Assembly: GCA_003577145.1 (NCBI GenBank)
Contig: QEUP01000018.1
Location: 1 to 64,000 of the forward strand
DNA length: 64,000 bases
Source: Acidobacteriota bacterium
GTDB lineage: Bacteria; Actinomycetota; Acidimicrobiia; Acidimicrobiales; Microtrichaceae
Direction: 5' to 3'
This document shows positions 1 through 64,000 of the stretch, piece by piece; the stretch's first letter is position 1, and the number at the start of each line of letters is the position of its first letter. The notes under the pieces are model-generated. The model worked only from the letters and a program-made list of their open reading frames with translations, had not been told where the DNA came from and did no database searches. The translations under genes were made by a program, and so were the position numbers.

Positions 1-908
1 ATCTCGTGCGGGAATCCCAGCTGCCGAATCGGAACGATGTCCCGCTGCCAACCTGCCTGGGCAACGACCGGAACGATGTCCTGTCGGCCAAGAGCTACCC
101 CGGGTGCAGGAAGACACTGAACCTGAAGGACGTCCCCCGAGGCGGCAACGCGTTGGCATCAGCAACGGCGGAGGAGAAGCCCGTTCAGGGTCACCCGTCC
201 CTCTGGGTGCCGAGGGCATCGCTCCCGCACTTTCGTTCCGCTTCCCGGTGGTCGCCCAAGTGGCATGATTCCAGCCTATGCCGAGTCGAGGACTTCTTCT
301 CCCCGCAATCACACGGGGGGGCCCAGCGGGTCGCCGGCGATGAGCCGATCGTCGACTTGGCGGAGGAGTATCGCCGCTCCGAGGATGAAGCCTCCTCTGA
401 GCGTGAGGGGGTGAAGCCGTTCCTGGTCGAATGCACAAGCCATGCGGATGAAGTGAGCTTCGTCGTAGCGCGAGTACGGGATCTTGTGAGCAACCAGAAG
501 GCAGTGGGGCTCGGCGACATTGCTGTATTCGTGAACACCAACCGAGCAGCCCGAACCTGGATGGCCGAGCTGAAGGAAGAGGGCCTTGAATGTCAGGGTC
601 TCGATCGGTACGAAGGAATACCGACGCCAGCGGTAAAGGCAGGAACCTACTTCCGGGCCAAGGGCCTCGAGTTCAAGGTCGTCTTTCTGCCTGGTCTCGA
701 TGACACCGGATTCCCGAAGCCGAAACCTGACTGGCAGGATGAAGCTGAGTACGAGGACGAACGTGCTCTGCAGATAAGCCAGGTCTTTGTTGCGATGACT
801 CGTGCCCGGGACGGCCTGTTCGTCCTCGCGAGTGGCCAGCCGAGCCCGCTGTTGGCCCAAGCCACCGACTGCTTCCAGCTCGTGGAGCAACCGGATGAAG
901 GCGACTAG
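1..908 (+). pseudogene. UvrD/PcrA-type helicase, C-terminal remnant
   Basis: The frame is open to the window edge and has a GTG at 6. Only the part after about base 327 looks like protein. It carries the helicase 2A/C-terminal signatures: a KGLEFKVVFLPGLDD motif (motif V type) near bases 660-700 and VAMTRARDGLFVLA (motif VI) near bases 790-835. The ATPase core (Walker A and B) is missing. The first 100 codons are low-complexity and contain a short duplicated stretch (RNDV twice), unlike any helicase. I read this as a decayed gene whose last 190 codons survive. It lies 53 bases upstream of another SF1 helicase on the same strand, so the two may once have formed one operon. Whether the 5' part continues intact left of the window cannot be seen. 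Confidence 0.55.
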
Positions 909-961
909 AGGCAGCTGGTCGGTGTTGTCGCGCATACTCGTGCTTCAGGTAGGCCAGCGGG

Positions 962-3874
962 ATGAAAGCGGGGTTTGGCTCGGTGGATGAGGTCCAACCT
1001 GGCGAGCGGCTGGCCGTAACGGGCCAAGTAGGTGCCCACAGGAGGCGGGATCGGAGGAGCGGGCCTGCCTACATACAGGCACCAGTGAGATCTCCCGACG
1101 GAACCGAAGTCCTCTGCACCTGGTGGGAAGAAGCCTTGGCTCCGAAAGAGGGGTCGACGGTTGCCGTCGTGGGCGAGGGCTGGCGGGACGGCTCGCTGAC
1201 GGCGAGGAGAACCCAACTCGTAGGAGAGTCGGAGCGCCCATTCGAGCATCGGCTCCTCGACTACTACCAGGCATGCCTCGAGGCCGAGCAGGCTTCAGAC
1301 GAGCAGCTCCGGCTCGGCAGCCGTTCGGTACTCGTCCTGTCCGATGGCCGCGCACCGATTGCCGGCGCGAGGACGGTCCTCCCTCCCGGGGAGCAGGTGA
1401 AGCGCTGGTGCGACGCCCGCAGAGTCGCCGGTGAAGCCGAGACCGTCTACGCCGGATACCCGATCGTCACCTCAGAGCCCGACTCCGGCCGCGGAGAATC
1501 GCCGATCACCGCGCCTCTCCTGATGACCGAAGTCCGCGTCGTAGCCGAGGGTGACCGGTTCGCCCTGGAGACTAGGTCTGCTGCCATGGAGCTGAACGGC
1601 TACGGGCTCGCACTCCTGAACATACCGGCTGAGGAACGAGAGGAGATCCTCAACGCCTTTGAATCGCTGGACCTCCACCCAGATCCGACTCAACGGGTCG
1701 CCGAGGCCTTGGACTTCCTGCGAGAGGCGAACGTGCTTGGCGCCGATCACCTCGATCCCCGGAATCTCCGGCCGGTCGAGCCGGGGCAGCGGGTGCAGAA
1801 CTCATCGATCGCCTACGTGACCGCGGCGGAACAGGTGAGCACAACGCGTGCGCTGTTCGAGGACTTCAACGAGTTGCGTGCACGCCCCGTCGACGGGCTG
1901 AGAACCGGTCCGGTGGGCGTTCTCCTCGGTCATGAACCCCCAGACCCTTACCCAGAGCCCGAGCCGTCGCCAGCCGTGTTGCCCTCCAACCTCGAGCAGG
2001 AGCGTGGAATAACAGCAGCGATGAAGGCCAATCTCACCGTCGTCACCGGGCCGCCCGGTACCGGTAAGTCCCAGGTGCTTGCCAACACCGTCGCCGCCGC
2101 CCTCGCTGCGGGAGAAACCGTGCTGCTTGCCTCGAAGAACAACCACGCCATCGACGTGGTTGTCGAGCGGGTGCGCCAGGCCCACCCTGATGCAGAACCA
2201 GTCAGGCTCGGCAGGGCGGAATTGCGGGTCGAGGCTGCCCGCCTGATGGGAGCGGCCCTTGCTCGACCCGCCGTTGAGGACAGCGGACTGGATCGGGCCA
2301 AGGCTGCGTGGTCCGAAGTCCGTGCCCGGGTGATGGCACCCTACGACCGGGTGCGGGAACGCGACGAGCTCCTTCGAGAGATCGACCGCCAGGAGCAACG
2401 GTGCGAGCGGGTTTCCGGCGAGCTGCCGGAGGGTTGCCGGCACGTCGGTGCTGACGTCGACACCGATTTGCTCCTCGCATCGCACCAGATGGCTCGCCGA
2501 AGTCACGACGAAGCCGGCGGTCTGCGCAACCGCTGGTTCTGGCAGAGGCGCAGGTATCGAAAGGCTCAGACCGCCGCTGATGACGCGACGCGGACAATGC
2601 TCACACTGGCCGGAATGGCAGCACAGCCCGCTTTGACCTCGGCCCTGACAGGAGGCACCAGGAGCGCTGTCCTCGAGCTCGTCGGGCGCATGATCACCCT
2701 CGCCAGTGAGCAGAGCCGACTCGCCGAGCTCCGTACCTACCTGGACCTGCTGCCGACAGTCGAAGAGGCTGATCAGCAGATCGAAGCATCCTTCCGCGAG
2801 CGGCTAGCCCCCGCTGCCGAGTTGTACGGTGCCGGCTGGCGACACCGGTTGCGGCGGCGCAACGCCCCCGGCCGGGCGCCCGCTGCTGCATACCACGCCA
2901 GGCTCGCCGAGGTGGCGTCAAGTGGCGGTGGAGCGCGGCGAATTCGTGCCGACGCCGGTAAGGCCTTGGATGCGTTCCCGGTTTGGGCTGTCACGAGCCT
3001 GCCGGTGGGAAACGCGCTACCCCTGACGCCCGGCATGTTCGATCTGGCGATCATCGATGAGGCCTCTCAGAGCGACATCCCGTCCGCTCTGCCTGTGCTC
3101 TACCGCGCCAAACGAGCAGTCATCCTCGGTGATCCGCGCCAGCTCACCCACATCACGACTGTCGGATCTCGAATCGAGGCGGTCCTCGCCGAGCGCTGCG
3201 GGCTGACCGAGGAACAGGGCTCAGAGTTCAACTACGTCGGTACCAGCCTCTACGCGCTTGCCGCTTCGAGGTCGAGCGAGGAACCGATCTTCCTTCGCAG
3301 GCACTTCCGATCTCACCCCGACATCGTCGAGTTCTCGAACCGCACCTTCTACGGAAGCAGGCTCGTCGTCGAGACGGACCCGTCCCGCTACATGGATGGA
3401 TCCGCAGTCCGTTGGCACGACGTCGTCGGACGGTTCGAGCGCAACGCACTCAACCGCTCGGCGCTCAACAAACCCGAGGCCGAAGCAGTTCTCGACGAGC
3501 TCGCCCTGGCCTGGGAAGGCGTGAGAGGTACCGGTCGCACCCTCGGCGTGGTGAGTCCCTTCCGTGCGCAGGTCGACCTGCTTCGTGACCTGGTTGTGCA
3601 GCGCTTCCCGGACATGGTGGGAAACGTCACCATCGACACGGCGCACGGCTACCAGGGTGACGAACGAGATGTGATGATCATGTCGCCTGTCGTGACCGAA
3701 GGGATGACGGAGTTCCTCGTGCAGCACGCAGGCAACCCCAATCTCGTGAATGTCGCCGTCACCAGAGCCCGGGCTCGACTGGTCATTGTTGGTGACCATC
3801 GCGCTTGCCTCGACTCCGGCAACGTACTTTCTGCGCTCGCGCAGCATGCGTCCGATATCGGAGGGAGGTCTTGA
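962..3874 (+). CDS. SF1 helicase, UPF1/Dna2-like (970 aa)
   Basis: Large superfamily 1B helicase/ATPase. The N-terminal 120 residues look like a beta-rich OB-type region. A middle region precedes Walker A GPPGTGKS near residue 363. A long charged insertion follows (residues about 430-660). Walker B DEASQSD is near residue 698, followed by the GDPRQL motif III. The RHFRSHPDI motif, SPFRAQV, HGYQGDERDV and a final VNVAVTRARARLVIVGD (motif VI) complete the RecA2 lobe. All ATPase and helicase motifs look intact. The gene follows a helicase remnant and precedes two HNH endonucleases, so a role in restriction or defence is an inference. UPF1-like helicases with a nuclease partner are common in defence islands, but no nuclease domain is visible in this protein itself. 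Start ATG 962 is the first in frame; the RBS is weak. Confidence 0.8.
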   Translation: MKAGFGSVDEVQPGERLAVTGQVGAHRRRDRRSGPAYIQAPVRSPDGTEVLCTWWEEALAPKEGSTVAVVGEGWRDGSLTARRTQLVGESERPFEHRLLDYYQACLEAEQASDEQLRLGSRSVLVLSDGRAPIAGARTVLPPGEQVKRWCDARRVAGEAETVYAGYPIVTSEPDSGRGESPITAPLLMTEVRVVAEGDRFALETRSAAMELNGYGLALLNIPAEEREEILNAFESLDLHPDPTQRVAEALDFLREANVLGADHLDPRNLRPVEPGQRVQNSSIAYVTAAEQVSTTRALFEDFNELRARPVDGLRTGPVGVLLGHEPPDPYPEPEPSPAVLPSNLEQERGITAAMKANLTVVTGPPGTGKSQVLANTVAAALAAGETVLLASKNNHAIDVVVERVRQAHPDAEPVRLGRAELRVEAARLMGAALARPAVEDSGLDRAKAAWSEVRARVMAPYDRVRERDELLREIDRQEQRCERVSGELPEGCRHVGADVDTDLLLASHQMARRSHDEAGGLRNRWFWQRRRYRKAQTAADDATRTMLTLAGMAAQPALTSALTGGTRSAVLELVGRMITLASEQSRLAELRTYLDLLPTVEEADQQIEASFRERLAPAAELYGAGWRHRLRRRNAPGRAPAAAYHARLAEVASSGGGARRIRADAGKALDAFPVWAVTSLPVGNALPLTPGMFDLAIIDEASQSDIPSALPVLYRAKRAVILGDPRQLTHITTVGSRIEAVLAERCGLTEEQGSEFNYVGTSLYALAASRSSEEPIFLRRHFRSHPDIVEFSNRTFYGSRLVVETDPSRYMDGSAVRWHDVVGRFERNALNRSALNKPEAEAVLDELALAWEGVRGTGRTLGVVSPFRAQVDLLRDLVVQRFPDMVGNVTIDTAHGYQGDERDVMIMSPVVTEGMTEFLVQHAGNPNLVNVAVTRARARLVIVGDHRACLDSGNVLSALAQHASDIGGRS

Positions 3875-4120
3875 TCGCCGAGCGGAGGACCGTGGGATCA
3901 ACCATGAGATCGGGTCACGACCGTCGCACACGGAACGGATCAGCGATACCAGAGTCGTGATGCGAGCGTCCAGCGTTGCCCGGCCGGCCAGGCGATCATA
4001 TCGACCGTCGGCCGTCGGATCGTAGGATGAGACTGCCGAGCGCGTGTTACGAGCAGTGGGCTGAGGCCGAAGACCTCTTGAAACGGGGCAGCTCAGCCGA
4101 GGCGCCACCGCGTTGGCGGG

Positions 4121-5044
4121 TCAGCCGGCACGGCGGAACTGCTCGTATCGCTCCTCGAGGAAGTCGGGATTCGGATGGTCGGGCTGCCGGCGGGGTAGGA
4201 GGATCTTCGCGTTGTGCACTCCCTGCAAGCCGTGGCGGAGCATCGGTCCATCCTCCTCGCCGAGGACATCGCTGCGGATCTCGATCACGTAGTCGGGCCT
4301 GACGCCCATGATGTGGCGATCGAACGCCGCGTGGTGGATCTTGCAGAGGGCCAGCCCGTTCGGCACAACTGGCACCCCCCGTGGGTCGCTGTCGGGGAGA
4401 ATGTGGGCCGCATCGAGCAACTCGACATGATGAAGGCGACAGACCGCACACGTCTGCCGGTAGGCGCGGAGCACCCGCTCTCTGAAGGCGGCCTGGTGCA
4501 ATCGCCGCAGGGTGAGACGCCTGGCGTAGGACCGGCCCGCTTCGCCGGCCGGACCTGTTCCGAGCTCTGTTCCTGCGGCAGCGCCCTCGTAGAGCGCAAC
4601 CGCCACGTGTAGATCACCCGGATGGTCCTCGACGATGATCGACGGCCAGAAGGGCTGGTAGCGGCCCTTGTCCACTCCGTAGAGGTAGATCAACGGTCGC
4701 TGCAATTCGAAGAGGCGCCGCAAACCGACGTTGAAGTGATTGCGCGGATCGGTTCCTTGGTAGCGGTAGACGAGAAGGCCGTCGTCGCGGACGACGTCCT
4801 CGTACGGTGCGGGCCGGTTGGCCTTCGGGGGGGCGGTGGTGATGCTGATCGGAAGCTCGAGCGCTGCCGGTTTCCAGATGCCACTCGCACCGATGAGCTG
4901 GATCTCTGTTCCATGATGGGAGAACCCACGTTTGAGCAGGTCCCACGGAAGGACCTCTCCGTGTCGAAGGGTCTGCTCGTCCAGGAACTGAAACGCGGCC
5001 AGCCGAACCTCGTGGTCGAAGGTATCTACGAATGGCTGATCCAC
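4121..5044 (-). CDS. HNH endonuclease with SRA/PUA-like N-terminal domain
   Basis: 307 residues, GTG start at 5044. The C-terminal half is a zinc-type HNH nuclease: CAVC (199-202), DAAHIL (211-216, first His), the Asn in VPNGLALC, then KIHH (about 225-228). The N-terminal half (about residues 60-150) has the pattern PISITT...VYRYQGTDPRNHFNVGLR...PLIYLYGV...YQPFWP. I associate this with PUA/SRA-like beta-barrel readers fused to HNH domains, which in modification-dependent restriction enzymes flip or read a modified base. It is divergent from a second HNH gene with only 82 bases between the two starts, so a shared control region is likely. The modification recognised cannot be told from sequence. 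Confidence 0.75.
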   Translation of the reverse strand: MDQPFVDTFDHEVRLAAFQFLDEQTLRHGEVLPWDLLKRGFSHHGTEIQLIGASGIWKPAALELPISITTAPPKANRPAPYEDVVRDDGLLVYRYQGTDPRNHFNVGLRRLFELQRPLIYLYGVDKGRYQPFWPSIIVEDHPGDLHVAVALYEGAAAGTELGTGPAGEAGRSYARRLTLRRLHQAAFRERVLRAYRQTCAVCRLHHVELLDAAHILPDSDPRGVPVVPNGLALCKIHHAAFDRHIMGVRPDYVIEIRSDVLGEEDGPMLRHGLQGVHNAKILLPRRQPDHPNPDFLEERYEQFRRAG

Positions 5045-5126
5045 GACCGCGCAGCGTAGGCCAGGTCCAACGGAGTTTGCGGTGTGCAGATGGGAGTGGC
5101 GGAGGTGACTCGCCTACGCTCGCTGT

Positions 5127-6050
5127 GTGCTTGGGCGAGACGAGTGGCTGGAGCGGGTCGCCTCGATCCGCCAGTACCAGAAGGGTGGTGAGCGGGCACC
5201 GCACAAGCCGCTGCTCCTGCTGTACTCGCTGGGGAGGCTGCACAACGTCGGCCGGTCGAAGGTGGCCTACGCCGATGCGGAAGCACCGCTTCTCGAGCTG
5301 TTGGAGTCGTTCGGGCCCCCCCGTCCCACAACGCCTGCCTACCCGTTCCGACGGCTGGCCAACGACGAGGGCCTGTGGACTCTCGAAACGGCGACGGGTG
5401 AGCTTCCAACCGACTCAGCCGGGAACCTGAAGGAGTTGCAGACCTCTGGCCGGCTCGATCCCGAGTTCGAGGCGGCCCTCCTTGATGATCCCGGCATGCT
5501 TGCCTCGGTTGCCCGGTATCTGCTCGATGACAACTGGCCCGAGTCCCTTCACGCGGACATCGCCGATGCAGTCGGTCTCGATCTCGATGGGCTGGAGGCC
5601 GACCTCGCCCGCTCACGACTCGCAGCGGACAAGGAGGAGGTCTCGAGGCGCAAGCGCGATCCACGATTCCGGGAGCGGGTTCTTGTTGCTTACGAGCGCC
5701 AGTGTGCCTTCTGCGGCTACGACGGCCGCCTCGACTCGAGCACGATCGGGCTCGATGCTGCGCACATCCGCTGGCACGGGTTCGACGGAACTGACACGGT
5801 CGACAACGCGGTGTGCCTCTGCGTCTTCCACCACCGGCTGTTGGACCGGGGAGCGATGGGTATCGCCCCGGAGCTCACCGTCCAGGTGTCCGCGCATTTC
5901 GTGGGGCGAGGGGATGTGGCCGCACGGCTGGTGCTCGAACGGGCGGGGGCGCCGCTGCTCGGCCCGCAGCTGGGCGAGCCGGCTCCCTCCGAGGACAACG
6001 TCGAGTGGCATCTCCGGGAGGTGTTCAGGGAGCCTGCCCGTCAGGCCTGA
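5127..6050 (+). CDS. HNH restriction endonuclease with sulfur-binding domain
   Basis: 307 residues, GTG start at 5127. The N-terminal region has APHKPLLLLYSLGRL (24-38) and AYPFRRLAND (71-80). I associate these patterns with the sulfur-binding domain (SBD) of ScoMcrA/SprMcrA-type enzymes, which recognise phosphorothioated DNA. The C-terminus is an HNH nuclease: CAFC near residue 192, DAAHIRW near 210, DNAVCLC, and FHHRLLD near 234. The length fits the short SBD-HNH class. No dnd or ssp phosphorothioation genes lie in the window, which suits an enzyme that attacks foreign modified DNA. A relic of the 3' end of a second copy lies at 8337-8423. The SBD assignment rests on motif memory; the HNH part is clear. 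Confidence 0.75.
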   Translation: MLGRDEWLERVASIRQYQKGGERAPHKPLLLLYSLGRLHNVGRSKVAYADAEAPLLELLESFGPPRPTTPAYPFRRLANDEGLWTLETATGELPTDSAGNLKELQTSGRLDPEFEAALLDDPGMLASVARYLLDDNWPESLHADIADAVGLDLDGLEADLARSRLAADKEEVSRRKRDPRFRERVLVAYERQCAFCGYDGRLDSSTIGLDAAHIRWHGFDGTDTVDNAVCLCVFHHRLLDRGAMGIAPELTVQVSAHFVGRGDVAARLVLERAGAPLLGPQLGEPAPSEDNVEWHLREVFREPARQA

Positions 6051-6056
6051 CCGATC

Positions 6057-7859
6057 TCAGGCACATCCCTCGATCGCCGCAACATAGTCCCGCAGCCCGG
6101 CGTGTATCCCCGTGACGCGGCCTTCGCCGCTGATCTCGAACTTGACCGCGTACTCCCGGTCCTCGGCGTCGAGCGGCTCGTACCAGAAGTACCACCCGAA
6201 GAGGTCGTAGACGTGGGGTTGGAGATAGATCTGGTCGCCGTAGGTATCGAGGACCTTGACCTCGGAGTCACCTACCTGGATGCCCGAGAGCGTCGACCAG
6301 CCGGATTCCCAAGTGACCACGCTCCCGATGATTCCTGCTTTCGGGTCGCTGCTCACTCCTCCCGCGTTGCCGACCATGAAGTTGATTCCTTCCAGACCGT
6401 CGATGGTCGCGTAGTAGCAGTAGCCCTCGAAGGTGTCGAAATCCTCGATCGTGAACGTGACGTTCGCCGCTTCCTCCGCCTCTCGCACCGTCATGCCGGC
6501 CTCGATGGGGCCGAAGCCACGCAGCGATATGCGGGTGTCGTAACCGACCGCGGGGCCGCTCTTGGTGACGCTCACCTCATACCCCAGCGTGCCTGAGGCC
6601 AGCTCGGCGAAGAACGGGTCGGTTGCCATGGTTTCTGCACCACGACTTGCGGAGTTCAACACCGACTCGGTCACAAGGCTGCCCAACCCCTCGCCGTAGA
6701 CCTCCGTGACCGCTTCACCGGTGCAGGCGAAGGCCCAGTCGGTTGCCGCGCTGAGCCAATCCATCGACAAGGGCGACGGGTACCGTGCCAACAGACCGCC
6801 GGGTTGGAGCGCGGCGAGGGCGCAGTCCGTCTGGGCGAGGGCCTTCAGCACCTCCTGCCGGGCCTCGTCGTCCGCTTCGGCCACACCCAGCGCAGATGCC
6901 ACCCGCAGGTGGGCGGCGACTGCCGAGTCGAGGGTGTCGATCACGAACGTCGCCGGCGAGGTCATCGTGCGCAGGGTCGTCGAGCTGCCAGGAGACAAGC
7001 TCACGGCGAAGTCGGCGGCGTCGCCGCCGTGGACGGGGAAGACGCTTGCGCCGGGGGATGCACCAGCTGTCCAGACGCCCCACCACAAGCCCCACTGCAA
7101 CGGGTTCGCCAACACGATCGGCGGCACCCACGGAGCCGAGCGCGGTGCAAGCCCCCGGTCGTGGCTGACGACGATCCCGTAGCCGCGGTTGTTGTCGAGC
7201 TTCAACACCGGCTCACCACCGGCATATCCAACGCACCACTGGACCCGATCGCCGCCACTGCTGGTCACCTCGTACCCGTCGTCGGAGAGCTGACCGGTAG
7301 CGTCACACGCCGGGGCAGCAGAACCAGCGGTCGAGTCGCTCCACGCGCCGGCGCTCAGCTCGGCCAGCCAGGCGTCGACCTGCTTGTCAGACAGCACGAA
7401 CAGGCCGAACGTCGAGAGGTGCTCGGTCGTGGCGACGACGTCGTCGCCGTCGGACCGGGTTGCCACAGCCGACCAGGTGTCTTCGTCCAGACCGGCCACG
7501 AACGGCGTGCCGTCGAGCCCGCCTTCGACCGAGAAGCTGATGGTGGCGCTTCCAGTGAGGTCGGCGCCGGCGAGGTCGATGTCGACCACCTCGCCGGCGG
7601 GTTGGGTCCCCTCGGGCGGTGGAGTGTCGTCCTCGACCACCCGCACCGCGAGCGTCCCGTCGGAGTCCACTGCGTTCGGCGGGATGTCCACGGTGACCGC
7701 GCCCACGGTGAGCGATCCACCTTCAGAAACGGTGACTGTGGCGTCGTCGGGAGCGGCTCGGCCGGCGTCTCTCACGTCGGTGTCCGTACACGAAGCAGCG
7801 AGAAGGCACGCAGCCACCGCAATCCAACCGATTTCGCTGGTGGCGTGAGTTCCCCTCAT
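6057..7859 (-). CDS. Secreted lipoprotein, unknown function (600 aa)
   Basis: Start ATG 7859 is chosen over upstream in-frame starts because a purine-rich AGGGGGCAGAG lies just before it and a lipoprotein signal peptide begins there: hydrophobic WIAVAACLLAASC with lipobox Cys near residue 20. Residues about 35-150 are a beta-rich region with VTVDIPPNA and an alternating pattern like ZU5-type domains. The last 150 residues carry the pattern LRGFGPIEAGMT, an IQVGDSEVKVLDTYGD segment and a final EGC. That tail recurs in actinobacterial secreted proteins without a fixed function. It converges with the SBD-HNH gene with six bases between their stops. No enzyme motif is visible, and a link to the neighbouring endonucleases is not evident. 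Confidence 0.75.
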   Translation of the reverse strand: MRGTHATSEIGWIAVAACLLAASCTDTDVRDAGRAAPDDATVTVSEGGSLTVGAVTVDIPPNAVDSDGTLAVRVVEDDTPPPEGTQPAGEVVDIDLAGADLTGSATISFSVEGGLDGTPFVAGLDEDTWSAVATRSDGDDVVATTEHLSTFGLFVLSDKQVDAWLAELSAGAWSDSTAGSAAPACDATGQLSDDGYEVTSSGGDRVQWCVGYAGGEPVLKLDNNRGYGIVVSHDRGLAPRSAPWVPPIVLANPLQWGLWWGVWTAGASPGASVFPVHGGDAADFAVSLSPGSSTTLRTMTSPATFVIDTLDSAVAAHLRVASALGVAEADDEARQEVLKALAQTDCALAALQPGGLLARYPSPLSMDWLSAATDWAFACTGEAVTEVYGEGLGSLVTESVLNSASRGAETMATDPFFAELASGTLGYEVSVTKSGPAVGYDTRISLRGFGPIEAGMTVREAEEAANVTFTIEDFDTFEGYCYYATIDGLEGINFMVGNAGGVSSDPKAGIIGSVVTWESGWSTLSGIQVGDSEVKVLDTYGDQIYLQPHVYDLFGWYFWYEPLDAEDREYAVKFEISGEGRVTGIHAGLRDYVAAIEGCA

Positions 7860-8107
7860 CTCTGCCCCCTCGTGAATGCTGAACCCGCCGCCGGTGCACC
7901 AGGGCCGAAGGGCCGTGAGAGCAACGACCTGCACGGCCCCCGGCCCTGTCTCGGCACACACGGCACGCCGTGCCTGCGTCAGAAAGCGTCGACAACGTGT
8001 ACCAGGCTGCTGTGACCGGTCGGGCCGTGCTTGACCGGTCGAAAGCAGGCGCCAAGCGAGCAACGCTCGCGTGAGAGCGCGTCACAGGCACTTACGACCA
8101 CGAAGTG

Positions 8108-8311
8108 ATGAACGCCCGACGACAGCCAGTAGATGAGGTCCTCCAGCACATCGGCCCGAGGGCGGAGATGACCCGCGGCTACGTCGAGGGTGTCCCGGTT
8201 CGGTCGCTGTGCGGCCTCGACATCGCCCCCACCTGCGATCCCACCGGACTGCCTGCCTGCTCGACCTGCCGGCGGGTACTGGAGCAGATCCGCAGTCGTC
8301 ACCTGAACTAG
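8108..8311 (+). CDS. DUF3039-like mini zinc-ribbon protein (67 aa)
   Basis: Short ORF with start ATG 8108; a GTG one codon upstream is an alternative. Its C-terminal half reads GVPVRSLCG, then CDPTG, then ACSTCRRVLE. This matches the cysteine pattern I remember for actinobacterial DUF3039 proteins (PVxALCG...DP...PxCPTCKEIYE), which probably bind zinc. DUF3039 proteins are of unknown function and usually 80-100 residues, so this is a short version. The RBS is poor. It stands alone between the lipoprotein gene, which faces the other way, and an HNH relic. Confidence 0.5.
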   Translation: MNARRQPVDEVLQHIGPRAEMTRGYVEGVPVRSLCGLDIAPTCDPTGLPACSTCRRVLEQIRSRHLN

Positions 8312-8336
8312 CCAGGTACCTGTAACCAAAGGCCTA

Positions 8337-8423
8337 CGGCTCGGTCCGCCGAGGGGCGAGCCGACACCAGATGTCGAGCGGTATCTGCGTGAGGTGTCCA
8401 GGGAGCCGGCCCGGCGAGCCTGA
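8337..8423 (+). pseudogene. 3' relic of a second SBD-HNH endonuclease gene
   Basis: Read in frame, this stretch gives RLGPPRGEPTPDVERYLREV then SREPARRA and a TGA stop. The last codons of the intact gene at 5127-6050 give QLGEPAPSEDNVEWHLREV then FREPARQA and stop. The alignment is co-linear to the stop codon, with GEP, VE, LREV and REPAR conserved. Nothing upstream of 8337 continues the match, so only the tail of a duplicated or exchanged copy remains. Confidence 0.7.
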
Positions 8424-8469
8424 GACCCGTTGCCAGGCGTGGCCACCTGAAATCAGATAACCTGATGTC

Positions 8470-8712
8470 ATGCCGGAAGTGAGTGCCACAGAAGCAGCAC
8501 GGAACTTCGCCGACCTGCTCGATGCGGTTGAGCACCGAGGGGCCGAATACACGATCGTTCGCCGCGGCAAGGTGGTCGCACACCTCGAGCCGGTCACGAC
8601 GGGGAAGGGCTCACAGGTCAAGCAGATGCTAACCCGACACGGGCGGGATGCTGAGTGGACTCGCGACCTCGAAGCATTGCGAGAGCTGCTCGTAGTCGAG
8701 GACCGCCGTTGA
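8470..8712 (+). CDS. Phd/YefM-family antitoxin (80 aa)
   Basis: The N-terminus EVSATEAARNFADLLDAVEHRG followed by IVRRGKVVAHLEP is typical of Phd/YefM antitoxins. This domain binds DNA and autoregulates the pair, and the C-terminal tail (ALRELLVVEDRR) would wrap the toxin. The short TGATAT-poor upstream region includes an inverted motif around 8451-8468 (CAGATAACCTGATGTC), which may be operator or promoter. The stop codon overlaps the toxin start in the sequence TTGA. Confidence 0.85.
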   Translation: MPEVSATEAARNFADLLDAVEHRGAEYTIVRRGKVVAHLEPVTTGKGSQVKQMLTRHGRDAEWTRDLEALRELLVVEDRR

Positions 8713-9107
8713 GCCGGCTGCTCCTGGACACGACCCTTCTGATCAGCGCCGACCGCGACCGGGAGTCCCTCGACGCGGTGATCTCTGATGACGACGACGT
8801 GGCGATTGCCGCGATATCCCTCGCTGAGCTGACTGTTGGAGTGCAGCTGTCCAGCGGCAAACGGAAGCGCGATCGCCGAGCCTTCGTCGATGACCTGTTG
8901 GAGAGCGTTCCCGTGATCCCCTACGACCTCACGGTGGCCGAGTCACACGCCACGCTTCTCGTAGCGGTTCGTAGACAGGGACGACCGAGGGGTGCCCACG
9001 ACCTGATCATCGCAGCCACGGCGCACGCCACGGCCCGGGAGGTCGTATCAGCTGATCCGGCAGGCTTCGAGGGCCTACCTGGAGTCGGGCTTCGCACCCA
9101 CCCCTAG
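8709..9107 (+). CDS. vapC: VapC-type PIN-domain toxin (132 aa)
   Basis: PIN-domain ribonuclease. Start TTG 8709 overlaps the antitoxin stop (TTGA) and gives a protein beginning SRLLLDTTLLISADR, the usual VapC N-terminus with the first catalytic Asp. The second acidic residue lies in SLAELTVGV, and the third in GAHDLIIAATA near residue 100. All three needed acidic positions are present, so the toxin looks functional. VapC toxins cleave RNA, often tRNA. The pairing with a Phd/YefM rather than a VapB antitoxin is a common mix. Confidence 0.87.
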   Translation: MSRLLLDTTLLISADRDRESLDAVISDDDDVAIAAISLAELTVGVQLSSGKRKRDRRAFVDDLLESVPVIPYDLTVAESHATLLVAVRRQGRPRGAHDLIIAATAHATAREVVSADPAGFEGLPGVGLRTHP

Positions 9108-9129
9108 GGGGAGCCAGGAGGCTCCCCCT
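9106..9129 (+). terminator. GC-rich hairpin terminator
   Basis: A perfect 10-bp stem, AGGGGGAGCC and GGCTCCCCCT, with a 4-base loop begins inside the vapC stop codon. There is no U-tract, as is common in high-GC actinobacteria. It also lies downstream of sbcC, which ends at 9228 on the other strand. Confidence 0.55.
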
Positions 9130-9227
9130 CCCGCACCCCCAACCCGGGTCGACATATCCCGAGCCCCGCGAACGTTTGCGGTCATGGAACTGGCAGCGAT
9201 CACTCGGCTGAATGAGGCTTCGCACAA

Positions 9228-12200
9228 TTACGCCAACAACCCGGCCAGGCTGGCTTCGATGTCACCGTCGACCAGTTCGGCGCGGTCGGCTTGGGTGAGC
9301 CAGCCGACTTTGGTGCCCGTCGGGGAGCTTGCCACCGCCAACACGTTCGGGATGCGCTCGGCCACCGCCTTGACGTGGCTGATCACGACGACGAGGCGGC
9401 CCTTGGCTGCCCTGGATTCGAGCGCATCGAGCGCGGCGTCGAGGCTGTCGGCGTCGAGCGCGCCGAACCCCTCGTCGAGGAACAGGGCGTCGAGACGGCC
9501 CCCGGCGCGCGCTGCCAGCTCGACCATGGCCAGGGCGAGCGACAGGCTCGCCAGGAACGACTCGCCGCCCGAGAGCGTGCGGGGCGACCGGGGCTGGCCC
9601 GACTGCTGGTCGACCACCTCGAAATCGGCCGAGAAGCCGAACCGGCCGCTGGTCACTTCCGAGAGGATGCTGGTGGCCACCCCCAACAGCGTCCGCTGCC
9701 GGCGGGTGATCAGGTGGTTGATGAACGCGCTGTCCAGCAGCTTGGAGCGCACCAGCTCGAGGGTGTCGAGGAACTCACGGCACTGTGGGATCCGGGTGTC
9801 GAGATCGGTCACAACCGGGATCTGATCACGAGCGGCTTTCCCGTCTCGGGCCGCCGACTTCTGGTCGGCCATGGCCGCCGCCCGAGCCTCCTCCAGCGCC
9901 GCCTTGTCGGCCAGGTCGTGCTCGCCGAGCAGCGTGCGGGCCCGCCGCTCCTGCTCGTCGGCTTCCTCGTCAGCGGCTGCGGCAGCGCCAGCGGCCTGTG
10001 TGGCCAGATCGGATGCGCGGGCGACGACTGCCTCGGCCCACGCGACACATGAGGCGAGACCGGCCCGGTCTTCAGGCGAGGTAGGCAACGCCTCGGTTCC
10101 GAGGTCACTGGCCAAGTCGGCTGTGCGGCTGGCGAGGACAGTGAGCCGGGAAACAGCCTCGTCCTGGGGCTCGTCCACCGATTCGCGGCACTCCTTCGCC
10201 AGGCCGTCGACCACTTCACGCTGCTCCTCGCGCTTCTTCCCCCGGGCATCGACTTCTGCAGCGAGGCCGCGTAGCCGGTCGAGGCCCTCAGCCATCTCCT
10301 CCAGCAGGGGAGTGAGGTCGATCACCACAGAACCCGGGTCGGTATCGGTCACCGCTGCTCGGAGATCGGGGAGATCGGGCTGCCAGCGCGCAGGCAGCGA
10401 CAACGCCCGCTCCTCGACGTCGTCGGCCGCTGCCGTTGCATCGTCGGTGACCTCGCGCAGGGCCCCATGCCGGTCGGCAAGGGTCTTCTCGGCGTGCTTC
10501 GCCGCGGTGGCAGACCCGGTGAGATCGTTGCGCGCCGCCTCGGCGGCCCCGGCCAGCTCGGACGCAGATGCGGTGGCCACCTCGGCCTCGTCTCGTAGCG
10601 GGGCCAGGAGCGTGTCCAGCTCACCCAGCATCTCCGCATCGATCTCGGTACCCAACGCCTCGGCGGCCTTCCCCAGGGCCTCGGCTGATTCGGGTGCCGC
10701 CTTGTCGTGCGCCGCCTCGGCGTCGGCGACAGCCTTCTCCGTCGCTTCCAGCCGGGCGCCGGCCGCGGCCGCTCGGCCTTGTGCCTCGTCGTGCGCACCC
10801 TGCGCCTGCTCGACACGCTCACGCGCCTCGTCCAGCTGTGGCGCCACCGGCGGGCTGAACCCCTCGGGAAGATCGCGCTCACAGACGGGGCAGGCGTCGC
10901 CGCTGTGCAGTCCGGCTGCGGCGGCCGCAGCGTGATTCGCCCGCTGGGCCATCTCGAAGCCGGCGCGGGCTTGGTCCAGCGCCACCTTGGCCGACGCCGC
11001 ATCCTCGTTGGCTGTCGCGGCGTCGGCGATCTTCGACTCGAGCGCCGAACGGGCGTCGGCGAGAGCATTCTCGGTCCCGGCCAGCTTCTCGTGGGCATCC
11101 CGCGCCCTGGTAGCTGCGTCGGCGGCGAGCCGCAGGCGCTCGGCTGCCGCATCGCTCTGGGCACCGGCCGCCTTCGCCGCCTCGGCGGCCTCGGTCGCCT
11201 CGGCGGCGGCGGTCGAAGCGCGCTCCTTCTTGTCGGCCAGGTCGGCTTCGGCTGCCTCGACCTCGCCTCGGCGGACCACCACCCGCTCCACGAGTTGGTG
11301 CAGGCCGGCGATCAGCCCGGCTATCGCCTCGGCACTCCCCCGAGAAGCCGTCAGATCCTCCAGCTTCCCGAGCTCGGACTCGGCACCCGCCAGCTCCTCG
11401 CGGGCCGTGGCCAGCTCGGCCCCGAGCTCTTCGAGCGACTCACGCGCCCGGGTCATCCGCGCGTCGAGATCCTCAGCAACCGGCAGCAGCTCCTGGAGAG
11501 AGGTCAGGTGCTCGCCGAAGCCCGATGGGTCGACCTTGGCCGCGCCTTGTCGCAGTCGGGTGGCCCGGTCGCGCGCGTCCCTCGCGCCATCGCCCAAGGC
11601 CGTGATCTCCTCGGTCAACTCGGTGAGGACCGCCACCCGGCTCTCGGCGGACGCAGCCCGCTGCTCGGCCTCCTCGGCCACAGCCACCGGGTCATCGAGC
11701 AGGTTGCCCCGGCGCAGTTCGAGGGCGGCGAGCTGCGGTTGCAGGTCGTCGTGCAGCGACTGGGCCCTCTCCCGTACCTCCACCAAGCGGTCGACGGCGA
11801 ACAGGTTCTTGAGGATCCGGGTGCGCTCGGTCGGAGTGACGGTGAGCAGCTCGGCGAAGCGGCCCTGGGGCAGCAGCACCGTGCGGAGGAAGGCGTCGTC
11901 GTCCAGGCCGATCAGTTGCTGGATGCGCTGGTTGACGGCCGCCTTGCCATCGACCTTCTCGTCGCCGTCGACCTGCTCGAGGTGGTGAACCGCCGCCTGG
12001 GAGCCGTGCGACATCGACCGCACGACCCTCCAGTGCCCACCGTCGGCCTTGAACTCGAGCTCGACCCGCATGGTGTCGGCGTAGTGAGAGATGAGATCGC
12101 CCGGTTGCCCCGACCAGGTGGAGCGCCCGTAGAGGGCGTAGGTGACGGCTTCGAGGATCGAGGACTTGCCGGCGCCGGTGTCGCCCACGATGGCCATCAG

Positions 12201-12278
12201 CTTGGTGTCGCTGAAGTCGATCGTCTGCGGGTCGCGGTAGCTGCGGAGCCCACCCAGGGTCAGGCGAAGCGGCCTCAC
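9228..12278 (-). CDS. sbcC: SbcC/Rad50-type SMC ATPase of the nuclease complex
   Basis: 1016 residues, GTG start overlapping the sbcD stop by 4 bases (GTGA). Walker A GDTGAGKSS is at 32-40, followed by a Q-loop region. Two long Ala/Glu/Arg-rich coiled-coil arms flank a zinc-hook CPVC motif near residue 464. The C-terminal lobe has the ABC signature SGGESFLASLSLALAMVEL and Walker B LDALFLDEGFGALD. With SbcD it forms the Mre11-Rad50-like complex that opens and trims DNA ends and hairpins in the cytoplasm/nucleoid. Last gene of the four-gene nurA-herA-sbcD-sbcC operon. The very Ala-rich arms follow from the GC content. Confidence 0.95.
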   Translation of the reverse strand: MRPLRLTLGGLRSYRDPQTIDFSDTKLMAIVGDTGAGKSSILEAVTYALYGRSTWSGQPGDLISHYADTMRVELEFKADGGHWRVVRSMSHGSQAAVHHLEQVDGDEKVDGKAAVNQRIQQLIGLDDDAFLRTVLLPQGRFAELLTVTPTERTRILKNLFAVDRLVEVRERAQSLHDDLQPQLAALELRRGNLLDDPVAVAEEAEQRAASAESRVAVLTELTEEITALGDGARDARDRATRLRQGAAKVDPSGFGEHLTSLQELLPVAEDLDARMTRARESLEELGAELATAREELAGAESELGKLEDLTASRGSAEAIAGLIAGLHQLVERVVVRRGEVEAAEADLADKKERASTAAAEATEAAEAAKAAGAQSDAAAERLRLAADAATRARDAHEKLAGTENALADARSALESKIADAATANEDAASAKVALDQARAGFEMAQRANHAAAAAAGLHSGDACPVCERDLPEGFSPPVAPQLDEARERVEQAQGAHDEAQGRAAAAGARLEATEKAVADAEAAHDKAAPESAEALGKAAEALGTEIDAEMLGELDTLLAPLRDEAEVATASASELAGAAEAARNDLTGSATAAKHAEKTLADRHGALREVTDDATAAADDVEERALSLPARWQPDLPDLRAAVTDTDPGSVVIDLTPLLEEMAEGLDRLRGLAAEVDARGKKREEQREVVDGLAKECRESVDEPQDEAVSRLTVLASRTADLASDLGTEALPTSPEDRAGLASCVAWAEAVVARASDLATQAAGAAAAADEEADEQERRARTLLGEHDLADKAALEEARAAAMADQKSAARDGKAARDQIPVVTDLDTRIPQCREFLDTLELVRSKLLDSAFINHLITRRQRTLLGVATSILSEVTSGRFGFSADFEVVDQQSGQPRSPRTLSGGESFLASLSLALAMVELAARAGGRLDALFLDEGFGALDADSLDAALDALESRAAKGRLVVVISHVKAVAERIPNVLAVASSPTGTKVGWLTQADRAELVDGDIEASLAGLLA

Positions 12279-13528
12279 GAGGCCGCCTTTCCGACTGTCG
12301 CGAGATCGAAGAGGACCTCCTCGTCGAAGGCGGCCTCCGTCTCGGCCTCGGCCGCCCCGAGGAGATCGTCGAACACCCTCATCGCCCGGTCGACCGCGGG
12401 CGCCGGTGTCTCCTCGGTGGCGAGGTACTCGCGGAAGAGGTCACCCAGCGGGGGCTCGGCGTCGGCCTCACCGGTGTCGGTGACCACCTCCACGAGCGCG
12501 GCGCTGCACCTCTCGGCGATGTCGTAGATGTCGGCCTCGGGGAACAGCTCGGTTACCTGGTCGGCGAGCTGCGGCACGTGCTCGTCGGTGCAGCAGATCA
12601 CCTGGAGGATGGCGTCGCCGACCTCGTGGCGATGCCGTTCGAGTTCGCCCAAGCTGCCTTCGAGGCGCACCAGCGGCCGTCCGCCCGACAGCTCGACCCG
12701 TTCGATCGAAGCTGCCGCGCCGGGTGAAGCCTCGACGCACACCACCGACTTGACCTCATCCCGCTCGCCGAAGTCGATGGCGATGGGCGAGCCGGCGTAC
12801 TCGCCGGGGACGGTGCCCGGCAGCGACTGGGGCTTGTGGATGTGGCCGAACGCCGCGTAGGAGACCTGGGGGAGGTGCTCGGTGCGGGTGGCGAAGGTGT
12901 CGGTGATGTGCAGCGGCCGCTCGGATCCCGAGAAGGTGGCACCCCCAACATGGAGGTGCGCGGCGAACAACAGGACGTCGCGGCTCGGGTCGTAGCCCTC
13001 GCTCAGGCCGGCACCGAGGTTCTCCTCCACGTATCTGACCTGGTCGGTGTAGTCGGCCTTCCAGCGTTCGGGCGGCACGCCGAAGACCTCCATGAGCGTG
13101 TTGGGGTGGATGAACGGGACCGGGGCGAGGCGGATGCGTTCGCCGTCGCTGCTGGTGAAGTCGACGATGCCGCCTTTGGCCGCAGGTCGGGCCTTGGGGA
13201 TGAACCGCACCGGCTTGGCCTTGCCACCCGACCCGAGGTCGAGCAGGCGGTCGAAGATGCCGAACAGCGCGGCGGAGTCGTGGTTGCCGGCGAGCACGAC
13301 CACCGGGGCCCGCTCCGAAAGACGCCGAAGCGTCTCGATGCCCAGCGAGAGGTCTTCGGTGGCGGGGCGGGGATGGTCGAAGAGGTCGCCGGTGTGGAGC
13401 ACCAGATCGGGGCTGAAGTCCGCGCACACCGCGACGATCTCGCCGAGGACGCGCTCGTGGTCGGGGCGCCGCCGGACCCGCCCGAGGGTGGCGCCGAGGT
13501 GCCAGTCCGAGACGTGCAGCAGCCTCAC
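12275..13528 (-). CDS. sbcD: SbcD/Mre11-type exonuclease subunit
   Basis: 417 residues. Calcineurin-like phosphoesterase with all metal motifs: HVSDWHLG (5-12), HTGDLFDHP (about 45), LAGNHDSA, AAHLHVGG and FGHIHKPQ (about 225). It acts as the Mn-dependent nuclease of the SbcCD complex. The C-terminal capping region (about 280-400) ends with a segment that would bind the SbcC coiled-coil base. GTG start overlaps the upstream herA stop by 4 bases, and its stop overlaps the sbcC start by 4 bases, so translation is coupled on both sides. Confidence 0.95.
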   Translation of the reverse strand: MRLLHVSDWHLGATLGRVRRRPDHERVLGEIVAVCADFSPDLVLHTGDLFDHPRPATEDLSLGIETLRRLSERAPVVVLAGNHDSAALFGIFDRLLDLGSGGKAKPVRFIPKARPAAKGGIVDFTSSDGERIRLAPVPFIHPNTLMEVFGVPPERWKADYTDQVRYVEENLGAGLSEGYDPSRDVLLFAAHLHVGGATFSGSERPLHITDTFATRTEHLPQVSYAAFGHIHKPQSLPGTVPGEYAGSPIAIDFGERDEVKSVVCVEASPGAAASIERVELSGGRPLVRLEGSLGELERHRHEVGDAILQVICCTDEHVPQLADQVTELFPEADIYDIAERCSAALVEVVTDTGEADAEPPLGDLFREYLATEETPAPAVDRAMRVFDDLLGAAEAETEAAFDEEVLFDLATVGKAAS

Positions 13529-15330
13529 AGCTTGTCGAACACCTCCGCGCTCTCGTCGCCGGAAGCGGCGGCACCGGCCCCCTCGTCGGGGTTGGTGGCG
13601 AAGGCCGGGAACGGGAACCGCAGCGGTATCGGTGCCGGGATGAGCGGCTGGTCGAGCACCATGGTGCCGGGAAGGAAGCGGGTGGCCCGCTCGCGCAGCT
13701 CCTGGGTGAGGAACCGGTACTCGGCCGACTCGGCCGAGTCGAGGCGGCCGACCACCTTGATCGCCGAGTTGCGGATGATGGCGGGGTCGACCGCTGTTGC
13801 GGCCTGCTGGGCTCCGACGAGGAGCACGCCGAGGCTGCGGCCCCGCTCGGCGATGTCGACGAGCACGTCCTTGATGGGGCTGGATCCCTCGCGGGGGGCG
13901 TACTTGTTCAACTCGTCGAGCACCACGAACCGCAGCGGCTCGCGGCCGGTGCCCTGTTTGGCGGAGAACACCTCGTCGAGCAGCGCGCCCACGACGAAGC
14001 GCTGGGCGGTGGTGTGCAGGGAGTGCACGTCGACGACGTGGATCGACGCGCCCGCACGGATGTCGACCTTGGTCACGCCGTCGCGGATCAGATGGCCCAG
14101 CCGCGGTGTGAGTGCGAACAAGCGGCGCAGGAACGCCATGACCGTGCCCGCTTGCACGCCGCCGGTCCAGGAGGTGTCCTCGTTCTCGGGGTCGACCTTG
14201 TCCTCGACATAGGAGATGAGGTCGGCGAAGCTGCGCACTCCGAAGCCCTCGCCGGGCTCGAGCTCGGGCCGCCGGTCGGTGATGACCCGGTCGAGGTTGA
14301 ACCCCGTACCGCCGGGTGGCTCGGCCATCACCAGCGCTCCGGGCCGGCCCTTCATCGGGTAGGCGTGGCGGGCGAGCTGGACCCGCACCCGCTGCTCGAT
14401 GAACGGCACCTGGGTGCGGGCGTCGTCGGCCTCGGTGAAGCAGAACCGCAGCAGCCCCTCGCGCACGAACTCGGCCGGGGTCCAGCCGAAGGCGGTGACC
14501 TCGTCGGAGCGTCGCGACACCACGTCGGGTGCGACCGAGTCAGCAGACGCCCCCTCGCCTCTCGGGGCATAGAGGCACACCGACCGGAACGGCCCCGGCT
14601 CGGTGACGCCTAGGGCGCGCCATTGCTCGGTGGCGTCGGGGCGCTCGCCGAAGCGGGCGTTGGGGCGGTCGAGGTGCAACAGGTCCTCGCCCTTGACGTT
14701 GAACACCAGCGCCCGGGTCTGGGCCGAGCCCATGCCCAGCAGGCTCTTGCCGTGGGCCGTCTCGAGCAGCTGGTACAGGAGGAACAGCGCGTAGCTGGTC
14801 TTGGTGGCCACGCCGGAGATGCCCGAGATGTTGACGTGACCGCCCTTGGTGCCGTTGAGGAAGGCGAAGTCGACGAACACCGGGTCGCCAGCCTGGTCGA
14901 GGCCCACGGCGAGGGGTGCCTCCATCTGGTCCATGAACAGCGCCTGCTCGCGTTCGGCGCCGGCGGCCCGGTGGACCTCGGCCCCCGGCTCGGGGGCCAA
15001 CCAAAGCTCGGGGGCGGTGCGCAGGACCTGCACCTCGACGCGGCGGGCGGTGAGGCCGGGCATGGTCTGCTCGCCGGCTATGCGCACGGTGTCGGAGGCG
15101 AAGGTGGCGCCTTCGATGTGGCGCCGGCCCTCGACGACGATGCCGAAGTGGGCGACAGAGCGGCCGTCGGGCAGCCGTTGACGGCACACCAGCAGGTCGT
15201 CGAGTTGGACCACGGCGTCCTCGTCGAGCACCACCCAGAAGCGCTGGGTGGTCGAGTCGGTGGCGCCGTCGATCAGGCCGACTCGTCGGCCCGAGCCCGA
15301 TGCGGGAGCGGAGGGTGTGGTGTCGGTCAT
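13525..15330 (-). CDS. herA: HerA-like hexameric DNA-translocating ATPase
   Basis: 601 residues from ATG 15330. This start is preferred over an open extension to 15417 because AGGTGATC precedes it and it leaves only 7 bases after the nurA stop. The N-terminal beta-barrel (HAS-like) region covers about residues 15-130. The ATPase domain has a P-loop at about 165-177 reading GISGVATKTSY, which lacks the usual Gly before the Lys. Walker B is VVLDELNKYAP near residue 471, followed by ERGRSLGVLLVGAQQA (sensor-type motif) and an Arg-bearing VVGRLDSAES. In archaea HerA drives NurA during 5' end resection together with Mre11-Rad50; here the same four genes are one operon. Family assignment is firm, biochemical activity inferred. 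Confidence 0.85.
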   Translation of the reverse strand: MTDTTPSAPASGSGRRVGLIDGATDSTTQRFWVVLDEDAVVQLDDLLVCRQRLPDGRSVAHFGIVVEGRRHIEGATFASDTVRIAGEQTMPGLTARRVEVQVLRTAPELWLAPEPGAEVHRAAGAEREQALFMDQMEAPLAVGLDQAGDPVFVDFAFLNGTKGGHVNISGISGVATKTSYALFLLYQLLETAHGKSLLGMGSAQTRALVFNVKGEDLLHLDRPNARFGERPDATEQWRALGVTEPGPFRSVCLYAPRGEGASADSVAPDVVSRRSDEVTAFGWTPAEFVREGLLRFCFTEADDARTQVPFIEQRVRVQLARHAYPMKGRPGALVMAEPPGGTGFNLDRVITDRRPELEPGEGFGVRSFADLISYVEDKVDPENEDTSWTGGVQAGTVMAFLRRLFALTPRLGHLIRDGVTKVDIRAGASIHVVDVHSLHTTAQRFVVGALLDEVFSAKQGTGREPLRFVVLDELNKYAPREGSSPIKDVLVDIAERGRSLGVLLVGAQQAATAVDPAIIRNSAIKVVGRLDSAESAEYRFLTQELRERATRFLPGTMVLDQPLIPAPIPLRFPFPAFATNPDEGAGAAASGDESAEVFDKL

Positions 15331-15337
15331 GTGCTGA

Positions 15338-16306
15338 TCACCTGGGGCTGGGTGACGGGACAGGGGCGAGTTGGACCACGGCGTCGTTGACCGCTCGGCT
15401 GGCGAGTGCGCCGTCACCGAGTTGGCGCCTGAGGTGCGCCTCGAGTGCAGAGATCGGTTGGAGGTTCTGGGGGGCGCGGGGGTCGACGTGGGCCACGCCG
15501 GCGAAGCGGGGGAGCGTGGCCGCAGCCCGGTCGGCCCGGTCGACGGCGGCGGCCAGTCCGGCTGAAGCGGGGATCTCGATGCGCACGACGCCCGACCAGG
15601 GCCCGGCGCTGCGGGCGCGGGGGGCGATGCGCAGGTAGCAGGAGTAGATGTCGGGCCGCTTGGAGAACAGCGAGGTGCGCTGGCCGGATTGCAGGCCGGG
15701 GACCCGGGCGTGCAGCTCGGGCGGGAGCAGGCGCCGGTAGTGGGTCTTGACGTAGCCGATGACGGGCAGGTCGCGGGACCGCACGTAGTTGAGGGGCCCG
15801 TCGACGACCGTGAGGTGCCCCTCGGCGCAGAGGTCCTCGGCCAGAGCGCCCTCGGCAGATCGCATGCGCTGCTGGAGCTCTGCCAGGGGTGCGTTGGGAT
15901 CGGGTGAGGAGATCGAGTGGGCGGACCAGCGCCAGCCGCCGGGCTGCGCAGGTAGCTCGGCGTACTGGCCCGACCCCCAGATGACCATGCGGCTGGCGTT
16001 GCAGTCGTGGAACGCCGGGCGCTCGCCGGGGGCTGTGACCACCGACCCGCAGCCGTGGGCGCCTGCCACCCCCCGGGCCATGTCGGAGCCGAAGGTCATG
16101 TAGAGGTGGGCCTCGCCGCGGCGGACGCCGTCGACGAAGGCGACCGGGCCGTCGAAGCCGCCGGCGCCGCCATGGAAGGCGAGCTCGCCGTCGCCGTCCT
16201 CGAGCGGTTCGAGGTCGGGTCCCTCCTCTTCGTCGGGGTCGATGAGGTAGGGCGATCCGTAGGTCGCCTCCCAGCCCTCCACGAACACATGCCGCTCGTC
16301 GTCCAT
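15338..16306 (-). CDS. nurA: NurA-type nuclease
   Basis: 322 residues from ATG 16306; longer in-frame upstream sequence runs into the divergent gene and is rejected. It has the NurA-domain pattern: a first catalytic Asp in VAFVDGVRRG (near 59), a second Asp in LTVVDGPLNYV (near 170) and the following VIGYVKTHYRRLLP. These match the DGS, DGPL and VK(S/T) motifs of NurA. NurA is a 5'-3' nuclease that works inside a complex with the HerA translocase. It is the first gene of the operon and its stop is 7 bases before herA. Divergence from archaeal NurA is high, so the call rests on motif order plus the HerA and SbcCD neighbours. Confidence 0.8.
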   Translation of the reverse strand: MDDERHVFVEGWEATYGSPYLIDPDEEEGPDLEPLEDGDGELAFHGGAGGFDGPVAFVDGVRRGEAHLYMTFGSDMARGVAGAHGCGSVVTAPGERPAFHDCNASRMVIWGSGQYAELPAQPGGWRWSAHSISSPDPNAPLAELQQRMRSAEGALAEDLCAEGHLTVVDGPLNYVRSRDLPVIGYVKTHYRRLLPPELHARVPGLQSGQRTSLFSKRPDIYSCYLRIAPRARSAGPWSGVVRIEIPASAGLAAAVDRADRAAATLPRFAGVAHVDPRAPQNLQPISALEAHLRRQLGDGALASRAVNDAVVQLAPVPSPSPR

Positions 16307-16492
16307 CCCGGTCAGCCAGCCCCTGCTCGCGTCTCGTCCAGTCTCGTCTCGCACCGCCCACGTACACCCTCGACGTGACGGCCAACAGCTGAATCGTAGG
16401 CGGCGCCGGTGACAGCGGGGGTCCCCGGAACACCGGCAGGTCTGATGGCGCATCCCCGGCGCTGAGCCGGGCCGATCTGCCAAGCTCTGGCC

Positions 16493-16720
16493 ATGCCCGA
16501 ACACCGGATCTACATGAGCGTCCCCGAGCACGAGATCGTCAACACCGACGTGGTGGTCGCGGTGTTCAGCGACGAGGAGAAGCTCGGGGAGGTCCGCATC
16601 AGTCGCGGGACCATCGACTGGGTGCCCCGAAACCACACCCACGCCTTCAGGATCGGCTGGGAGGCGTTCGACGCCCTCATGCGCGACCACGGCAGCCGCC
16701 AGGAGATCCGCCTGCGGTAG
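16493..16720 (+). CDS. Small conserved hypothetical protein (75 aa)
   Basis: ATG start at 16493. The predicted protein is strand-rich, with EKLGEVRISRGTIDWVPRNHT in its middle and an aromatic helix GWEAFDALM near the C-terminus. Similar short proteins with a KLGxxxxSxGxxxWxP pattern occur in actinobacteria and phages, but I know no function. It is divergent from nurA with 186 bases between starts. Its 3' end overlaps the converging frameshifted coiled-coil gene. Confidence 0.55.
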   Translation: MPEHRIYMSVPEHEIVNTDVVVAVFSDEEKLGEVRISRGTIDWVPRNHTHAFRIGWEAFDALMRDHGSRQEIRLR

Positions 16721-17032
16721 GTGGCTGCGGGCACTCCTGGCAGCTCGCGAGGCTGAGAACGGTGACCGCCACTGCCAGGAAGGCGGTCATGGTGGCGGTG
16801 AGCGACACATGGAGGCGGGTCCCGAGCCGATGCGTCTCCGGCCGAAGCTCGCCCCGCAGTTCGGTCATCTCGGCGCGCAGCCCGGCGCAGTGCCGGTCGA
16901 GGTGCTCCCGGGTGACCATCTCCTCGATGCCCCGGGCGGGGGACTGCCCCGGCATCTCTGCGGTCGCCTCCGCTCCCACGATGGGTGGAGCGCCTGGTAC
17001 AGGACGGATCGGGACTTCTCGCTCAACGCCAT
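16677..17032 (-). pseudogene. Frameshifted coiled-coil membrane protein (31249 family)
   Basis: The start ATG at 17032 follows GGAGGACATACC, nearly identical to the start region of the intact gene at 31641. The first 16 codons (MALSEKSRSVLYQALH) match that paralogue. At about 16982-16987 one base seems to be missing: CTCCACCCATC should read PIVG but shifts. The rest, IVGAEATAEMPGQ...EEMVTREHLDR...ELRGEL...LGTRLHVSLTATMTAFLAVAVTVLSL, continues in the other frame to a stop at 16677. A GTG at 16979 could still start a 100-residue protein. It is either a real pseudogene or a sequencing error. Function of the family is unknown; it has a coiled coil followed by one C-terminal membrane helix. Confidence 0.6.
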
Positions 17033-17105
17033 GGTATGTCCTCCCTGCGGGTCATTCCGTCTGGAGGGGGAGGGGGGAGTCAGGCCACCCCGACGACCGA
17101 TGAGG

Positions 17106-17564
17106 TCAGCCGGCGAGCATTTGGGTGATGCTGACCGCCGCGCCGACGGCGGCGATCATCACCATCACCAGGGCCAGCACCGCCTGGCGCAGGGTACGTT
17201 CGAACTTCGCCTCGAGCCTGGCTTCCAGCTCCGCCGATCGGGTGCCCAGCCTTGTCTCCAGGTCCGCGAATCGGGTATCGAGCCTGGCTTCGAGCTCCGC
17301 CGATCGGGTGTCGAGCCTTGTCTCGAGCTCCGCCGTTCGGGTGTCGAGCTCCTGCAAACGAGCCTCCAGGTGCGAAAGCCGGCCGTCTATGCGCGACAGG
17401 TCGACCTGTAGCTCGGAGCGGAGGAGGGCGAGGTCGGATTTGGTGGCTACATCGGCCCAGCCGACCGGGGGGAGGTAGCCCATGAGGGTGTCGGCGGCGT
17501 CGTTGCCCAAGGCCCGGTCCAGTCGCTCGTGCAGGACGGTGCGTTCGCGGTCTCCGGAGGACAT
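17106..17564 (-). CDS. Coiled-coil protein with C-terminal membrane anchor
   Basis: 152 residues from ATG 17564. Layout: N-terminal region with LMGYLPPVGWADVATKSDLALL (about 28-49), a long coiled coil made of 11-residue repeats of the form RSAELEARLDT (about 60-125), and a terminal helix LALVMVMIAAVGAAVSITQML. The order (small head, ATK/TREHL motif, coiled coil, membrane helix) is the same as in the protein at 31249-31641, so I place both in one family. This arrangement resembles DUF1640/CCDC90-like proteins, but function is unknown. Confidence 0.65.
   Translation of the reverse strand: MSSGDRERTVLHERLDRALGNDAADTLMGYLPPVGWADVATKSDLALLRSELQVDLSRIDGRLSHLEARLQELDTRTAELETRLDTRSAELEARLDTRFADLETRLGTRSAELEARLEAKFERTLRQAVLALVMVMIAAVGAAVSITQMLAG
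17200..17350 (-). repeat. 33-bp-phase tandem repeats inside coiled-coil gene
   Basis: Imperfect units built on GAGCTCCGCCGATCGGGT (plus strand) recur about every 33 bases. They encode the 11-residue coiled-coil repeat RSAELEARLDT and variants. Such repeats expand and contract easily. Confidence 0.6.
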
Positions 17565-17918
17565 GGTGCACTTCAGCCCTCTGCCATGCAAGCTGTTCGA
17601 GGGAGCCGCGCACCTGTCGAGGTGAACCTCGGCCGGCTCCGAGGCCGACCCCACCATAGCCGGCGGCGGTGACATGCCAACCCGCTGCGAGCCGAGGCGT
17701 GGCACGACACGGCAGGCCCCTTCGGTGATCGGGGCGGCGGTGATATGCCAACCCGCCGGCGGCCGAGGTGGGACAACCCTGCCGGTCGGGCAGGCGGTCC
17801 GCGAGCGGGGGGATGCTTGACACCGGGTGGCGCCAGGACGAAGGTGAGCCTGGCTGATCAGGGGATCGGTCAAGCCGGGGCTGGCGGGGAACGCCAGACC
17901 GGACAACAGGAGGGGACC
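17565..17918. other. Intergenic region with a short direct repeat
   Basis: 354 bases between the coiled-coil gene (minus) and the secreted hydrolase (plus). It contains a direct repeat of about 22 bases, GCGGCGGTGAYATGCCAACCCGC, at about 17663-17685 and 17734-17756. The promoters of both divergent genes should be here. I see no further gene. Confidence 0.5.
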
Positions 17919-18962
17919 ATGAGCGAAGCTCGCGTGGGGCGCAGGTGGCGCGATCCGTTGATAGCGCTGGTGGTGCTGGTGGTGCTGCTGGCGACGATCG
18001 GCTTGACGGCCCCTCCGGCGGGCGCGTTCCTTCCCGATCCCCCGGGCCGTCCCGCCGGCGGGCCGGGTTCGCTGGGGCCCTGCGGCAAGACCGAGTCGGT
18101 CGCCATCAACGAGTACGACTTCTTGAAGCAGGTGTGGGTCTTCCAGCCGACGGGGACGGCCGCCGCGCCCACCGGTGGCACTTGCGGCGACGCCGAGCGT
18201 CCCGGCGTGTTCCTGGCACACGGCTACTTCGGGATCCTCCCCGGCCTCTACCAGGACCTCATCGACCACCTGGTGAGCAACGGCCACGTAGTCGTGTTCG
18301 CCAACTACGAGATAATCCCGCTCTTCGAGCACCAGTACAACGTGGTCGACCACGGCTTCGCGCAGGGTGCGGAGATGAGCGGGCGCATCGACCTGGACAA
18401 CGTCGGCTTCGCCGGGCATTCCTTCGGTGGCGGCATGACCCCCTGGCTGGTGCAGCAGGCCGACGCCAGGGGCTGGGGTAGCGAGTCGCTGTGGGCGGTG
18501 CTGATGGCCCCCTACTTCTCCTACCTCACCGGATCGGGTCCCATCGACCTGCCCGATCACGCGCGGGTGCAGGTGATCGGCTTCGACTGGGACTTCGTGG
18601 TGGACAACCGCGTCGGCATAGAGCTCTTCGAGTCCTTCGACATCCCCGACGCGCAGAAGGACCACATAACGCTGCGGGGTGAGCTGTACGCCTTCAAGGC
18701 GGTGCTGGCTCCCCACACCGTGCCCAACACGGGTATCGACGGCCTCAACGCCTTGGACTTCTACGGCCTGTACCGCAACATCGACGTGCTTTCCTCCTGC
18801 GCTCGGGAGGGCGTGGGGTGCGGCACCGACCTCACCTACATGGGCCTGTGGTCCAACGGGCATCCGCTCAAGCCGGCCACGGTCAGCGACAACCCGGCAG
18901 ACCTCGGTCCGTTCTCACTCCAGGAGTGCTGGTTCCCGACAAACCCCAGACCTTGCCCGTGA
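17919..18962 (+). CDS. Secreted alpha/beta hydrolase (347 aa)
   Basis: Start ATG 17919 follows a strong RBS AGGAGGGGACC and begins a Sec signal peptide: RRWRDPLIALVVLVVLLATIGLTAPPAGAF, with cleavage near AGA-F. The mature part has FLAHGYFG (oxyanion region), the nucleophile elbow GHSFGGG (about 170) and a later SNGHPLKP with the likely catalytic His. The pattern resembles PET-hydrolase/chlorophyllase-type lipases rather than peptidases. Cysteines in pairs suggest extracellular disulfides. Exported esterase or lipase is likely; substrate unknown. Confidence 0.8.
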   Translation: MSEARVGRRWRDPLIALVVLVVLLATIGLTAPPAGAFLPDPPGRPAGGPGSLGPCGKTESVAINEYDFLKQVWVFQPTGTAAAPTGGTCGDAERPGVFLAHGYFGILPGLYQDLIDHLVSNGHVVVFANYEIIPLFEHQYNVVDHGFAQGAEMSGRIDLDNVGFAGHSFGGGMTPWLVQQADARGWGSESLWAVLMAPYFSYLTGSGPIDLPDHARVQVIGFDWDFVVDNRVGIELFESFDIPDAQKDHITLRGELYAFKAVLAPHTVPNTGIDGLNALDFYGLYRNIDVLSSCAREGVGCGTDLTYMGLWSNGHPLKPATVSDNPADLGPFSLQECWFPTNPRPCP

Positions 18963-18980
18963 GCAAGAGCGGGGTGGTGG

Positions 18981-19058
18981 GCATCTAGCCACACGTCCCC
19001 ACCTCGGCATCTAGCCACACGTCCCCACCTCGGCATCTAGCCACACGTCCCCACCTCG
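18981..19058. repeat. Three 26-bp tandem repeats
   Basis: Three perfect copies of a 26-base unit starting GCATCTAGCCACACGTCC begin at 18981, 19007 and 19033. The last copy contains the final codons and TAG stop of the GH114-like gene on the minus strand, so the gene's end (EVGTCG-stop) has been copied twice downstream. Confidence 0.9.
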
Positions 19059-19846
19059 GCGTCGAGCTCCACGTTCTTCTTCAGCGAAGAGAAGTCCAGA
19101 TCCGCGGTGAGGTCGCAGAACTCGTCGGGCTCGAGCTCGTACTCCACGTGAAAGACCGCCTTGTCGGCATCGATGAACGGTGTCAACAGCATGCACTCGT
19201 CGAACTCGACGCACTCCTCGTTGACGGCGAAGTCGAACTCGTCGACGAGGTCAGGCACCTGGTCGAGATCGTTCTTCAGCCCTACGGCGAGGCCCCGCTC
19301 GTGCGCCGTGCCGGCGACGAAGCGGTTGAAGGCCAGTTGGTCCTCGGCGGACAGGTCGAAGCCGCTGTCGTTCTGGTAGCCGTCGACGTTGTCGGGTTCA
19401 ACGGCGTCGAAGCCCTTCTCAGCGCACTGCTCGAAGCGTGCCTCGATGATCGGGCCGAGCACGTCGAGGCGGCGGATGTCGAGCCAGCGCTCGTCGGGGA
19501 AGTCGTCGAGTGGCTTGCCGATGACCTCGTCGGGGAATTCGCCCGAGTCGGGACGACCTGGCTCCCAGGTGCCGACCGACACATAGCAGACGACCCTACG
19601 ACCCATGTCGTGCAGCTCGTCGACGACCGACTCGGTGTTCTCGAAGAGGTCGATGTCGTACATGTCGGCTTCGACGGACGTGTCGACGGGCAGATCCGAG
19701 AGCTGCCACTGCCAGCTGAGGCCCGGCTCGGGATGCCACACCTCGTCTGACGCGTCAGCAGACCCGGTCGCGACCTGTCCGTCGGAGAAGTCCGAGCAGC
19801 CGACCGCGAGCACGAGCAACACCGCGATGATGTGACCGAGGCGCAC
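19037..19846 (-). CDS. GH114-like (endo-alpha-1,4-polygalactosaminidase) lipoprotein
   Basis: 269 residues from GTG 19846, chosen because it starts a lipoprotein signal: RLGHIIAVLLVLAVGC with the lipobox Cys near residue 17. The body matches the TM1410/GH114 TIM-barrel family: WQWQLSD near the start, MYDIDLFENT, VVCYVSVGTWEPGRPD, GKPLDDFPDERWLDIRR, AVEPDNVDGYQND and GLAVGLKND. The acidic residues in DIDLF and EPDNVD are the likely catalytic pair. Such enzymes cut galactosamine polymers of the cell envelope or biofilm. There is no clear RBS. Substrate is inferred from the family. Confidence 0.8.
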   Translation of the reverse strand: MRLGHIIAVLLVLAVGCSDFSDGQVATGSADASDEVWHPEPGLSWQWQLSDLPVDTSVEADMYDIDLFENTESVVDELHDMGRRVVCYVSVGTWEPGRPDSGEFPDEVIGKPLDDFPDERWLDIRRLDVLGPIIEARFEQCAEKGFDAVEPDNVDGYQNDSGFDLSAEDQLAFNRFVAGTAHERGLAVGLKNDLDQVPDLVDEFDFAVNEECVEFDECMLLTPFIDADKAVFHVEYELEPDEFCDLTADLDFSSLKKNVELDAEVGTCG

Positions 19847-19953
19847 TGAAGCGAGGCTACCGGTGGCGAGTCGGGGGCGAGGACCGGTGGAAGACCCCAG
19901 GCGCCGATGCGGGAATCTCACATGCGTACGCCGGCTGCGGCGCCCCCCGCCGG

Positions 19954-20001
19954 TTTTGTGAACGCAAAAGGCCCCTATAGGGGCCACGCGCGTTCACAAA
20001 A
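19954..20001. repeat. Palindromic element family 1, copy 1
   Basis: Nested hairpin: outer arms TTTTGTGAACGC and GCGTTCACAAAA, inner perfect palindrome GGCCCCTATAGGGGCC preceded by AAAA. It lies between two divergent genes. Related copies are at 20478 and 39399. Confidence 0.85.
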
Positions 20002-20109
20002 CGGGTGAAAGGCCTGGCACACCGTCAAAGGATTCTGTGGGACACAGAGCGCGAGTGGCGGTTGTGTAGAAGGATGGGACTACCCGTGACCACCAAGGAG
20101 CCACTCAAA

Positions 20110-20421
20110 ATGCGCAACCTACTCATCATCAGCCTCGACACAGCCAAGGCCAACGACTCGGCACGAGCCGGAACGCTGGCTCAGACGATCGGGGGGATCG
20201 TCGACGACCAGAAGCCGGAATCGGTGTACTTCACCGAGATCGATGGAGTCCGGACCGGGATCATGGTTGTCGACATCGAAACGGCAATGGACATCCCGCG
20301 GATCGCCGAGCCCTGGTTCCTGGCGTTCGACGCCAAGGTCGAGTTCCATCCGACGATGGTGCCCGCTGACCTGGAGGCGGCGGGACCGTCGATAGAAGCC
20401 GCGGTCAAGGCATACGGCTGA
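20110..20421 (+). CDS. Conserved small protein (103 aa), DUF3303-like
   Basis: Start ATG 20110 is set by the RBS AAGGAG 10-15 bases upstream. It reads RNLLIISLDTAKANDSARAG..., then ESVYFTEIDGVRTGIMVVDIE, IPRIAEPWFLAFDAKVEFHPTMVPADL. This alternating helix/strand pattern and length suit a dimeric alpha/beta-barrel (ferredoxin-like) protein. I remember similar actinobacterial proteins misnamed pantothenate synthetase. No catalytic motif is seen. Function unknown. Confidence 0.65.
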   Translation: MRNLLIISLDTAKANDSARAGTLAQTIGGIVDDQKPESVYFTEIDGVRTGIMVVDIETAMDIPRIAEPWFLAFDAKVEFHPTMVPADLEAAGPSIEAAVKAYG

Positions 20422-20477
20422 TTCCCAGGACCGAATGCCGGAGCCTCCATTGGCGGGGGCATGGATCGGCCCGCCGG

Positions 20478-20525
20478 TTTTGTGAACGCAAAAGGCCCCT
20501 ATGGGGGCCCCGCGCGTTCACAGAA
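20478..20525. repeat. Palindromic element family 1, copy 2
   Basis: Same nested hairpin, with a few changes: inner GGCCCCTATGGGGGCC and right arm GCGTTCACAGAA. It sits between two convergent genes (20421 and 20627), a terminator-like position. Confidence 0.85.
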
Positions 20526-20626
20526 CCAGCGGTGCCCTTTGGCCCCCGCCGAGCGGGCCGACGGCTGGCTCGCCGGGGGGCGAAGCGAGTTTCTGAAACG
20601 GCGGCGCGATCTGATTCGCGACGCCC

Positions 20627-22108
20627 TCACTGAGCCTTGTACATCTTGTTGAGGCAGTGCCCGACGAGGCGGGCGACCTCTGTGCCTGAGAGGGCGGCTT
20701 GATGGGTGCCCATACCGGCTGCACCCGCATCGGCGCCTGCCAGGTACAGGCCGCGAATCGACGTCTCTGACTTGGGCTTCTTCGAGCCGCACTGGCCGAT
20801 GATCTGGGCGAGGCCGACGCACTCGCCACCTTGTCCCGGCAGCACCGCGTCGCGGGTGAGGCTCGAGATCTCCCGGGGGCCGTTGTACTCCCGGCGCTCG
20901 GTGGCATCCCAGATGTCGGGTAGCAGCTCCTTCATCTGGCGGTCCATGCAGTTCCAGAGGCCCTCGATCTCTGAGGCGTCGGGATTGGGCGAGCACACCG
21001 TGCCCGAGACCAGCACCTGCTTACCGGGAGGGGCCGCGTTCTCGTCGTAGAACGAGTGGTTGCACATGAACAGGATGACCTCTTCGGGCTCCTTGCCCTC
21101 CTTCTGCTTGCGGAACCGTTCGGTGTCGAGCCAGCTGTCGTCGGACCACACCGCGTACATCGCCGTCTCCATCACAGGTCTGCTGAGGAAGTAACGCACG
21201 CTCGTGAACGACCAACCGGGTGCCAGGCCCTTCACGTAGTCGACGTAGCTCTTGTCGAACTCCTCCTCTCCGACCAGCTTGAGCACCGTTGGCTGGATGC
21301 CGGCAGAGCTCACCACGACCGGAGCCGAGAAGCTTCCCTTGCTCGTCTCGACGCCCGTCACCGAGCCGTTCTCGACGTTGATCTTGTCGACCTTGGCTCC
21401 GGTGACGACGGTGCCCCCGTTGCGCTCGAACTCGCGGGCCATCACCTTGGTGAGCATGCCGAAGCCGCCCTTGTACTGGCCGCCACCGCCCTGGAGCATG
21501 ATCTGCTTCATGATCAGGATCTGCTCCGAGGCGGCCACCAGGTCGAGCGGCTCGGCCAGCGAAGCGTTGGCATGGAAGCCCATGTAGTTGTAGAGGGGCG
21601 CGGGTACGACTCGCTCGCCTAGCCACTCCTTCATGGTCATGTTGTCCAGCGCCGCGATCTCCTCGTCGGGCATGGTGGCCATCTCGGTCATCACCGTCAG
21701 CGCCTGGACCTTCTCGTCCTCGCTTGCATCCCACAGCGAGAAGAACGGCTCGGGGTCGTCCATCGCCTGCTTCTGCGTGACGGTCTTGTACCTGTCCCAG
21801 TCGTGGCGCCGGTAGCAGAGGGTGATGATGTCGCGTGGGTCGTCGGGCTCGAGTGCCGGCTCGAACTCGTCGGAGACGCCGAGCTCGGCGAAGATCGCTT
21901 CGAACGCCGATCCGCGCATCGGGACCTGTCCGTGGGGGAACAAGTCGTAGGCCCAGCCGTCCTTGTCGATGCTCATCATCTTGCCGCCGAGCATGTTGTT
22001 CTTCTCCAGCAGCAAGGTCCGGGTGCCCCGCTTCTGGAGGAGCGTGGCGCAGGCGAGGCCGCCGGGGCCGCTGCCGATGACGATGACTTCGTATTCCTGG
22101 TTGGTCAT
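20627..22108 (-). CDS. CrtI/phytoene desaturase-like FAD oxidoreductase
   Basis: 493 residues. The N-terminal dinucleotide-binding fold reads VIVIGSGPGGLACATLLQKRG, then LLLEKNNMLGGKMMSI (FAD contact). A middle substrate region follows. The C-terminal FAD signature is GLYLAGADAGAAGMGTHQAALSGTEVARL. This is the phytoene desaturase/NAD(P)-dependent amine oxidase superfamily, but there are no carotenoid genes nearby, so the substrate is open. It overlaps the upstream TetR gene by 4 bases (ATGA), so it is the regulated partner of that repressor. A hydrophobic substrate such as a lipid or isoprenoid is an inference. Confidence 0.8.
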   Translation of the reverse strand: MTNQEYEVIVIGSGPGGLACATLLQKRGTRTLLLEKNNMLGGKMMSIDKDGWAYDLFPHGQVPMRGSAFEAIFAELGVSDEFEPALEPDDPRDIITLCYRRHDWDRYKTVTQKQAMDDPEPFFSLWDASEDEKVQALTVMTEMATMPDEEIAALDNMTMKEWLGERVVPAPLYNYMGFHANASLAEPLDLVAASEQILIMKQIMLQGGGGQYKGGFGMLTKVMAREFERNGGTVVTGAKVDKINVENGSVTGVETSKGSFSAPVVVSSAGIQPTVLKLVGEEEFDKSYVDYVKGLAPGWSFTSVRYFLSRPVMETAMYAVWSDDSWLDTERFRKQKEGKEPEEVILFMCNHSFYDENAAPPGKQVLVSGTVCSPNPDASEIEGLWNCMDRQMKELLPDIWDATERREYNGPREISSLTRDAVLPGQGGECVGLAQIIGQCGSKKPKSETSIRGLYLAGADAGAAGMGTHQAALSGTEVARLVGHCLNKMYKAQ

Positions 22109-22785
22109 GGTTGAGTCCCTTGAGTGGATTGTCCGGCTTCAAGAGCCGGGAACATGTTGCGGGTGAGGGCTTCGATGAACCGGGTCTGGCTGTCGACGCC
22201 CTCGTCTGAGAGAGGGTCGACGGCGTAGATGCCTTGCAGCAGCGGAGCCAGGGCGAAGTGGCCGAAGGAGAGGTGCAGGAACAGGGCCCCAACCGAGGGG
22301 AGGAGATCCTCGTCCCACTCATCGGAGGTGTCGCTGGCTTCGAGCTGGCCCATGATCAGATCCATGAGCGTGCGGATCTTGCCGGCGATGCCGCTGAGTT
22401 GGTCACCCTCGGAGATGGCCTCGAGATAGATGAGCCGGGAGAGGTGCGGACGCTTCCTGAGGTGCTCCATGACCGCCCGGATGATCTCCTGAGTCGGGGC
22501 GAGCCGGTGTCCGGAGGCGTCGAAGTCCTCGAGGAGCTTCACCAACGGGCTCACCCCGCGGTCGAGCACCGCCTCGTAGAGTGCACCCTTGCTTGGGAAG
22601 TAGTTGTAGAGCGTCGCGCTGTTGACCCCCGCCGCCTCGGCGATCTCGCGGACCCTGGTGCCTGCCAGCCCGCGCCGTCCGAACAGCACCTCGGCGCTGT
22701 CGAGGATCCGCTGCTCGACGAAGGCCGCGCGCTCGGCCTGCGCCTCCTGCCGTGTTGTCAGGTCGGTGGCCGGCTGGGACACGGT
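22105..22785 (-). CDS. TetR-family transcriptional regulator
   Basis: 226 residues from GTG 22785, which follows GGGGGAGCC; an open extension to 22836 would cross the operator and is rejected. Helix-turn-helix: RILDSAEVLFGRRGLAGTRVREIAEAAGVNSATLYNYFPSKGALYEAVL (about 25-75), the classic TetR N-terminus. The C-terminal ligand domain is all-helical. The gene precedes and overlaps the CrtI-like gene. A near-perfect operator (TAAACA-GA-TGTTTA) lies 34-47 bases upstream of the start, which suggests autorepression of a two-gene operon. Confidence 0.85.
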   Translation of the reverse strand, partial: TVSQPATDLTTRQEAQAERAAFVEQRILDSAEVLFGRRGLAGTRVREIAEAAGVNSATLYNYFPSKGALYEAVLDRGVSPLVKLLEDFDASGHRLAPTQEIIRAVMEHLRKRPHLSRLIYLEAISEGDQLSGIAGKIRTLMDLIMGQLEASDTSDEWDEDLLPSVGALFLHLSFGHFALAPLLQGIYAVDPLSDEGVDSQTRFIEALTRNMFPALEAGQSTQGTQP

Positions 22786-22818
22786 GAGGCTCCCCCGGTG
22801 AACATCTGCTGATGACAA

Positions 22819-22832
22819 TAAACAGATGTTTA
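22819..22832. promoter_or_regulatory. Probable TetR operator
   Basis: TAAACAGATGTTTA is a palindrome with 6-bp arms and a 2-base centre. It also forms the right half of a wider inverted repeat, AACATCTG (22801-22808) and CAGATGTT (22823-22830). The site is more AT-rich than its surroundings and lies just upstream of the tetR GTG. Binding is inferred. Confidence 0.6.
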
Positions 22833-22847
22833 GCACCAGTGCAACCG

Positions 22848-22895
22848 CTTCTTGGCAGCATTTTCAGCGTATGGAGGGGGTAATGCTGTCAAGAA
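22848..22895. repeat. Palindromic element family 2, copy A
   Basis: Arms CTTCTTGGCAGC and GCTGTCAAGAA flank a centre reading ATTTTCAGCGTATGGAGGGGGTAAT (in parts). It lies between the end of the beta-helix gene and the tetR promoter. One arm mismatch. Related copies are at 35248 and 59545. Confidence 0.85.
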
Positions 22896-22938
22896 CCGCC
22901 GGCCACTACGATGTTGCTGGCCCAGTCGGCTCGGCGGG

Positions 22939-24486
22939 TCAATCCTGCGCCTCGTAGGGGCCGGCGTCGGGGGCGCGGCCCACGGAACGGGGCTGTCCGG
23001 CGATGTCGATCTCGAGGCCCTCGATGACCTCACCACTGTCGCGTGCGGGGCTCTGGGACGCGGTGGTGAAATCCCCACCGGCGCCGTCGCTGAAGCCTGG
23101 GTCGCCCACGATCACGCCGCTGGCCCAGCCCAGAGCCTCCACCTCGGCCAGGTCGGACACGAGATAGGTTGAGCCGCCCACGTCGAGGAGCTTTGAGTCG
23201 GGGTCGTCGAAGATGGTGTTGCGTATCGAGACCGTCGAGCCTTCGGTCACGTAGAGCCCGCCGGTCGCGTTCTCGAAGAAGATCGAGTTCACTATCTCCA
23301 ACTCGACGGGCTCACCGGCGTCATAGCCCCAGCTGCCGACGTACCCACTCTCACCGACGCCGTGGTGTGCGACGATTACGTGCAGGTATCGGTAGCGGGC
23401 CGGTCCCGCGCCGACGAGGGCCGCGTCGGCACCTGTCCCGTCGATGAGGGTGTTGATGACGTCGCCGCCCTTCCAGAGCTTCACCCCGTTGCGACCGATG
23501 TCGGAGACCCGCGTGCCGTACACCACGACGTCTTCGGCCTTGGTGTCGACTCCGTCGGCCGCGGCGCCGGCAAAGCTCGAGCTCACCACCGCGATCTGGC
23601 GTCCCTCCTCGATCGCGAAGGTGTCGGCGCCGCTGCCCTCGGATTGCTGCCGCCCGGTCACGCTCACGTTCTCGAGCCACCAGTGCTCGCAGGGGCCCGC
23701 GTTGCAGGAGATGCCCTGGTCGGTTCCTTCAACAGTCACGTCGAGCAGCAGCAGGCCGTCGAGCGCGGGTGCCGAGCCCGCTTCGCGGTTGTCCCCGAAA
23801 GCGATGATGCCCTCCCGGTAGTCCCCCGCAGGGGACCCCACCTTCACACGCTCGAGGGTCACGTCGTTGATGGTCTGCCCTTCCTCCTTGTCGAACCCCA
23901 CCCCTACCTCGAACCCCCTCATCGTGAATCCCTCGATAACCACCTCGTCAGCCCGTACGGCGATGCCGATGTTCTGCTCGGCGGAAGGGGAGATGACCAC
24001 CTCACCACCCCCCGCTGCACGCAGGCAGACATCGGGAGCTTCCAAAACCAGCGCTCGGAAGTCACCCTCGTTGTCGTCGCTGTAGGTGCCGGGCTCGACC
24101 TCCACGGTCGTGCCAGGTTCGGCGTCGCGCACAGCGTCGGCGACACTTTCGCCTGCCTCCACGTGAGTGACCGTCTCGTTGTCGGCACATGCCTCCGCAG
24201 CCGGACGCGGGAACTCGTCGGTCTCGAGCTCGACGAAGGTCGAGGGCAGGGCACGCGGGCTTATCCCGTTGGGGGGCGCGGGGGCGGAAGTCGTGGTCGC
24301 CGCATCGGAGCTCGAGGTGGACTCCGGCGGTGGGGTGGTCGGGCCTTCCTCGGCCCCACCGGAGCCCTTGTCTGATCCACAACCGCCCACCAGGGCGATC
24401 AGGGCGACGGCACAGCCGATGCGGCGCAGCGCTCCAGGCGGCCGGCACCGGGATGCCGCAGCGCTGGTGCCGGAAGGCTCCGTCAC
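22939..24486 (-). CDS. Beta-helix (pectate-lyase-fold) lipoprotein
   Basis: 515 residues, GTG start. Signal peptide IGCAVALIALVGGC gives a lipobox Cys near residue 36, followed by a Ser/Thr/Pro-rich linker (about 40-75). The mature domain opens with VEAGESVADAVRDAEPGTTVEVEPGTY, the usual start of right-handed parallel beta-helix proteins. It then has repeated short strands (NDVTLERVKVG, LDGLLLLDVTVEG, WWLENVSVTG, EIVNSIFFENATGGLYV). A C-terminal DFTTASQSPARDSG and DAGPYEA matches the common end of such proteins. Surface polysaccharide binding or cleavage is plausible, but no catalytic residues are assigned. Next to a flavodoxin gene with 12 bases between. Confidence 0.75.
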   Translation of the reverse strand: MTEPSGTSAAASRCRPPGALRRIGCAVALIALVGGCGSDKGSGGAEEGPTTPPPESTSSSDAATTTSAPAPPNGISPRALPSTFVELETDEFPRPAAEACADNETVTHVEAGESVADAVRDAEPGTTVEVEPGTYSDDNEGDFRALVLEAPDVCLRAAGGGEVVISPSAEQNIGIAVRADEVVIEGFTMRGFEVGVGFDKEEGQTINDVTLERVKVGSPAGDYREGIIAFGDNREAGSAPALDGLLLLDVTVEGTDQGISCNAGPCEHWWLENVSVTGRQQSEGSGADTFAIEEGRQIAVVSSSFAGAAADGVDTKAEDVVVYGTRVSDIGRNGVKLWKGGDVINTLIDGTGADAALVGAGPARYRYLHVIVAHHGVGESGYVGSWGYDAGEPVELEIVNSIFFENATGGLYVTEGSTVSIRNTIFDDPDSKLLDVGGSTYLVSDLAEVEALGWASGVIVGDPGFSDGAGGDFTTASQSPARDSGEVIEGLEIDIAGQPRSVGRAPDAGPYEAQD

Positions 24487-24498
24487 GCCAACCGACTC

Positions 24499-25068
24499 TC
24501 AGCCGGCGGGCGCCTCGGACGCGAGGCGGGCCGAGAGGGCTTCGCCCCACTCGCGGGCCCTCAGGACCTCGTGGTCGGCCAGTGGTCCCTCGGTGTCCTC
24601 GACGAAGAAGCTGGTGGGCTCGTCGAGCAGGTCGAACCCGTGGTGGCGGAGCCGGCGGGCGATGCCCCGGGCAGCAGACCCGGTCAGGGCGGGCGACCTG
24701 TCAAAGCGCGTGTCGAACGCCGCCGCGCCGGTTCGCTCGACCTTGCCGATGTCATGGAACCAGTGGCGCAGGCCCTCACCGGTGGCCGATTCGTCCAGCT
24801 CGTGGGCGGGCTGGTCGGGGTCGGCTTCTTCGGCTTTCTTCTTCTCGTCTCCGACCGCCGTCTGGCGGGTGGTGGCCCACGACATGCCGTGGGCGTGGGT
24901 CGGCCCGCCGACCACCACCATGTCGGCGGCTTGGACCAGCTCCCGTGAGGCGTCGTCGACGGCGAGCACCTCTATCTCGGTGCCCGGTGAACGGAACCCC
25001 TCGGCCACTGCATCGGCAATGGTATGGGTGTTCCCGTAGACCGATTCGTAGACGACCAGAACTCGCAT
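24499..25068 (-). CDS. Flavodoxin-family protein (189 aa)
   Basis: N-terminal FMN phosphate loop VVYESVYGNTHTIADAVAEG (6-25), then DMVVVGGPTHAHGMSWATTR, the second FMN contact loop. The middle carries a Lys/Glu-rich insertion (KKKAEEADPDQ). The tail ends near GPLADHEVLRAREWGEAL. Electron carrier or FMN-dependent reductase; partner unknown. ATG start with GAGGAAGCG upstream. Confidence 0.85.
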   Translation of the reverse strand: MRVLVVYESVYGNTHTIADAVAEGFRSPGTEIEVLAVDDASRELVQAADMVVVGGPTHAHGMSWATTRQTAVGDEKKKAEEADPDQPAHELDESATGEGLRHWFHDIGKVERTGAAAFDTRFDRSPALTGSAARGIARRLRHHGFDLLDEPTSFFVEDTEGPLADHEVLRAREWGEALSARLASEAPAG

Positions 25069-25203
25069 CGCTTCCTCCTCACGTGTAGCCCGCAGGTTCG
25101 CAGGCGGGGTGGCCCGAGGCCAGGGTCAAACGGCCCGTCGTACTCTGACCCGATGGGGGGTACGGCACGCCTCCCGCCGACTGGTCAGTTCGTGAGGCCC
25201 AGG

Positions 25204-25319
25204 ACGGTGAGGGGCCGAGGCGAGCAAGCCGATGAGGGTCCCAGCGTCAGGCGTGGGGGGCGGCGCAAGAACGCGCAACGGTGAGGGGCCGAGGCGAGCA
25301 AGCCGATGAGGGTCCCAGC
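25204..25319. repeat. Two identical 42-bp direct repeats
   Basis: The unit starting ACGGTGAGGGGCCGAGGCGA occurs at 25204-25245 and 25278-25319, without a mismatch, 74 bases apart. Perfect identity points to a recent duplication. Confidence 0.9.
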
Positions 25320-25528
25320 CCAACCCAAGTCCTTGCCGGGGCAGCCTCACCCCGCGCCCAACAGCGTCGGCGATCGCCTGCCTGTGACGCCTGGTTCGGC
25401 ATTCACTCGGATCAGCCGTCGTTTCCAGGCGGAACCTGCCTGCGGTGAACCTCGTGGGCGGTCACGCAGCTGATGACGCGGTCTCGCCGAATCCCCTGGT
25501 ACCCCTACCTTCGTTCCCGGCTCCCCGA

Positions 25529-25571
25529 CGCCTGCCAAGGGCTGCGCCTCGTCGCTGCGCCTTGGCAGGCG
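25529..25571 (-). terminator. Strong hairpin downstream of 25623 gene
   Basis: Arms CGCCTGCCAAGG and CCTTGGCAGGCG form a perfect 12-bp stem with a 19-base loop. It lies 51 bases past the stop of the minus-strand gene ending at 25623, so a terminator is likely; there is no U-tract. Confidence 0.55.
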
Positions 25572-25622
25572 GTACCGATCTCACACCGAAGCCCGCCCCC
25601 TGTTTGAGCGCCGGCCGAAGCG

Positions 25623-27101
25623 TCAGGAAGCTTCGGACACCGCGAAAGCGATGTCGTATGGAACGAGCTTGAGGGGCGACCTCTTGAGGATGTACCACCG
25701 TCCGCTGAAGCTGGCGGCGGTGTCGTCGCCTTGACCGCGGGCGAAGATCAGTGGGACATCGAACGTGCCGTCGGGTCCGCTGGTGATGATATGGCCGAAG
25801 CAGAAGAACAGACAGCCGACCTGGGCGGTGATCTTCTGGCCGTTGCCCCACTGTGCGTCGACGCTCACCGACGGGCCAAACCAGCCCTTGGTGACATCCA
25901 CGGTGCCAGTCACCGGCCCGTCGAGCGAGGCCGAGAGGCTGCCGCTGAGGGTCAGGGTGGCCGTGCCTGCCGGCGCATCGGGCTCCACGTACATCAAGTC
26001 GGTGAGGTAGACCATGCTCCCCATTTGGGGGCAGGGGCAGAACGCCGGAGTGGGGATCAGGGTGGAGTCGCCGGTCTCGATGTCGACGATTTCAAGCCCG
26101 GACGGACCGAACCAGTCTTCGCGCTGTATGACCAGACGTGAACCGGCGGGATCGGTTGCCCAGCGCATGGTGGCCCCCTCCTCGAGGTATACGCCCAGGC
26201 CGCCCTCAACGGGCAGTTCGGCGAGGAGATTGCCGTCGTAGTCATAGGTCGCGACCGCATGATCCGGACCGCTGTCGACGACGACGGCGTTCTGCTGCGG
26301 CAGGAGCGTCCGTACGGTCCAGGGCACACCGCCGCTCACCGGCGGGTCAGTCGCGTCGGCGAGCTTGGTGATTGTGGCCGCCGCGACGTCGATGCGGTAC
26401 AGCCCGTCACCACCTACCAGCACGCCGCTGGAGTCTGGGAGCCATTCGAGGTTTCCGGGTGCCGCGTCGCCGAGCTGGGCGGGGCCAAAGGTGGCGAGCT
26501 CTGCACCCGTATTGATGTCGGTGAAGCTCAAAATGCCGTCGACGTAGGTCGCAGCGGCCGACAGGTCCGGCGACACGAACCGGAACGGGGTGGCCATCAG
26601 GGCCGGTGGGTCGTCGTAGGGCTCCTCGAACAAGACGTCGATGGTCCCGGCCTGGTCGAGGGTGGCCCAGCCGCTCATCTCGTTGGCCACGTCGACGTAG
26701 GCACCGATGGCGGTGTCCTCATCGATCAACTGGTACGGAACCACGCAGGGTGGAGAGACCCCGTTTCCCGTGCTGCCGTAGGCTCCGTACCACTGGCACG
26801 CCCCGTCCATGGGCGTCTTGGTCACCTCGCCGGTGGCAGGATCGGCCTCCCACCATTCGTTCAACAGCCCGAACAGCTGCACCAAGCTGTATGTCTGGTG
26901 GATGGCGACGATTCGCGCGCCGTCAGAGTCCCCCGGCTCGTCCGCGAGGCTCACACCGCTCGAGGAAACCGTCCCCGAGGAAACCGTCCCCGGCCCGGCT
27001 CCGGCGCTCGGTACGACCAGCGCCGCGATCGTCGCCACGACTGTCAGGCTCAACCAGACCCGCCGCCCATTTCTCCGCACAATTCGATCTAGGTTCATCA
27101 T
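25623..27101 (-). CDS. Secreted protein, probable beta-propeller, unknown function
   Basis: 492 residues. The N-terminus RRNGRRVWLSLTVVATIAALVVPSAGAG is a Sec signal with an Ala-x-Ala site near residue 34. A TVSSGTVSS direct repeat follows. The body has WD/PD40-like blades: LEWLPDSSGVLVGGDGLYRID, ATYDYDGNLLAELPVEGG, MRWATDPAGSRLVIQRED. A Cys-rich segment (CPCPQM) and a C-terminal domain with TLTLSGSLSASLDGPVTGTVDV follow. No catalytic motif found. It looks like an extracellular binding or sensor protein. ATG-ATG start; either Met may serve. Confidence 0.65.
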   Translation of the reverse strand: MMNLDRIVRRNGRRVWLSLTVVATIAALVVPSAGAGPGTVSSGTVSSSGVSLADEPGDSDGARIVAIHQTYSLVQLFGLLNEWWEADPATGEVTKTPMDGACQWYGAYGSTGNGVSPPCVVPYQLIDEDTAIGAYVDVANEMSGWATLDQAGTIDVLFEEPYDDPPALMATPFRFVSPDLSAAATYVDGILSFTDINTGAELATFGPAQLGDAAPGNLEWLPDSSGVLVGGDGLYRIDVAAATITKLADATDPPVSGGVPWTVRTLLPQQNAVVVDSGPDHAVATYDYDGNLLAELPVEGGLGVYLEEGATMRWATDPAGSRLVIQREDWFGPSGLEIVDIETGDSTLIPTPAFCPCPQMGSMVYLTDLMYVEPDAPAGTATLTLSGSLSASLDGPVTGTVDVTKGWFGPSVSVDAQWGNGQKITAQVGCLFFCFGHIITSGPDGTFDVPLIFARGQGDDTAASFSGRWYILKRSPLKLVPYDIAFAVSEAS

Positions 27102-27129
27102 GGTCGTCTTTGTACAGGGTCAAGGCGTA

Positions 27130-27250
27130 GGCGCCTAGGGGGATCGGTCCCCCCTCCAGGTGGGCGACGACATGAGTTCGCGGCCGGTGCTGCCGCGGCG
27201 GTCGAGGCGCTCACGGGTGACCATCTCCTCCACCTGCCTCGGGAAGGACC
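27130..27250 (-). pseudogene. Fragment of the 31249-type coiled-coil family
   Basis: In one minus-strand frame it reads FPRQVEEMVTRERLDRRGS, matching FPARDVEEMVTREHLDRRLAEL of the intact gene (31249-31641). About 38 bases around GAGGCGCTCACGGGTGACCA are almost identical between the two. Start and C-terminal parts are absent. It lies between two unrelated genes. Confidence 0.55.
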
Positions 27251-27257
27251 CCGGGGT

Positions 27258-28322
27258 TCAGCCGGTTCCAGTCCCCCGGGCGAGTACTGCGGTGCTCGGA
27301 GTCTGCTCGGCATCCTGATGCAGCCAGCGAGGTCGCCAGCCGGGCGGTACCTCATGGAGCGCCTCTGGCGGGGTGAGCTGGCGAGCCGATTCCTTGAAGG
27401 CGAAGTACATCACGACGATCAGCACGAGGTAGATGCCCGGTGGGTCCTGCAGGCTGTCGAAGCCGGAATGCAGTGCCATGGCGGCCAGCGCGGTGCCAAT
27501 CACCGGCCACGTGAGGTGGAAGCCGCCACGAAGGTGCCACGCCCGCCAGGCGACCGCGGCGATGAAGCCGGTCAGCATCATGTGCGTCAGCTCCACCAGC
27601 GGCCGTACTACGCCCAGGAACCACGGGCCGGCGCCGGACAGCCCTTCGCCAGGGCCTCCCGAGCTCAAACCGAGGTCGATGAATATCGGACGGCTGGTGG
27701 CCTCGAGGATTCCGAAGCCGGCGGCGGAGGCCAGCGCGATGGCCAGACCGGCGCGGGGATCGCGGTATCTGCCCGTGGCGAACAGCGCCAAGGGCACCAC
27801 GAGCTTCGCTGTCTCCTCGATCGGGCCCGTTACGTAGGTCTCGGTCATGACGTAGCCGGCTAGCTGCTCGACACCGTAAGCGATCGCGAATCCAGTGATT
27901 CCGCCGACGATCGCTACGACAAAGATGGGCGACCTGTCGACGACCTCGCCCAGTCGCAGGCGGCCGGCGATGAAGATGCCGAATGAGGCGGTGGTGGCGC
28001 AGGTGAACAAGAACGCGGTAACGGTGATGACCGCGAGGTTGTGGACCCTGCCGTAGGCGATGGTGCCACCGACGCCGATCACGACTCCGGCGGCGAGGAT
28101 GTGACACCACCGATGTGAGAAGAACGAGAAGGGGTGCCGCTTCCAGTGCGTCGCCGGTTCCTCGGCAGCTCCCGCCGGTTCCACTCGGCGCGTCCAGGCT
28201 TCACCGTCCCAGAACCTGTGGGCCGCGCCGCCGACTGGATCCGGATACCAGCCCTCCGGCTCGGCGATACTTGTTGCGCCGCGCTGGTGAGTCGCATCGC
28301 CACGTGACACCTCGGTGACCAT
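27258..28322 (-). CDS. prsW: DUF2510-PrsW fusion intramembrane protease
   Basis: 354 residues. Residues about 22-45 are a DUF2510 module (GWYPDPVGGAAHRFWDGEAWTRRV), which is common at the N-terminus of actinobacterial membrane proteins. About eight membrane helices follow. PrsW motifs are present: PIEETAKLVVPLAL (Glu-Glu near 165), a ELTHMMLTGF His near 250 and ALHSGFDSL near 285. PrsW proteases cut anti-sigma factors in Bacillus; here no sigma/anti-sigma pair is next door. Start at 28322 is the first GTG/ATG in frame; DUF2510 begins soon after. Confidence 0.85.
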   Translation of the reverse strand: MVTEVSRGDATHQRGATSIAEPEGWYPDPVGGAAHRFWDGEAWTRRVEPAGAAEEPATHWKRHPFSFFSHRWCHILAAGVVIGVGGTIAYGRVHNLAVITVTAFLFTCATTASFGIFIAGRLRLGEVVDRSPIFVVAIVGGITGFAIAYGVEQLAGYVMTETYVTGPIEETAKLVVPLALFATGRYRDPRAGLAIALASAAGFGILEATSRPIFIDLGLSSGGPGEGLSGAGPWFLGVVRPLVELTHMMLTGFIAAVAWRAWHLRGGFHLTWPVIGTALAAMALHSGFDSLQDPPGIYLVLIVVMYFAFKESARQLTPPEALHEVPPGWRPRWLHQDAEQTPSTAVLARGTGTG

Positions 28323-28394
28323 GCCCAGTTTTTCGGCCCCTCCGGCGCGGCGCTTGACCCTGAGGAGCGTGACCGACCTACCGAACGGCTGGTC

Positions 28395-31121
28395 TCAGTC
28401 GCCAGGGCTACCCGTGCAGGGCTCGACGTCCACCCGGAAGAGCCGATCGGACTGGGTCGGCTGCCACTGGTTCGGCAGGTAGGTGAGGTGCCCGTAGCCG
28501 CCGGCGAAGTGCAGCCACTTGACCATCCCTGGTTCGACGCAGGTGACGTCGCGCCATTCCGGGTAGAGGTATGGCTCCCAGGAGGCGTAGAGGATGACCT
28601 GGCCGGGGCGCACCGCCGGTGACAGTCGCGCCGCTGGGCTGCACGAGCCGAGGTCGTTGAAGACTCGCACGCGGTGGCCATCGGCTATCCCGCGAGCTGC
28701 GGCGTCGCCGGGGTTGATGTGCACGGTCGGGGTGCCGCGGGTGGTGCCGAGTATGTGGCGGTTGGTCGTGTTCGTCGAGTGGATGCTCCAGCGCGGATGG
28801 CCGCCGGTGAGCCGGAGCGGGTGATCACCGCCCATGGGAGGTACCGGCTTGTGGCGGGGAAGCTGTTCGTCGGCTTCGAGGAACCACGGGTGGTCTATGT
28901 AGAACTGGGCCCGGCCCGTCAGCGTCCCGTACGGGGTCAGGTCTTCGACGTGGTGCCGTAGAGCGACGAAGGGTTCGCCGGGCTCGATGTTGCTGCCGCT
29001 CATCGCCGCAACCAGGCGGGGAAGGCGCGCGGGAACAACGTAACCCTGCCGGCGCACCGAGGACAGGCTGGTGCCGGCTGGCAGGTTGCCGCCGAGGGTG
29101 GAGTCACGCAGGATCTCGTCGATGGCGGCCTCATCGGATTCGATGGCGCCGTCGAGCGTGTAGCGGGACGGGATGTCGGCATAGCTGCGACGCATGCCCA
29201 TCGGGTCGGCGTAGTCGACCAGACCGCGCTCGGCGGCGCGCCGGGCGATGGCCGAGGCGAGAGCACCGAAGATCTGCCAGTCCGACTTCGATTCGCCCGC
29301 CGGTTCCAGCGCCCGGTCCGAGAAGGTCCGCTCCCAGGCGTGTGAGGTGGCCAGCTGGATCTCGACGCGCTCAGCCGCGCACGAGGCGGGTAACACCACG
29401 TCGGCCTGCAGGCCGGTGGTGTTGAGGCGCCAGTCGAGTACCACGACGAGGTCCAGGGTCGGCCAGAGCTGGCGGAGCATCGTGCGTTGCCCGCCGCGGG
29501 TGTGGCGCAGGGTGTTCTGGGCCGCCTGGATCACCACCCGCGGCTTGACGTCGGGCCCCGGTCGGATGAGCCCGTCCCACCAGCCTTCGGCGATCGCCTC
29601 CTTGACGTACTCGTTGAACGGCCGGGGGCTGGCTCCGTAGTCGGGCCTCTCCCAGGTCTTGGCCAGGCCGCAGTGGTAGTAGAGGTAGAACGCCGGCGGT
29701 GTCATGGGTGTCCACCGGCTGGTGAGCTTGCCGACCTCGAGCGCGGCCTGGGCCTCTGACGCCGCCGGATCCGAAGCCCGCAACCCGTCGAGGACGGCAT
29801 CGACGGTCGCCAGTGCCTGCTCGCCGCCTTCGGCCCCCGCCTGCTGCTTGAGGAAGGAGAACAGCTCGCCGTCGAGCACGCCGATGATGTAGGTGTCCAG
29901 GCCGGTTCCCGGGCGCCCCCAGTTGCCCGTGAGCGCGAGCAGCAGCAGCATGGACCGCTCCATCAGGTCGCCGTGGTAGTGCTTGCAGCTCCCCAGGCCG
30001 TTGTGGAGCTTGGTTCGACCGCTCGCCACCAGCCGGGCGAGCTGGCGGATCGTGTCGGGGTGCACACCGCAAACCTCGGCGGCCGCCTCTGGTGAGTAGT
30101 CGGTCAGGCGCTCGCGCAGCAGGGTGAAGACGGGGGTGACCTCCTCATCGGTGCCGTCAGCGAGGCTCACCCGGAAGCGGCCTTCGAGCTGAGGGTCTGC
30201 CGGCCGGCCGAGGTCGCCAGGCTCGCACGGCACCAGCGCGTCGTCGTGCCACACGTAGAAGCGGTCGTCACGGCCGCCCTCCTGCATCTCGGATTGGCGG
30301 AGGAAGCGGCCGTCGGAGGTCTTGACCAGCAACGGCAGATCGGTCTGGGAGCGGATGAAGCCCTCGTCGATGAGGCCTTCGTCGATCAGCACCCGGCACA
30401 GCGCCAGGCCGAGTGCAGCATCGGAGCCGGGTACGATCCCGATGAAGTGGTCGGTGTGGATCGCCGAAGGGCTGTAGTCGGGGCCGATCAGCACGACCGT
30501 CGCGCCCCGGTAGCGCGCTTCGGTGAGGAAGTGGAAGTAGGGGATGCGGGTGAAGGCGGGATTGCCGTTCCAGATGATGATGACGTCGGAGCGGAACGTG
30601 TCGTCGGCACCCGACCCGCCGAGGACCGTGCCCAGGGTGAGCCATTGCCCGAGGTGGACGTCGCTCACCGCGCCGTTGCCCTCGGGACAGGCCGCACCCA
30701 TTGCCGCAGCGAAGCGGACCTTCGCCAAGCGGGTGAGCATGCCGGCGTTGCTGCCTTCCTCGATGACCACCGACTGGGGACCCGAGAACTCGATGGCGTC
30801 GATGATGGCATCGGCGACGGTGGTGAGCGCGTCCTCCCAGGACACCTGCTCCCAGCTGCCTTCGCCCCGCTCGCCCGCCCGCTTCAGCGGGTGCAGGATC
30901 CTGTCACCGCCGCTGATCTGGTCGTGCCAGGCGGCGCCCTTCTGGCAGCCGAGCGGGTTCATGTCGGGTATGCCGTCGATTCCCGGGAGGGTGCCGGACT
31001 GCTCTTCCCACACGACCTCGCCGTTCCTGGTGTAGATGCGGTAAGGGCAGTTGGCGATGCAGTTGGCGCTGTGCGCGCTCCAGTGCACCCGGTCCCAGTT
31101 CCAGCGGTCCCCGTAGCCCAT
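28395..31121 (-). CDS. Type II DMSO-reductase-family molybdoenzyme, catalytic subunit
   Basis: 908 residues. The N-terminus has H17-x3-C21-x3-C25-x33-C59, the His-bearing [4Fe-4S] pattern of the type II subgroup (nitrate reductase alpha, ethylbenzene/DMS dehydrogenase, chlorate/selenate reductase). GNGAVSDVHLG (near 160) has the probable Mo-ligand Asp. The C-terminal part (residues about 770-890) has the molybdopterin dinucleotide-binding domain: PLRLTGGHPRWSIHS, VHINPGDAAARGI and WEPYLYPEWRDVTC. No Tat signal is seen, and neither an Fe-S beta nor a gamma subunit is in the window. The substrate is therefore unknown. Start ATG 31121 follows GAGAGGGGGCGGT. Confidence 0.85.
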   Translation of the reverse strand: MGYGDRWNWDRVHWSAHSANCIANCPYRIYTRNGEVVWEEQSGTLPGIDGIPDMNPLGCQKGAAWHDQISGGDRILHPLKRAGERGEGSWEQVSWEDALTTVADAIIDAIEFSGPQSVVIEEGSNAGMLTRLAKVRFAAAMGAACPEGNGAVSDVHLGQWLTLGTVLGGSGADDTFRSDVIIIWNGNPAFTRIPYFHFLTEARYRGATVVLIGPDYSPSAIHTDHFIGIVPGSDAALGLALCRVLIDEGLIDEGFIRSQTDLPLLVKTSDGRFLRQSEMQEGGRDDRFYVWHDDALVPCEPGDLGRPADPQLEGRFRVSLADGTDEEVTPVFTLLRERLTDYSPEAAAEVCGVHPDTIRQLARLVASGRTKLHNGLGSCKHYHGDLMERSMLLLLALTGNWGRPGTGLDTYIIGVLDGELFSFLKQQAGAEGGEQALATVDAVLDGLRASDPAASEAQAALEVGKLTSRWTPMTPPAFYLYYHCGLAKTWERPDYGASPRPFNEYVKEAIAEGWWDGLIRPGPDVKPRVVIQAAQNTLRHTRGGQRTMLRQLWPTLDLVVVLDWRLNTTGLQADVVLPASCAAERVEIQLATSHAWERTFSDRALEPAGESKSDWQIFGALASAIARRAAERGLVDYADPMGMRRSYADIPSRYTLDGAIESDEAAIDEILRDSTLGGNLPAGTSLSSVRRQGYVVPARLPRLVAAMSGSNIEPGEPFVALRHHVEDLTPYGTLTGRAQFYIDHPWFLEADEQLPRHKPVPPMGGDHPLRLTGGHPRWSIHSTNTTNRHILGTTRGTPTVHINPGDAAARGIADGHRVRVFNDLGSCSPAARLSPAVRPGQVILYASWEPYLYPEWRDVTCVEPGMVKWLHFAGGYGHLTYLPNQWQPTQSDRLFRVDVEPCTGSPGD

Positions 31122-31248
31122 ACCGCCCCCTCTCGTAGGACTGAATGATATTCAAAAGGCTCGGCGTGCAAGCGCCCGAGGCAGAACAGTGCAGCAATGA
31201 TGAGTGGTACGCCGAGGCTCGGGCGACACGGGGCGGGTCGGCGACCGC

Positions 31249-31641
31249 TCAGTTGGTCAGGCTGAGAACCGTGACGGCCAACGTGAGGAAGGCGACGAGG
31301 GTGGCGGTGAGTGACATGTACAGCCGGGTCCCGAGCTGATGCATCTCCGCCCGGAGTTCGCCGCGAAGCTCGGCCATCTCGGCGCGAAGGCCGGTCGCGA
31401 GCTCGGCCATCTCGCCGCGTAGCTCGCCGCGAAGCTCGGCCATCTCGCCGCGAAGCTCGGCCATCTCGCCGCGTAGCTCGCCGCGAAGCTCGGCGAGGCG
31501 GCGGTCGAGGTGCTCACGGGTGACCATCTCCTCGACATCTCGGGCGGGGAACTGGCCGAGCATCTCGGCAGTCGCCTCCTCTCCGACGATGGGGGTCAGT
31601 CCCTGGAACAGGGCGGACCGGGATCGTTCGCTCAGGGCCAT
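31249..31641 (-). CDS. Coiled-coil membrane protein, intact family member
   Basis: 130 residues from ATG 31641, with RBS GGAGGGCATACC. Head: MALSERSRSALFQGLTPIVG then EEATAEMLGQFPARDVEEMV and TREHLDRRLAELRG. The coiled coil consists of 7- and 11-residue steps EMAELRGEL, nearly identical at DNA level (GCGAAGCTCGGCCATCTCGCC repeats at about 31365-31490). It ends with a membrane helix MSLTATLVAFLTLAVTVLSLTN. A frameshifted paralogue is at 16677 and a fragment at 27130. Function unknown; membrane-anchored trimer or filament-like scaffold is only a guess. Confidence 0.75.
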   Translation of the reverse strand: MALSERSRSALFQGLTPIVGEEATAEMLGQFPARDVEEMVTREHLDRRLAELRGELRGEMAELRGEMAELRGELRGEMAELATGLRAEMAELRGELRAEMHQLGTRLYMSLTATLVAFLTLAVTVLSLTN

Positions 31642-31787
31642 GGTATGCCCTCCAACTGGCATGCAGCTACGGAGGGGGAAGGGGAAAGCGAGCATACCCA
31701 CGTTCGGTGACAGTGGCCTGTGACTGACACGGAGGGCGGACTCCCGCCGTGCTTGCTTGTCGCGGGCGACGGCGCAACAGTCGTGCC

Positions 31788-32243
31788 ATGGCGAGGCTGC
31801 TGCTGGTCCATCACACCCCGTCGCCGTCGATGCATTCGATGTTCGAGGCGGCGAGGTCCGGCGCCGCGGATCCGGCGATCACCGGCGTCGAGGTCGTGAC
31901 CCGGGCGGCTTTGGCGGCGACGGTCTCGGACGTTCTCCAAGCCGATGGCTACCTGCTCGGGTCACCGGCGAACCTCGGCTACATCTCGGGAGCACTCAAG
32001 CACTTCTTCGACCAGATCTACTACCCCTGCCTGGAGGAGACAGTGGGCCGCCGCTACGGGTTGTACCTGCACGGCAACAACGACACGACAGGTGCCGAGC
32101 TGGCGGTCGACAAGATCACGACCGGGCTGCGCTGGCGACGGGCCCAGGCGCCGGTGACAGTCGTCGGGGAGCCGAGCCGGTCAGATCTCGACGCCTGCCG
32201 CGAGCTCGGCGCGGCGCTGGCGGCCGGACTCACATTGGGGTGA
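31788..32243 (+). CDS. FMN-dependent reductase/flavodoxin-like (151 aa)
   Basis: ATG 31788 is chosen since the fold begins at once: ARLLLVHHTPSPSMHSMFEAARSG (FMN phosphate loop), ADGYLLGSPANLGYISGALKHFFDQIYYP (flavin ring loop), GLYLHGNNDTTGAEL, and TVVGEPSRSDL at the C-terminus. Length fits NADPH-dependent FMN reductase or WrbA-like flavoproteins. The Gly-Asn-Asn loop is like that of flavodoxin-type quinone reductases. Stands alone. Confidence 0.8.
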   Translation: MARLLLVHHTPSPSMHSMFEAARSGAADPAITGVEVVTRAALAATVSDVLQADGYLLGSPANLGYISGALKHFFDQIYYPCLEETVGRRYGLYLHGNNDTTGAELAVDKITTGLRWRRAQAPVTVVGEPSRSDLDACRELGAALAAGLTLG

Positions 32244-32310
32244 CACCCGGGCTGCCTCTCCGGAGGCCTCCGGCTGCCTGCGCGGGGGCAAACGAGCGGC
32301 ACGCGACGGC

Positions 32311-34128
32311 TCAGCTCCCTGCGGGATCGGCGGGGGTTCCGCTCCTCGTCGAGCGGCGTGCCCGCTTGGCCGCGTACATGGCCTCGTCGGCGCGCCGCAG
32401 CAGCGCCTGGCCGTCGATGGCGCCGAAGGCGGTGGCCGTACCCACGCTGGCGCCCGTGGCGACCTCGTATTCGCCGATGGTGACCGGAGCCTCGAACTCG
32501 CGCTCGATTCGATCTGTCACCAGGCTCACCTCGGCCCGTTCCCGTACGCCGGGAAGGAGGGCCACGAACTCGTCTCCGCCGAGGCGCGCCACCATGTCGG
32601 TGCTGCGCACGCAGTGGCGCAGGCGATCCGCGGCCGCCCGCAGCAATTCGTCGCCGGCGTCGTGGCCGAGCTCGTCGTTGACCTCTTTGAGGCCGTCGAT
32701 GTCGACGAAAGCCAGGGCCACTCCGCTTTCGGACCGGCGTGCCTCCTCGACAGCCTCGGCGTACTTCTCCTCGAAGGCGAGCCGGTTGGGGAGCCCGGTG
32801 AGCGTGTCGTGCTTCGCAGCCCATTCGAGCGTCTGGCGAGCGTACTCGCGATCGGTGACATCGCGGGCACTGACCAGGTAGCCGTTGATCGCGCCGTCCG
32901 TCACGAGGTCGGTGACTGTCAGCTCGACCCAGTCAGCGGCACTGTCGGAGGGAACCAGGCGCAGCTCCGAACCCGTTGGCACTCCCGGGCGCAACGAGGC
33001 GGCCCGGACAAGGTCGTCGAACGCGTGCCGGTCATCGCCGTGGATGTAATCCGAGTAGGGGTTCTTGAGTCGCTCCTTCGGTGTCTGGCCGAAGACACGC
33101 TGCACCGCCGGATTGTCGAACGAGATGCACAGGTCGCGGTCGAGCACGCTCACCGCGTCGGCAGTGTTGGCTACGAGGGACTCGAAGCGGCGCGTGCCGC
33201 GACGATGGGTGATCAACGCCCGTCCCGCCAGGAGCGCACAGATGACGAACGCGGTGCCGATGGAGATCAGCGTGAAGAGCCTTGCCGAGGACATGCCCTC
33301 GTCGATCGCGGCGTAGAACTCCTCGGCGTTCTTCTCGCCGACGATGGACCAACCGGGGAGGGAGTCGAGGGGGGCTACGAAGGCCACGAGCTCCTCCCCG
33401 GCACGCGCGTAGTTCACCAACTCGGTCTCGGTGTCCTCGGGCACGGCGATCGGCTTGTCCCCGAAGGACTGGATGGAGCCGTCTTGGTGGCTGAAGCCGG
33501 TGCCGCTGGGGTCCACCGAGTAGATCATCTCGCCGGGAGGAGCGAGGGCGAAGGGTGTCGTCAGATCCCCGTCGGCGTACAGCACCACGAAGATGACGGA
33601 GCCGTCGTCCTGGGTGACCGGCACCGCTGCGCCGACCCTCGGCCTGTCACCGACATCGGCGACGTTCGTGAGAGTAGGCGTGCCCGCGCGCATCGCCTCC
33701 AGCGTGACCGGCGGGAACAGCGCCGCGGGCTCGGGCAGGTCTTCGGCCGCGATGGACGAGTAGACCAGTGCCAGGTTCTCGTCGAAGACCACCGCGTCTA
33801 CCTTGAGGTCCTCTCCGCTCCCCGCGGTCTGCCCGCCGTTGTCAGCGGCGACGATCTCGGCCGTCGGGGTGCCTTGGTTCACCGACGCGTCATCGAGGTC
33901 GGTGATCACCGCCTGTGTACCGCGGAGGAACGCATCGACTCCGATGTCGGAACCCGCAGCGAGGGCTTCGTAGCGGAGGAGCGTGTCTTCCTCGTGCTGC
34001 TCCCTCAGCTGCTCGTTCGACCTGGCTGTGGCGGCGAGAGCGGCGACGAGCACGATGGACGCGATACCGAACAGGCAAGCGAGCATCATGAGGACTGCGA
34101 GCCGGGTCGTGCGTGGCTGCCTACTCAA
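32311..34128 (-). CDS. Membrane-bound PAS-GGDEF diguanylate cyclase
   Basis: 605 residues from TTG 34128, chosen because GGAGGATCC precedes it and a signal-anchor begins (LAVLMMLACLFGIASIVLVAAL); longer frames to 34236 are possible. Residues about 40-295 are an extracytoplasmic sensor (Cache-like). A second membrane helix, LFTLISIGTAFVICALLAG, is at about 300-320. A PAS domain (about 335-445) precedes GGDEF: DTLTGLPNRLAFEE and ARLGGDEFVALL (active loop, near 535). An RxxD inhibitory site (RSTD) lies five residues before GGDEF, so product feedback is likely. It makes c-di-GMP. No EAL domain is fused. Confidence 0.88.
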   Translation of the reverse strand: MSRQPRTTRLAVLMMLACLFGIASIVLVAALAATARSNEQLREQHEEDTLLRYEALAAGSDIGVDAFLRGTQAVITDLDDASVNQGTPTAEIVAADNGGQTAGSGEDLKVDAVVFDENLALVYSSIAAEDLPEPAALFPPVTLEAMRAGTPTLTNVADVGDRPRVGAAVPVTQDDGSVIFVVLYADGDLTTPFALAPPGEMIYSVDPSGTGFSHQDGSIQSFGDKPIAVPEDTETELVNYARAGEELVAFVAPLDSLPGWSIVGEKNAEEFYAAIDEGMSSARLFTLISIGTAFVICALLAGRALITHRRGTRRFESLVANTADAVSVLDRDLCISFDNPAVQRVFGQTPKERLKNPYSDYIHGDDRHAFDDLVRAASLRPGVPTGSELRLVPSDSAADWVELTVTDLVTDGAINGYLVSARDVTDREYARQTLEWAAKHDTLTGLPNRLAFEEKYAEAVEEARRSESGVALAFVDIDGLKEVNDELGHDAGDELLRAAADRLRHCVRSTDMVARLGGDEFVALLPGVRERAEVSLVTDRIEREFEAPVTIGEYEVATGASVGTATAFGAIDGQALLRRADEAMYAAKRARRSTRSGTPADPAGS

Positions 34129-34299
34129 GGAGGATCCTCCACCTTCTACTTCGGCAGTTGCCAGGCCCGCCTGAGCAGGGCATACGACCCATTGACGGTG
34201 TGTTGGAGACCAGAGCTGAGAGCAGGTGAGGAGCACGACTCATGTGGTCCGACCTTCCCGTGAGTGACTACACGGCTCGAGTCGTGAGGCGTGTCACGC

Positions 34300-35175
34300 C
34301 TACTTCCGGCGGTATGGCACCGAATGCTCCCAGTCCGCGAGCAGGGTGCGCAGGCCGGTGGTCAGCGGCAGAGGCTGGTCGAGCATCACGTGGTGCCAGG
34401 CCAGGGGCACTTCGATGACGGGTGCGATCCTGCCCAGCTGCTCGTACATGTACTCGCCGATGTCGGGTGTGACGAGGCCGTACTCGGACCGGAACAGCGC
34501 GACGCGGCAGCGGATCTGCCGGAGCTGCTCGCCGGAGGGAACCCGGAAGGTGAAGATCCGCGGGTCGAACTTCCATGTCCAGCCGTCCTCGACCTGACGC
34601 AGCGAGGTGCGGGCGACGTGGTCGATGACGTAGGGCAGCGACGTCGGCTGGTCGGGAACCGTGCGGAAGCGGGAGAGCGCATCTTCCATCGTCGGATAGG
34701 TGCGCAGCGGGCCGAAGGCGATCCCCTCGGCGGCCGCCTCCTCCTCGGGCGCGGCCACCCGAACCGGCGAGTCGAGCACGACGATGCCAGCGAGTGTCTC
34801 GGGCTGTTCGGCCGCGGCGCTGATGGCAACCCACCCGCCCATGCTGTGGGCCACCACGATCGGCGGACCGTCTATCCCGGAGTGCTCGGCCACCGCCATG
34901 ACCTCCTGCGCCCAGGTCTCGGTCGGGTAGGTATCGCGACGGCCACTGTCGCCGTGCCCCGAGAGGTCGACGGCAACCACCTGGTACTCGGTGGCCAGCA
35001 TCGGGGCGATGTGGTCCCACCAACGAGCGTGGGCCGCACCGCCGTGCACGAACACCAGGCCGGCCCGGCCCCGGCCGCCCCTGACCAGGTAGTGGATGTC
35101 GCACCCCTCGACCGTGACGAGGTCCTCCTCGTACGGCGCGGCCACAGCCTCTTTGAACCAGTCGGGTGTGTTCAT
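34300..35175 (-). CDS. Alpha/beta hydrolase (291 aa)
   Basis: Start ATG 35175 (MNTPDWFKEAVAAPYEED). Oxyanion loop VFVHGGAAHARWW (about 42-54), DLSGHGDSGRRD, nucleophile elbow VAHSMGGWVAIS (Ser near 110), a cap region, and final His in AWHHVMLDQPLPLT (about 267). All three catalytic positions seem present. Substrate unknown; esterase, epoxide hydrolase-like or dehalogenase-like enzymes share this fold. It lies upstream of the cyclase gene on the same strand, 171 bases apart. Confidence 0.85.
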   Translation of the reverse strand: MNTPDWFKEAVAAPYEEDLVTVEGCDIHYLVRGGRGRAGLVFVHGGAAHARWWDHIAPMLATEYQVVAVDLSGHGDSGRRDTYPTETWAQEVMAVAEHSGIDGPPIVVAHSMGGWVAISAAAEQPETLAGIVVLDSPVRVAAPEEEAAAEGIAFGPLRTYPTMEDALSRFRTVPDQPTSLPYVIDHVARTSLRQVEDGWTWKFDPRIFTFRVPSGEQLRQIRCRVALFRSEYGLVTPDIGEYMYEQLGRIAPVIEVPLAWHHVMLDQPLPLTTGLRTLLADWEHSVPYRRK

Positions 35176-35247
35176 CAAGGTCAATCGTGGCACGCGGCCG
35201 ACACCCGTCCGGTCCTGTGCCGAGGGACTGGGCCACCAGCCCCATGG

Positions 35248-35296
35248 CTTCTTGGCAGCAATACCCCCTCCATGCGCTGAAAACGCTGCCAAGAAG
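35248..35296. repeat. Palindromic element family 2, copy B
   Basis: Arms CTTCTTGGCAGC and GCTGCCAAGAAG, perfect 12-bp stem. The centre is in the opposite orientation to copies A and C. It lies in the divergent region between the hydrolase and the pot operon. Confidence 0.88.
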
Positions 35297-35370
35297 GGGG
35301 TGGGGTGGTCAGCGCGGGGGCTTGGTGAAGAGCCGCCGCTCGGCCCGGGAGGTTGCTACGGTCAGGCGCT

Positions 35371-36486
35371 GTGGGGGAACTCACCGAAACGCCCGGCCGG
35401 GCCGACGACGCTGAGGTGCCCCGGCCGGTCGAGTCGGTCCGACTGGAGTCGGTGACCAAGCGATTCGACACCGTGATCGCGGTCGACTCGGTCGGCCTCT
35501 CGATCGGTGAAGGCGAGTTCTTCTCCCTGCTCGGACCGTCGGGCTGCGGCAAGACGACCACGCTGCGGATGATCGCCGGCCTCGAGTTCCCCACCGAGGG
35601 AAGCATCCGCATCCACGGTGAGGAGATGGGGCTGCGGCCACCCAACAAGCGCCCGGTGAACACGGTGTTCCAGAACTACGCGCTCTTCCCCCACATGTCG
35701 GTGGCTCAGAACGTGTCCTTCGGCCTCGAGATGCGAAAGGTGGCCAAGGCCGAGCGGACGCAGCGGGTGGCCCAGGCCATAGCTCTGGTGCAGCTCACAG
35801 GGATGGAGAACCGCAAGCCGGCGGCGCTGTCGGGCGGTCAGCAGCAGCGGGTAGCTCTCGCCCGCGCCCTCGTCAACCGCCCTCGGGTCCTCCTGCTCGA
35901 TGAGCCTCTCGGTGCCCTCGACCTGAAGCTGCGCCAAGAGATGCAATCCGAGCTCAAAGCGCTGCAACAGCAGGTTGGCCTCACGTTCGTGTACGTGACC
36001 CACGATCAAGAGGAGGCGCTCACCATGTCGGACAGAATCGGCGTGATGAACCAGGGTCACCTCCTTCAAGTCGGCCCACCCGAGGAGATCTACGAGCAGC
36101 CGTTGACCCGCTTCGTCGCCGACTTCATCGGCCGGACCAACCTTCTCGATGCCACCGTTGAGAGCGCCGAGATCGTCTGTCTGGCCAACGGCGATCGCCT
36201 GCCGGCCGCCAGCGGCCTGCCCGCCGGGGCCAAGGTGAGCGTCAGCCTCCGCCCGGAGCGCTTGGCCGTTCGGCCTCGCGACTCGGTCTCACCCGACATG
36301 TTGGCACTCGAGGGAGAGGTGGACCGGGTCACCTACATGGGCAACGCCGTCGTGTACGGGGTGAAGGTCGGGTGGATGACGATCGAGGTCCGGCAAGAGA
36401 ACGAGCCGGGCACGGTGCGCCACGAGGTCGGTGACGAGGTGTCGGTCACCTGGGTCCCCGAGGCCATGTCGCTGGTAGTCGCCTGA
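35371..36486 (+). CDS. potA: Spermidine/putrescine ABC transporter ATPase
   Basis: 371 residues from GTG 35371; a TTG at 35353 would place the protein inside the GGGAGG box. Walker A GPSGCGKTT, Q-loop FQNYALFPHMSV, signature LSGGQQQRVALARAL, Walker B VLLLDEPLGALD and switch His THDQEEAL are all intact. The C-terminal TOBE-like domain (about 275-365: KVSVSLRPERLAV) is typical of PotA. First gene of potABCD; its stop shares one base with the potB start. Cytoplasmic side of the inner membrane. Confidence 0.95.
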   Translation: MGELTETPGRADDAEVPRPVESVRLESVTKRFDTVIAVDSVGLSIGEGEFFSLLGPSGCGKTTTLRMIAGLEFPTEGSIRIHGEEMGLRPPNKRPVNTVFQNYALFPHMSVAQNVSFGLEMRKVAKAERTQRVAQAIALVQLTGMENRKPAALSGGQQQRVALARALVNRPRVLLLDEPLGALDLKLRQEMQSELKALQQQVGLTFVYVTHDQEEALTMSDRIGVMNQGHLLQVGPPEEIYEQPLTRFVADFIGRTNLLDATVESAEIVCLANGDRLPAASGLPAGAKVSVSLRPERLAVRPRDSVSPDMLALEGEVDRVTYMGNAVVYGVKVGWMTIEVRQENEPGTVRHEVGDEVSVTWVPEAMSLVVA

Positions 36487-37409
36487 TGACCACCGATTTC
36501 GGGGTGGTGCCCGATCTCACACCCGAACAGGAACACGAGTCGGGGGCGCCGGCACTCGAAGCGGCATCGGAGCGGCGCGCGGCGAGGCGCGGCTTCCTGG
36601 TCGCGCTGCCGTCGTTCGCCTACCTCGTCATCTTCTTCGCCATTCCGCTTGTCATAGTGCTCGTCTACTCGTTCGCGACACGTAACCCCCGGGGCATAAC
36701 CGAGCTTCGTGACTGGAACGTGGAGGCCTACCGCGCGCTGGCCGAACCGTTGCTTCGCAGCGTGCTCGTCCGAACGCTGGTCCTCGCTCTCCTCACGACC
36801 GTGATCTGCCTCGCTCTTTCTTACCCGTTCGCCTACTACATGGCGACACGTGACAGCGAGGTCGTGCGCACTCTTCTGCTCATTGGAGTGATGATCCCCT
36901 TCTGGTCGAACTTCCTCGTGCGGACCTATGTGATCCGCGTGCTGCTGTCGAGTAGCGGCCCGTTGTCCGAAGCCAGCCAAAGCATCGGCCTCGGGGAGGT
37001 GGACATCGCGTTCAGCAACGCCGCGGTTCTCATCGGCCTCGTGTACGGGTTCCTCCCGTTCATGATCTTGCCCCTGTACGCAGCGTTGGAGCGGATCGAC
37101 TGGAATCTCGTCGAGGCCGCGCGTGACCTGTACGCGTCGGGCTGGAAGGCCTTCCGCCGGGTGGTCTGGCCCTTGTCGCGTCCCGGGGTGGTGGCCGGCT
37201 GCATCCTCGTGTTCGTCCCGAGCTTCGGCGCGTATGTGACCTCCGACATCCTCGGTGGAGCGAAGAACCCCCTGTTCGGCAACTACATCGTCAACCAGTT
37301 CCTCCAGGCCCGGGACTGGCCCGCGGGCGCAGCCGTGTCCGTCGTGATCCTCGCGGTGATGCTCATCGGCACCCTCGTCTACTTCCGGACGGGGGGACGG
37401 ACGCTGTGA
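36486..37409 (+). CDS. potB: Polyamine ABC transporter permease PotB
   Basis: 307 residues. About six membrane helices, starting at FLVALPSFAYLVIFFAIPLVIVLVY after a 35-residue cytoplasmic tail. The permease EAA loop is EAARDLYASGWKAFRRVVWPLSRPG (near 215-240), which docks to the ATPase. It overlaps the following potC start by 4 bases. Confidence 0.93.
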   Translation: MTTDFGVVPDLTPEQEHESGAPALEAASERRAARRGFLVALPSFAYLVIFFAIPLVIVLVYSFATRNPRGITELRDWNVEAYRALAEPLLRSVLVRTLVLALLTTVICLALSYPFAYYMATRDSEVVRTLLLIGVMIPFWSNFLVRTYVIRVLLSSSGPLSEASQSIGLGEVDIAFSNAAVLIGLVYGFLPFMILPLYAALERIDWNLVEAARDLYASGWKAFRRVVWPLSRPGVVAGCILVFVPSFGAYVTSDILGGAKNPLFGNYIVNQFLQARDWPAGAAVSVVILAVMLIGTLVYFRTGGRTL

Positions 37410-38254
37410 GCGTCCAGTCGACTGCCCGGCCACGCGGCGGCGCCCGCTGGCTGCTCGCCGGTCACGCCTGGCTCGTCTACGCCTTCTTCTACATCCCCAT
37501 CATCGTGTTGTTCGTCTACTCGTTCTCGGGCAGCCGTCTCGTCGGGCAGTGGGAGGCGCCGACACTGGAGTGGTATAGAGAGGTCTTCGAGAACGACAAC
37601 ATCCAACGCAGTGTCTGGGTGTCGGTGCGGGTGGCCTTCTTCTCGACCATCATCTCCACGGTGCTCGGCACCATGTCCGCCTTGGCCCTCGAGCGGTTCC
37701 GGTGGAGGGGACGGCGGGTGTTCGACGCGCTCCTCTACATGCCCCTCATAATCCCGGATGTGACGATGGCCGTGATGATGCTGGTCTTCTTCGTCCAAGC
37801 CTTCGACATCATCGACAGCATCTTCGGTACCCAGTTCCTGCTCGGGTTCAACACCATCTTGTTGAGTCACATCGCCTTCAACATCTCGTTCGTCGCCATC
37901 GTGGTGAGGGCTCGACTGGCGAGCTCTGACCCGACGCTGGAGGAGGCTGCGGCGGACCTCTATGCCTCGCGTTGGCAGTGCTTCCGTCGCGTCACGCTGC
38001 CCCAGATCATGCCCGGCGTACTCGCGGGAGCCCTGCTCGCGCTGACCGTGTCGCTCGACGATGTGGTCATAACCAGCTTCGTGACCGGGCCGGGGTCGAC
38101 GACCCTACCCGTCTACGTCTTCGGGCTCATCAAGCGCGGTCTGAGCCCGGCCATCAACGCGGTGTCGGTTCTCATGCTTGTAGTGTCGATGGCATTGATC
38201 TTCGGCTCGCTGCTCCTGCAACGGGTCATCAGCCGAGAGTCCTCTCTCGATTAG
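37406..38254 (+). CDS. potC: Polyamine ABC transporter permease PotC
   Basis: 282 residues, GTG start overlapping potB (GTGA). First helix AGHAWLVYAFFYIPIIVLFVYSF; further helices at about 75-95, 110-135, 150-170, 200-225 and 245-270. EAA loop is EAAADLYASRWQCFRRVTLPQIMPG (about 175-200). It pairs with PotB as the membrane channel of the polyamine importer. Confidence 0.93.
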   Translation: MSVQSTARPRGGARWLLAGHAWLVYAFFYIPIIVLFVYSFSGSRLVGQWEAPTLEWYREVFENDNIQRSVWVSVRVAFFSTIISTVLGTMSALALERFRWRGRRVFDALLYMPLIIPDVTMAVMMLVFFVQAFDIIDSIFGTQFLLGFNTILLSHIAFNISFVAIVVRARLASSDPTLEEAAADLYASRWQCFRRVTLPQIMPGVLAGALLALTVSLDDVVITSFVTGPGSTTLPVYVFGLIKRGLSPAINAVSVLMLVVSMALIFGSLLLQRVISRESSLD

Positions 38255-38269
38255 ATCAGGGGGATAGCG

Positions 38270-39394
38270 ATGCGATTGCGGACGTTGTGGCTCATCCCGG
38301 TCGCTCTGGTCCTGGTGGTCACCGGCTGCAGCACCGAGGACGACGGTGACGGCGGCGAGGGAGCGGCGGCTGCGGCTTGCGAGCCCGGCGGGACCGACGG
38401 TGACCTCGTGCTCTACAACTGGTCCGAGTACATCGATCCGGAGCTGATCACCCAGTTCGAGCAGCAGTACGGGGTGTCGGTGACCGAGGACTTCTTCCCG
38501 TCCAACGAGGACATGCTCGCCAAGGTCTCCAGCGGCGCCTCGGGCTTCGACGTGGTCGTGCCGTCGGACTACATGGTCGCGATAATGATCGAAGAGGGTC
38601 TGCTCGCCGAGTTGCAGGCCGACGCCATCCCGAACCTCGCCAACCTCGATCCCGAGTTCACCGACCTCCCGTTCGATCCCGAGGGCAGGTACTCGGTCCC
38701 GTACCAGTGGGGCACTTCGGGCATCGCGGTCGACACGAACGTCGTGGGGGAGGATTTCGAGCAGTCATGGGGGATCATCTTCGACCCGGAGCAGGCGGAC
38801 GCCTACTCGGGGAAGATCTCCATGCTCAATGACCCTCGGGAGTCCTTGGGTGCCGCCCTCAAGTACCTCGGCTACTCGCTCAACACGTCCGATCCCGACG
38901 AACTGGCCGAGGCTCAAGAGCTTCTGACCGAGACGACTGCGCGACTCGCGACCTACGACTCGGACCAGTTCGAGGATCTGCTGGTCGGCGGTGAGACCGC
39001 CGTCGCCCACGGCTGGTCGGGTGACTTCTTCAGGGCCTTCGACGAAGCCAGCACCGATGACTTCGACGCCTACGAGCAGTACAGCTACTTCGTGCCCGAG
39101 GAGGGCGGGGTGCGCTGGGTCGACAACATGGCGATCCTCGCCGACGCCCCCCACCCGTGCACGGCTCACACCTTCGTCGACTTCATGCTCGACGCCGAGA
39201 ACGGTGCCGCGCTGACGAACTTCAACTTCTATGCCAGCCCGAACGCTGCCGCCGAGGAGTTCATCGACCCGGAGATCCTCGAGGATCCGGCGATCTACCC
39301 GCCCGAGGAGGTGGTGGCCAACCTCGAGTTCATCGAGGACACCGGCGACTTCGAGACCCAGTACTCAGACGCCTTCACCCAAGCCAAGGGCTGA
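38270..39394 (+). CDS. potD: Polyamine-binding lipoprotein PotD
   Basis: 374 residues, RBS AGGGGGAT before ATG 38270. Lipoprotein signal RLRTLWLIPVALVLVVTGC (Cys near 22). The mature domain begins with DLVLYNWSEYIDPELITQFEQQYGVSV, the PotD/PotF hallmark. Substrate-pocket residues are suggested by the conserved W-S-E-Y, VVPSDYMV and YQWGTSGIAVD motifs. The C-terminus has CTAHTFVDFMLD and NAAAEEFIDPEI. It captures putrescine or spermidine outside the membrane; selectivity cannot be fixed from sequence alone. Confidence 0.93.
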   Translation: MRLRTLWLIPVALVLVVTGCSTEDDGDGGEGAAAAACEPGGTDGDLVLYNWSEYIDPELITQFEQQYGVSVTEDFFPSNEDMLAKVSSGASGFDVVVPSDYMVAIMIEEGLLAELQADAIPNLANLDPEFTDLPFDPEGRYSVPYQWGTSGIAVDTNVVGEDFEQSWGIIFDPEQADAYSGKISMLNDPRESLGAALKYLGYSLNTSDPDELAEAQELLTETTARLATYDSDQFEDLLVGGETAVAHGWSGDFFRAFDEASTDDFDAYEQYSYFVPEEGGVRWVDNMAILADAPHPCTAHTFVDFMLDAENGAALTNFNFYASPNAAAEEFIDPEILEDPAIYPPEEVVANLEFIEDTGDFETQYSDAFTQAKG

Positions 39395-39398
39395 CTGG

Positions 39399-39446
39399 TT
39401 TTGTGAACCGAAAAGGCCCCTATAGGGGCCACGCGCGTTCACAAAT
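39399..39446. repeat. Palindromic element family 1, copy 3
   Basis: TTTTGTGAACCG / CGCGTTCACAAAT arms and the inner GGCCCCTATAGGGGCC. It lies four bases after the potD stop and just before the end of the convergent mmsA gene, a bidirectional terminator position. Confidence 0.85.
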
Positions 39447-39452
39447 CCTGTT

Positions 39453-40947
<1,495 letters not shown>

Positions 40948-40955
<8 letters not shown>

Positions 40956-42345
40956 CGGTCTTCTCGACGTCGATGATGGCGGTGCGCAGGTCGGTCATGT
41001 CGAGCAGCGTGTACTTGCCACCGATCCGTCCCCAGCCGGTGCGGGTCCGGGAAGCGCCACCAAAGGGTGGATGCGGCTCCCAGAAGTCCGTCGAGTCGTT
41101 CACCACGATGCTGCCCGCGCGGAGCCGGTTGACGTACCGGAAGGCGCGCTTGAGGCTCGACGTGAACACCGCGGACTGCAGACCGAGATCGGAGTCGTTC
41201 GCCAGGTCGATCGCCTCTTCGTCGTCGGTGAACGTCGTGATCGGCAGCACCGGCCCGAACGACTCCTCCCGGAACAGCAGCATCTCGGGCGTGACACCGT
41301 CGACGACCGTGAGTGGCCAGTACAGAGGAGTCGGGAAACCGCCGGCGCGTGCACCACCCACCAGGATCTCGCCGCCGCGCTCCACCGCGTCGGCCAGGTG
41401 GCGTTCCATCTTCAGCGCCACGGCCTCGTTGTTCAGCGGTCCGATGCTCGTCGCGGCCTCCAGGGGATCGCCCAACACTGCTCTCTGGGCCTCTTCGAGC
41501 AACAGCGGCACCAGCTCACCGTGTACGGACTCCTGGACGAGCAGCCGCTCGGTGGCGACACAGCACTGGCCCGACGCGAAGGATGCGCCGTACACGGCTG
41601 CGGCTGCTGCGGCCTCGAGGTCGGCGTCGTCGCACACGATCTGGGGCCCGTTGCCCGACGCCTCGATGAGCGTGCGCTTCAGGCCGGCGGCGCGCACGAT
41701 GGCTTCGGCTGTCTGGTGTGACCCGACGAAGCCGACCGCGTCGACCGCTTCGTGCTCGACGAGGGCTCGACCCACCTCACCCCCGCCGTTGAGCACCGTC
41801 GCGGCCCCTTCGGGGAAGCCCGCCTCCTGGGCCGCGGCGACAAGCGCCATCCCGGAGAGAGGCGTCAGCTCGGACGGCTTCAGGATCGCCGCGTTGCCTC
41901 CGGCCAGAGCGGGGGCCACCAGTTCAGCGGGGATGTTCATGGGGAAGTTCCACGGCGTGATGAGGGCATACACGCCGTTCGGCTTGCGAAAGGTGAGCAC
42001 CACCTTGTTCGGATCGGCGCCGGGGAGAGCGGGTGTCTCCAGCCGCTTTGCCTCCTCGGCAGCCCACCGGAAGATGTCGGCCGATTCGGCCACCTCGTCG
42101 GTGGCCTCGCCGATCGGCTTGCCGGACTCCATCGTGAGCTGCCGGGCCAACTCCTCGGCTTGCTCCTCGATCAGATCCGCCACCACGTGGAGCCGCTCGG
42201 CGCGCTCGAACGGCGCCATCTCCTCCATCGCCTCGGCACCGTGGCGCGCCGCGCCGATCGCAGCCCTGACATCGTCGGCGTCGGCGGCCGACACGACGCC
42301 CACCTTCTCACCCGTCGCCGGGCTGGTCACTTCCAGCTCATGCAT
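40948..42345 (-). CDS. NAD(P)-dependent aldehyde dehydrogenase, SSADH-like
   Basis: 465 residues from ATG 42345 (MHELEVTSPATGEKVG). Cofactor segment ITPWNFPMNIPAELVAPALAGGNA, nicotinamide loop VGFVGSHQTAEAIV (unusual for the GSTxxG site), Glu in LIEASGNGPQIV and catalytic Cys in ASGQCCVATERL (near 285). The C-terminus is typical of succinate-semialdehyde dehydrogenases. With GABA produced by the neighbours it would oxidise succinate semialdehyde. The GNGP in place of LGGNDP is atypical, so the substrate remains tentative. Confidence 0.78.
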
Positions 42346-42418
42346 CACAGCTCCCAACGATCCGATCGGTCTTGCGGGGAGTCTGTCACCCATCCGGCCC
42401 GCAGCTACGATCCCGGGC

Positions 42419-43708
42419 GTGAATTCTGCGCCGCTTGCCGCCTCCTACAGGGAGGTGGCGCTCTGGCAGGCACAGGTCAGCCTGCCTTCCCTAGATGTGC
42501 CCACCCTGCCGGCCGAGGCCGACGCGGTGGTCGTCGGCGGTGGCTACTGCGGTCTGGCAGCCGCTTGGACGCTCGCCCAGCGGGGACGCCAGGTCGTGCT
42601 GGTGGAGGCGAAGGCGCTCGGCTTCGGAGCCAGCACCCGCAACGGCGGGATGGTGATCCCCGAGCTCAAGGCGGGGCCGGCGAAGCTGGAGCAGCAGTAC
42701 GGCTCTCTTGGTCGCCGGATGTTCCAAGCGGTCGGGGAGGCGTTCGATTTCGTGGAGTCGCTGATCTCGGAGCACTCGATTGCCTGCGACTACCAGCGCA
42801 CGGGTCAGCTCTACCTGGCTCATCATCCCCGTGCCGTTGCCGCCCTACGTGCCTACGCCGAGGAGTACGCCGCGGCGGGGGAGGCTGTCGAGCTCATCGA
42901 CGGGAGCGACCTCGGGAACGAGATCGGCTCGACCGTGTTCTCGGCTGCCGCTGTGTTCGAGCGCACCGGGGCGGTTCACCCGGCGCGCCTGCACCAGGGC
43001 CTGGTCTCGCTCGCGAGCCGCGCCGGGGTCCATCTCCACGACTTCACCGAGGTGACGCGCCTCGAGCGACCGAAGAGCGGCGGCTTCCGGGTCGTCACCC
43101 GCAGGGGCGCGATCGCAGCGCGTGACGTGATCGTCGCCGCCAACGCCTACATCGACGGGCTCATCCCCCGGCTCGCCCGCCGGGTGCTGCCGATCGGCAG
43201 CTACGTCATCGCCACCCGCCCTCTCGATCCTGGCCTGGCGGATGCCGTGAGCCCCCGCCGGCGGATGTTCGTGGACACCAAGAACTTCCTCTTCTACTGG
43301 CGGTTATCGCCTGACGACCGGATGGTGTTCGGAGGTCGGAAGTCGCTGGGTTCGACCACCGTCGCCGAAGCCCGTGACTACCTGTACCGGTCGATGGTCC
43401 GGATCCACCCCCAGCTGTCGGGCCTGGAGATCGAGTACGCCTGGGGGGGAGACGTCGCCATGACGCTGGATCGCCTGCCCCATGTCGGCTACCTGGACAA
43501 GGTGCTCTACGCGACCGGCTGCAACGGATCGGGCGTGGCGCTCAACACCTGGATGGGGGCCCGGGTTGGGGGGATGGTCTGTGGCGACGATCCACCCCCT
43601 TTCGCAGAGCTGCGGCATCGTGCCATCCCGGCCAGCGGGCTTCGTCGCTGTTACCTGCCCTTCGTCAGCGCCTGGTTCCGCTTCGAAGATCGCTTCGGGC
43701 TCGGCTGA
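42419..43708 (+). CDS. PuuB-like FAD-dependent amine oxidase
   Basis: 429 residues from GTG 42419. An open frame runs far upstream on this strand but is antisense to the ALDH gene. DAO/PuuB-type fold: ADAVVVGGGYCGLAAAWTLAQRG (32-54), VLVEAKALGFGASTRNGGM (FAD loop) and C-terminal GYLDKVLYATGCNGSGVALNTWMG. The GASTRNGG motif is typical of gamma-glutamylputrescine oxidase. Putrescine or its glutamylated form is the likely substrate given PotABCD and aldehyde dehydrogenases next door. No PuuA-type ligase is seen, so free polyamine or another amine is possible. Divergent from the ALDH pair. Confidence 0.82.
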   Translation: MNSAPLAASYREVALWQAQVSLPSLDVPTLPAEADAVVVGGGYCGLAAAWTLAQRGRQVVLVEAKALGFGASTRNGGMVIPELKAGPAKLEQQYGSLGRRMFQAVGEAFDFVESLISEHSIACDYQRTGQLYLAHHPRAVAALRAYAEEYAAAGEAVELIDGSDLGNEIGSTVFSAAAVFERTGAVHPARLHQGLVSLASRAGVHLHDFTEVTRLERPKSGGFRVVTRRGAIAARDVIVAANAYIDGLIPRLARRVLPIGSYVIATRPLDPGLADAVSPRRRMFVDTKNFLFYWRLSPDDRMVFGGRKSLGSTTVAEARDYLYRSMVRIHPQLSGLEIEYAWGGDVAMTLDRLPHVGYLDKVLYATGCNGSGVALNTWMGARVGGMVCGDDPPPFAELRHRAIPASGLRRCYLPFVSAWFRFEDRFGLG

Positions 43709-43726
43709 GATCCCGAGGCGGCAAGA

Positions 43727-45106
43727 TCAGCCGGTCGCGATCTCGCGGCAGAACGCCGAATAGACGTCGACGTATCGGTCGATGTCGTCTTCGGTGTGCT
43801 GGACCGAGAGCGTCCATTGCTCCTCGTCACCGGGCGTCATGAAGATGCCACGGTTGAGCAGCCACGGAAACGACGCCTCGAAGAGCTCGGGCCGGGTCTC
43901 GAGGAAGTCGCGGTAGTTCGTGAGGGGCTCGGGCCGGTAGGAGACGCAGCCCTTGGCACCCAGGTCGATCACATGGGCCGGAATGCCGTTGGCGTCGATC
44001 GCCGCGCGGCAACCGTCGGCCAGGCGCTTGCCAATGGCCGCCAGGTGGTCGTAGGCGTCGGGGGTGAGGACCTCGGTGAGGCAGGCCAGGCCGGCTGCGG
44101 CCACCAGCGGGTTGCCGTTGAAGGTGCCCTGCTGTGCTGCCCCGTGCTCGATTACGTCCATGATGTCGGCCCTGCCGCCGAAGGCGCCTCCAGGCGTCCC
44201 GCCGAACACCGCCTTGGCGAAGCAAGCCAGGTCGGGGTCGACCCCGTACCGCTCGATGACACCGCCGGCGGCTACCGTCGCCCCGGATTTGACCTCGTCG
44301 AAGATGAGCACCACACCGTGCTTGGTGCACAGCTCACGTAGTCCCTGGAGATAGCCGTCAGCGGGCAGCACGATGCCGACGTTCATCATGATCGGCTCGA
44401 GGATGAGACAGGCGATGCGGTTGCCCTTGTCCTCGAGCATTCGCTGCGCCGCAGCCAGGTCGTTGAACGGCACGACGTGGGTGTGGTTGGCCACGTCGGC
44501 GGGGATCCCCTTCGACATCGGGGTCGTGGCGGGGTGGTCGCGGCCACCCAGGGCGTCGGCGTTGGGCACGACGGAGAACATCACGGTGTCGTGGTGCCCG
44601 TGGTAGGAGCCCTCGATCTTCAAGACGTCGTCGCGACCGGTGGCGGCGCGGGCGATGCGGATGGCGTCCATGGTCGCCTCGGTGCCCGAGTTGGCGAACC
44701 GCACGCTCTCGAGGCGGAACCGGCGACAGATCTCCTCGGCGAGGTGCACCGCCGTCGGCGTGGTCACCGCGAAGTGGGTGCCTGTGCGGGCCGCCTTCTC
44801 GATCGCCTCGGCCACCTTGGGGTGAGCGTGGCCGACGAGCATGCAGCCGAAGCCGCCGTGGAAGTCGATGTACTCGTTGTCATCCACGTCCCAGACACGG
44901 GATCCGTGCGCGTGGTCCAGATAGACCGGGTAGGGATCGTTGGCCTGGAAGGTCGAGGCCACCCCGTAGGGCATGACCTCGGTTGCCTCGTCGTAGAGCC
45001 GCCTGGAACCGGGCGTGCGGTGGAGGAGCTCGGCCATCTCCTGCTCGCCGAGCTGCGAGGCGCGGGACAGGATCTCGTCGGTGCGCGCGTTGGTGTCGGT
45101 CATCAT
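43727..45106 (-). CDS. Class III aminotransferase (HemL-like)
   Basis: 459 residues. Motifs: VANEYIDFHGGFGCMLVGHAHP-type entry (DDNEYIDFHGG), VRFANSGTEATMDAIRIARAATGRD, GSYHGHHD, PLP-Asp region LIFDEVKSG, and the PLP Lys in ACFAKAVFGGTPGGAFGG (near 265). The pattern is closest to glutamate-1-semialdehyde aminomutase-like enzymes, but the neighbours (PuuB, PatD-like ALDH, PotABCD) fit an amine or GABA transaminase. The unusual FAKAV-FGG rather than LGKVIGGG surroundings do not remove the Lys. Class is secure, substrate is not. ATG-ATG start with GAGAGGAAG. Confidence 0.8.
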   Translation of the reverse strand: MMTDTNARTDEILSRASQLGEQEMAELLHRTPGSRRLYDEATEVMPYGVASTFQANDPYPVYLDHAHGSRVWDVDDNEYIDFHGGFGCMLVGHAHPKVAEAIEKAARTGTHFAVTTPTAVHLAEEICRRFRLESVRFANSGTEATMDAIRIARAATGRDDVLKIEGSYHGHHDTVMFSVVPNADALGGRDHPATTPMSKGIPADVANHTHVVPFNDLAAAQRMLEDKGNRIACLILEPIMMNVGIVLPADGYLQGLRELCTKHGVVLIFDEVKSGATVAAGGVIERYGVDPDLACFAKAVFGGTPGGAFGGRADIMDVIEHGAAQQGTFNGNPLVAAAGLACLTEVLTPDAYDHLAAIGKRLADGCRAAIDANGIPAHVIDLGAKGCVSYRPEPLTNYRDFLETRPELFEASFPWLLNRGIFMTPGDEEQWTLSVQHTEDDIDRYVDVYSAFCREIATG

Positions 45107-45165
45107 CTTCCTCTCAGGGCTGCACGATCAGGTGTTCAGTCCGATCGGCCTCTCGGGTCGTTGGC

Positions 45166-46587
45166 TTAGAGCTTCACCATCACGTGCTTCAGCTCGGTGT
45201 AGTGCTCGATCGAGTAGATGGACTGGTCCTTGCCGTATCCGGATTGCTTGAACCCTCCGTGAGGCATCTCGGACACGATCGGGATGTGGTCGTTCACCCA
45301 CACCGTCCCGAACCGCAGCGCCCTGCCCATGCGCATGGCCCTGCCCACGTCCCCGGTCCACACACTGGCTGCGAGGCCGTAGTCGACGTCGTTGGCCCAG
45401 CGCAGCGCCTGCTCCTCGTCGGTGAACTGCTGGACGCTGATGACCGGCCCGAAGACCTCGCGCTGCACCAGCTCGCTGCGCTGATCCGGGTTGGCCACCA
45501 CGGTGGGCGAGTAGAAGAAGCCGGGGCGATCGAGGGCGGATCCGCCGACGGTCACCTCGGCGCCCGCTTCTCGGGCCCGGTCGACCATGCCCGAGACCCT
45601 GTCGCGCTGGTCTGCTGAGACGACCGGCCCGACGGCGGTTTCCTCGGAGAGAGGGTCGCCGACGGCTATCTCCCCGACGGCGTCGGACAGGTCGCCGACC
45701 ACGGAGTCGAAGACGGCGCCGGCGGCCAGCACCCGGCAGGGGGCGGTGCAGTCCTGACCCGAGTTGTAGTAACCGGCCTCGGCGAGGGTGCCCACCAGCG
45801 TCGCGAGGTCGGCATCGTCGAAGACGATCACGGGAGCCTTGCCACCGAGTTCCAGATGCACGCGCTTGAGGCTCGCGGCGGCGTTCTCGGCGATGAGCCT
45901 ACCGGTGGCCACGTCACCGGTGAGGGAGACCATCGCCACCCCGGGGTGTCGTACCAGTGCGTCGCCGGCGGTCTCGCCCTGGCCGCAGATCACGTTGAAC
46001 ACCCCGGGCGGGAAGATGTCGGCGGCGATCTCGGCGAGCCTGAGTGCAGTCAGGGGCGTCAGCTCGGAGGGCTTGAGGATGAAGGTGTTGCCGGCCGCGA
46101 GGGCGGGGCCGAGCTTCCAGACCGCCATGTTCAGCGGGTAGTTCCACGGGGCGATCCCGACGACGACCCCGAGGGGGTCACGGCGCAGCATCGACGTGTG
46201 GTCCTCCAGGTATTCTCCCGCAGCGCTGCCGGGCATGGTGCGGGCGGCACCGGCGAAGAAGCGGATGTTGTCGACCAGCAGGTCGAACTCGAACTCGATC
46301 ATCCCAACCGGCTTGCCGACGTTTTGGACCTCGAGCCGCTGCAGTTCCCCGATGTCACCCTCGATCGCGTCAGCGAGCTTCAACAAGGCCTCGCTGCGGG
46401 CTCTCGGCGTGGTGAATCCCCAGTCGGCGAACGCCTCGGCGGCGGAGCTGACCGCTTCGTCCACGTCGTCGCCGTTGCTCGATGGCACCTCGGCGATGAC
46501 CTCCCCGGTGGCCGGGTTGACCACCGGGTCCGTCGCACCGCTCTTGGCAGGGCGGAAGGTCCCGCCGATGAAGTTCTCGTGGCTCAC
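45166..46587 (-). CDS. Gamma-aminobutyraldehyde dehydrogenase (PatD-like)
   Basis: 473 residues, ALDH superfamily. [52 protein letters not shown] and catalytic Cys in [14 protein letters not shown] (near 285). The GQDCTAPCR block is the hallmark of the PatD/Prr aminobutyraldehyde group. It would oxidise 4-aminobutanal to GABA, the step after putrescine deamination. It ends 60 bases before the aminotransferase start on the same strand, consistent with an operon. Confidence 0.87.
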
Positions 46588-46812
46588 GGGTCCTCCCCCG
46601 GGCTCCTGCCGGCTGTGGGCCGGCGAGACTCGAACAATGCATGTTGCGTCACGCGAAGCCGTCGCGCAAGCGGATCAGTCGCCGAATGGGGATGAGACGA
46701 TCGATTCCGTCGCAGGATCCGGATGTTGATCCGTAGGGCCGAACAGGAGCGCCGGCCGGTCGCGGCGAGCCCGGGAATCGCCTGAGCCGGGCGCATCTAG
46801 CATGATTCGGGG

Positions 46813-47742
46813 ATGAGGATCGGTATCAACGGCTCGAGCCTCGTCGCTCTCGGGAGCCCGGTCCAAGACGTTGCCGAGCACGCCGCGCAGGTGGAGGCGG
46901 ACGGGTTCACGACCTACTGGGTCGCCCAGCTTGCGGTGCCCGACGCCTTGACTGCTCTGGCGGTCGTGGGCCTGCGCACATCGACCATCGAACTGGGGAC
47001 GGCTGTCATCGCCACCTGGCCCCGGCATCCGCTGATGCTGGCCGCGCAGGCGTTGACCACCCAGCAGATCGTCGCCAACCGATTGCTGCTCGGCATCGGC
47101 CTGGCCCACAAGCCCTCGATCGAGACGACGCTCAAGGTGCCCTTCGAACGACCCGCCAGGAACATGGACGAGTACCTCTCGGTCCTGCTGCCCGCGCTGC
47201 GCGACAGGCGGGTCGGTTTCACAGGCGAGATCTGGTCGGGTGAGGTGGAGGCGATGGGCGGGCCTCCGGGCGTCGAGGCACCTTCGGTGATGCTGGCAGC
47301 CATGGGCCCGCGCATGCTGGCCCTGGCGGGGTCCCGGACCGACGGGACCATCCTCTGGCTGGCGGGGCCCACGACGATCGCGGACTACATCCGTCCTGCT
47401 CTGCATGCCGCGGCGGATGGGGCGGGGCGACGCGAGCCGCGCATCGTCGCCAGCGTGCCGGTGTGCGTGACGAGCGAACCCGGTCGCGTGAGGGAGGCGA
47501 TCACGCAGGTCCTGGGCCGTTACAGGGAGCTGCCTTCGTACCGCCAGATCATGGATCGTGAGGGTGCTGAGGGGCCGGCCGACGTGTCCCTGGTGGGAGA
47601 TGAGGACGAGGTTCGGGCCGGCCTCGACCGCTTTGCCGTGGCCGGCACCACCGACTTCTCCGCCCTCGAGTTCGTGACCAACGACGATGAGGTCGACCGG
47701 ACCCGGAGACTGCTGAAGGACGTGGCAGCCGGAAGCCGATGA
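46813..47742 (+). CDS. F420-dependent LLM-class oxidoreductase (TIGR03564-like)
   Basis: 309 residues. TIM-barrel flavin/F420 oxidoreductase: N-terminus RIGINGSSLVALGSPVQDVAEHAAQVEADGF, then YWVAQL, ALAVVGLRTSTIELGTAVIATWPRHPLMLAAQALTTQQIVANRLLLGIGLAHKP, and SVMLAAMGPRMLALAGSRTDGTILW. This layout matches the actinobacterial F420 LLM family. F420 use supports the actinobacterial origin. Substrate unknown. It is divergent from the PatD-like gene with 225 bases between. Confidence 0.85.
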   Translation: MRIGINGSSLVALGSPVQDVAEHAAQVEADGFTTYWVAQLAVPDALTALAVVGLRTSTIELGTAVIATWPRHPLMLAAQALTTQQIVANRLLLGIGLAHKPSIETTLKVPFERPARNMDEYLSVLLPALRDRRVGFTGEIWSGEVEAMGGPPGVEAPSVMLAAMGPRMLALAGSRTDGTILWLAGPTTIADYIRPALHAAADGAGRREPRIVASVPVCVTSEPGRVREAITQVLGRYRELPSYRQIMDREGAEGPADVSLVGDEDEVRAGLDRFAVAGTTDFSALEFVTNDDEVDRTRRLLKDVAAGSR

Positions 47743-47910
47743 CCTTCCTGGACGGCCTGACGGCCGGCGGGATCCTGTGGTCGCTGCTGTTGAACTCGAT
47801 GCGCGGCAGTTGATGGACCGACCCGCTGGCGGGTGGTGGGAGTGATGGCCCTGGCCGAGGCCCGCGAGCACCGTCGACTGGCCAAGCCCTGCGTACGTGG
47901 CGCGATCGCT

Positions 47911-48627
47911 TCAGCGGCTCTCGCAACCCCACCCGTCACCACCGGCGTCCAGCTTGTGCGGGTCGTCGCCGATGACTTGGACCGGGAAGCCGATGTCGGC
48001 GCAGTCGAGGTCCGGCGGGTAGGGCGGAACGCACGGTGCGTAGTTCGGATCGCACCCGGGCCCGGCGGTTCCTCCGGCGACGGTCGTGGAGGCAGACTCC
48101 GCCCACATCCCGACGCCGGAGGTGATGGCGGTCGCCTCTGCGGTGGCGAACTCGTCGGCGTGGGAGGTGTTGGGCTCGTAGGGGAAGGCGGTCGCCCACC
48201 CTGCTTCGACGATGTCGAGGTTCACGAACAGCCGGTCCTCGGCGCGGTAGACGTAGGCGAGCGTGCGGCCGTAGTCGTCATGGCGTTCGACGTCGTACAC
48301 CAGGTCGACCGGAGTGCCCTCGGGTATGACGGTTCGCACGTAGGCCGTCGCCTCGGTGCCGAGCGGCGCATCACGCTCGGGTGTGTCGATGCCGATGAGT
48401 CGAATCCGTTCGCCTGTCGTCAGGTCGAAGGTGTCGCCGTCGATGATCTCGCCCACCGTGCCGCCTTCGCCGTCGGTGCCGCCAGGGTCAGGCTCGTGTG
48501 AGGTGAGCGAGGTCGAGGTGCCGTCGCCGTCCACGGTTTCAGTGGCACCGCACGCCGAGGCGAGCAGCGTACAGCCGGCGAGCACCAGCACCGAGCTGCG
48601 GTATCTCAGGCTTGGGTCGAATGCCAT
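47911..48627 (-). CDS. Secreted thermonuclease lipoprotein with excalibur-like tail
   Basis: 238 residues from ATG 48627 (GGAGG upstream; an ATG at 48648 is possible). Lipobox VLAGCTLLASAC (Cys near 25). The SNase/TNase domain has GEIIDGDTFDL (metal Asp), ERIRLIGIDTPERD (Arg, catalytic Glu in TPE), VERHDDYGRTLAYVY (Arg) and VNLDIVEAGWA. The C-terminus CDPNYAPCVPPYPPDLDC then DAGGDGWGCE is an excalibur-like calcium motif. A cell-surface nuclease that could feed on DNA is likely. Confidence 0.88.
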   Translation of the reverse strand: MAFDPSLRYRSSVLVLAGCTLLASACGATETVDGDGTSTSLTSHEPDPGGTDGEGGTVGEIIDGDTFDLTTGERIRLIGIDTPERDAPLGTEATAYVRTVIPEGTPVDLVYDVERHDDYGRTLAYVYRAEDRLFVNLDIVEAGWATAFPYEPNTSHADEFATAEATAITSGVGMWAESASTTVAGGTAGPGCDPNYAPCVPPYPPDLDCADIGFPVQVIGDDPHKLDAGGDGWGCESR

Positions 48628-48799
48628 CGGGCCTCCAGCCGCAGCCATCCTATGAGCACTCGCTGGGTGGTAGCAGTTGCATGTACCCGCACGCTGTGAC
48701 CAGGACCTCAGGCGGAAGGTGCCAATGGTCCCTACGTTCGGGCGGTACAGGGGTCTACCGTGCCGAGTTGAGCTTCCGTGTTCGCTGAGGAGGTCGGCC

Positions 48800-49639
48800 A
48801 TGGTCGCCGCTATCGAGCTGGGGTCGTTCGAATACGACGGGTCGCGTCTCGCCTACGAGTTGCACGGCGACGGCGACCGCGTCTTCGTGTACCTGCACGG
48901 TCTGTTGGTGGACAGCGAGATGAACCGCGAGCTGGCCCGCTCCCTCGCTGCCCGCGGCAACCGGGTGGCGCTGCTTGACCTGCTCGGTCACGGTCGTAGC
49001 GACAAGCCCCTCCACGCATCGGCCTACCGCATGGACGCTTTCGCTGACGAGGTCGTCGCGTTCATCGACTACCTGGGTGCCGATCAGGTCGTGCTGGGAG
49101 GCATCTCCCTGGGCGCCAACGTGAGCTTGGAGGTCGCAGCTACGGCTCCGGAGCGGCTCCGTGGCCTGGTTCTGGAGATGCCGGTGCTGGAGTGGGCCGT
49201 GCCTGCCGCAGCCATGGTCTTCACACCGTTGCTGCTGATCATGCACTACGCCAGCCGTCCCGCCGCGTTGCTGGCGCGGCTCATCGACCTCCTGCCGCGC
49301 ACCGGCAACGGGGCGGTCGACAGCTCACTGCGAGCGCTCGCCACTCCTCCCGAGGTCGTCAAGGCGGTGCTGCACGGTGTCCTCACCGGACCGGTTGCGC
49401 CCACGGTCGAGGACAGGCGCGGCATCGACGTTCCTGCGTTGGTCATCGCCCACACCCGCGACCTGATCCACCCCTTCAGCGACGCCGAGAACCTGGTCGA
49501 GCAACTGCCGCAGGGCACGCTCCTCGAGGCCCACTCGATGCTGGAATTGCGCCTGGCACCAGACCGCCTCACCGGCGAGATCGCCGGGTTCGTCGATGGG
49601 CTCTGGGCGAAACCAACCGCCAGGGCCTCCATCGCCTGA
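48800..49639 (+). CDS. Alpha/beta hydrolase (279 aa)
   Basis: Start ATG 48800 after GAGGAGG. HGLLVDSEMN oxyanion region, DLLGHGRSDKP, nucleophile elbow GGISLGANVSLE (Ser near 98), and Asp/His in HTRDLIHPF and EAHSMLEL (about 220-250). The Ser is in GISLGA instead of GxSxGG. No substrate clue from neighbours. Confidence 0.83.
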   Translation: MVAAIELGSFEYDGSRLAYELHGDGDRVFVYLHGLLVDSEMNRELARSLAARGNRVALLDLLGHGRSDKPLHASAYRMDAFADEVVAFIDYLGADQVVLGGISLGANVSLEVAATAPERLRGLVLEMPVLEWAVPAAAMVFTPLLLIMHYASRPAALLARLIDLLPRTGNGAVDSSLRALATPPEVVKAVLHGVLTGPVAPTVEDRRGIDVPALVIAHTRDLIHPFSDAENLVEQLPQGTLLEAHSMLELRLAPDRLTGEIAGFVDGLWAKPTARASIA

Positions 49640-49646
49640 GGCTGCG

Positions 49647-49798
49647 GAGCCTGCGGCGCAGCAGCGGGTACCCCAGAACCGCATGGCGCAGCCCGCGCCA
49701 CCTGCGGTGGCGCCATGTGAGGGAGCCTGCGGCGCAGCAGCGGGTACCCCAGAACCGCATGGCGCAGCCCGCGCCACCTGCGGTGGCGCCATGTGACA
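49647..49798. repeat. Two 76-bp tandem copies
   Basis: The unit GAGCCTGCGGCGCAGCAGCG... starts at 49647 and again at 49723, without visible mismatches. Each copy includes a hairpin GCGCCACC-TGC-GGTGGCGC. It lies just after the hydrolase gene, so it can act as a duplicated terminator. Confidence 0.9.
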
Positions 49799-49903
49799 GC
49801 TTGCAGCAAGGAGCGTTTGCTGACAGTCTCTGCCGCGCATGGCCGTCAGGTCGCCGAACCGTTCCGTGCCGAGCAGCGTTACCGCGTCTGTTGGGACCGT
49901 GGG

Positions 49904-50392
49904 ATGAGACCCGCCGAGCGGGGGCGCCGGTCCGAGTCCCAGGCCCAGGCCATCGACGAGACCGACAAGGCGATCATCACCGAGCTCCAGGTGGACGGAA
50001 GGCTGCCGTACGCACAGCTCGGACCCAGGGTCGGTCTCTCCCAGGCCGCGACCCGTCAGCGGGTGCAGCGCCTCATCGAGCGCGGCGTCATGCAGGTGGT
50101 GGCTGTCACCGATCCCCTCATGCTCGGATTCGAGGTCGAGGCCATGATCGGGGTGAGCGTCGACGGTGACCTGCGTTCGGTGGCCTCGTCCCTGGCAGAG
50201 CAGCCCGAGATCGAGTATGTGGTGATCGCCGCCGGCCGGTTCGATCTGCTGGTCGAGGTCGTGTGCGAGGACAACAAGAGGCTCCTGGCGATCGTCAACG
50301 ACGTGGTGCGGGCTACGCCAGGTGTCACAGGAACTGAGGTGTTCACCTACCTGCACCTCGAGAAGCAGACCTACACCTGGGGAACCCGCTGA
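49904..50392 (+). CDS. Lrp/AsnC-family regulator
   Basis: 162 residues from ATG 49904. HTH: DETDKAIITELQVDGRLPYAQLGPRVGLSQAATRQRVQRLIERGVMQ (about 19-65). The C-terminal RAM/AsnC ligand domain is MLGFEVEAMIGVSV... and YVVIAAGRFDLLVEVVC. Lrp-type proteins sense amino acids or related amines. The polyamine genes are 3-14 kb away, so control of them is only a guess. Upstream in-frame starts back to 49793 lie in the tandem repeat. Confidence 0.87.
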   Translation: MRPAERGRRSESQAQAIDETDKAIITELQVDGRLPYAQLGPRVGLSQAATRQRVQRLIERGVMQVVAVTDPLMLGFEVEAMIGVSVDGDLRSVASSLAEQPEIEYVVIAAGRFDLLVEVVCEDNKRLLAIVNDVVRATPGVTGTEVFTYLHLEKQTYTWGTR

Positions 50393-50439
50393 GGCCGGGG
50401 CGTCCACTTTGCGCGGCTGGACCGACCTATGGTGAGGCC

Positions 50440-51225
50440 ATGTTCGCGAGGGGGTGGCTGTTGCTCACGGTCGCGTTGTTTGCGGTGGCCTGCGGTGAGG
50501 AGGCCACAACGACCTCCACAACCGGTTCTACAGCCAGTGCCGACCCCACCGCCACAATCACCGACGTAGGGCCTGTTGACACGGCCTCGGTCATCGACGC
50601 CGGCATGCTCACCCCCGAGGACATCCCCGAGGGAGGGCAGTTCGGGCCAACCGAACAGGTAGAGGTCGATTCCAATGATCTCCCGGTGTGTGAGGACCTG
50701 TCGGTCGCCGTCGAGGGTGTGGCGGCGGGCCTCGACGACGGCGCCGTTTCACCCCAGTTCCGCACCGAGACCGAGGGGACCGCGGTATCGATCACAGCCT
50801 TCGTACGAGACAGCGTCCTCGTGTACGGGTCCGAGCCCGAGGCCGCCGACGCATTCTCGTCGACCGATGAGGAGGCGTTTCGGAAATGCGCGGTCGAGAG
50901 CGTCAACGCCTACTGGGAGCAGGGCGGCCCGGAGGAAGATGAAGGGGAGATCCCATCACCGGACGAGATCCACATCAGCGAAGGGCCCGATTTCGACGCC
51001 GGTGACGAGTCGGCCGCCTTCGAGTTGCAGATGGACTCGTCGGTCTACGGCGACCAGGACAACGAGGAACGCGCCACCCTGGTCCCGGTGCGGGTCGGCC
51101 CGGCGGTTGCGGTCTTCACCTTCCTCTACAGCGGTCAGTACTTCGAGGACTTCGAGACGCAGACCGATGCCGAGCAACAGGTGGTGCAACGGGTTGTCGA
51201 GCGCGTCGATGCGGCTCTGGCCTGA
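50440..51225 (+). CDS. Lipoprotein, unknown function (261 aa)
   Basis: ATG 50440 starts a lipoprotein signal FARGWLLLTVALFAVAC (Cys at 18). A Thr/Ser-rich linker (TTTSTTGSTASADPT) follows, then an acidic globular domain with paired Cys (LPVCEDLSV, FRKCAVES) and strand pattern like the PknH-sensor or LppX-type lipoproteins. No catalytic residues known. The very acidic composition (pI low) suits a secreted protein. Confidence 0.7.
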   Translation: MFARGWLLLTVALFAVACGEEATTTSTTGSTASADPTATITDVGPVDTASVIDAGMLTPEDIPEGGQFGPTEQVEVDSNDLPVCEDLSVAVEGVAAGLDDGAVSPQFRTETEGTAVSITAFVRDSVLVYGSEPEAADAFSSTDEEAFRKCAVESVNAYWEQGGPEEDEGEIPSPDEIHISEGPDFDAGDESAAFELQMDSSVYGDQDNEERATLVPVRVGPAVAVFTFLYSGQYFEDFETQTDAEQQVVQRVVERVDAALA

Positions 51226-51281
51226 CCTCAGCCACCCACTACCGGGTGGACTTGCATGACCGCTCGTGCGACGCTCGCGGT

Positions 51282-51635
51282 GTGGAACGCAAGACCAGAG
51301 CAAGTCGCCTGACCGCCTCGATCGAGGAGCTCGATCAGGCGCGCCTGGAAGCTCGCTACGAGGGTGTCGACTCTGTGCCCATCGGGGAAGCGCAGCTCCG
51401 GGTTCCCGTCCGGATCGCCGGGGAGGTGCAGTCCGTGACGGTGGTCCCGCGAGCGTCATCTCCCACACTGGAGGTGACCATCGCTGACGGCTCGGGGAAG
51501 GCAGTCGCGGTGTTCCTCGGTCGCCGGCGCATTGGCGGGTTGCGGCCTGGCCGAGGGGTCCTGCTCGAAGGCATCCTGCAGCGAAGCCGGAACCGCCTCC
51601 TGATACTGAACCCCGTCTACCTCCTGGCGGACTGA
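51282..51635 (+). CDS. OB-fold nucleic-acid-binding protein (117 aa)
   Basis: Start GTG 51282 (MERKTRASRLTASIEELDQARLE). The OB-fold strands are VRIAGEVQSVTVVPRASSPTLEVTIADGSGKAVAVFLGRRRIGGLRPGRGVLLEGIL. In many actinobacteria a short OB-fold gene sits beside the CeoB/CeoC TrkA pair, as here; the order is convergent. Single-stranded nucleic acid binding is expected from the fold. Confidence 0.82.
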   Translation: MERKTRASRLTASIEELDQARLEARYEGVDSVPIGEAQLRVPVRIAGEVQSVTVVPRASSPTLEVTIADGSGKAVAVFLGRRRIGGLRPGRGVLLEGILQRSRNRLLILNPVYLLAD

Positions 51636-51642
51636 GGCGGCG

Positions 51643-52314
51643 CTACTCGGCGATGAACAGGCGGCGGACGGATTCATCGGCGTCGCCGGTGACGAGCAGC
51701 AGCACCTCGTCCCCCTCGTAGAACTCGGTGTCGCCACGCGGCACGACCACCTTGTTCTGGCGTATCACCGCCACGACCGTGGCATCGCGGGGGATTCCCA
51801 GGCCGACCAGCGGCTGACCGATGGCGGGGGAGTCCTGCGCCAGTGTGACCTCGGACAGACGGGCCATGCCGTGCTCGAACGAGAGGAGGCGGACCAGGTG
51901 TCCCACCGAGACGGCCTCCTCGACCATGCCGGCCAGCAGGTGAGGGGTCGAGACCGATATGTCGACCCCCCAACTGTCGTTGAAGAGCCACTCGTTCTTC
52001 GGGTTGTTCACGCGGGCGACTACCCGGGGGACGCCGAACTCCTGCTTGGCGAGAAGTGAGATGACCAGGTTGTCCTCGTCGTCGCCGGTCACGGCGACCA
52101 CCACGTCGCATCGCTGTGGCTCGGCCTTGGCCAGCTGTGTGACCTCGCAGGCGTCTCCCACCACCCAGGCGACCCCCGGCGTCTCACCGGTGGTTCGCAG
52201 CTCCGCTACCCGCGACGACGTCTGTTCCATCACGACGACCTCATGGCCGTCCTCGGCAAGCTCGCCGGCGACGTGCACGCCGACGTTGCCTGCCCCGGCC
52301 ACCAGCACTCGCAT
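51643..52314 (-). CDS. ceoC: TrkA-type K+ channel/transport regulator, CeoC-like
   Basis: 223 residues. RCK_N domain with Rossmann motif VLVAGAGNVGVHVAGELAEDGHEVVVME (3-30) and VVGDACEVTQLAKA, and an RCK_C tail. Binds NAD/ATP to gate potassium uptake. Its start shares one base with the stop of the paired gene. Convergent with the OB-fold gene, 7 bases apart. Confidence 0.88.
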   Translation of the reverse strand: MRVLVAGAGNVGVHVAGELAEDGHEVVVMEQTSSRVAELRTTGETPGVAWVVGDACEVTQLAKAEPQRCDVVVAVTGDDEDNLVISLLAKQEFGVPRVVARVNNPKNEWLFNDSWGVDISVSTPHLLAGMVEEAVSVGHLVRLLSFEHGMARLSEVTLAQDSPAIGQPLVGLGIPRDATVVAVIRQNKVVVPRGDTEFYEGDEVLLLVTGDADESVRRLFIAE

Positions 52315-52979
52315 CAGGCTTCCTCCGCTTCTGGCAGGCCGAGAGCAGAGTCGAGATCTGCCGTGGCGTCATCGACGACGGTGAACCAGAGCAGGTCATC
52401 TTCTTGTACCAACGTGTCGGCCTCGGGCAACCGTCCGGCGCCGAGCCGCCCGAGGGCAACCAGCCGGAACCGTCCCGGCTGCTCGAGCTCGTCGCAGCGC
52501 GTGCCGGCGAGTGACGAGGGGACGATTCGCTCGACCAGATGCACCCGGGCGCTCGGGTCGGTCCACTCGACCGCCGGCGGGTTTGGGAGGATCCGTCGCA
52601 GGACCTGCTCGCTCGACCAGTGGACGGTGGCGATGGTCGAGATGCCGAGGCGCTGGTAGATGGCTGCTCGTCGCGGGTCGTAGATGCGGGCCACAACCCG
52701 ATCCAGGCCGTAGCTCTCCCGGGCGACGCGCGCCACGACGATGTTGGAGTTGTCCCCGTTGGTCACCGCTGCCAAGGCGTCAGCTTCCTCGATGCCGGCT
52801 TCGAGCAGGCGGTCGCGATCGAACCCCAGACCGACGATCCTCTGACCGGCGAAGCCCTCGGTCAGGCGGCGGAACGCCGTCCGATTGCGGTCGATGACCG
52901 CGACCGAGTGGCCCTGCTCCTCCAGCGCGGCCGCGACCGACGAGCCTACGCGGCCGCAGCCCACCACGATTGCGTGCAT
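52314..52979 (-). CDS. ceoB: TrkA-type K+ regulator, CeoB-like
   Basis: 221 residues from ATG 52979; GGAGGTGAGG lies just upstream, so the longer frame to 53063 is rejected. RCK_N: HAIVVGCGRVGSSVAAALEEQGHSVAVIDRN (2-31). C-terminal TrkA_C domain with RLVALGRLGAGRLPEAD. Works with CeoC. The divergent KimA-like transporter, 95 bases away, is the probable transport partner. Confidence 0.9.
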   Translation of the reverse strand: MHAIVVGCGRVGSSVAAALEEQGHSVAVIDRNRTAFRRLTEGFAGQRIVGLGFDRDRLLEAGIEEADALAAVTNGDNSNIVVARVARESYGLDRVVARIYDPRRAAIYQRLGISTIATVHWSSEQVLRRILPNPPAVEWTDPSARVHLVERIVPSSLAGTRCDELEQPGRFRLVALGRLGAGRLPEADTLVQEDDLLWFTVVDDATADLDSALGLPEAEEA

Positions 52980-53074
52980 CCTCACCTCCGGCCCAACAGC
53001 ACTTTGCCCTGCGCCGATGAACCGCGGCATGCTACGCGCGACACGGTGGAACCCACCAGACAATCGGAGACCGG

Positions 53075-54952
53075 ATGTACTCGATGGCCAAGCGCCTGCT
53101 GGTGGGTCCCCCGCTCGCCACTGCCGAGGAGCACCATACGCGCCTCGGTCGTCCCACTGCGCTCGCGGTGTTCGCCTCGGATGCGGTCTCCTCCACGGCC
53201 TACGCGACGGAGGAGATCCTGCTGGTCCTCATGCCCGTCGCAGGTCTCGCCGCGCTCGACTTCCTGGTGCCCATCTCCATCGTCGTGGCGGTCCTGTTGA
53301 CCATCGTGGTGTTCAGCTACCGGCAGACCATCTACGCCTACCCCTCGGGCGGTGGTTCCTATGTCGTGAGCCGCGAGAACCTCGGGGTGAACGCCTCCCT
53401 CATCGCCGGCGCTTCGTTGCTGGTCGACTACATCCTGACGGTGGCCGTCTCGGTATCGGCGGGAATCGCCGCGATCACCTCGGCGTTCCCCGTGCTTCGC
53501 GACCAACGGGTCTGGTTGTGCCTGATCGCCATCGGCGTGATGATGCTGGTCAACCTCAGGGGCGCCAAGGAGTCCGGCAGGCTGTTCGCTCCCCCCGTGT
53601 ACACCTACATCGTCTCGCTGATCATCCTCGTGGGATACGGGCTCTACCGGGTGTTCCTCGGCGGGCTCGAACCCATGCCGCTCGACGAGGAGTTGTTGCG
53701 CGAGATCGCTTCCAACGTCGATGACGGGGTTGCGATCTTCGGCGCGGTCAGCATGCTCCTGGTCATGCGGGCGTTCTCGTCGGGCGCGGTCGCCCTCACC
53801 GGCGTCGAGGCCATCTCCAACGGAGTGCCCGCCTTCAAGAAGCCGGAGTCGAGGAACGCCGCGACGACGCTCGTGGCGATGGCGGTGATCCTCGGGGGAG
53901 CGTTCATGGGCCTGTCGGTCCTGGCGAGCCACCTGGAGCCGGTGGTCAGCGAGGAGGAGACGCTGCTGTCGACCATGGCGCGCTACGTCTACGGCGGTGA
54001 GACCCCCCTCTACTTCGTCCTCCAGTTCGCCACCTTCGCCATCCTTATCCTGGCCGCCAACACCGCCTTTGCCGACTTCCCCCGTGTCTCGTCGATCATC
54101 GCCGGGGACGGCTTCATGCCCCGCCAACTCGCCAACCGGGGAGACCGGCTGGTTTTCTCCAACGGCATCGCCGTGCTCGCCGTTGTGGCCGGCTTGCTCA
54201 TCGTCGTCTTCGGCGGCGAGACCAGTGCCCTCATCCCCCTCTACGCAGTCGGGGTGTTCACCGGCTTCACGCTGTCGCAGGCCGGCATGGTTCGCCACCA
54301 CTCCGCGGTCCGCGAGCAGGGATGGCGGCGCAGCCAGGTCGTCAACGCCGTGGGCGCAGCCTCGACTGCGGTGGTGCTGGCCGTGGTGGTGGTGTCGAAG
54401 TTCACCAAGGGGGCCTGGATCCCGGCGGCGCTGATCCCGCTCATCGTCGTGGGCTTCAAGGTCATCCACCGGCACTACGTGCGGGTGGCCCGAGCGCTCG
54501 AGACCCCGGCCGACTACCAGCGACCCCACCGGAGACACACGGTCGTCGTTCTCGTCGGCGGGGTGAACCGGAGCGCGCTGGAGGCTCTCGCCTACGCCGA
54601 GTCGCTGAGACCGGACCGGCTCATCGCGGCGACCGTGGTCACGAGCGACGAGGAGCACGAGCGGGCACTCGACGACTGGGAGCGCCACGGGCTCACGACC
54701 GAGCTTCGCCTGCTGCATTCCCCCTACCGGGATCTCACCAGCCCCGTGCTGAGCTTCATCGACGAGATCGACGAGGAATGGCCCGACGACGTCATAACAG
54801 TCATCGTCCCCGAGTTCGTGCTCGAGCACTGGTGGGAGGCGGCGCTTCACAACCAGAGCGCGTTGATGCTCAAGGCACGGCTGCGGTCCCGGCCAAACAC
54901 CGTCATCACCGCGGTGCCGTTCCACGTGAGCCGCCCCGACGGCAAGACCTGA
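53075..54952 (+). CDS. kimA: KimA-like K+ transporter of the APC superfamily
   Basis: 625 residues, RBS CGGAGA. Membrane part: ALAVFASDAVSSTAYATEEILLVL (first helix), YRQTIYAYPSGGGSYVVSRENLG, ASLIAGASLLVDYILTVAVSVSAGIAAITSAFP, AFSSGAVALTGVEAISNGVPAFKKPE and SNGIAVLAVVAGLLIVVFGG. These match Bacillus KimA (YdaO). A cytosolic C-terminal domain (about 470-620) with VVVLVGGVNRSALEALAYAESL and HNQSAL is also KimA-like. KimA is a high-affinity K+/H+ symporter inhibited by c-di-AMP in Bacillus. The link to two TrkA proteins supports K+ as substrate. Confidence 0.85.
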   Translation: MYSMAKRLLVGPPLATAEEHHTRLGRPTALAVFASDAVSSTAYATEEILLVLMPVAGLAALDFLVPISIVVAVLLTIVVFSYRQTIYAYPSGGGSYVVSRENLGVNASLIAGASLLVDYILTVAVSVSAGIAAITSAFPVLRDQRVWLCLIAIGVMMLVNLRGAKESGRLFAPPVYTYIVSLIILVGYGLYRVFLGGLEPMPLDEELLREIASNVDDGVAIFGAVSMLLVMRAFSSGAVALTGVEAISNGVPAFKKPESRNAATTLVAMAVILGGAFMGLSVLASHLEPVVSEEETLLSTMARYVYGGETPLYFVLQFATFAILILAANTAFADFPRVSSIIAGDGFMPRQLANRGDRLVFSNGIAVLAVVAGLLIVVFGGETSALIPLYAVGVFTGFTLSQAGMVRHHSAVREQGWRRSQVVNAVGAASTAVVLAVVVVSKFTKGAWIPAALIPLIVVGFKVIHRHYVRVARALETPADYQRPHRRHTVVVLVGGVNRSALEALAYAESLRPDRLIAATVVTSDEEHERALDDWERHGLTTELRLLHSPYRDLTSPVLSFIDEIDEEWPDDVITVIVPEFVLEHWWEAALHNQSALMLKARLRSRPNTVITAVPFHVSRPDGKT

Positions 54953-54984
54953 CTGCTCACTCCGCTCGGACCTGGTGGTGTCCT

Positions 54985-55030
54985 GTGGCAAACCTCACGT
55001 TGACCATCGACGACACCCTGCTCCGCGAGC
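54985..55030 (+). pseudogene. Truncated RHH antitoxin start
   Basis: GTG 54985 opens ANLTLTIDDTLLRE, the standard N-terminus of a ribbon-helix-helix (VapB-like) antitoxin. After about 15 codons the homology stops and the frame turns into Arg/Ser-rich nonsense. No toxin gene follows. It is a relic, or chance; the LTLTIDD motif favours relic. Confidence 0.4.
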
Positions 55031-55181
55031 ACGCCTCACAGCGGTCCCCGAGCACGCCTCGCGCGCGTTCAGGTGCTGCTCGGGCTCGGTGCTGTGGTCC
55101 TCTCGAAGGCTCCACCGAGCGGCAGCCACACTGTCGTCGTGGCAGACTTCGCTCCAACTGATCAGCTGAGAGGGAGCATCC

Positions 55182-55550
55182 ATGGCACGGGTCGCCGCAG
55201 TCGGAGCAGTTGTCATCAACGTCGTCGACATCGGCCGGGAGACGCAGTTCTGGTCGGAGTTGCTGGGTGTCGGCGTGATGCGCGAGATCCCGGGCTTCTT
55301 CGTCTGGCTGGAGCCCCAGCAGGAAGGCGGGGTGTCGGTGGCGCTCCAGGCGACCGGGGAGGCCAAGGGTGAGGGCCGGAACCGCCTCCACATCGACACC
55401 GCCGTCGAGGACCTCGACGAGGCCCAGGCCGAGGTCGAACGGCTGGGCGGTTCCCATGTCGAGAGCCACGAGATCATGGGCTTCACCTGGAGGGTGATGG
55501 CGGACCCGGAGGGGAACGAGTTCTGCATAGCCGCCGAAGCACCCGAGTGA
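55182..55550 (+). CDS. VOC/glyoxalase-family protein (122 aa)
   Basis: RBS GAGAGGGAG and ATG 55182. Two beta-alpha-beta halves: VGAVVINVVDIGRETQFWSELLGVGVM and RNRLHIDTAVEDLDEAQAEVERLGG, ending MADPEGNEFCIA. Metal candidates are H in RLHID and E in GNEF. Glyoxalase/bleomycin-resistance-like dioxygenase fold; substrate unknown. Confidence 0.87.
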   Translation: MARVAAVGAVVINVVDIGRETQFWSELLGVGVMREIPGFFVWLEPQQEGGVSVALQATGEAKGEGRNRLHIDTAVEDLDEAQAEVERLGGSHVESHEIMGFTWRVMADPEGNEFCIAAEAPE

Positions 55551-55609
55551 GGCGTGGCGTCCACGGCCCGGACCAAGCTGGTTGACCAACCGGGCGACGG
55601 CACCGGCCT

Positions 55610-56608
55610 TCACTCGATGGCGACGATCGGAGTCCCCGTCCGGTCGAACTGGTGGAGGTACTCGGCGATGCCGTAGCCGGTCAGGTCCCGGTAGGTCCAC
55701 CTCGTGAGACCTTCGTTCACCACCGTGGGCTGGCTCGGGTCGCGTCGGCGGCCGGGTTCCACCCGGAGCACCTCCCCGTGCAGTTCGTAGGCCTCGCCGT
55801 CCTTGTCGGTGACAACCACGTCGAGGGCACGGTGGGTGACCCCGTCCTCCTCGAGCTCGGTGCGGATGTCCCACTGGCGGATGCTGCGGAACCTCCCATC
55901 CTCGTAGACCCACCCGCGGTGGAGGTCGCCGTCGTCGGTGCCGATCCGTATACCACCGAGGTGCACACCCTCGCCGAACTCGTCGCCCCCGAAGTTGATG
56001 CTGAACCAGCGCCACATGCGGGGGCCGCTCCAGCGCCGGGGGCCCCACGACTTGTCGCGGTTGCCGCGTGCGTCACCCATGCCGTAGGTCACACCGTCAG
56101 CGGAGATCGATCCCGTCCACCGACCGGGTTGCTCGAGGTGGCCCTTTCCCACGACGTCGCGCGCCCTGGCGCTGGCACCCGCACCGGTCGAACCCTGGCC
56201 GTCGGCGCCTACGGCGGGTGCGAGCGCCTCGAAACGCAGGTCGATCCCCAGCGTTGCGATCCCGCCGGGTGCTTCAGAGTCGAGATCGGTTACCAAGGCG
56301 TCGCCGCCACCGCTGAGATGCCACTCCCGCAGCGGTTCGATCATCTGGTAGCGAAGACCGCCGACCTCGAGGTCGGTGTCGATCATCTCGGTGCAATCGC
56401 GCACCACTCGTCGTCTGGCGATCCGCGTGCCGGGTAGCCACACGGTCAAGCCCACGTCCATGGTGCCCTCGTTCGGCCTGATGCCGATGCGGGTGAACAG
56501 ACCCGTGTCGGTGACCGGGTCGTAGCAGTTGAAGTAGTAGGACTCGCTCCATGCCTGGTCGCCTTCGACCGGGTGGGAGTAGTCGTGTCTCGCGTCGAGG
56601 GCCGGCAT
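55610..56608 (-). CDS. CrtC-like/DUF7064-type protein (332 aa)
   Basis: ATG 56608. Two beta-barrel halves: YYFNCYDPVTDTGLFTRIGIRPNEGTMDVGL (N-terminal) and RDKSWGPRRWSGPRMWRWFSINFGGDEF (central), then VYEDGRFRSIRQWDI and a C-terminal GYGIAEYLHQFDRTG. The WGPR(R)W and double-lipocalin layout resemble the hydroxyneurosporene-synthase-like (CrtC) family common in actinobacteria as DUF7064. Function unknown; some relatives bind lipophilic molecules. Confidence 0.7.
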   Translation of the reverse strand: MPALDARHDYSHPVEGDQAWSESYYFNCYDPVTDTGLFTRIGIRPNEGTMDVGLTVWLPGTRIARRRVVRDCTEMIDTDLEVGGLRYQMIEPLREWHLSGGGDALVTDLDSEAPGGIATLGIDLRFEALAPAVGADGQGSTGAGASARARDVVGKGHLEQPGRWTGSISADGVTYGMGDARGNRDKSWGPRRWSGPRMWRWFSINFGGDEFGEGVHLGGIRIGTDDGDLHRGWVYEDGRFRSIRQWDIRTELEEDGVTHRALDVVVTDKDGEAYELHGEVLRVEPGRRRDPSQPTVVNEGLTRWTYRDLTGYGIAEYLHQFDRTGTPIVAIE

Positions 56609-56656
56609 CGCGACAGTATCGCCGGTGACGCCGCCGGTGTCAGCGTTCGGGGCGGA

Positions 56657-57364
56657 TCAGCCTCGGGGGATCAGGCTGCTGGCGATCGAGTGAGGCCAGT
56701 CGGCCTGACGGGCGAGCGCCACCGCGGCCAGTTGGGAGTGGACGTCGAGCTTGAGGAGGATCGCCCTGATCTGGGAGCGGACGGTGGCGACCGAGACCCC
56801 CCGCTCGACGGCCAGGCGGTGCGACGACAGCCCGTCGATCAATCCGACCAGGACCTCCCCCTCCGATCGGGTCAGGTTGTCGAATGCCTCCGGCCGCCCC
56901 GCCGTGGCTGTGCCAGGATCCGGAGACGAGGAGAACAGCCCTTCTCGAGCCGGTATCGATGTCGACGTGTTGGACCCAGCGGTGTCCTCGATCAGGTGGA
57001 TGAGATCGTCGAGGGCCCCCGACTTGTCGAATGCGCCCGCGGCCCCGGCTTCCAGGCACGCCAGCAGTTGAGCGGGCTGGTCATCGGTGGCCAGAAGCAG
57101 GACCCGTATGTTGCGGCGAGCCAGGGCAGCGGTGAGATCGACGCACTCGGCGGAGTCGTGACCGAGCTGGAGGTCGAGCAGCACGAGCTGGGGGGCGAAG
57201 CGCTTGGCCGCATCCAGGACGCGACGGAGGGTGATGGGCCCAGAGGTGACCTCGCTCGTCTCGTGACCGTGCACGCACAGTGCCAGCGCTACGCAATCGG
57301 CGAAGATGGCGTGGCCGTCCACGACCATCACCCGTGGCCGATGACCCCCCCTGGTCATGGGCAC
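56657..57364 (-). CDS. LuxR-family (NarL-type) response regulator
   Basis: 235 residues. Receiver: VMVVDGHAIFADC (only one Asp of the usual acidic pair), phospho-Asp in LVLLDLQLGHDS (near 59), Thr in LLLATDD, and FDKSGALDDL with the conserved Lys. The C-terminal LuxR HTH (about 165-225) is LTRSEGEVLVGLIDGLSSHRLAVERGVSVATVRSQIRAILLKL. No histidine kinase is near, so it is an orphan. The single acidic residue may lower phosphorylation. Confidence 0.83.
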   Translation of the reverse strand: MPMTRGGHRPRVMVVDGHAIFADCVALALCVHGHETSEVTSGPITLRRVLDAAKRFAPQLVLLDLQLGHDSAECVDLTAALARRNIRVLLLATDDQPAQLLACLEAGAAGAFDKSGALDDLIHLIEDTAGSNTSTSIPAREGLFSSSPDPGTATAGRPEAFDNLTRSEGEVLVGLIDGLSSHRLAVERGVSVATVRSQIRAILLKLDVHSQLAAVALARQADWPHSIASSLIPRG

Positions 57365-57467
57365 CAGTATGTACCCAATTTTGACGATGCGAGTGCCGGA
57401 GCGACGGTGTTTTGCTTGAGGCGACCCGGAACGCGCTCGAAGAGCGCTTCGAACCTGGAGGACCCGG

Positions 57468-57878
57468 ATGGCGAACGCAGCCGAACTACACCGTCAGATG
57501 CTCGACGCAGTGCTCGATCGGGATTTCGACAAGCTCCGAGATCTCTGTCACGCGGACTACGTGTACGCGGGCGGCGACGGAGTGGAGCAGAAGGGGGCAG
57601 ACGCCGGAGTGGCGGTGGCCGAGACCTACTCGACGGCGTTCCCCGATCTCAGCTTCGAGATCCGCAGCCAGTACGAGTTCGACGGCGACGTTTCCGTGCT
57701 CGAGCTCACCGCCAGGGGGACCCACGAAGCCGAGCTAGAGGGAATACCGCCGACCGGTAGGAGGGTCGAGGTCGTGGTCTGCAACATCATCGAGATCCAG
57801 GACGGCAAGATCTACCGTGAGCGCGAGTACTTCGACGGGCTCTCGCTGATGCAGCAGCTGGGTGTGATCGAGGGGTGA
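57468..57878 (+). CDS. SnoaL-like ester cyclase/NTF2-fold protein (136 aa)
   Basis: RBS GGAGGACCCGG, ATG 57468. NTF2-fold pattern: AAELHRQMLDAVLDRDFDKLRDLCHADYVY, TYSTAFPDLSFEIRSQYEFDGDVSVLELTARGTHEAELEGIPPTGRRVEVVVCNIIEIQDGKIYREREYFDG. The Asp/Tyr at the pocket match SnoaL-like proteins. It overlaps the next gene by 4 bases (GTGA). Confidence 0.85.
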   Translation: MANAAELHRQMLDAVLDRDFDKLRDLCHADYVYAGGDGVEQKGADAGVAVAETYSTAFPDLSFEIRSQYEFDGDVSVLELTARGTHEAELEGIPPTGRRVEVVVCNIIEIQDGKIYREREYFDGLSLMQQLGVIEG

Positions 57879-58444
57879 CCGTGCGCTTGGCGGAGGCTCA
57901 CAGCGACGCCCTCGGCGAAACACGTCGTCGCGTTGCCGCGGTGACCAGCGATCAGCTGGAGCTCTCCACGCCATGTGAGGACTGGTCGGTGAGGGAACTG
58001 CTCAACCACATCGTGGCCGGGAACCTGTGGGCGGCGGAGCTCGCCGCCGGCAAGGCCATCGACGAGGTCGGCGATCGCCTGGACGGCGATGTGCTCGATG
58101 ACGACTTGTTGAGCGCCTACGAGCAGTCCGCCAAGTTGGCGAGCGACGTCTTCGCCGAGCCGGGCGCCATGGAGGCCATGTGCGCCGTGTCCTACGGTCC
58201 CGTACCGGGCAGCGTCTACTGCGGTCACCGGGTGCTCGACGTCGTGATCCACGGGTGGGATCTGGCGACCGCCACCGGCCAGGATGACGTGATCCCTGCG
58301 GCTTTGGTGCAGGTCTGCCAGGAGATCCTCGAGCCCCAGTTGGAGGCGCTACAGGCCAGCGGGGCTTTCGGTGAGGAGGTGGAGGTCGGCAGCGACGCCG
58401 ACCCCCAGGCCCGCCTACTGGCCCTGTTGGGCCGGTCCGGTTGA
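57875..58444 (+). CDS. TIGR03086-family (mycothiol-linked, DinB-like) protein
   Basis: 189 residues, start GTG 57875 overlapping the NTF2-fold gene. Four-helix DinB-like bundle with the pattern LSTPCEDWSVRELLNHIVAGN (metal His near 47), FAEPGAMEAMCAVSYGPVPG, and HRVLDVVIHGWDLATATGQDD (His-x-x-x-Asp near 120). This fits mycothiol-dependent maleylpyruvate isomerase relatives of actinobacteria. Metal binding likely; reaction unknown. Confidence 0.85.
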   Translation: MTVRLAEAHSDALGETRRRVAAVTSDQLELSTPCEDWSVRELLNHIVAGNLWAAELAAGKAIDEVGDRLDGDVLDDDLLSAYEQSAKLASDVFAEPGAMEAMCAVSYGPVPGSVYCGHRVLDVVIHGWDLATATGQDDVIPAALVQVCQEILEPQLEALQASGAFGEEVEVGSDADPQARLLALLGRSG

Positions 58445-58493
58445 TCGCTCGGTGACAGCCGGCGCATCGAGCGCCACCTGTCGCGGTTCTCCT

Positions 58494-58646
58494 ATGTTGG
58501 CTACATTTGCCAGGAATAGGAAACTGCTACCGCAAGCAGAGGTGGTCGGTCACATGAGAGACGCCGGTTTCGAGGTCGAGGTCCACGATGTGTCGAGTGG
58601 CCTCTCGACCTTCTTCACCGGCAGGCACAGCGGGAGGAAGGTGTGA
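58494..58646 (+). CDS. 50-residue ORF coupled to radical SAM gene
   Basis: ATG 58494 to a TGA that overlaps the GTG start of the radical SAM gene (GTGTGA), so translational coupling is likely. Peptide: MLATFARNRKLLPQAEVVGH then MRDAGFEVEVHDVSSGLSTF and FTGRHSGRKV. Two readings: it is the last part of a class I methyltransferase (the MRDAGFEVEVHDV...TFFTGR tail is typical), or a short peptide substrate for the enzyme. The methyltransferase-tail reading is more likely because of the motif. The first 45 bases are less GC-rich than around. No clear RBS. Confidence 0.45.
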   Translation: MLATFARNRKLLPQAEVVGHMRDAGFEVEVHDVSSGLSTFFTGRHSGRKV

Positions 58647-59542
58647 AGCTCGCCCAGCGGGTCGACTACGACAACGGTTACGAACCCGACGGGGTGTACC
58701 CGGCGGCGCTGGTGAACGTCACGAACCGCTGCAACCTGTCGTGCGCGCACTGCTTCATTTTCCGTGACGACAACCCGAACGAGGCTCTCAGTCCTCGACG
58801 GGAGCCCAGCGATGACGAGATCATCGACCTGCTCGCCGAGCTGAGGGACCGCCACGGCATCAAGCAGATGCTGTGGATGGGAGGCGAGCCGCTGCTGCGC
58901 AAGGATCTGCTCCGCCGGGGAGTTCAGGTCTTCCAAGGCAACACCGTCACTACCAACGGGACGCTGCCTCTGATAGATCTCGGCCCCGGAGTGCTCTACG
59001 TCGTCTCGCTGGACGGCCCCGAAGCGGTCAACGACGCTATTCGTGGCGAGGGAAGCTTCCGTCGTGTCATGAAGCAGCTCGACTCGCTACCCGCTGGGTT
59101 CTCCTCGACGGTTCAGGTGCAGTGCACGGTCACGCCCGTCAACGAGGGTGCGCTCGAACAACTTGTGGACGAGATCATCGACTCGCCGGTCGCATGGATG
59201 ACCTTCAGCTTCGTGGTGCCACCCCGCGACGACCGATCGGAGCTGTCCTGGCCCGATCTCGAGTCCCGCATGGGCGCGGTCGACGAGGTGAAGCGCCTCA
59301 AGGCGCTCCATCCCTCGTTCATCCGCAACCGCTCTGACGCGCTGGAGCTGATGTCCCCCGAGACGGCTCCGGCGGTCACCAGCGGCTGCCTGTCGAAGAA
59401 GTTCGTCCTTCCGCTCTGGCTCGACGGCGACCACTTCACCACGCCCTTCTGCTGCTACGGCTACGACGTCGACTGCAGCCGCTGCGGCGCCTGGGTCGTC
59501 TTCGACATCGCCGCTCGCAGCGGGCTGTTCGGCCCTCACTAA
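58643..59542 (+). CDS. Radical SAM protein with C-terminal Cys cluster
   Basis: 299 residues, GTG start. The [4Fe-4S]/SAM motif C-x3-C-x2-C is CNLSCAHC near 31-38. GGEPLLRKDLL (SAM contact), NTVTTNGTLPLI and VVSLDGPEAVNDAIRGEGSF support the TIM-barrel fold. The C-terminus has SGCLSKKF, then FCCYGYDVDCSRCGAWVVF, which could bind an auxiliary cluster (SPASM-like but short). HpnH- and PqqE-type enzymes share this layout. Substrate unknown. Coupled to the 50-residue ORF upstream. Confidence 0.87.
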   Translation: MKLAQRVDYDNGYEPDGVYPAALVNVTNRCNLSCAHCFIFRDDNPNEALSPRREPSDDEIIDLLAELRDRHGIKQMLWMGGEPLLRKDLLRRGVQVFQGNTVTTNGTLPLIDLGPGVLYVVSLDGPEAVNDAIRGEGSFRRVMKQLDSLPAGFSSTVQVQCTVTPVNEGALEQLVDEIIDSPVAWMTFSFVVPPRDDRSELSWPDLESRMGAVDEVKRLKALHPSFIRNRSDALELMSPETAPAVTSGCLSKKFVLPLWLDGDHFTTPFCCYGYDVDCSRCGAWVVFDIAARSGLFGPH

Positions 59543-59544
59543 CC

Positions 59545-59593
59545 CTTCTTGGCAGCGTTTTCAGCGCATGGAGGGGGTAATGCTGCCAAGAAG
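59545..59593. repeat. Palindromic element family 2, copy C
   Basis: Arms CTTCTTGGCAGC and GCTGCCAAGAAG with a perfect 12-bp stem and 25-base centre. It begins three bases after the radical SAM stop and lies before the convergent FAD gene end, a bidirectional terminator position. Confidence 0.88.
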
Positions 59594-59606
59594 GGGGAGG
59601 GGAGCG

Positions 59607-60974
59607 CTAGGGCACCAAGGCTCGGGCGGCTCGTTGACCCGAGACGATCGCCCCCTCCTGGCTCGGTGAGACCAGCCAGTCCCCGGCGAGCGACAGATGG
59701 GGGACCTCGGACGCCAGCCGCAGCACCTGACGTTGACGGCCGAGCAGCCCGGGCTCACCGACCGGCACGGCGTAGCGCCAGCGTGCGACCGCGGACGCGG
59801 TTGGCTCGGGCCGGCTGCCCAGATCCTTCTCGAGGACGTCGATCAGCAGCCCGACAGCTTCGTCATCGCCAGCCTCCAGGAGGTCCTGCTTCCAGGGAGG
59901 CCGGATCGCCGCGAAGCAGATGATCGGTCCGTCGGGTCTCGGCCTTTCGATGGCCAGCCCGCTGATCGGGTTGTCGCCGGTGTCCTCGTAGAAGGAGGTG
60001 GCGGGCACCTCTGTCGGCAGCGCGTCAACGGTGATCGCCGGCACGACTGAGCTGCTGTAGCGGATGGCGCCGATGGCCTCGGCGAGCGGACCCTCCAGCA
60101 GGGAAGCGGCGTGCGGACCCGGCAGCGCCACGACGACGTCGCGGAAGCGCAACCGCCCAGCCGCAGCTCCGTTGGAGATCTCGACGTTGACACCATCGCC
60201 TGTCTGCGGGGCACGCCCGGCAGTTCCCCCAGCCGCAGCTCCGTTGGAGATCTCGACGTTGACGCCGCGGCAGTCGAAGCCGAGCGAAGTCACGGGGCTG
60301 CCCGTCTTTACGGTCAGCTCGGCGGCCATGCTCCTGGCGATCTGATCGAGCCCGTTTCGGAGCCCGTAGAGGTGCCGGCTCGCCGAGAACGCCATCAGCA
60401 TCAGGGCGCCCAGTGCTGACCACTCGGGTGCGGCCGCGAAGCTCAGGGACTCGAGCACGGGACTCACGATCGAGTCGGTGAAGCGGTCGCCGACCCGTGA
60501 GCCGAACCAGCTCTGCGCGTCGGTTCGGTCGAGCTTCAACAGCCAGCCGGCAGTCACGGGATGGCCCAGCATGTTGCGGATCTGGCGCAGATGCGGGGTG
60601 AGGCGCACGCCGAGGGCAAGCAGTGCGCCCTTCTCCTTCCACGGAAGGGCCGGCGTTCGCAGCAGTGGCATGAGCCCGCTGGGAGCGCTGCGAGTTCCGG
60701 TTGTGCTCCGCATGCGCACGACGTCGTAGGGCTTCATGTCGTGTTCGAGTCCGCCGCTCGACACGAGCGACCTCAGGTTGGGGTAGTTGTCACCGAAGAA
60801 GACCGCCCCTTGCTCGAAGACGGTCCCGCCCAGCTCGCTGGTCCGTTGGCGGCCGCCGACGCGGTCGGTCGCCTCGAACACGATCGGCTCCCGGCCTGCC
60901 GCGGCGAGCCTCCTTGCCGCGGCGAGTCCCGCGAGTCCCGCGCCGATCACCGCCACATCGCCGTCGGTACCCAT
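59607..60974 (-). CDS. FAD-dependent amine oxidase-like protein
   Basis: 455 residues from ATG 60974; the frame continues open upstream into the preceding gene but the dinucleotide fold begins at this Met: GDVAVIGAGLAGLAAARRLAAAG then VFEATDRVGGRQRTSELGG. C-terminal FAD contact HLSLAGDWLVSPSQEGAIVSGQRAARAL. It shows an in-frame 72-bp internal duplication giving GVNVEISNGAAAG twice (near 237-275). The start and the acyl-CoA dehydrogenase stop share one base (TGATG). It may desaturate or oxidise an acyl or isoprenoid substrate; protoporphyrinogen oxidase-like enzymes share the fold. Confidence 0.8.
   Translation of the reverse strand: MGTDGDVAVIGAGLAGLAAARRLAAAGREPIVFEATDRVGGRQRTSELGGTVFEQGAVFFGDNYPNLRSLVSSGGLEHDMKPYDVVRMRSTTGTRSAPSGLMPLLRTPALPWKEKGALLALGVRLTPHLRQIRNMLGHPVTAGWLLKLDRTDAQSWFGSRVGDRFTDSIVSPVLESLSFAAAPEWSALGALMLMAFSASRHLYGLRNGLDQIARSMAAELTVKTGSPVTSLGFDCRGVNVEISNGAAAGGTAGRAPQTGDGVNVEISNGAAAGRLRFRDVVVALPGPHAASLLEGPLAEAIGAIRYSSSVVPAITVDALPTEVPATSFYEDTGDNPISGLAIERPRPDGPIICFAAIRPPWKQDLLEAGDDEAVGLLIDVLEKDLGSRPEPTASAVARWRYAVPVGEPGLLGRQRQVLRLASEVPHLSLAGDWLVSPSQEGAIVSGQRAARALVP
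60156..60264. repeat. 72-bp-period in-frame duplication within FAD gene
   Basis: CCCAGCCGCAGCTCCGTTGG... (about 36 bases identical) starts at 60156 and 60228. The offset is 72 bases, so 24 residues are added and the frame is kept. Confidence 0.88.
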
Positions 60975-62179
60975 CACAGGCGCTCCGCTGCGGCAAGGCT
61001 GAGGACGTGGTTGCAGCCGTCCTCGATCATCGACGCCCGGGCATCGCGCAGCAGCTTCTCGATGGGGTATTCGCGGCTCAAGCCGTTGCCCCCGAATATC
61101 TGCAGGGCCTCGCTTGCCACCTCGAAGGCCACCTGGGTAGAGGTCACCTTGGACGCAACCGCCAGCTGGAGCTTGGGTGGCGTCGACAGCGTGTTGTACA
61201 GCACCGCCCGTCGGTTCAGGGCCCGGGCACCTTCCAGCTTGCGGAACATCTCGAAGAGCCGGGCCTTGACGCTTTGGTGCTGGAAGATCGGTGTGCCGCC
61301 CTGCACGCGCTCCTTGGCATATCCGAGTGCCAGGTCGTAGGCAGCCTGGGCCACCCCGACGAAGCACGTCCCCATGCCCCCGTTGGCCAGTGAGAGGATC
61401 ATGTCCTGGGAGAACGCGCTCGCCTGGGGGCTTATGACCAGGTAGTCGGCGGGCAGGCGTACCTCGTCGAAGAAGATCTCACCCTGGTTCAGTGCCCGCT
61501 GCCCCAGCTTGTCCAGCGGCTTGCCCCGGCTCACCCCCTTCTCGTCGAGCGGGACGAGGAACCCGCCGAGACCGCTGAACTTGCCGTCCCCGTCGTCGAC
61601 CGCGCAGAACAAGGCGGCAGCGGTGGCGATGGTCCCGTTTGAGACCCAGGCCGACTTCTGGCCGGTGATCACGTACTCGTCGCCGTCCTTGGTCGCCAGG
61701 CAGTTCGGCTGGCCCGGCATCTCGTCGGGACGGCCCCCGTAGTAGATGAGGTCACTGCCGTGGTCGGGCTCGGTGATCGGCCAGCAGCCGATGCCCGTGG
61801 GGTCCCCGAAGCGCTCGATCAGCACCGGGTTGCCCGACATCATCGCCATCATCCGCGGGAAGCCCGAAACTCCCAGGCTGATCGCCAGGCCGCTGTCACC
61901 CCACCCGAGGGTCTCGCCGATGAGGCAGCGGAGGCGGGCCTGCTGCTGTGAGTTGAGGTCGCCGGCGGTGCCGGCCTCCATCTCGTTCAGGCCGAGCTCG
62001 CGGTACTTCTCGTGAACCCGCCACAGAGGGGAGTTGGCGGCGATCACGTCGTCGGGATCGGCCATCTTGTCCAACTCTTCGCCGATGGGGCGCATCACCT
62101 CGGTGGCGAAGCGAAGCGCGGTCTTGTGGACCTCCTGCTCCTCGGGCGTGAGGTCAACCTCGTTGTCGACGGTCCCCAT
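60974..62179 (-). CDS. Acyl-CoA dehydrogenase (401 aa)
   Basis: ACAD fold: N-terminal helices with HKTALRFATEVMRPIGEEL, middle CWPITEPDHGSDLIYYGG (FAD/substrate, equivalent to AxTEPxAGSD), YVITGQKSAWVSNGTIATAAALFCAV, then C-terminal LGYAKERVQGGTPIFQHQSVKARLFEMF and QIFGGNGLSREYPIEKLLRDARASMIEDGCN. The last block usually holds a catalytic Glu as xxYExT or EG; here it reads MIEDGCN, with E in the usual area. Acyl chain specificity unknown. ATG 62179. Confidence 0.88.
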   Translation of the reverse strand: MGTVDNEVDLTPEEQEVHKTALRFATEVMRPIGEELDKMADPDDVIAANSPLWRVHEKYRELGLNEMEAGTAGDLNSQQQARLRCLIGETLGWGDSGLAISLGVSGFPRMMAMMSGNPVLIERFGDPTGIGCWPITEPDHGSDLIYYGGRPDEMPGQPNCLATKDGDEYVITGQKSAWVSNGTIATAAALFCAVDDGDGKFSGLGGFLVPLDEKGVSRGKPLDKLGQRALNQGEIFFDEVRLPADYLVISPQASAFSQDMILSLANGGMGTCFVGVAQAAYDLALGYAKERVQGGTPIFQHQSVKARLFEMFRKLEGARALNRRAVLYNTLSTPPKLQLAVASKVTSTQVAFEVASEALQIFGGNGLSREYPIEKLLRDARASMIEDGCNHVLSLAAAERL

Positions 62180-62196
62180 GTCTTTGCACCTCCGCG

Positions 62197-63012
62197 TCAG
62201 CCGACATCAGGGATGTCGAGCGCCTTCTGGATGAACTTCAGCTCATCTTCCCGCCAGGGCAGCGGAGCCGGCTCCTGGATGAGCCCGGACTCCTTCATCT
62301 CCTCGACCACCTCGGGATCCTCGGGGAAGGGGTTGCCGACGGCGTCGAGGTGGAACATCTCGCTGAAGGGCTGCCTCGGCCGCTGCCCCCCGGCCTCCTT
62401 GCTCTCGGCCGGATAGCCGACGGTTTGGAGCACCAGCACCTTGGCGCTGTCGGGCAAGCCCAGGTTCTGGCGGATCGCCTCCTCCCGGGCGCTGCCCAGG
62501 CAGCAGGTGCCCAGGCCCTGGTCGACGGCGACGAGGGTCGCCTGGGCGATGCCCTGGCCGCAGTCCAGCTCCGTCAGGCCTGTCGTCTTGATGTGGTCCA
62601 TGGCCGCCTTGAAGAAGGGGATGAGGATCTCGTCGAGCGCGTCGTGGGTGGCTTCCTTGTCCATGCCGAGCGCCCGGGCGTCCACCAGCTCGTGGAGCCG
62701 GTCGCCTTGCACCTCCAGGGCGTGCCAGTCCAGGTACCAGACGATGATCACCGGCGCGATGTCGATCTGGTAGCCGGCCACTGCCGCGAACAGCGAGTCC
62801 ATGATCTCTCGGGACACGTGGTGGCGGCGCACCACCACGGCTCGGAGCGCCCCGACGTTCCCCCAGAACGAGGCTCGCCGGGCCGCCTCGAGCATCCTCT
62901 GGATCTTCCCCAGCTCGACCGGCTTGTACGGGCGTAAGAAGCGGTACGAACGGCGGGTGCCTATGGCCTCTTGGACTTCCACGGGTTTCTCCTCGGGCTG
63001 TTCATCGACCAC
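62197..63012 (-). CDS. Nitroreductase-family flavoprotein (271 aa)
   Basis: GTG 63012. FMN-binding start AIGTRRSYRFLRPYKPVELGKIQRMLEAARRASFWGNVG, and later DCGQGIAQATLVAVDQGLGTCCLGSAREEAIRQNLGLPDSAKVLVLQTVGYPAE. The RRSYR and GTCCLG blocks are the two FMN loops. Nitroreductase homologues in actinobacteria often act on quinones or in F420-like reductions. It follows the acyl-CoA ligase and precedes the acyl-CoA dehydrogenase with 17 bases between. Confidence 0.83.
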   Translation of the reverse strand: MVDEQPEEKPVEVQEAIGTRRSYRFLRPYKPVELGKIQRMLEAARRASFWGNVGALRAVVVRRHHVSREIMDSLFAAVAGYQIDIAPVIIVWYLDWHALEVQGDRLHELVDARALGMDKEATHDALDEILIPFFKAAMDHIKTTGLTELDCGQGIAQATLVAVDQGLGTCCLGSAREEAIRQNLGLPDSAKVLVLQTVGYPAESKEAGGQRPRQPFSEMFHLDAVGNPFPEDPEVVEEMKESGLIQEPAPLPWREDELKFIQKALDIPDVG

Positions 63013-63045
63013 AACCGCGGGTCGGGGTCGAGCTCTGTACGACCA

Positions 63046-64000
63046 CTAGCCCGCCTCTCGGTCCCAGGTCCGGGCAGTGATGCCCTCGTTCTTGAGGACG
63101 CTCTTTTGCACCCGGTGGGTCTCGGTCTTGGGCAGAGACGGACGGAACTCGATGTAGCGGGGAACTGCGAACGACGCCAGGTTCTCCGCGGCGCAGGCGA
63201 CTATGTCCTCGGGTGCCGCCTCGTGCCCTTCCTTGAGGACAACGACGGCCATGACCTCGTCCTCCGCGAGCTCGGACGGCACGCCGAACACCGCCGACTC
63301 GAGAACGGCGGGGTGTTGGCTGATGGCTCGCTCCACCTCCCACGACGACACGTTCTCGCCCCGCCTGCGCAGCGAGTCGGTCTTGCGGTCGTCGAAGTAG
63401 AGGTTGCCGGCCTCGTCGGCGTGGACGAGGTCGCCGGTGTGGAGCCAGCCGTCTTTGATCTTGTCGTCGGAGGCCGCCTCGTTGCGGTAGTACTCCACGC
63501 GCCGGGCCTCGGGGTCGTCGACCTCGAACAGCAGCTCACCGGACACTCCTGCGGGGACGTCGTTGCCGTCGTCGTCGACGATGCGGAACGGGTTCATGGG
63601 CGTACCGATCGAGCCCTTCGGTGACTGTCCGAAGTTCATGACGATGAACCCACCGCCGTCGACCGCCGCATAGGCCTCGATGAGGCGTACCGCGAAGCGC
63701 TCCTCGAAGGCGGGCCACACGTCCGCGGGGCAGGCGGCCGAGAAGACGACCCGGACCGGGTTGTCGGCGTCATCGGGTCGCTCCGGTTGCTTCATGAGGA
63801 TGGGGATCATGGCCCCGAGCGAGTTGAAGGTGGTGACCTCGTAACGGCGGATCTCGTCCCAGAAGCGGCTGGCCGAGAAGCGCCGGGACAGGACCATCGG
63901 GAGGCCGAGCACCAGCGAGCGCACAGTCGTGAGGAACAAGGCGTTGGCGTGGAACAGCGGCAGGCAGGTGTAGGGCACCTCGTCGGGCTGCAACATGCCG
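63046..64000 (-). CDS. Acyl-CoA ligase (AMP-forming), 5' end outside window
   Basis: The part visible is the C-terminal 318 residues: YTCLPLFHANALFLTTVRSL, VTTFNSLGAMIPILMKQPER, GSIGTPMNPFRIVDDDG, GELLF, GWLHTGDLVHADEAGNLYFDDRKTDSLRRRGENVSSWEVE and a final Lys-bearing PKTETHRVQKSVLKNEG. Adenylation motifs A5-A10 are recognisable, including the catalytic Lys near TETHRVQK. FadD/CaiC-type enzymes activate carboxylic acids to CoA esters. First known gene of the four-gene acyl-CoA operon; start lies beyond 64000. Confidence 0.9.
   Translation of the reverse strand, partial: GMLQPDEVPYTCLPLFHANALFLTTVRSLVLGLPMVLSRRFSASRFWDEIRRYEVTTFNSLGAMIPILMKQPERPDDADNPVRVVFSAACPADVWPAFEERFAVRLIEAYAAVDGGGFIVMNFGQSPKGSIGTPMNPFRIVDDDGNDVPAGVSGELLFEVDDPEARRVEYYRNEAASDDKIKDGWLHTGDLVHADEAGNLYFDDRKTDSLRRRGENVSSWEVERAISQHPAVLESAVFGVPSELAEDEVMAVVVLKEGHEAAPEDIVACAAENLASFAVPRYIEFRPSLPKTETHRVQKSVLKNEGITARTWDREAG

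Follow-up and report, generated by a model that had tools for sequence, protein, structure and literature searches.

A pair of divergent HNH nuclease genes, found near a contig end beside a gene for a UPF1-like SF1 helicase, is read here as a two-enzyme, type IV-like (modification-dependent) restriction locus with the helicase as a neighbour and not a component, an interpretation favoured by a slight balance of probability. Judged by its sequence, one nuclease is a member of the phosphorothioate-dependent SBD-HNH enzymes, while the N-terminal half of the other is suggestive of an SRA-like reader. The DNA analysed, called the window throughout, is a stretch of 64,000 nucleotides beginning at base 1 of its contig, in a genome of 68 contigs and 4.05 Mb. 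No description of this nuclease pair was recognised in the open-access literature searched. The relevant features are as follows.

3..908, plus strand: 5'-open ORF of 300 aa with a UvrD_C end (ORF call, Pfam)
962..3874, plus strand: UPF1-like SF1 helicase, 970 aa (Pfam AAA_11/AAA_12)
4121..5044, minus strand: HNH_2 nuclease with a short SRA-like N-half, 307 aa (Pfam)
5045..5126: gap of 82 bp between the two divergent nuclease genes
5127..6050, plus strand: SBD-HNH nuclease, 307 aa (NF045808)
6057-8063, minus strand: ORF of 668 aa, no Pfam match
8470-9107: Phd-like and PIN genes (Pfam/NCBIfam scans)
9228-13528: sbcC/sbcD-like genes

An earlier note on this DNA had four genes standing together at 327-6050, and the ORFs, Pfam domains and helicase motifs do lie as it placed them, with the two HNH genes divergent as it described. 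Both 307-aa proteins match Pfam HNH_2 (41.2 and 33.0 bits, cut-off 21), and the 82-bp gap contains no match to the sigma-70 consensus.

The 5127..6050 protein scores 298.7 bits to NF045808, for which the cut-off is 180. A 13-row profile of its family (A2) matches, among other PDB entries, 5zmm (8.1e-17) and 7ccd (5.4e-16), which we take to be ScoMcrA and SprMcrA respectively, and 8h0l, 'SBDHga1' (6.6e-6), with the matches to solved SBDs covering the N-terminal half of the profile. The protein carries the marks H26-K27 (APHKP from residue 24) and Y72-P73 (YPF from residue 72), equated with the sulphur site by motif and not by structure, and both are kept in 11 of the 13 aligned rows; the residues of this site are described as relatively conserved, namely HK or HR, and YP (PMC7461809). 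The HNH residues are H213, N227 and H236, and the HNH and zinc residues are invariant across A2 (13/13). Those members of the SBD-HNH family that have been assayed cleave phosphorothioate (PT) DNA close to the modification, and the target of the window enzyme, to judge from its motifs and scores, is very probably DNA with sulphur in the backbone. In domain order, score over cut-off, HK/YP marks and HNH residues the enzyme resembles the known PT-dependent members (SprMcrA, EcoWI; NF045808), and it also resembles them in that DndC is absent from its genome by a genome-wide search, an absence which at the same time sets the locus apart from a Dnd modification-restriction locus. Unlike those members, it is paired with a second reader-HNH gene.

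Near-full-length SBD-HNH relatives are present in 7 of 148 genomes of the window's family and order, counting the window's own and G045, where the gene is split over two frames; beyond these, G104 has a fragment. DndC exceeds its cut-off in two of the 148 genomes, one of which, G147 (L139), is the only genome to combine it with an SBD-HNH relative, and there the motifs read APYKP and HPF, with both marks lost. Less than 3.6% of such genes are reported near dnd genes (PMC7461809); by contrast, the Dnd loci of 698 taxa encode a three-domain wHTH(SBD)+SAD(SRA)+HNH protein (PMC10853773).

The 4121..5044 protein shares with the SRA-HNH enzymes (TagI, ScoA3IV) an N-terminal reader and a C-terminal HNH with CxxC and CxxH. 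Its HNH residues are H214, N229 and H238, whose roles are assigned by analogy, and by the same analogy C199, C202, C234 and H237 are presumed to be zinc ligands. Together with the HNH residues, Y81, D83, Y93 and N105 are invariant in 24/24 rows of the family, the rows having been chosen from about 40. The two tyrosines lie 12 apart, as do Tyr55 and Tyr67 of the TagI pocket (PMC6212794). The protein differs from the SRA-HNH enzymes in that SAD_SRA (PF02182) has no match in it at E<=0.1, in the weakness of its profile similarity, and in its conserved Asp, placed at Tyr+2 as against Tyr+3 in TagI. SAD_SRA is likewise without a match in the window's genome at E<=0.001. When the N-half was compared by hhalign with five SAD_SRA-positive proteins, a weak match was obtained (P=0.004, with a probability of only 8%), the control against SBD giving P=0.4; the alignment register is as expected, with PYED on GYED (YED on YED), LPLIY on GLPVRV and the tyrosines 12 apart. 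The full-length comparison with SRA proteins reached a probability of 97% because the HNH halves drive the score. A PDB search with the whole protein by sequence returned chance matches only, and by profile the match was to TagI, over its HNH half; no relative of the N-half turned up in a scan of viral sequences, and a single-sequence AlphaFold2 model, at pLDDT 34, was unusable. Given the missing Pfam SRA match and the weak profile match, the protein is called SRA-like and is not filed as SRA-HNH. The earlier remark that both nucleases seem to read DNA modifications is supported for the SBD member (NF045808, profile and marks), whose N-half matches solved structures, and is suggestive for the SRA-like one, at the P value and probability just given.

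Full-length SRA-like HNH relatives occur in 17 of the 148 genomes of the family and order (the window's included, and one with an internal stop), with a fragment in G104 in addition, and matches at E<=1e-25 are found in 36 of 346 genomes sampled across the phylum. Avoidance of C5-methyltransferases by the hosts was not detected in the family and order (4/17 against 45/131, p=0.27).

If the two enzymes form a restriction locus, the SBD enzyme would act by cutting PT-DNA that enters from Dnd+ donors, and the SRA-like enzyme would cut DNA with another mark, possibly a modified cytosine; the 82-bp gap would serve the two divergent genes as a common control region. The window was earlier said to hold no modification genes, and indeed Pfam finds none among the 19 window proteins scanned, all within 1-34.2 kb, with DndC missing genome-wide; the statement does not extend to the rest of the genome, where a full-length cytosine-5 methyltransferase (C12:17626-18648, 188 bits) lies on another contig and a fragment of one on a further contig (C51). 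The presence of a cytosine methyltransferase in the window's own genome counts against a type IV reading.

The nuclease pair is also met in family f104 of the same phylum. In G271 (L189) an SRA-like HNH gene is followed on the same strand by an SBD-HNH gene with 322 bits to NF045808, the first ending at 1754 and the second having a possible start at 1738, so that the two possibly overlap. In G292, of the same genus, the gene order is the same and is spread over two contig ends (L194, L195), between which the SBD-HNH gene is split; the SRA-like gene there is without about 40 residues of the N-half. In G312 (L190) a 66-aa SRA-HNH fragment (profile E 3e-7) lies at the contig edge upstream of an intact SBD-HNH gene. 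Elsewhere in f104, the two nuclease genes of G260 are 0.9 Mb apart, with the SBD-HNH frame broken, and only fragments of SBD-HNH are present in G483, on contigs that lack an SRA-like gene; the fragments of both nucleases in G104, from the window's own order, are on different contigs. Pairs outside the window come from f104 without exception and are effectively one event. As the pair is divergent in the window and on one strand in L189, and as each window nuclease has relatives closer to it (56%) than the corresponding L189 protein (41%), the window and f104 pairings may be independent, the trees being weakly supported.

A reading of lower, still appreciable probability is that of defence-island clustering, in which a PT-dependent SBD-HNH enzyme and an SRA-like HNH enzyme, the latter possibly sequence-specific and type II-like, lie together with a helicase and a toxin-antitoxin pair, each acting on its own and with no function in common. 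It agrees with the Phd-like and PIN genes at 8470-9107, with the varied partners, or none, beside which each nuclease family occurs, and with co-occurrence per genome, which is not significant (p=0.07 with the window's genome and 0.23 without it, the samples for the two families being taken as the same 346 genomes). At E<=1e-25, both nuclease kinds share a locus in two of the 63 collected loci, the window included. What speaks against mere clustering is that in G271 and G292 the nucleases are adjacent on the same strand, with hardly any gap or none between them, which would presumably be unlikely under random placement.

The surroundings of the SRA-like gene bear on the same choice from both sides. 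A cytosine-5 methyltransferase adjoins it in two of the 17 order-level loci (L120 and L129), accompanied in L129 by a Vsr gene as well, and these neighbours, which suit a type II enzyme better than a type IV one, speak for separate functions. The opposite is suggested by three of 39 collected loci in which the SRA-like gene adjoins another HNH family, divergently in L250 and L267 and in tandem with overlap in L260. This partner family is assigned by Pfam HNH_4 in L267 and L260 and by homology in L250. Its members (L250 5527-6582, L267 4967-6139, L260 2634-3836) have a TYKxALL N-half and an HNH end; kinship of this HNH_4-type family with SBD was considered and found unsupported (hhalign P=0.25).

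Helicases recur beside the SBD-HNH genes. A Pfam-confirmed helicase lies within 2.5 kb in at least 7 of 22 loci (the window, L132, L134, L135, L140, L195 and L200), a count made over the neighbours scanned, with several contigs short, and a figure without a background rate; the 22 loci are the 23 at E<=1e-25 without L269, a duplicate of the L200 record. The helicases are of SF1 and SF2 kinds, their families differing between loci. DUF3427 helicases adjoin both nuclease families, in L117 and L127 for the SRA-like one and in L134 and L135 for SBD-HNH, the latter two matching the PADLOC model of a type IV methyl-directed enzyme (1075 and 937 bits). On a Euzebya pacifica plasmid (L200 2470-10795), genes for a type IIG-like methyltransferase, a PLD-SNF2 helicase and the SBD-HNH enzyme follow one another, with a 4-bp overlap between the helicase and SBD-HNH genes. 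The linkage that recurs is that between the two nucleases, and that of SBD-HNH genes with helicases of several families.

The earlier note had further suggested that DNA cleaved by either nuclease could be processed by the UPF1-like helicase; such an integrated arrangement, with the helicase unwinding or otherwise processing the cut DNA, we consider improbable. It would accord with the helicases found near SBD-HNH genes, including a distant UPF1-like one 2.3 kb away in L132, and with the nuclease or caspase domains fused to relatives of the window helicase, which make a nuclease in trans conceivable. It is contradicted by the changing helicase families at SBD-HNH loci, by the convergent orientation of the window helicase and the adjacent nuclease, and by the neighbourhood survey, in which neither nuclease (E<=1e-3) was found at any of 56 loci around helicase relatives, including the three closest (45-48% identity). 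These loci combine three sets of relatives (44 + 3 + 9), most of the 44 being distant Streptomyces-type helicases (~31% identity), and L022 and L141 being near-alike; 54 have at least 3 kb of flank on one side and 45 on both, with almost none in L273, and further weak matches had flanks of only 1.5 kb.

The 970-aa helicase itself has all its motifs intact (GPPGTGKS, DEASQ, VILGDPRQL, VAVTRA), and a Pfam scan of it shows neither a nuclease nor a caspase domain. Its family is present in 9 of 276 genomes (E<=1e-40), with no match on viral contigs; the best-scoring named relative is from a Microthrix parvicella MAG (L022), and in G054, of the window's order, the gene and its flanks are closely similar to the window's, which would make an Acidimicrobiales-like actinobacterium the likely host. 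The SF1 AAA_11/AAA_12 core is shared with the helicases of Mokosh, Hhe and PLuB. The PADLOC MkoC model, which states no cut-off, scores 166 bits, its match being confined to the helicase core, and the NCBIfam scores fall far under their cut-offs (147 against 999 for PLuB, 92 against 2000 for Hhe). The UPF1-like core is likewise shared with the CnuH helicases of CoCoNuT systems, among which those of type III-B are fused to a Vsr-like nuclease (PMC11090510); unlike CoCoNuT, the window helicase is without a fused nuclease by Pfam. McrB and McrC are absent among the window proteins scanned, the helicase lying 1 kb from the contig edge with one side only visible.

The region upstream of the core is common to CoCoNuT-like helicase-nuclease and caspase-helicase proteins, and the helicases of L023, L054 and L285 match the window helicase there also. 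In Candidatus Jettenia (L023 9195-20435), a relative at 42% in the best segment is fused to an MTES_1575 nuclease end beside a DUF2357 gene, accompanied by an AAA_5 gene below cut-off and by proteins judged by eye to resemble coiled coils, a set that resembles a CoCoNuT operon by analogy of gene content. Caspase-UPF1-like helicase fusions, likely conflict proteins, are seen in Streptomyces phaeochromogenes (L054 6362-10237) and in L285 (8150-11791). The description that fits the window helicase best is that of an orphan related to the UPF1-like conflict helicases; it is probably an independent defence-type gene neighbouring the nucleases, and most likely a passenger at their locus.

Upstream of it, the ORF at 3..908 resembles UvrD/PcrA helicases in its C-terminal part only, the best UvrD_C stretch being residues 213-275 (Pfam), and the codon signal in its frame is weakly positive at 1-180 and negative at 181-270. 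It could equally be a gene cut by the contig edge or a remnant; with the window opening at a contig end, what was called a remnant may simply be a truncated gene. On the other side of the nucleases, the 668-aa ORF (6057-8063), with a lipoprotein-like stretch by eye, sits between them and the overlapping Phd/YefM-like and PIN (VapC-like) genes, likely a toxin-antitoxin pair. Beyond these, SbcC-like, SbcD-like, 630-aa and marginally NurA-like proteins (20.9 bits, cut-off 21) are encoded in a row on the minus strand (9228-16690). The 630-aa protein, without a Pfam or NCBIfam match, appears HerA-like by eye from a motif, and by its gene content the row looks like an archaeal-style end-resection cluster.

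The nearest known counterpart of the nuclease pair is ScoMcrA, in which SBD and SRA occur in one chain with HNH, and which is stimulated by 5hmC, its stimulation by PT being inconclusive (PMC7461809). The window resembles it in bringing an SBD together with a reader of SRA type and with HNH. It is unlike it in that the readers are encoded by separate genes in divergent orientation, both of which include an HNH, and in that the SRA-like half is short and divergent. An unlikely extension of this comparison is that the window holds a split ScoMcrA, in which one reader-HNH subunit would recognise sulphur in the backbone and a separate one a mark on a base. The two would act together, perhaps as a heterodimer with each HNH nicking one strand, and cleavage would follow a combination of two modifications of unrelated kinds. 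If the two window enzymes do form a modification-dependent restriction locus, the two readers known in the single ScoMcrA chain would also be deployed as neighbouring genes. The SRA-like HNH enzymes are a common family with an unassigned reader, the target of which could be found by standard assays.
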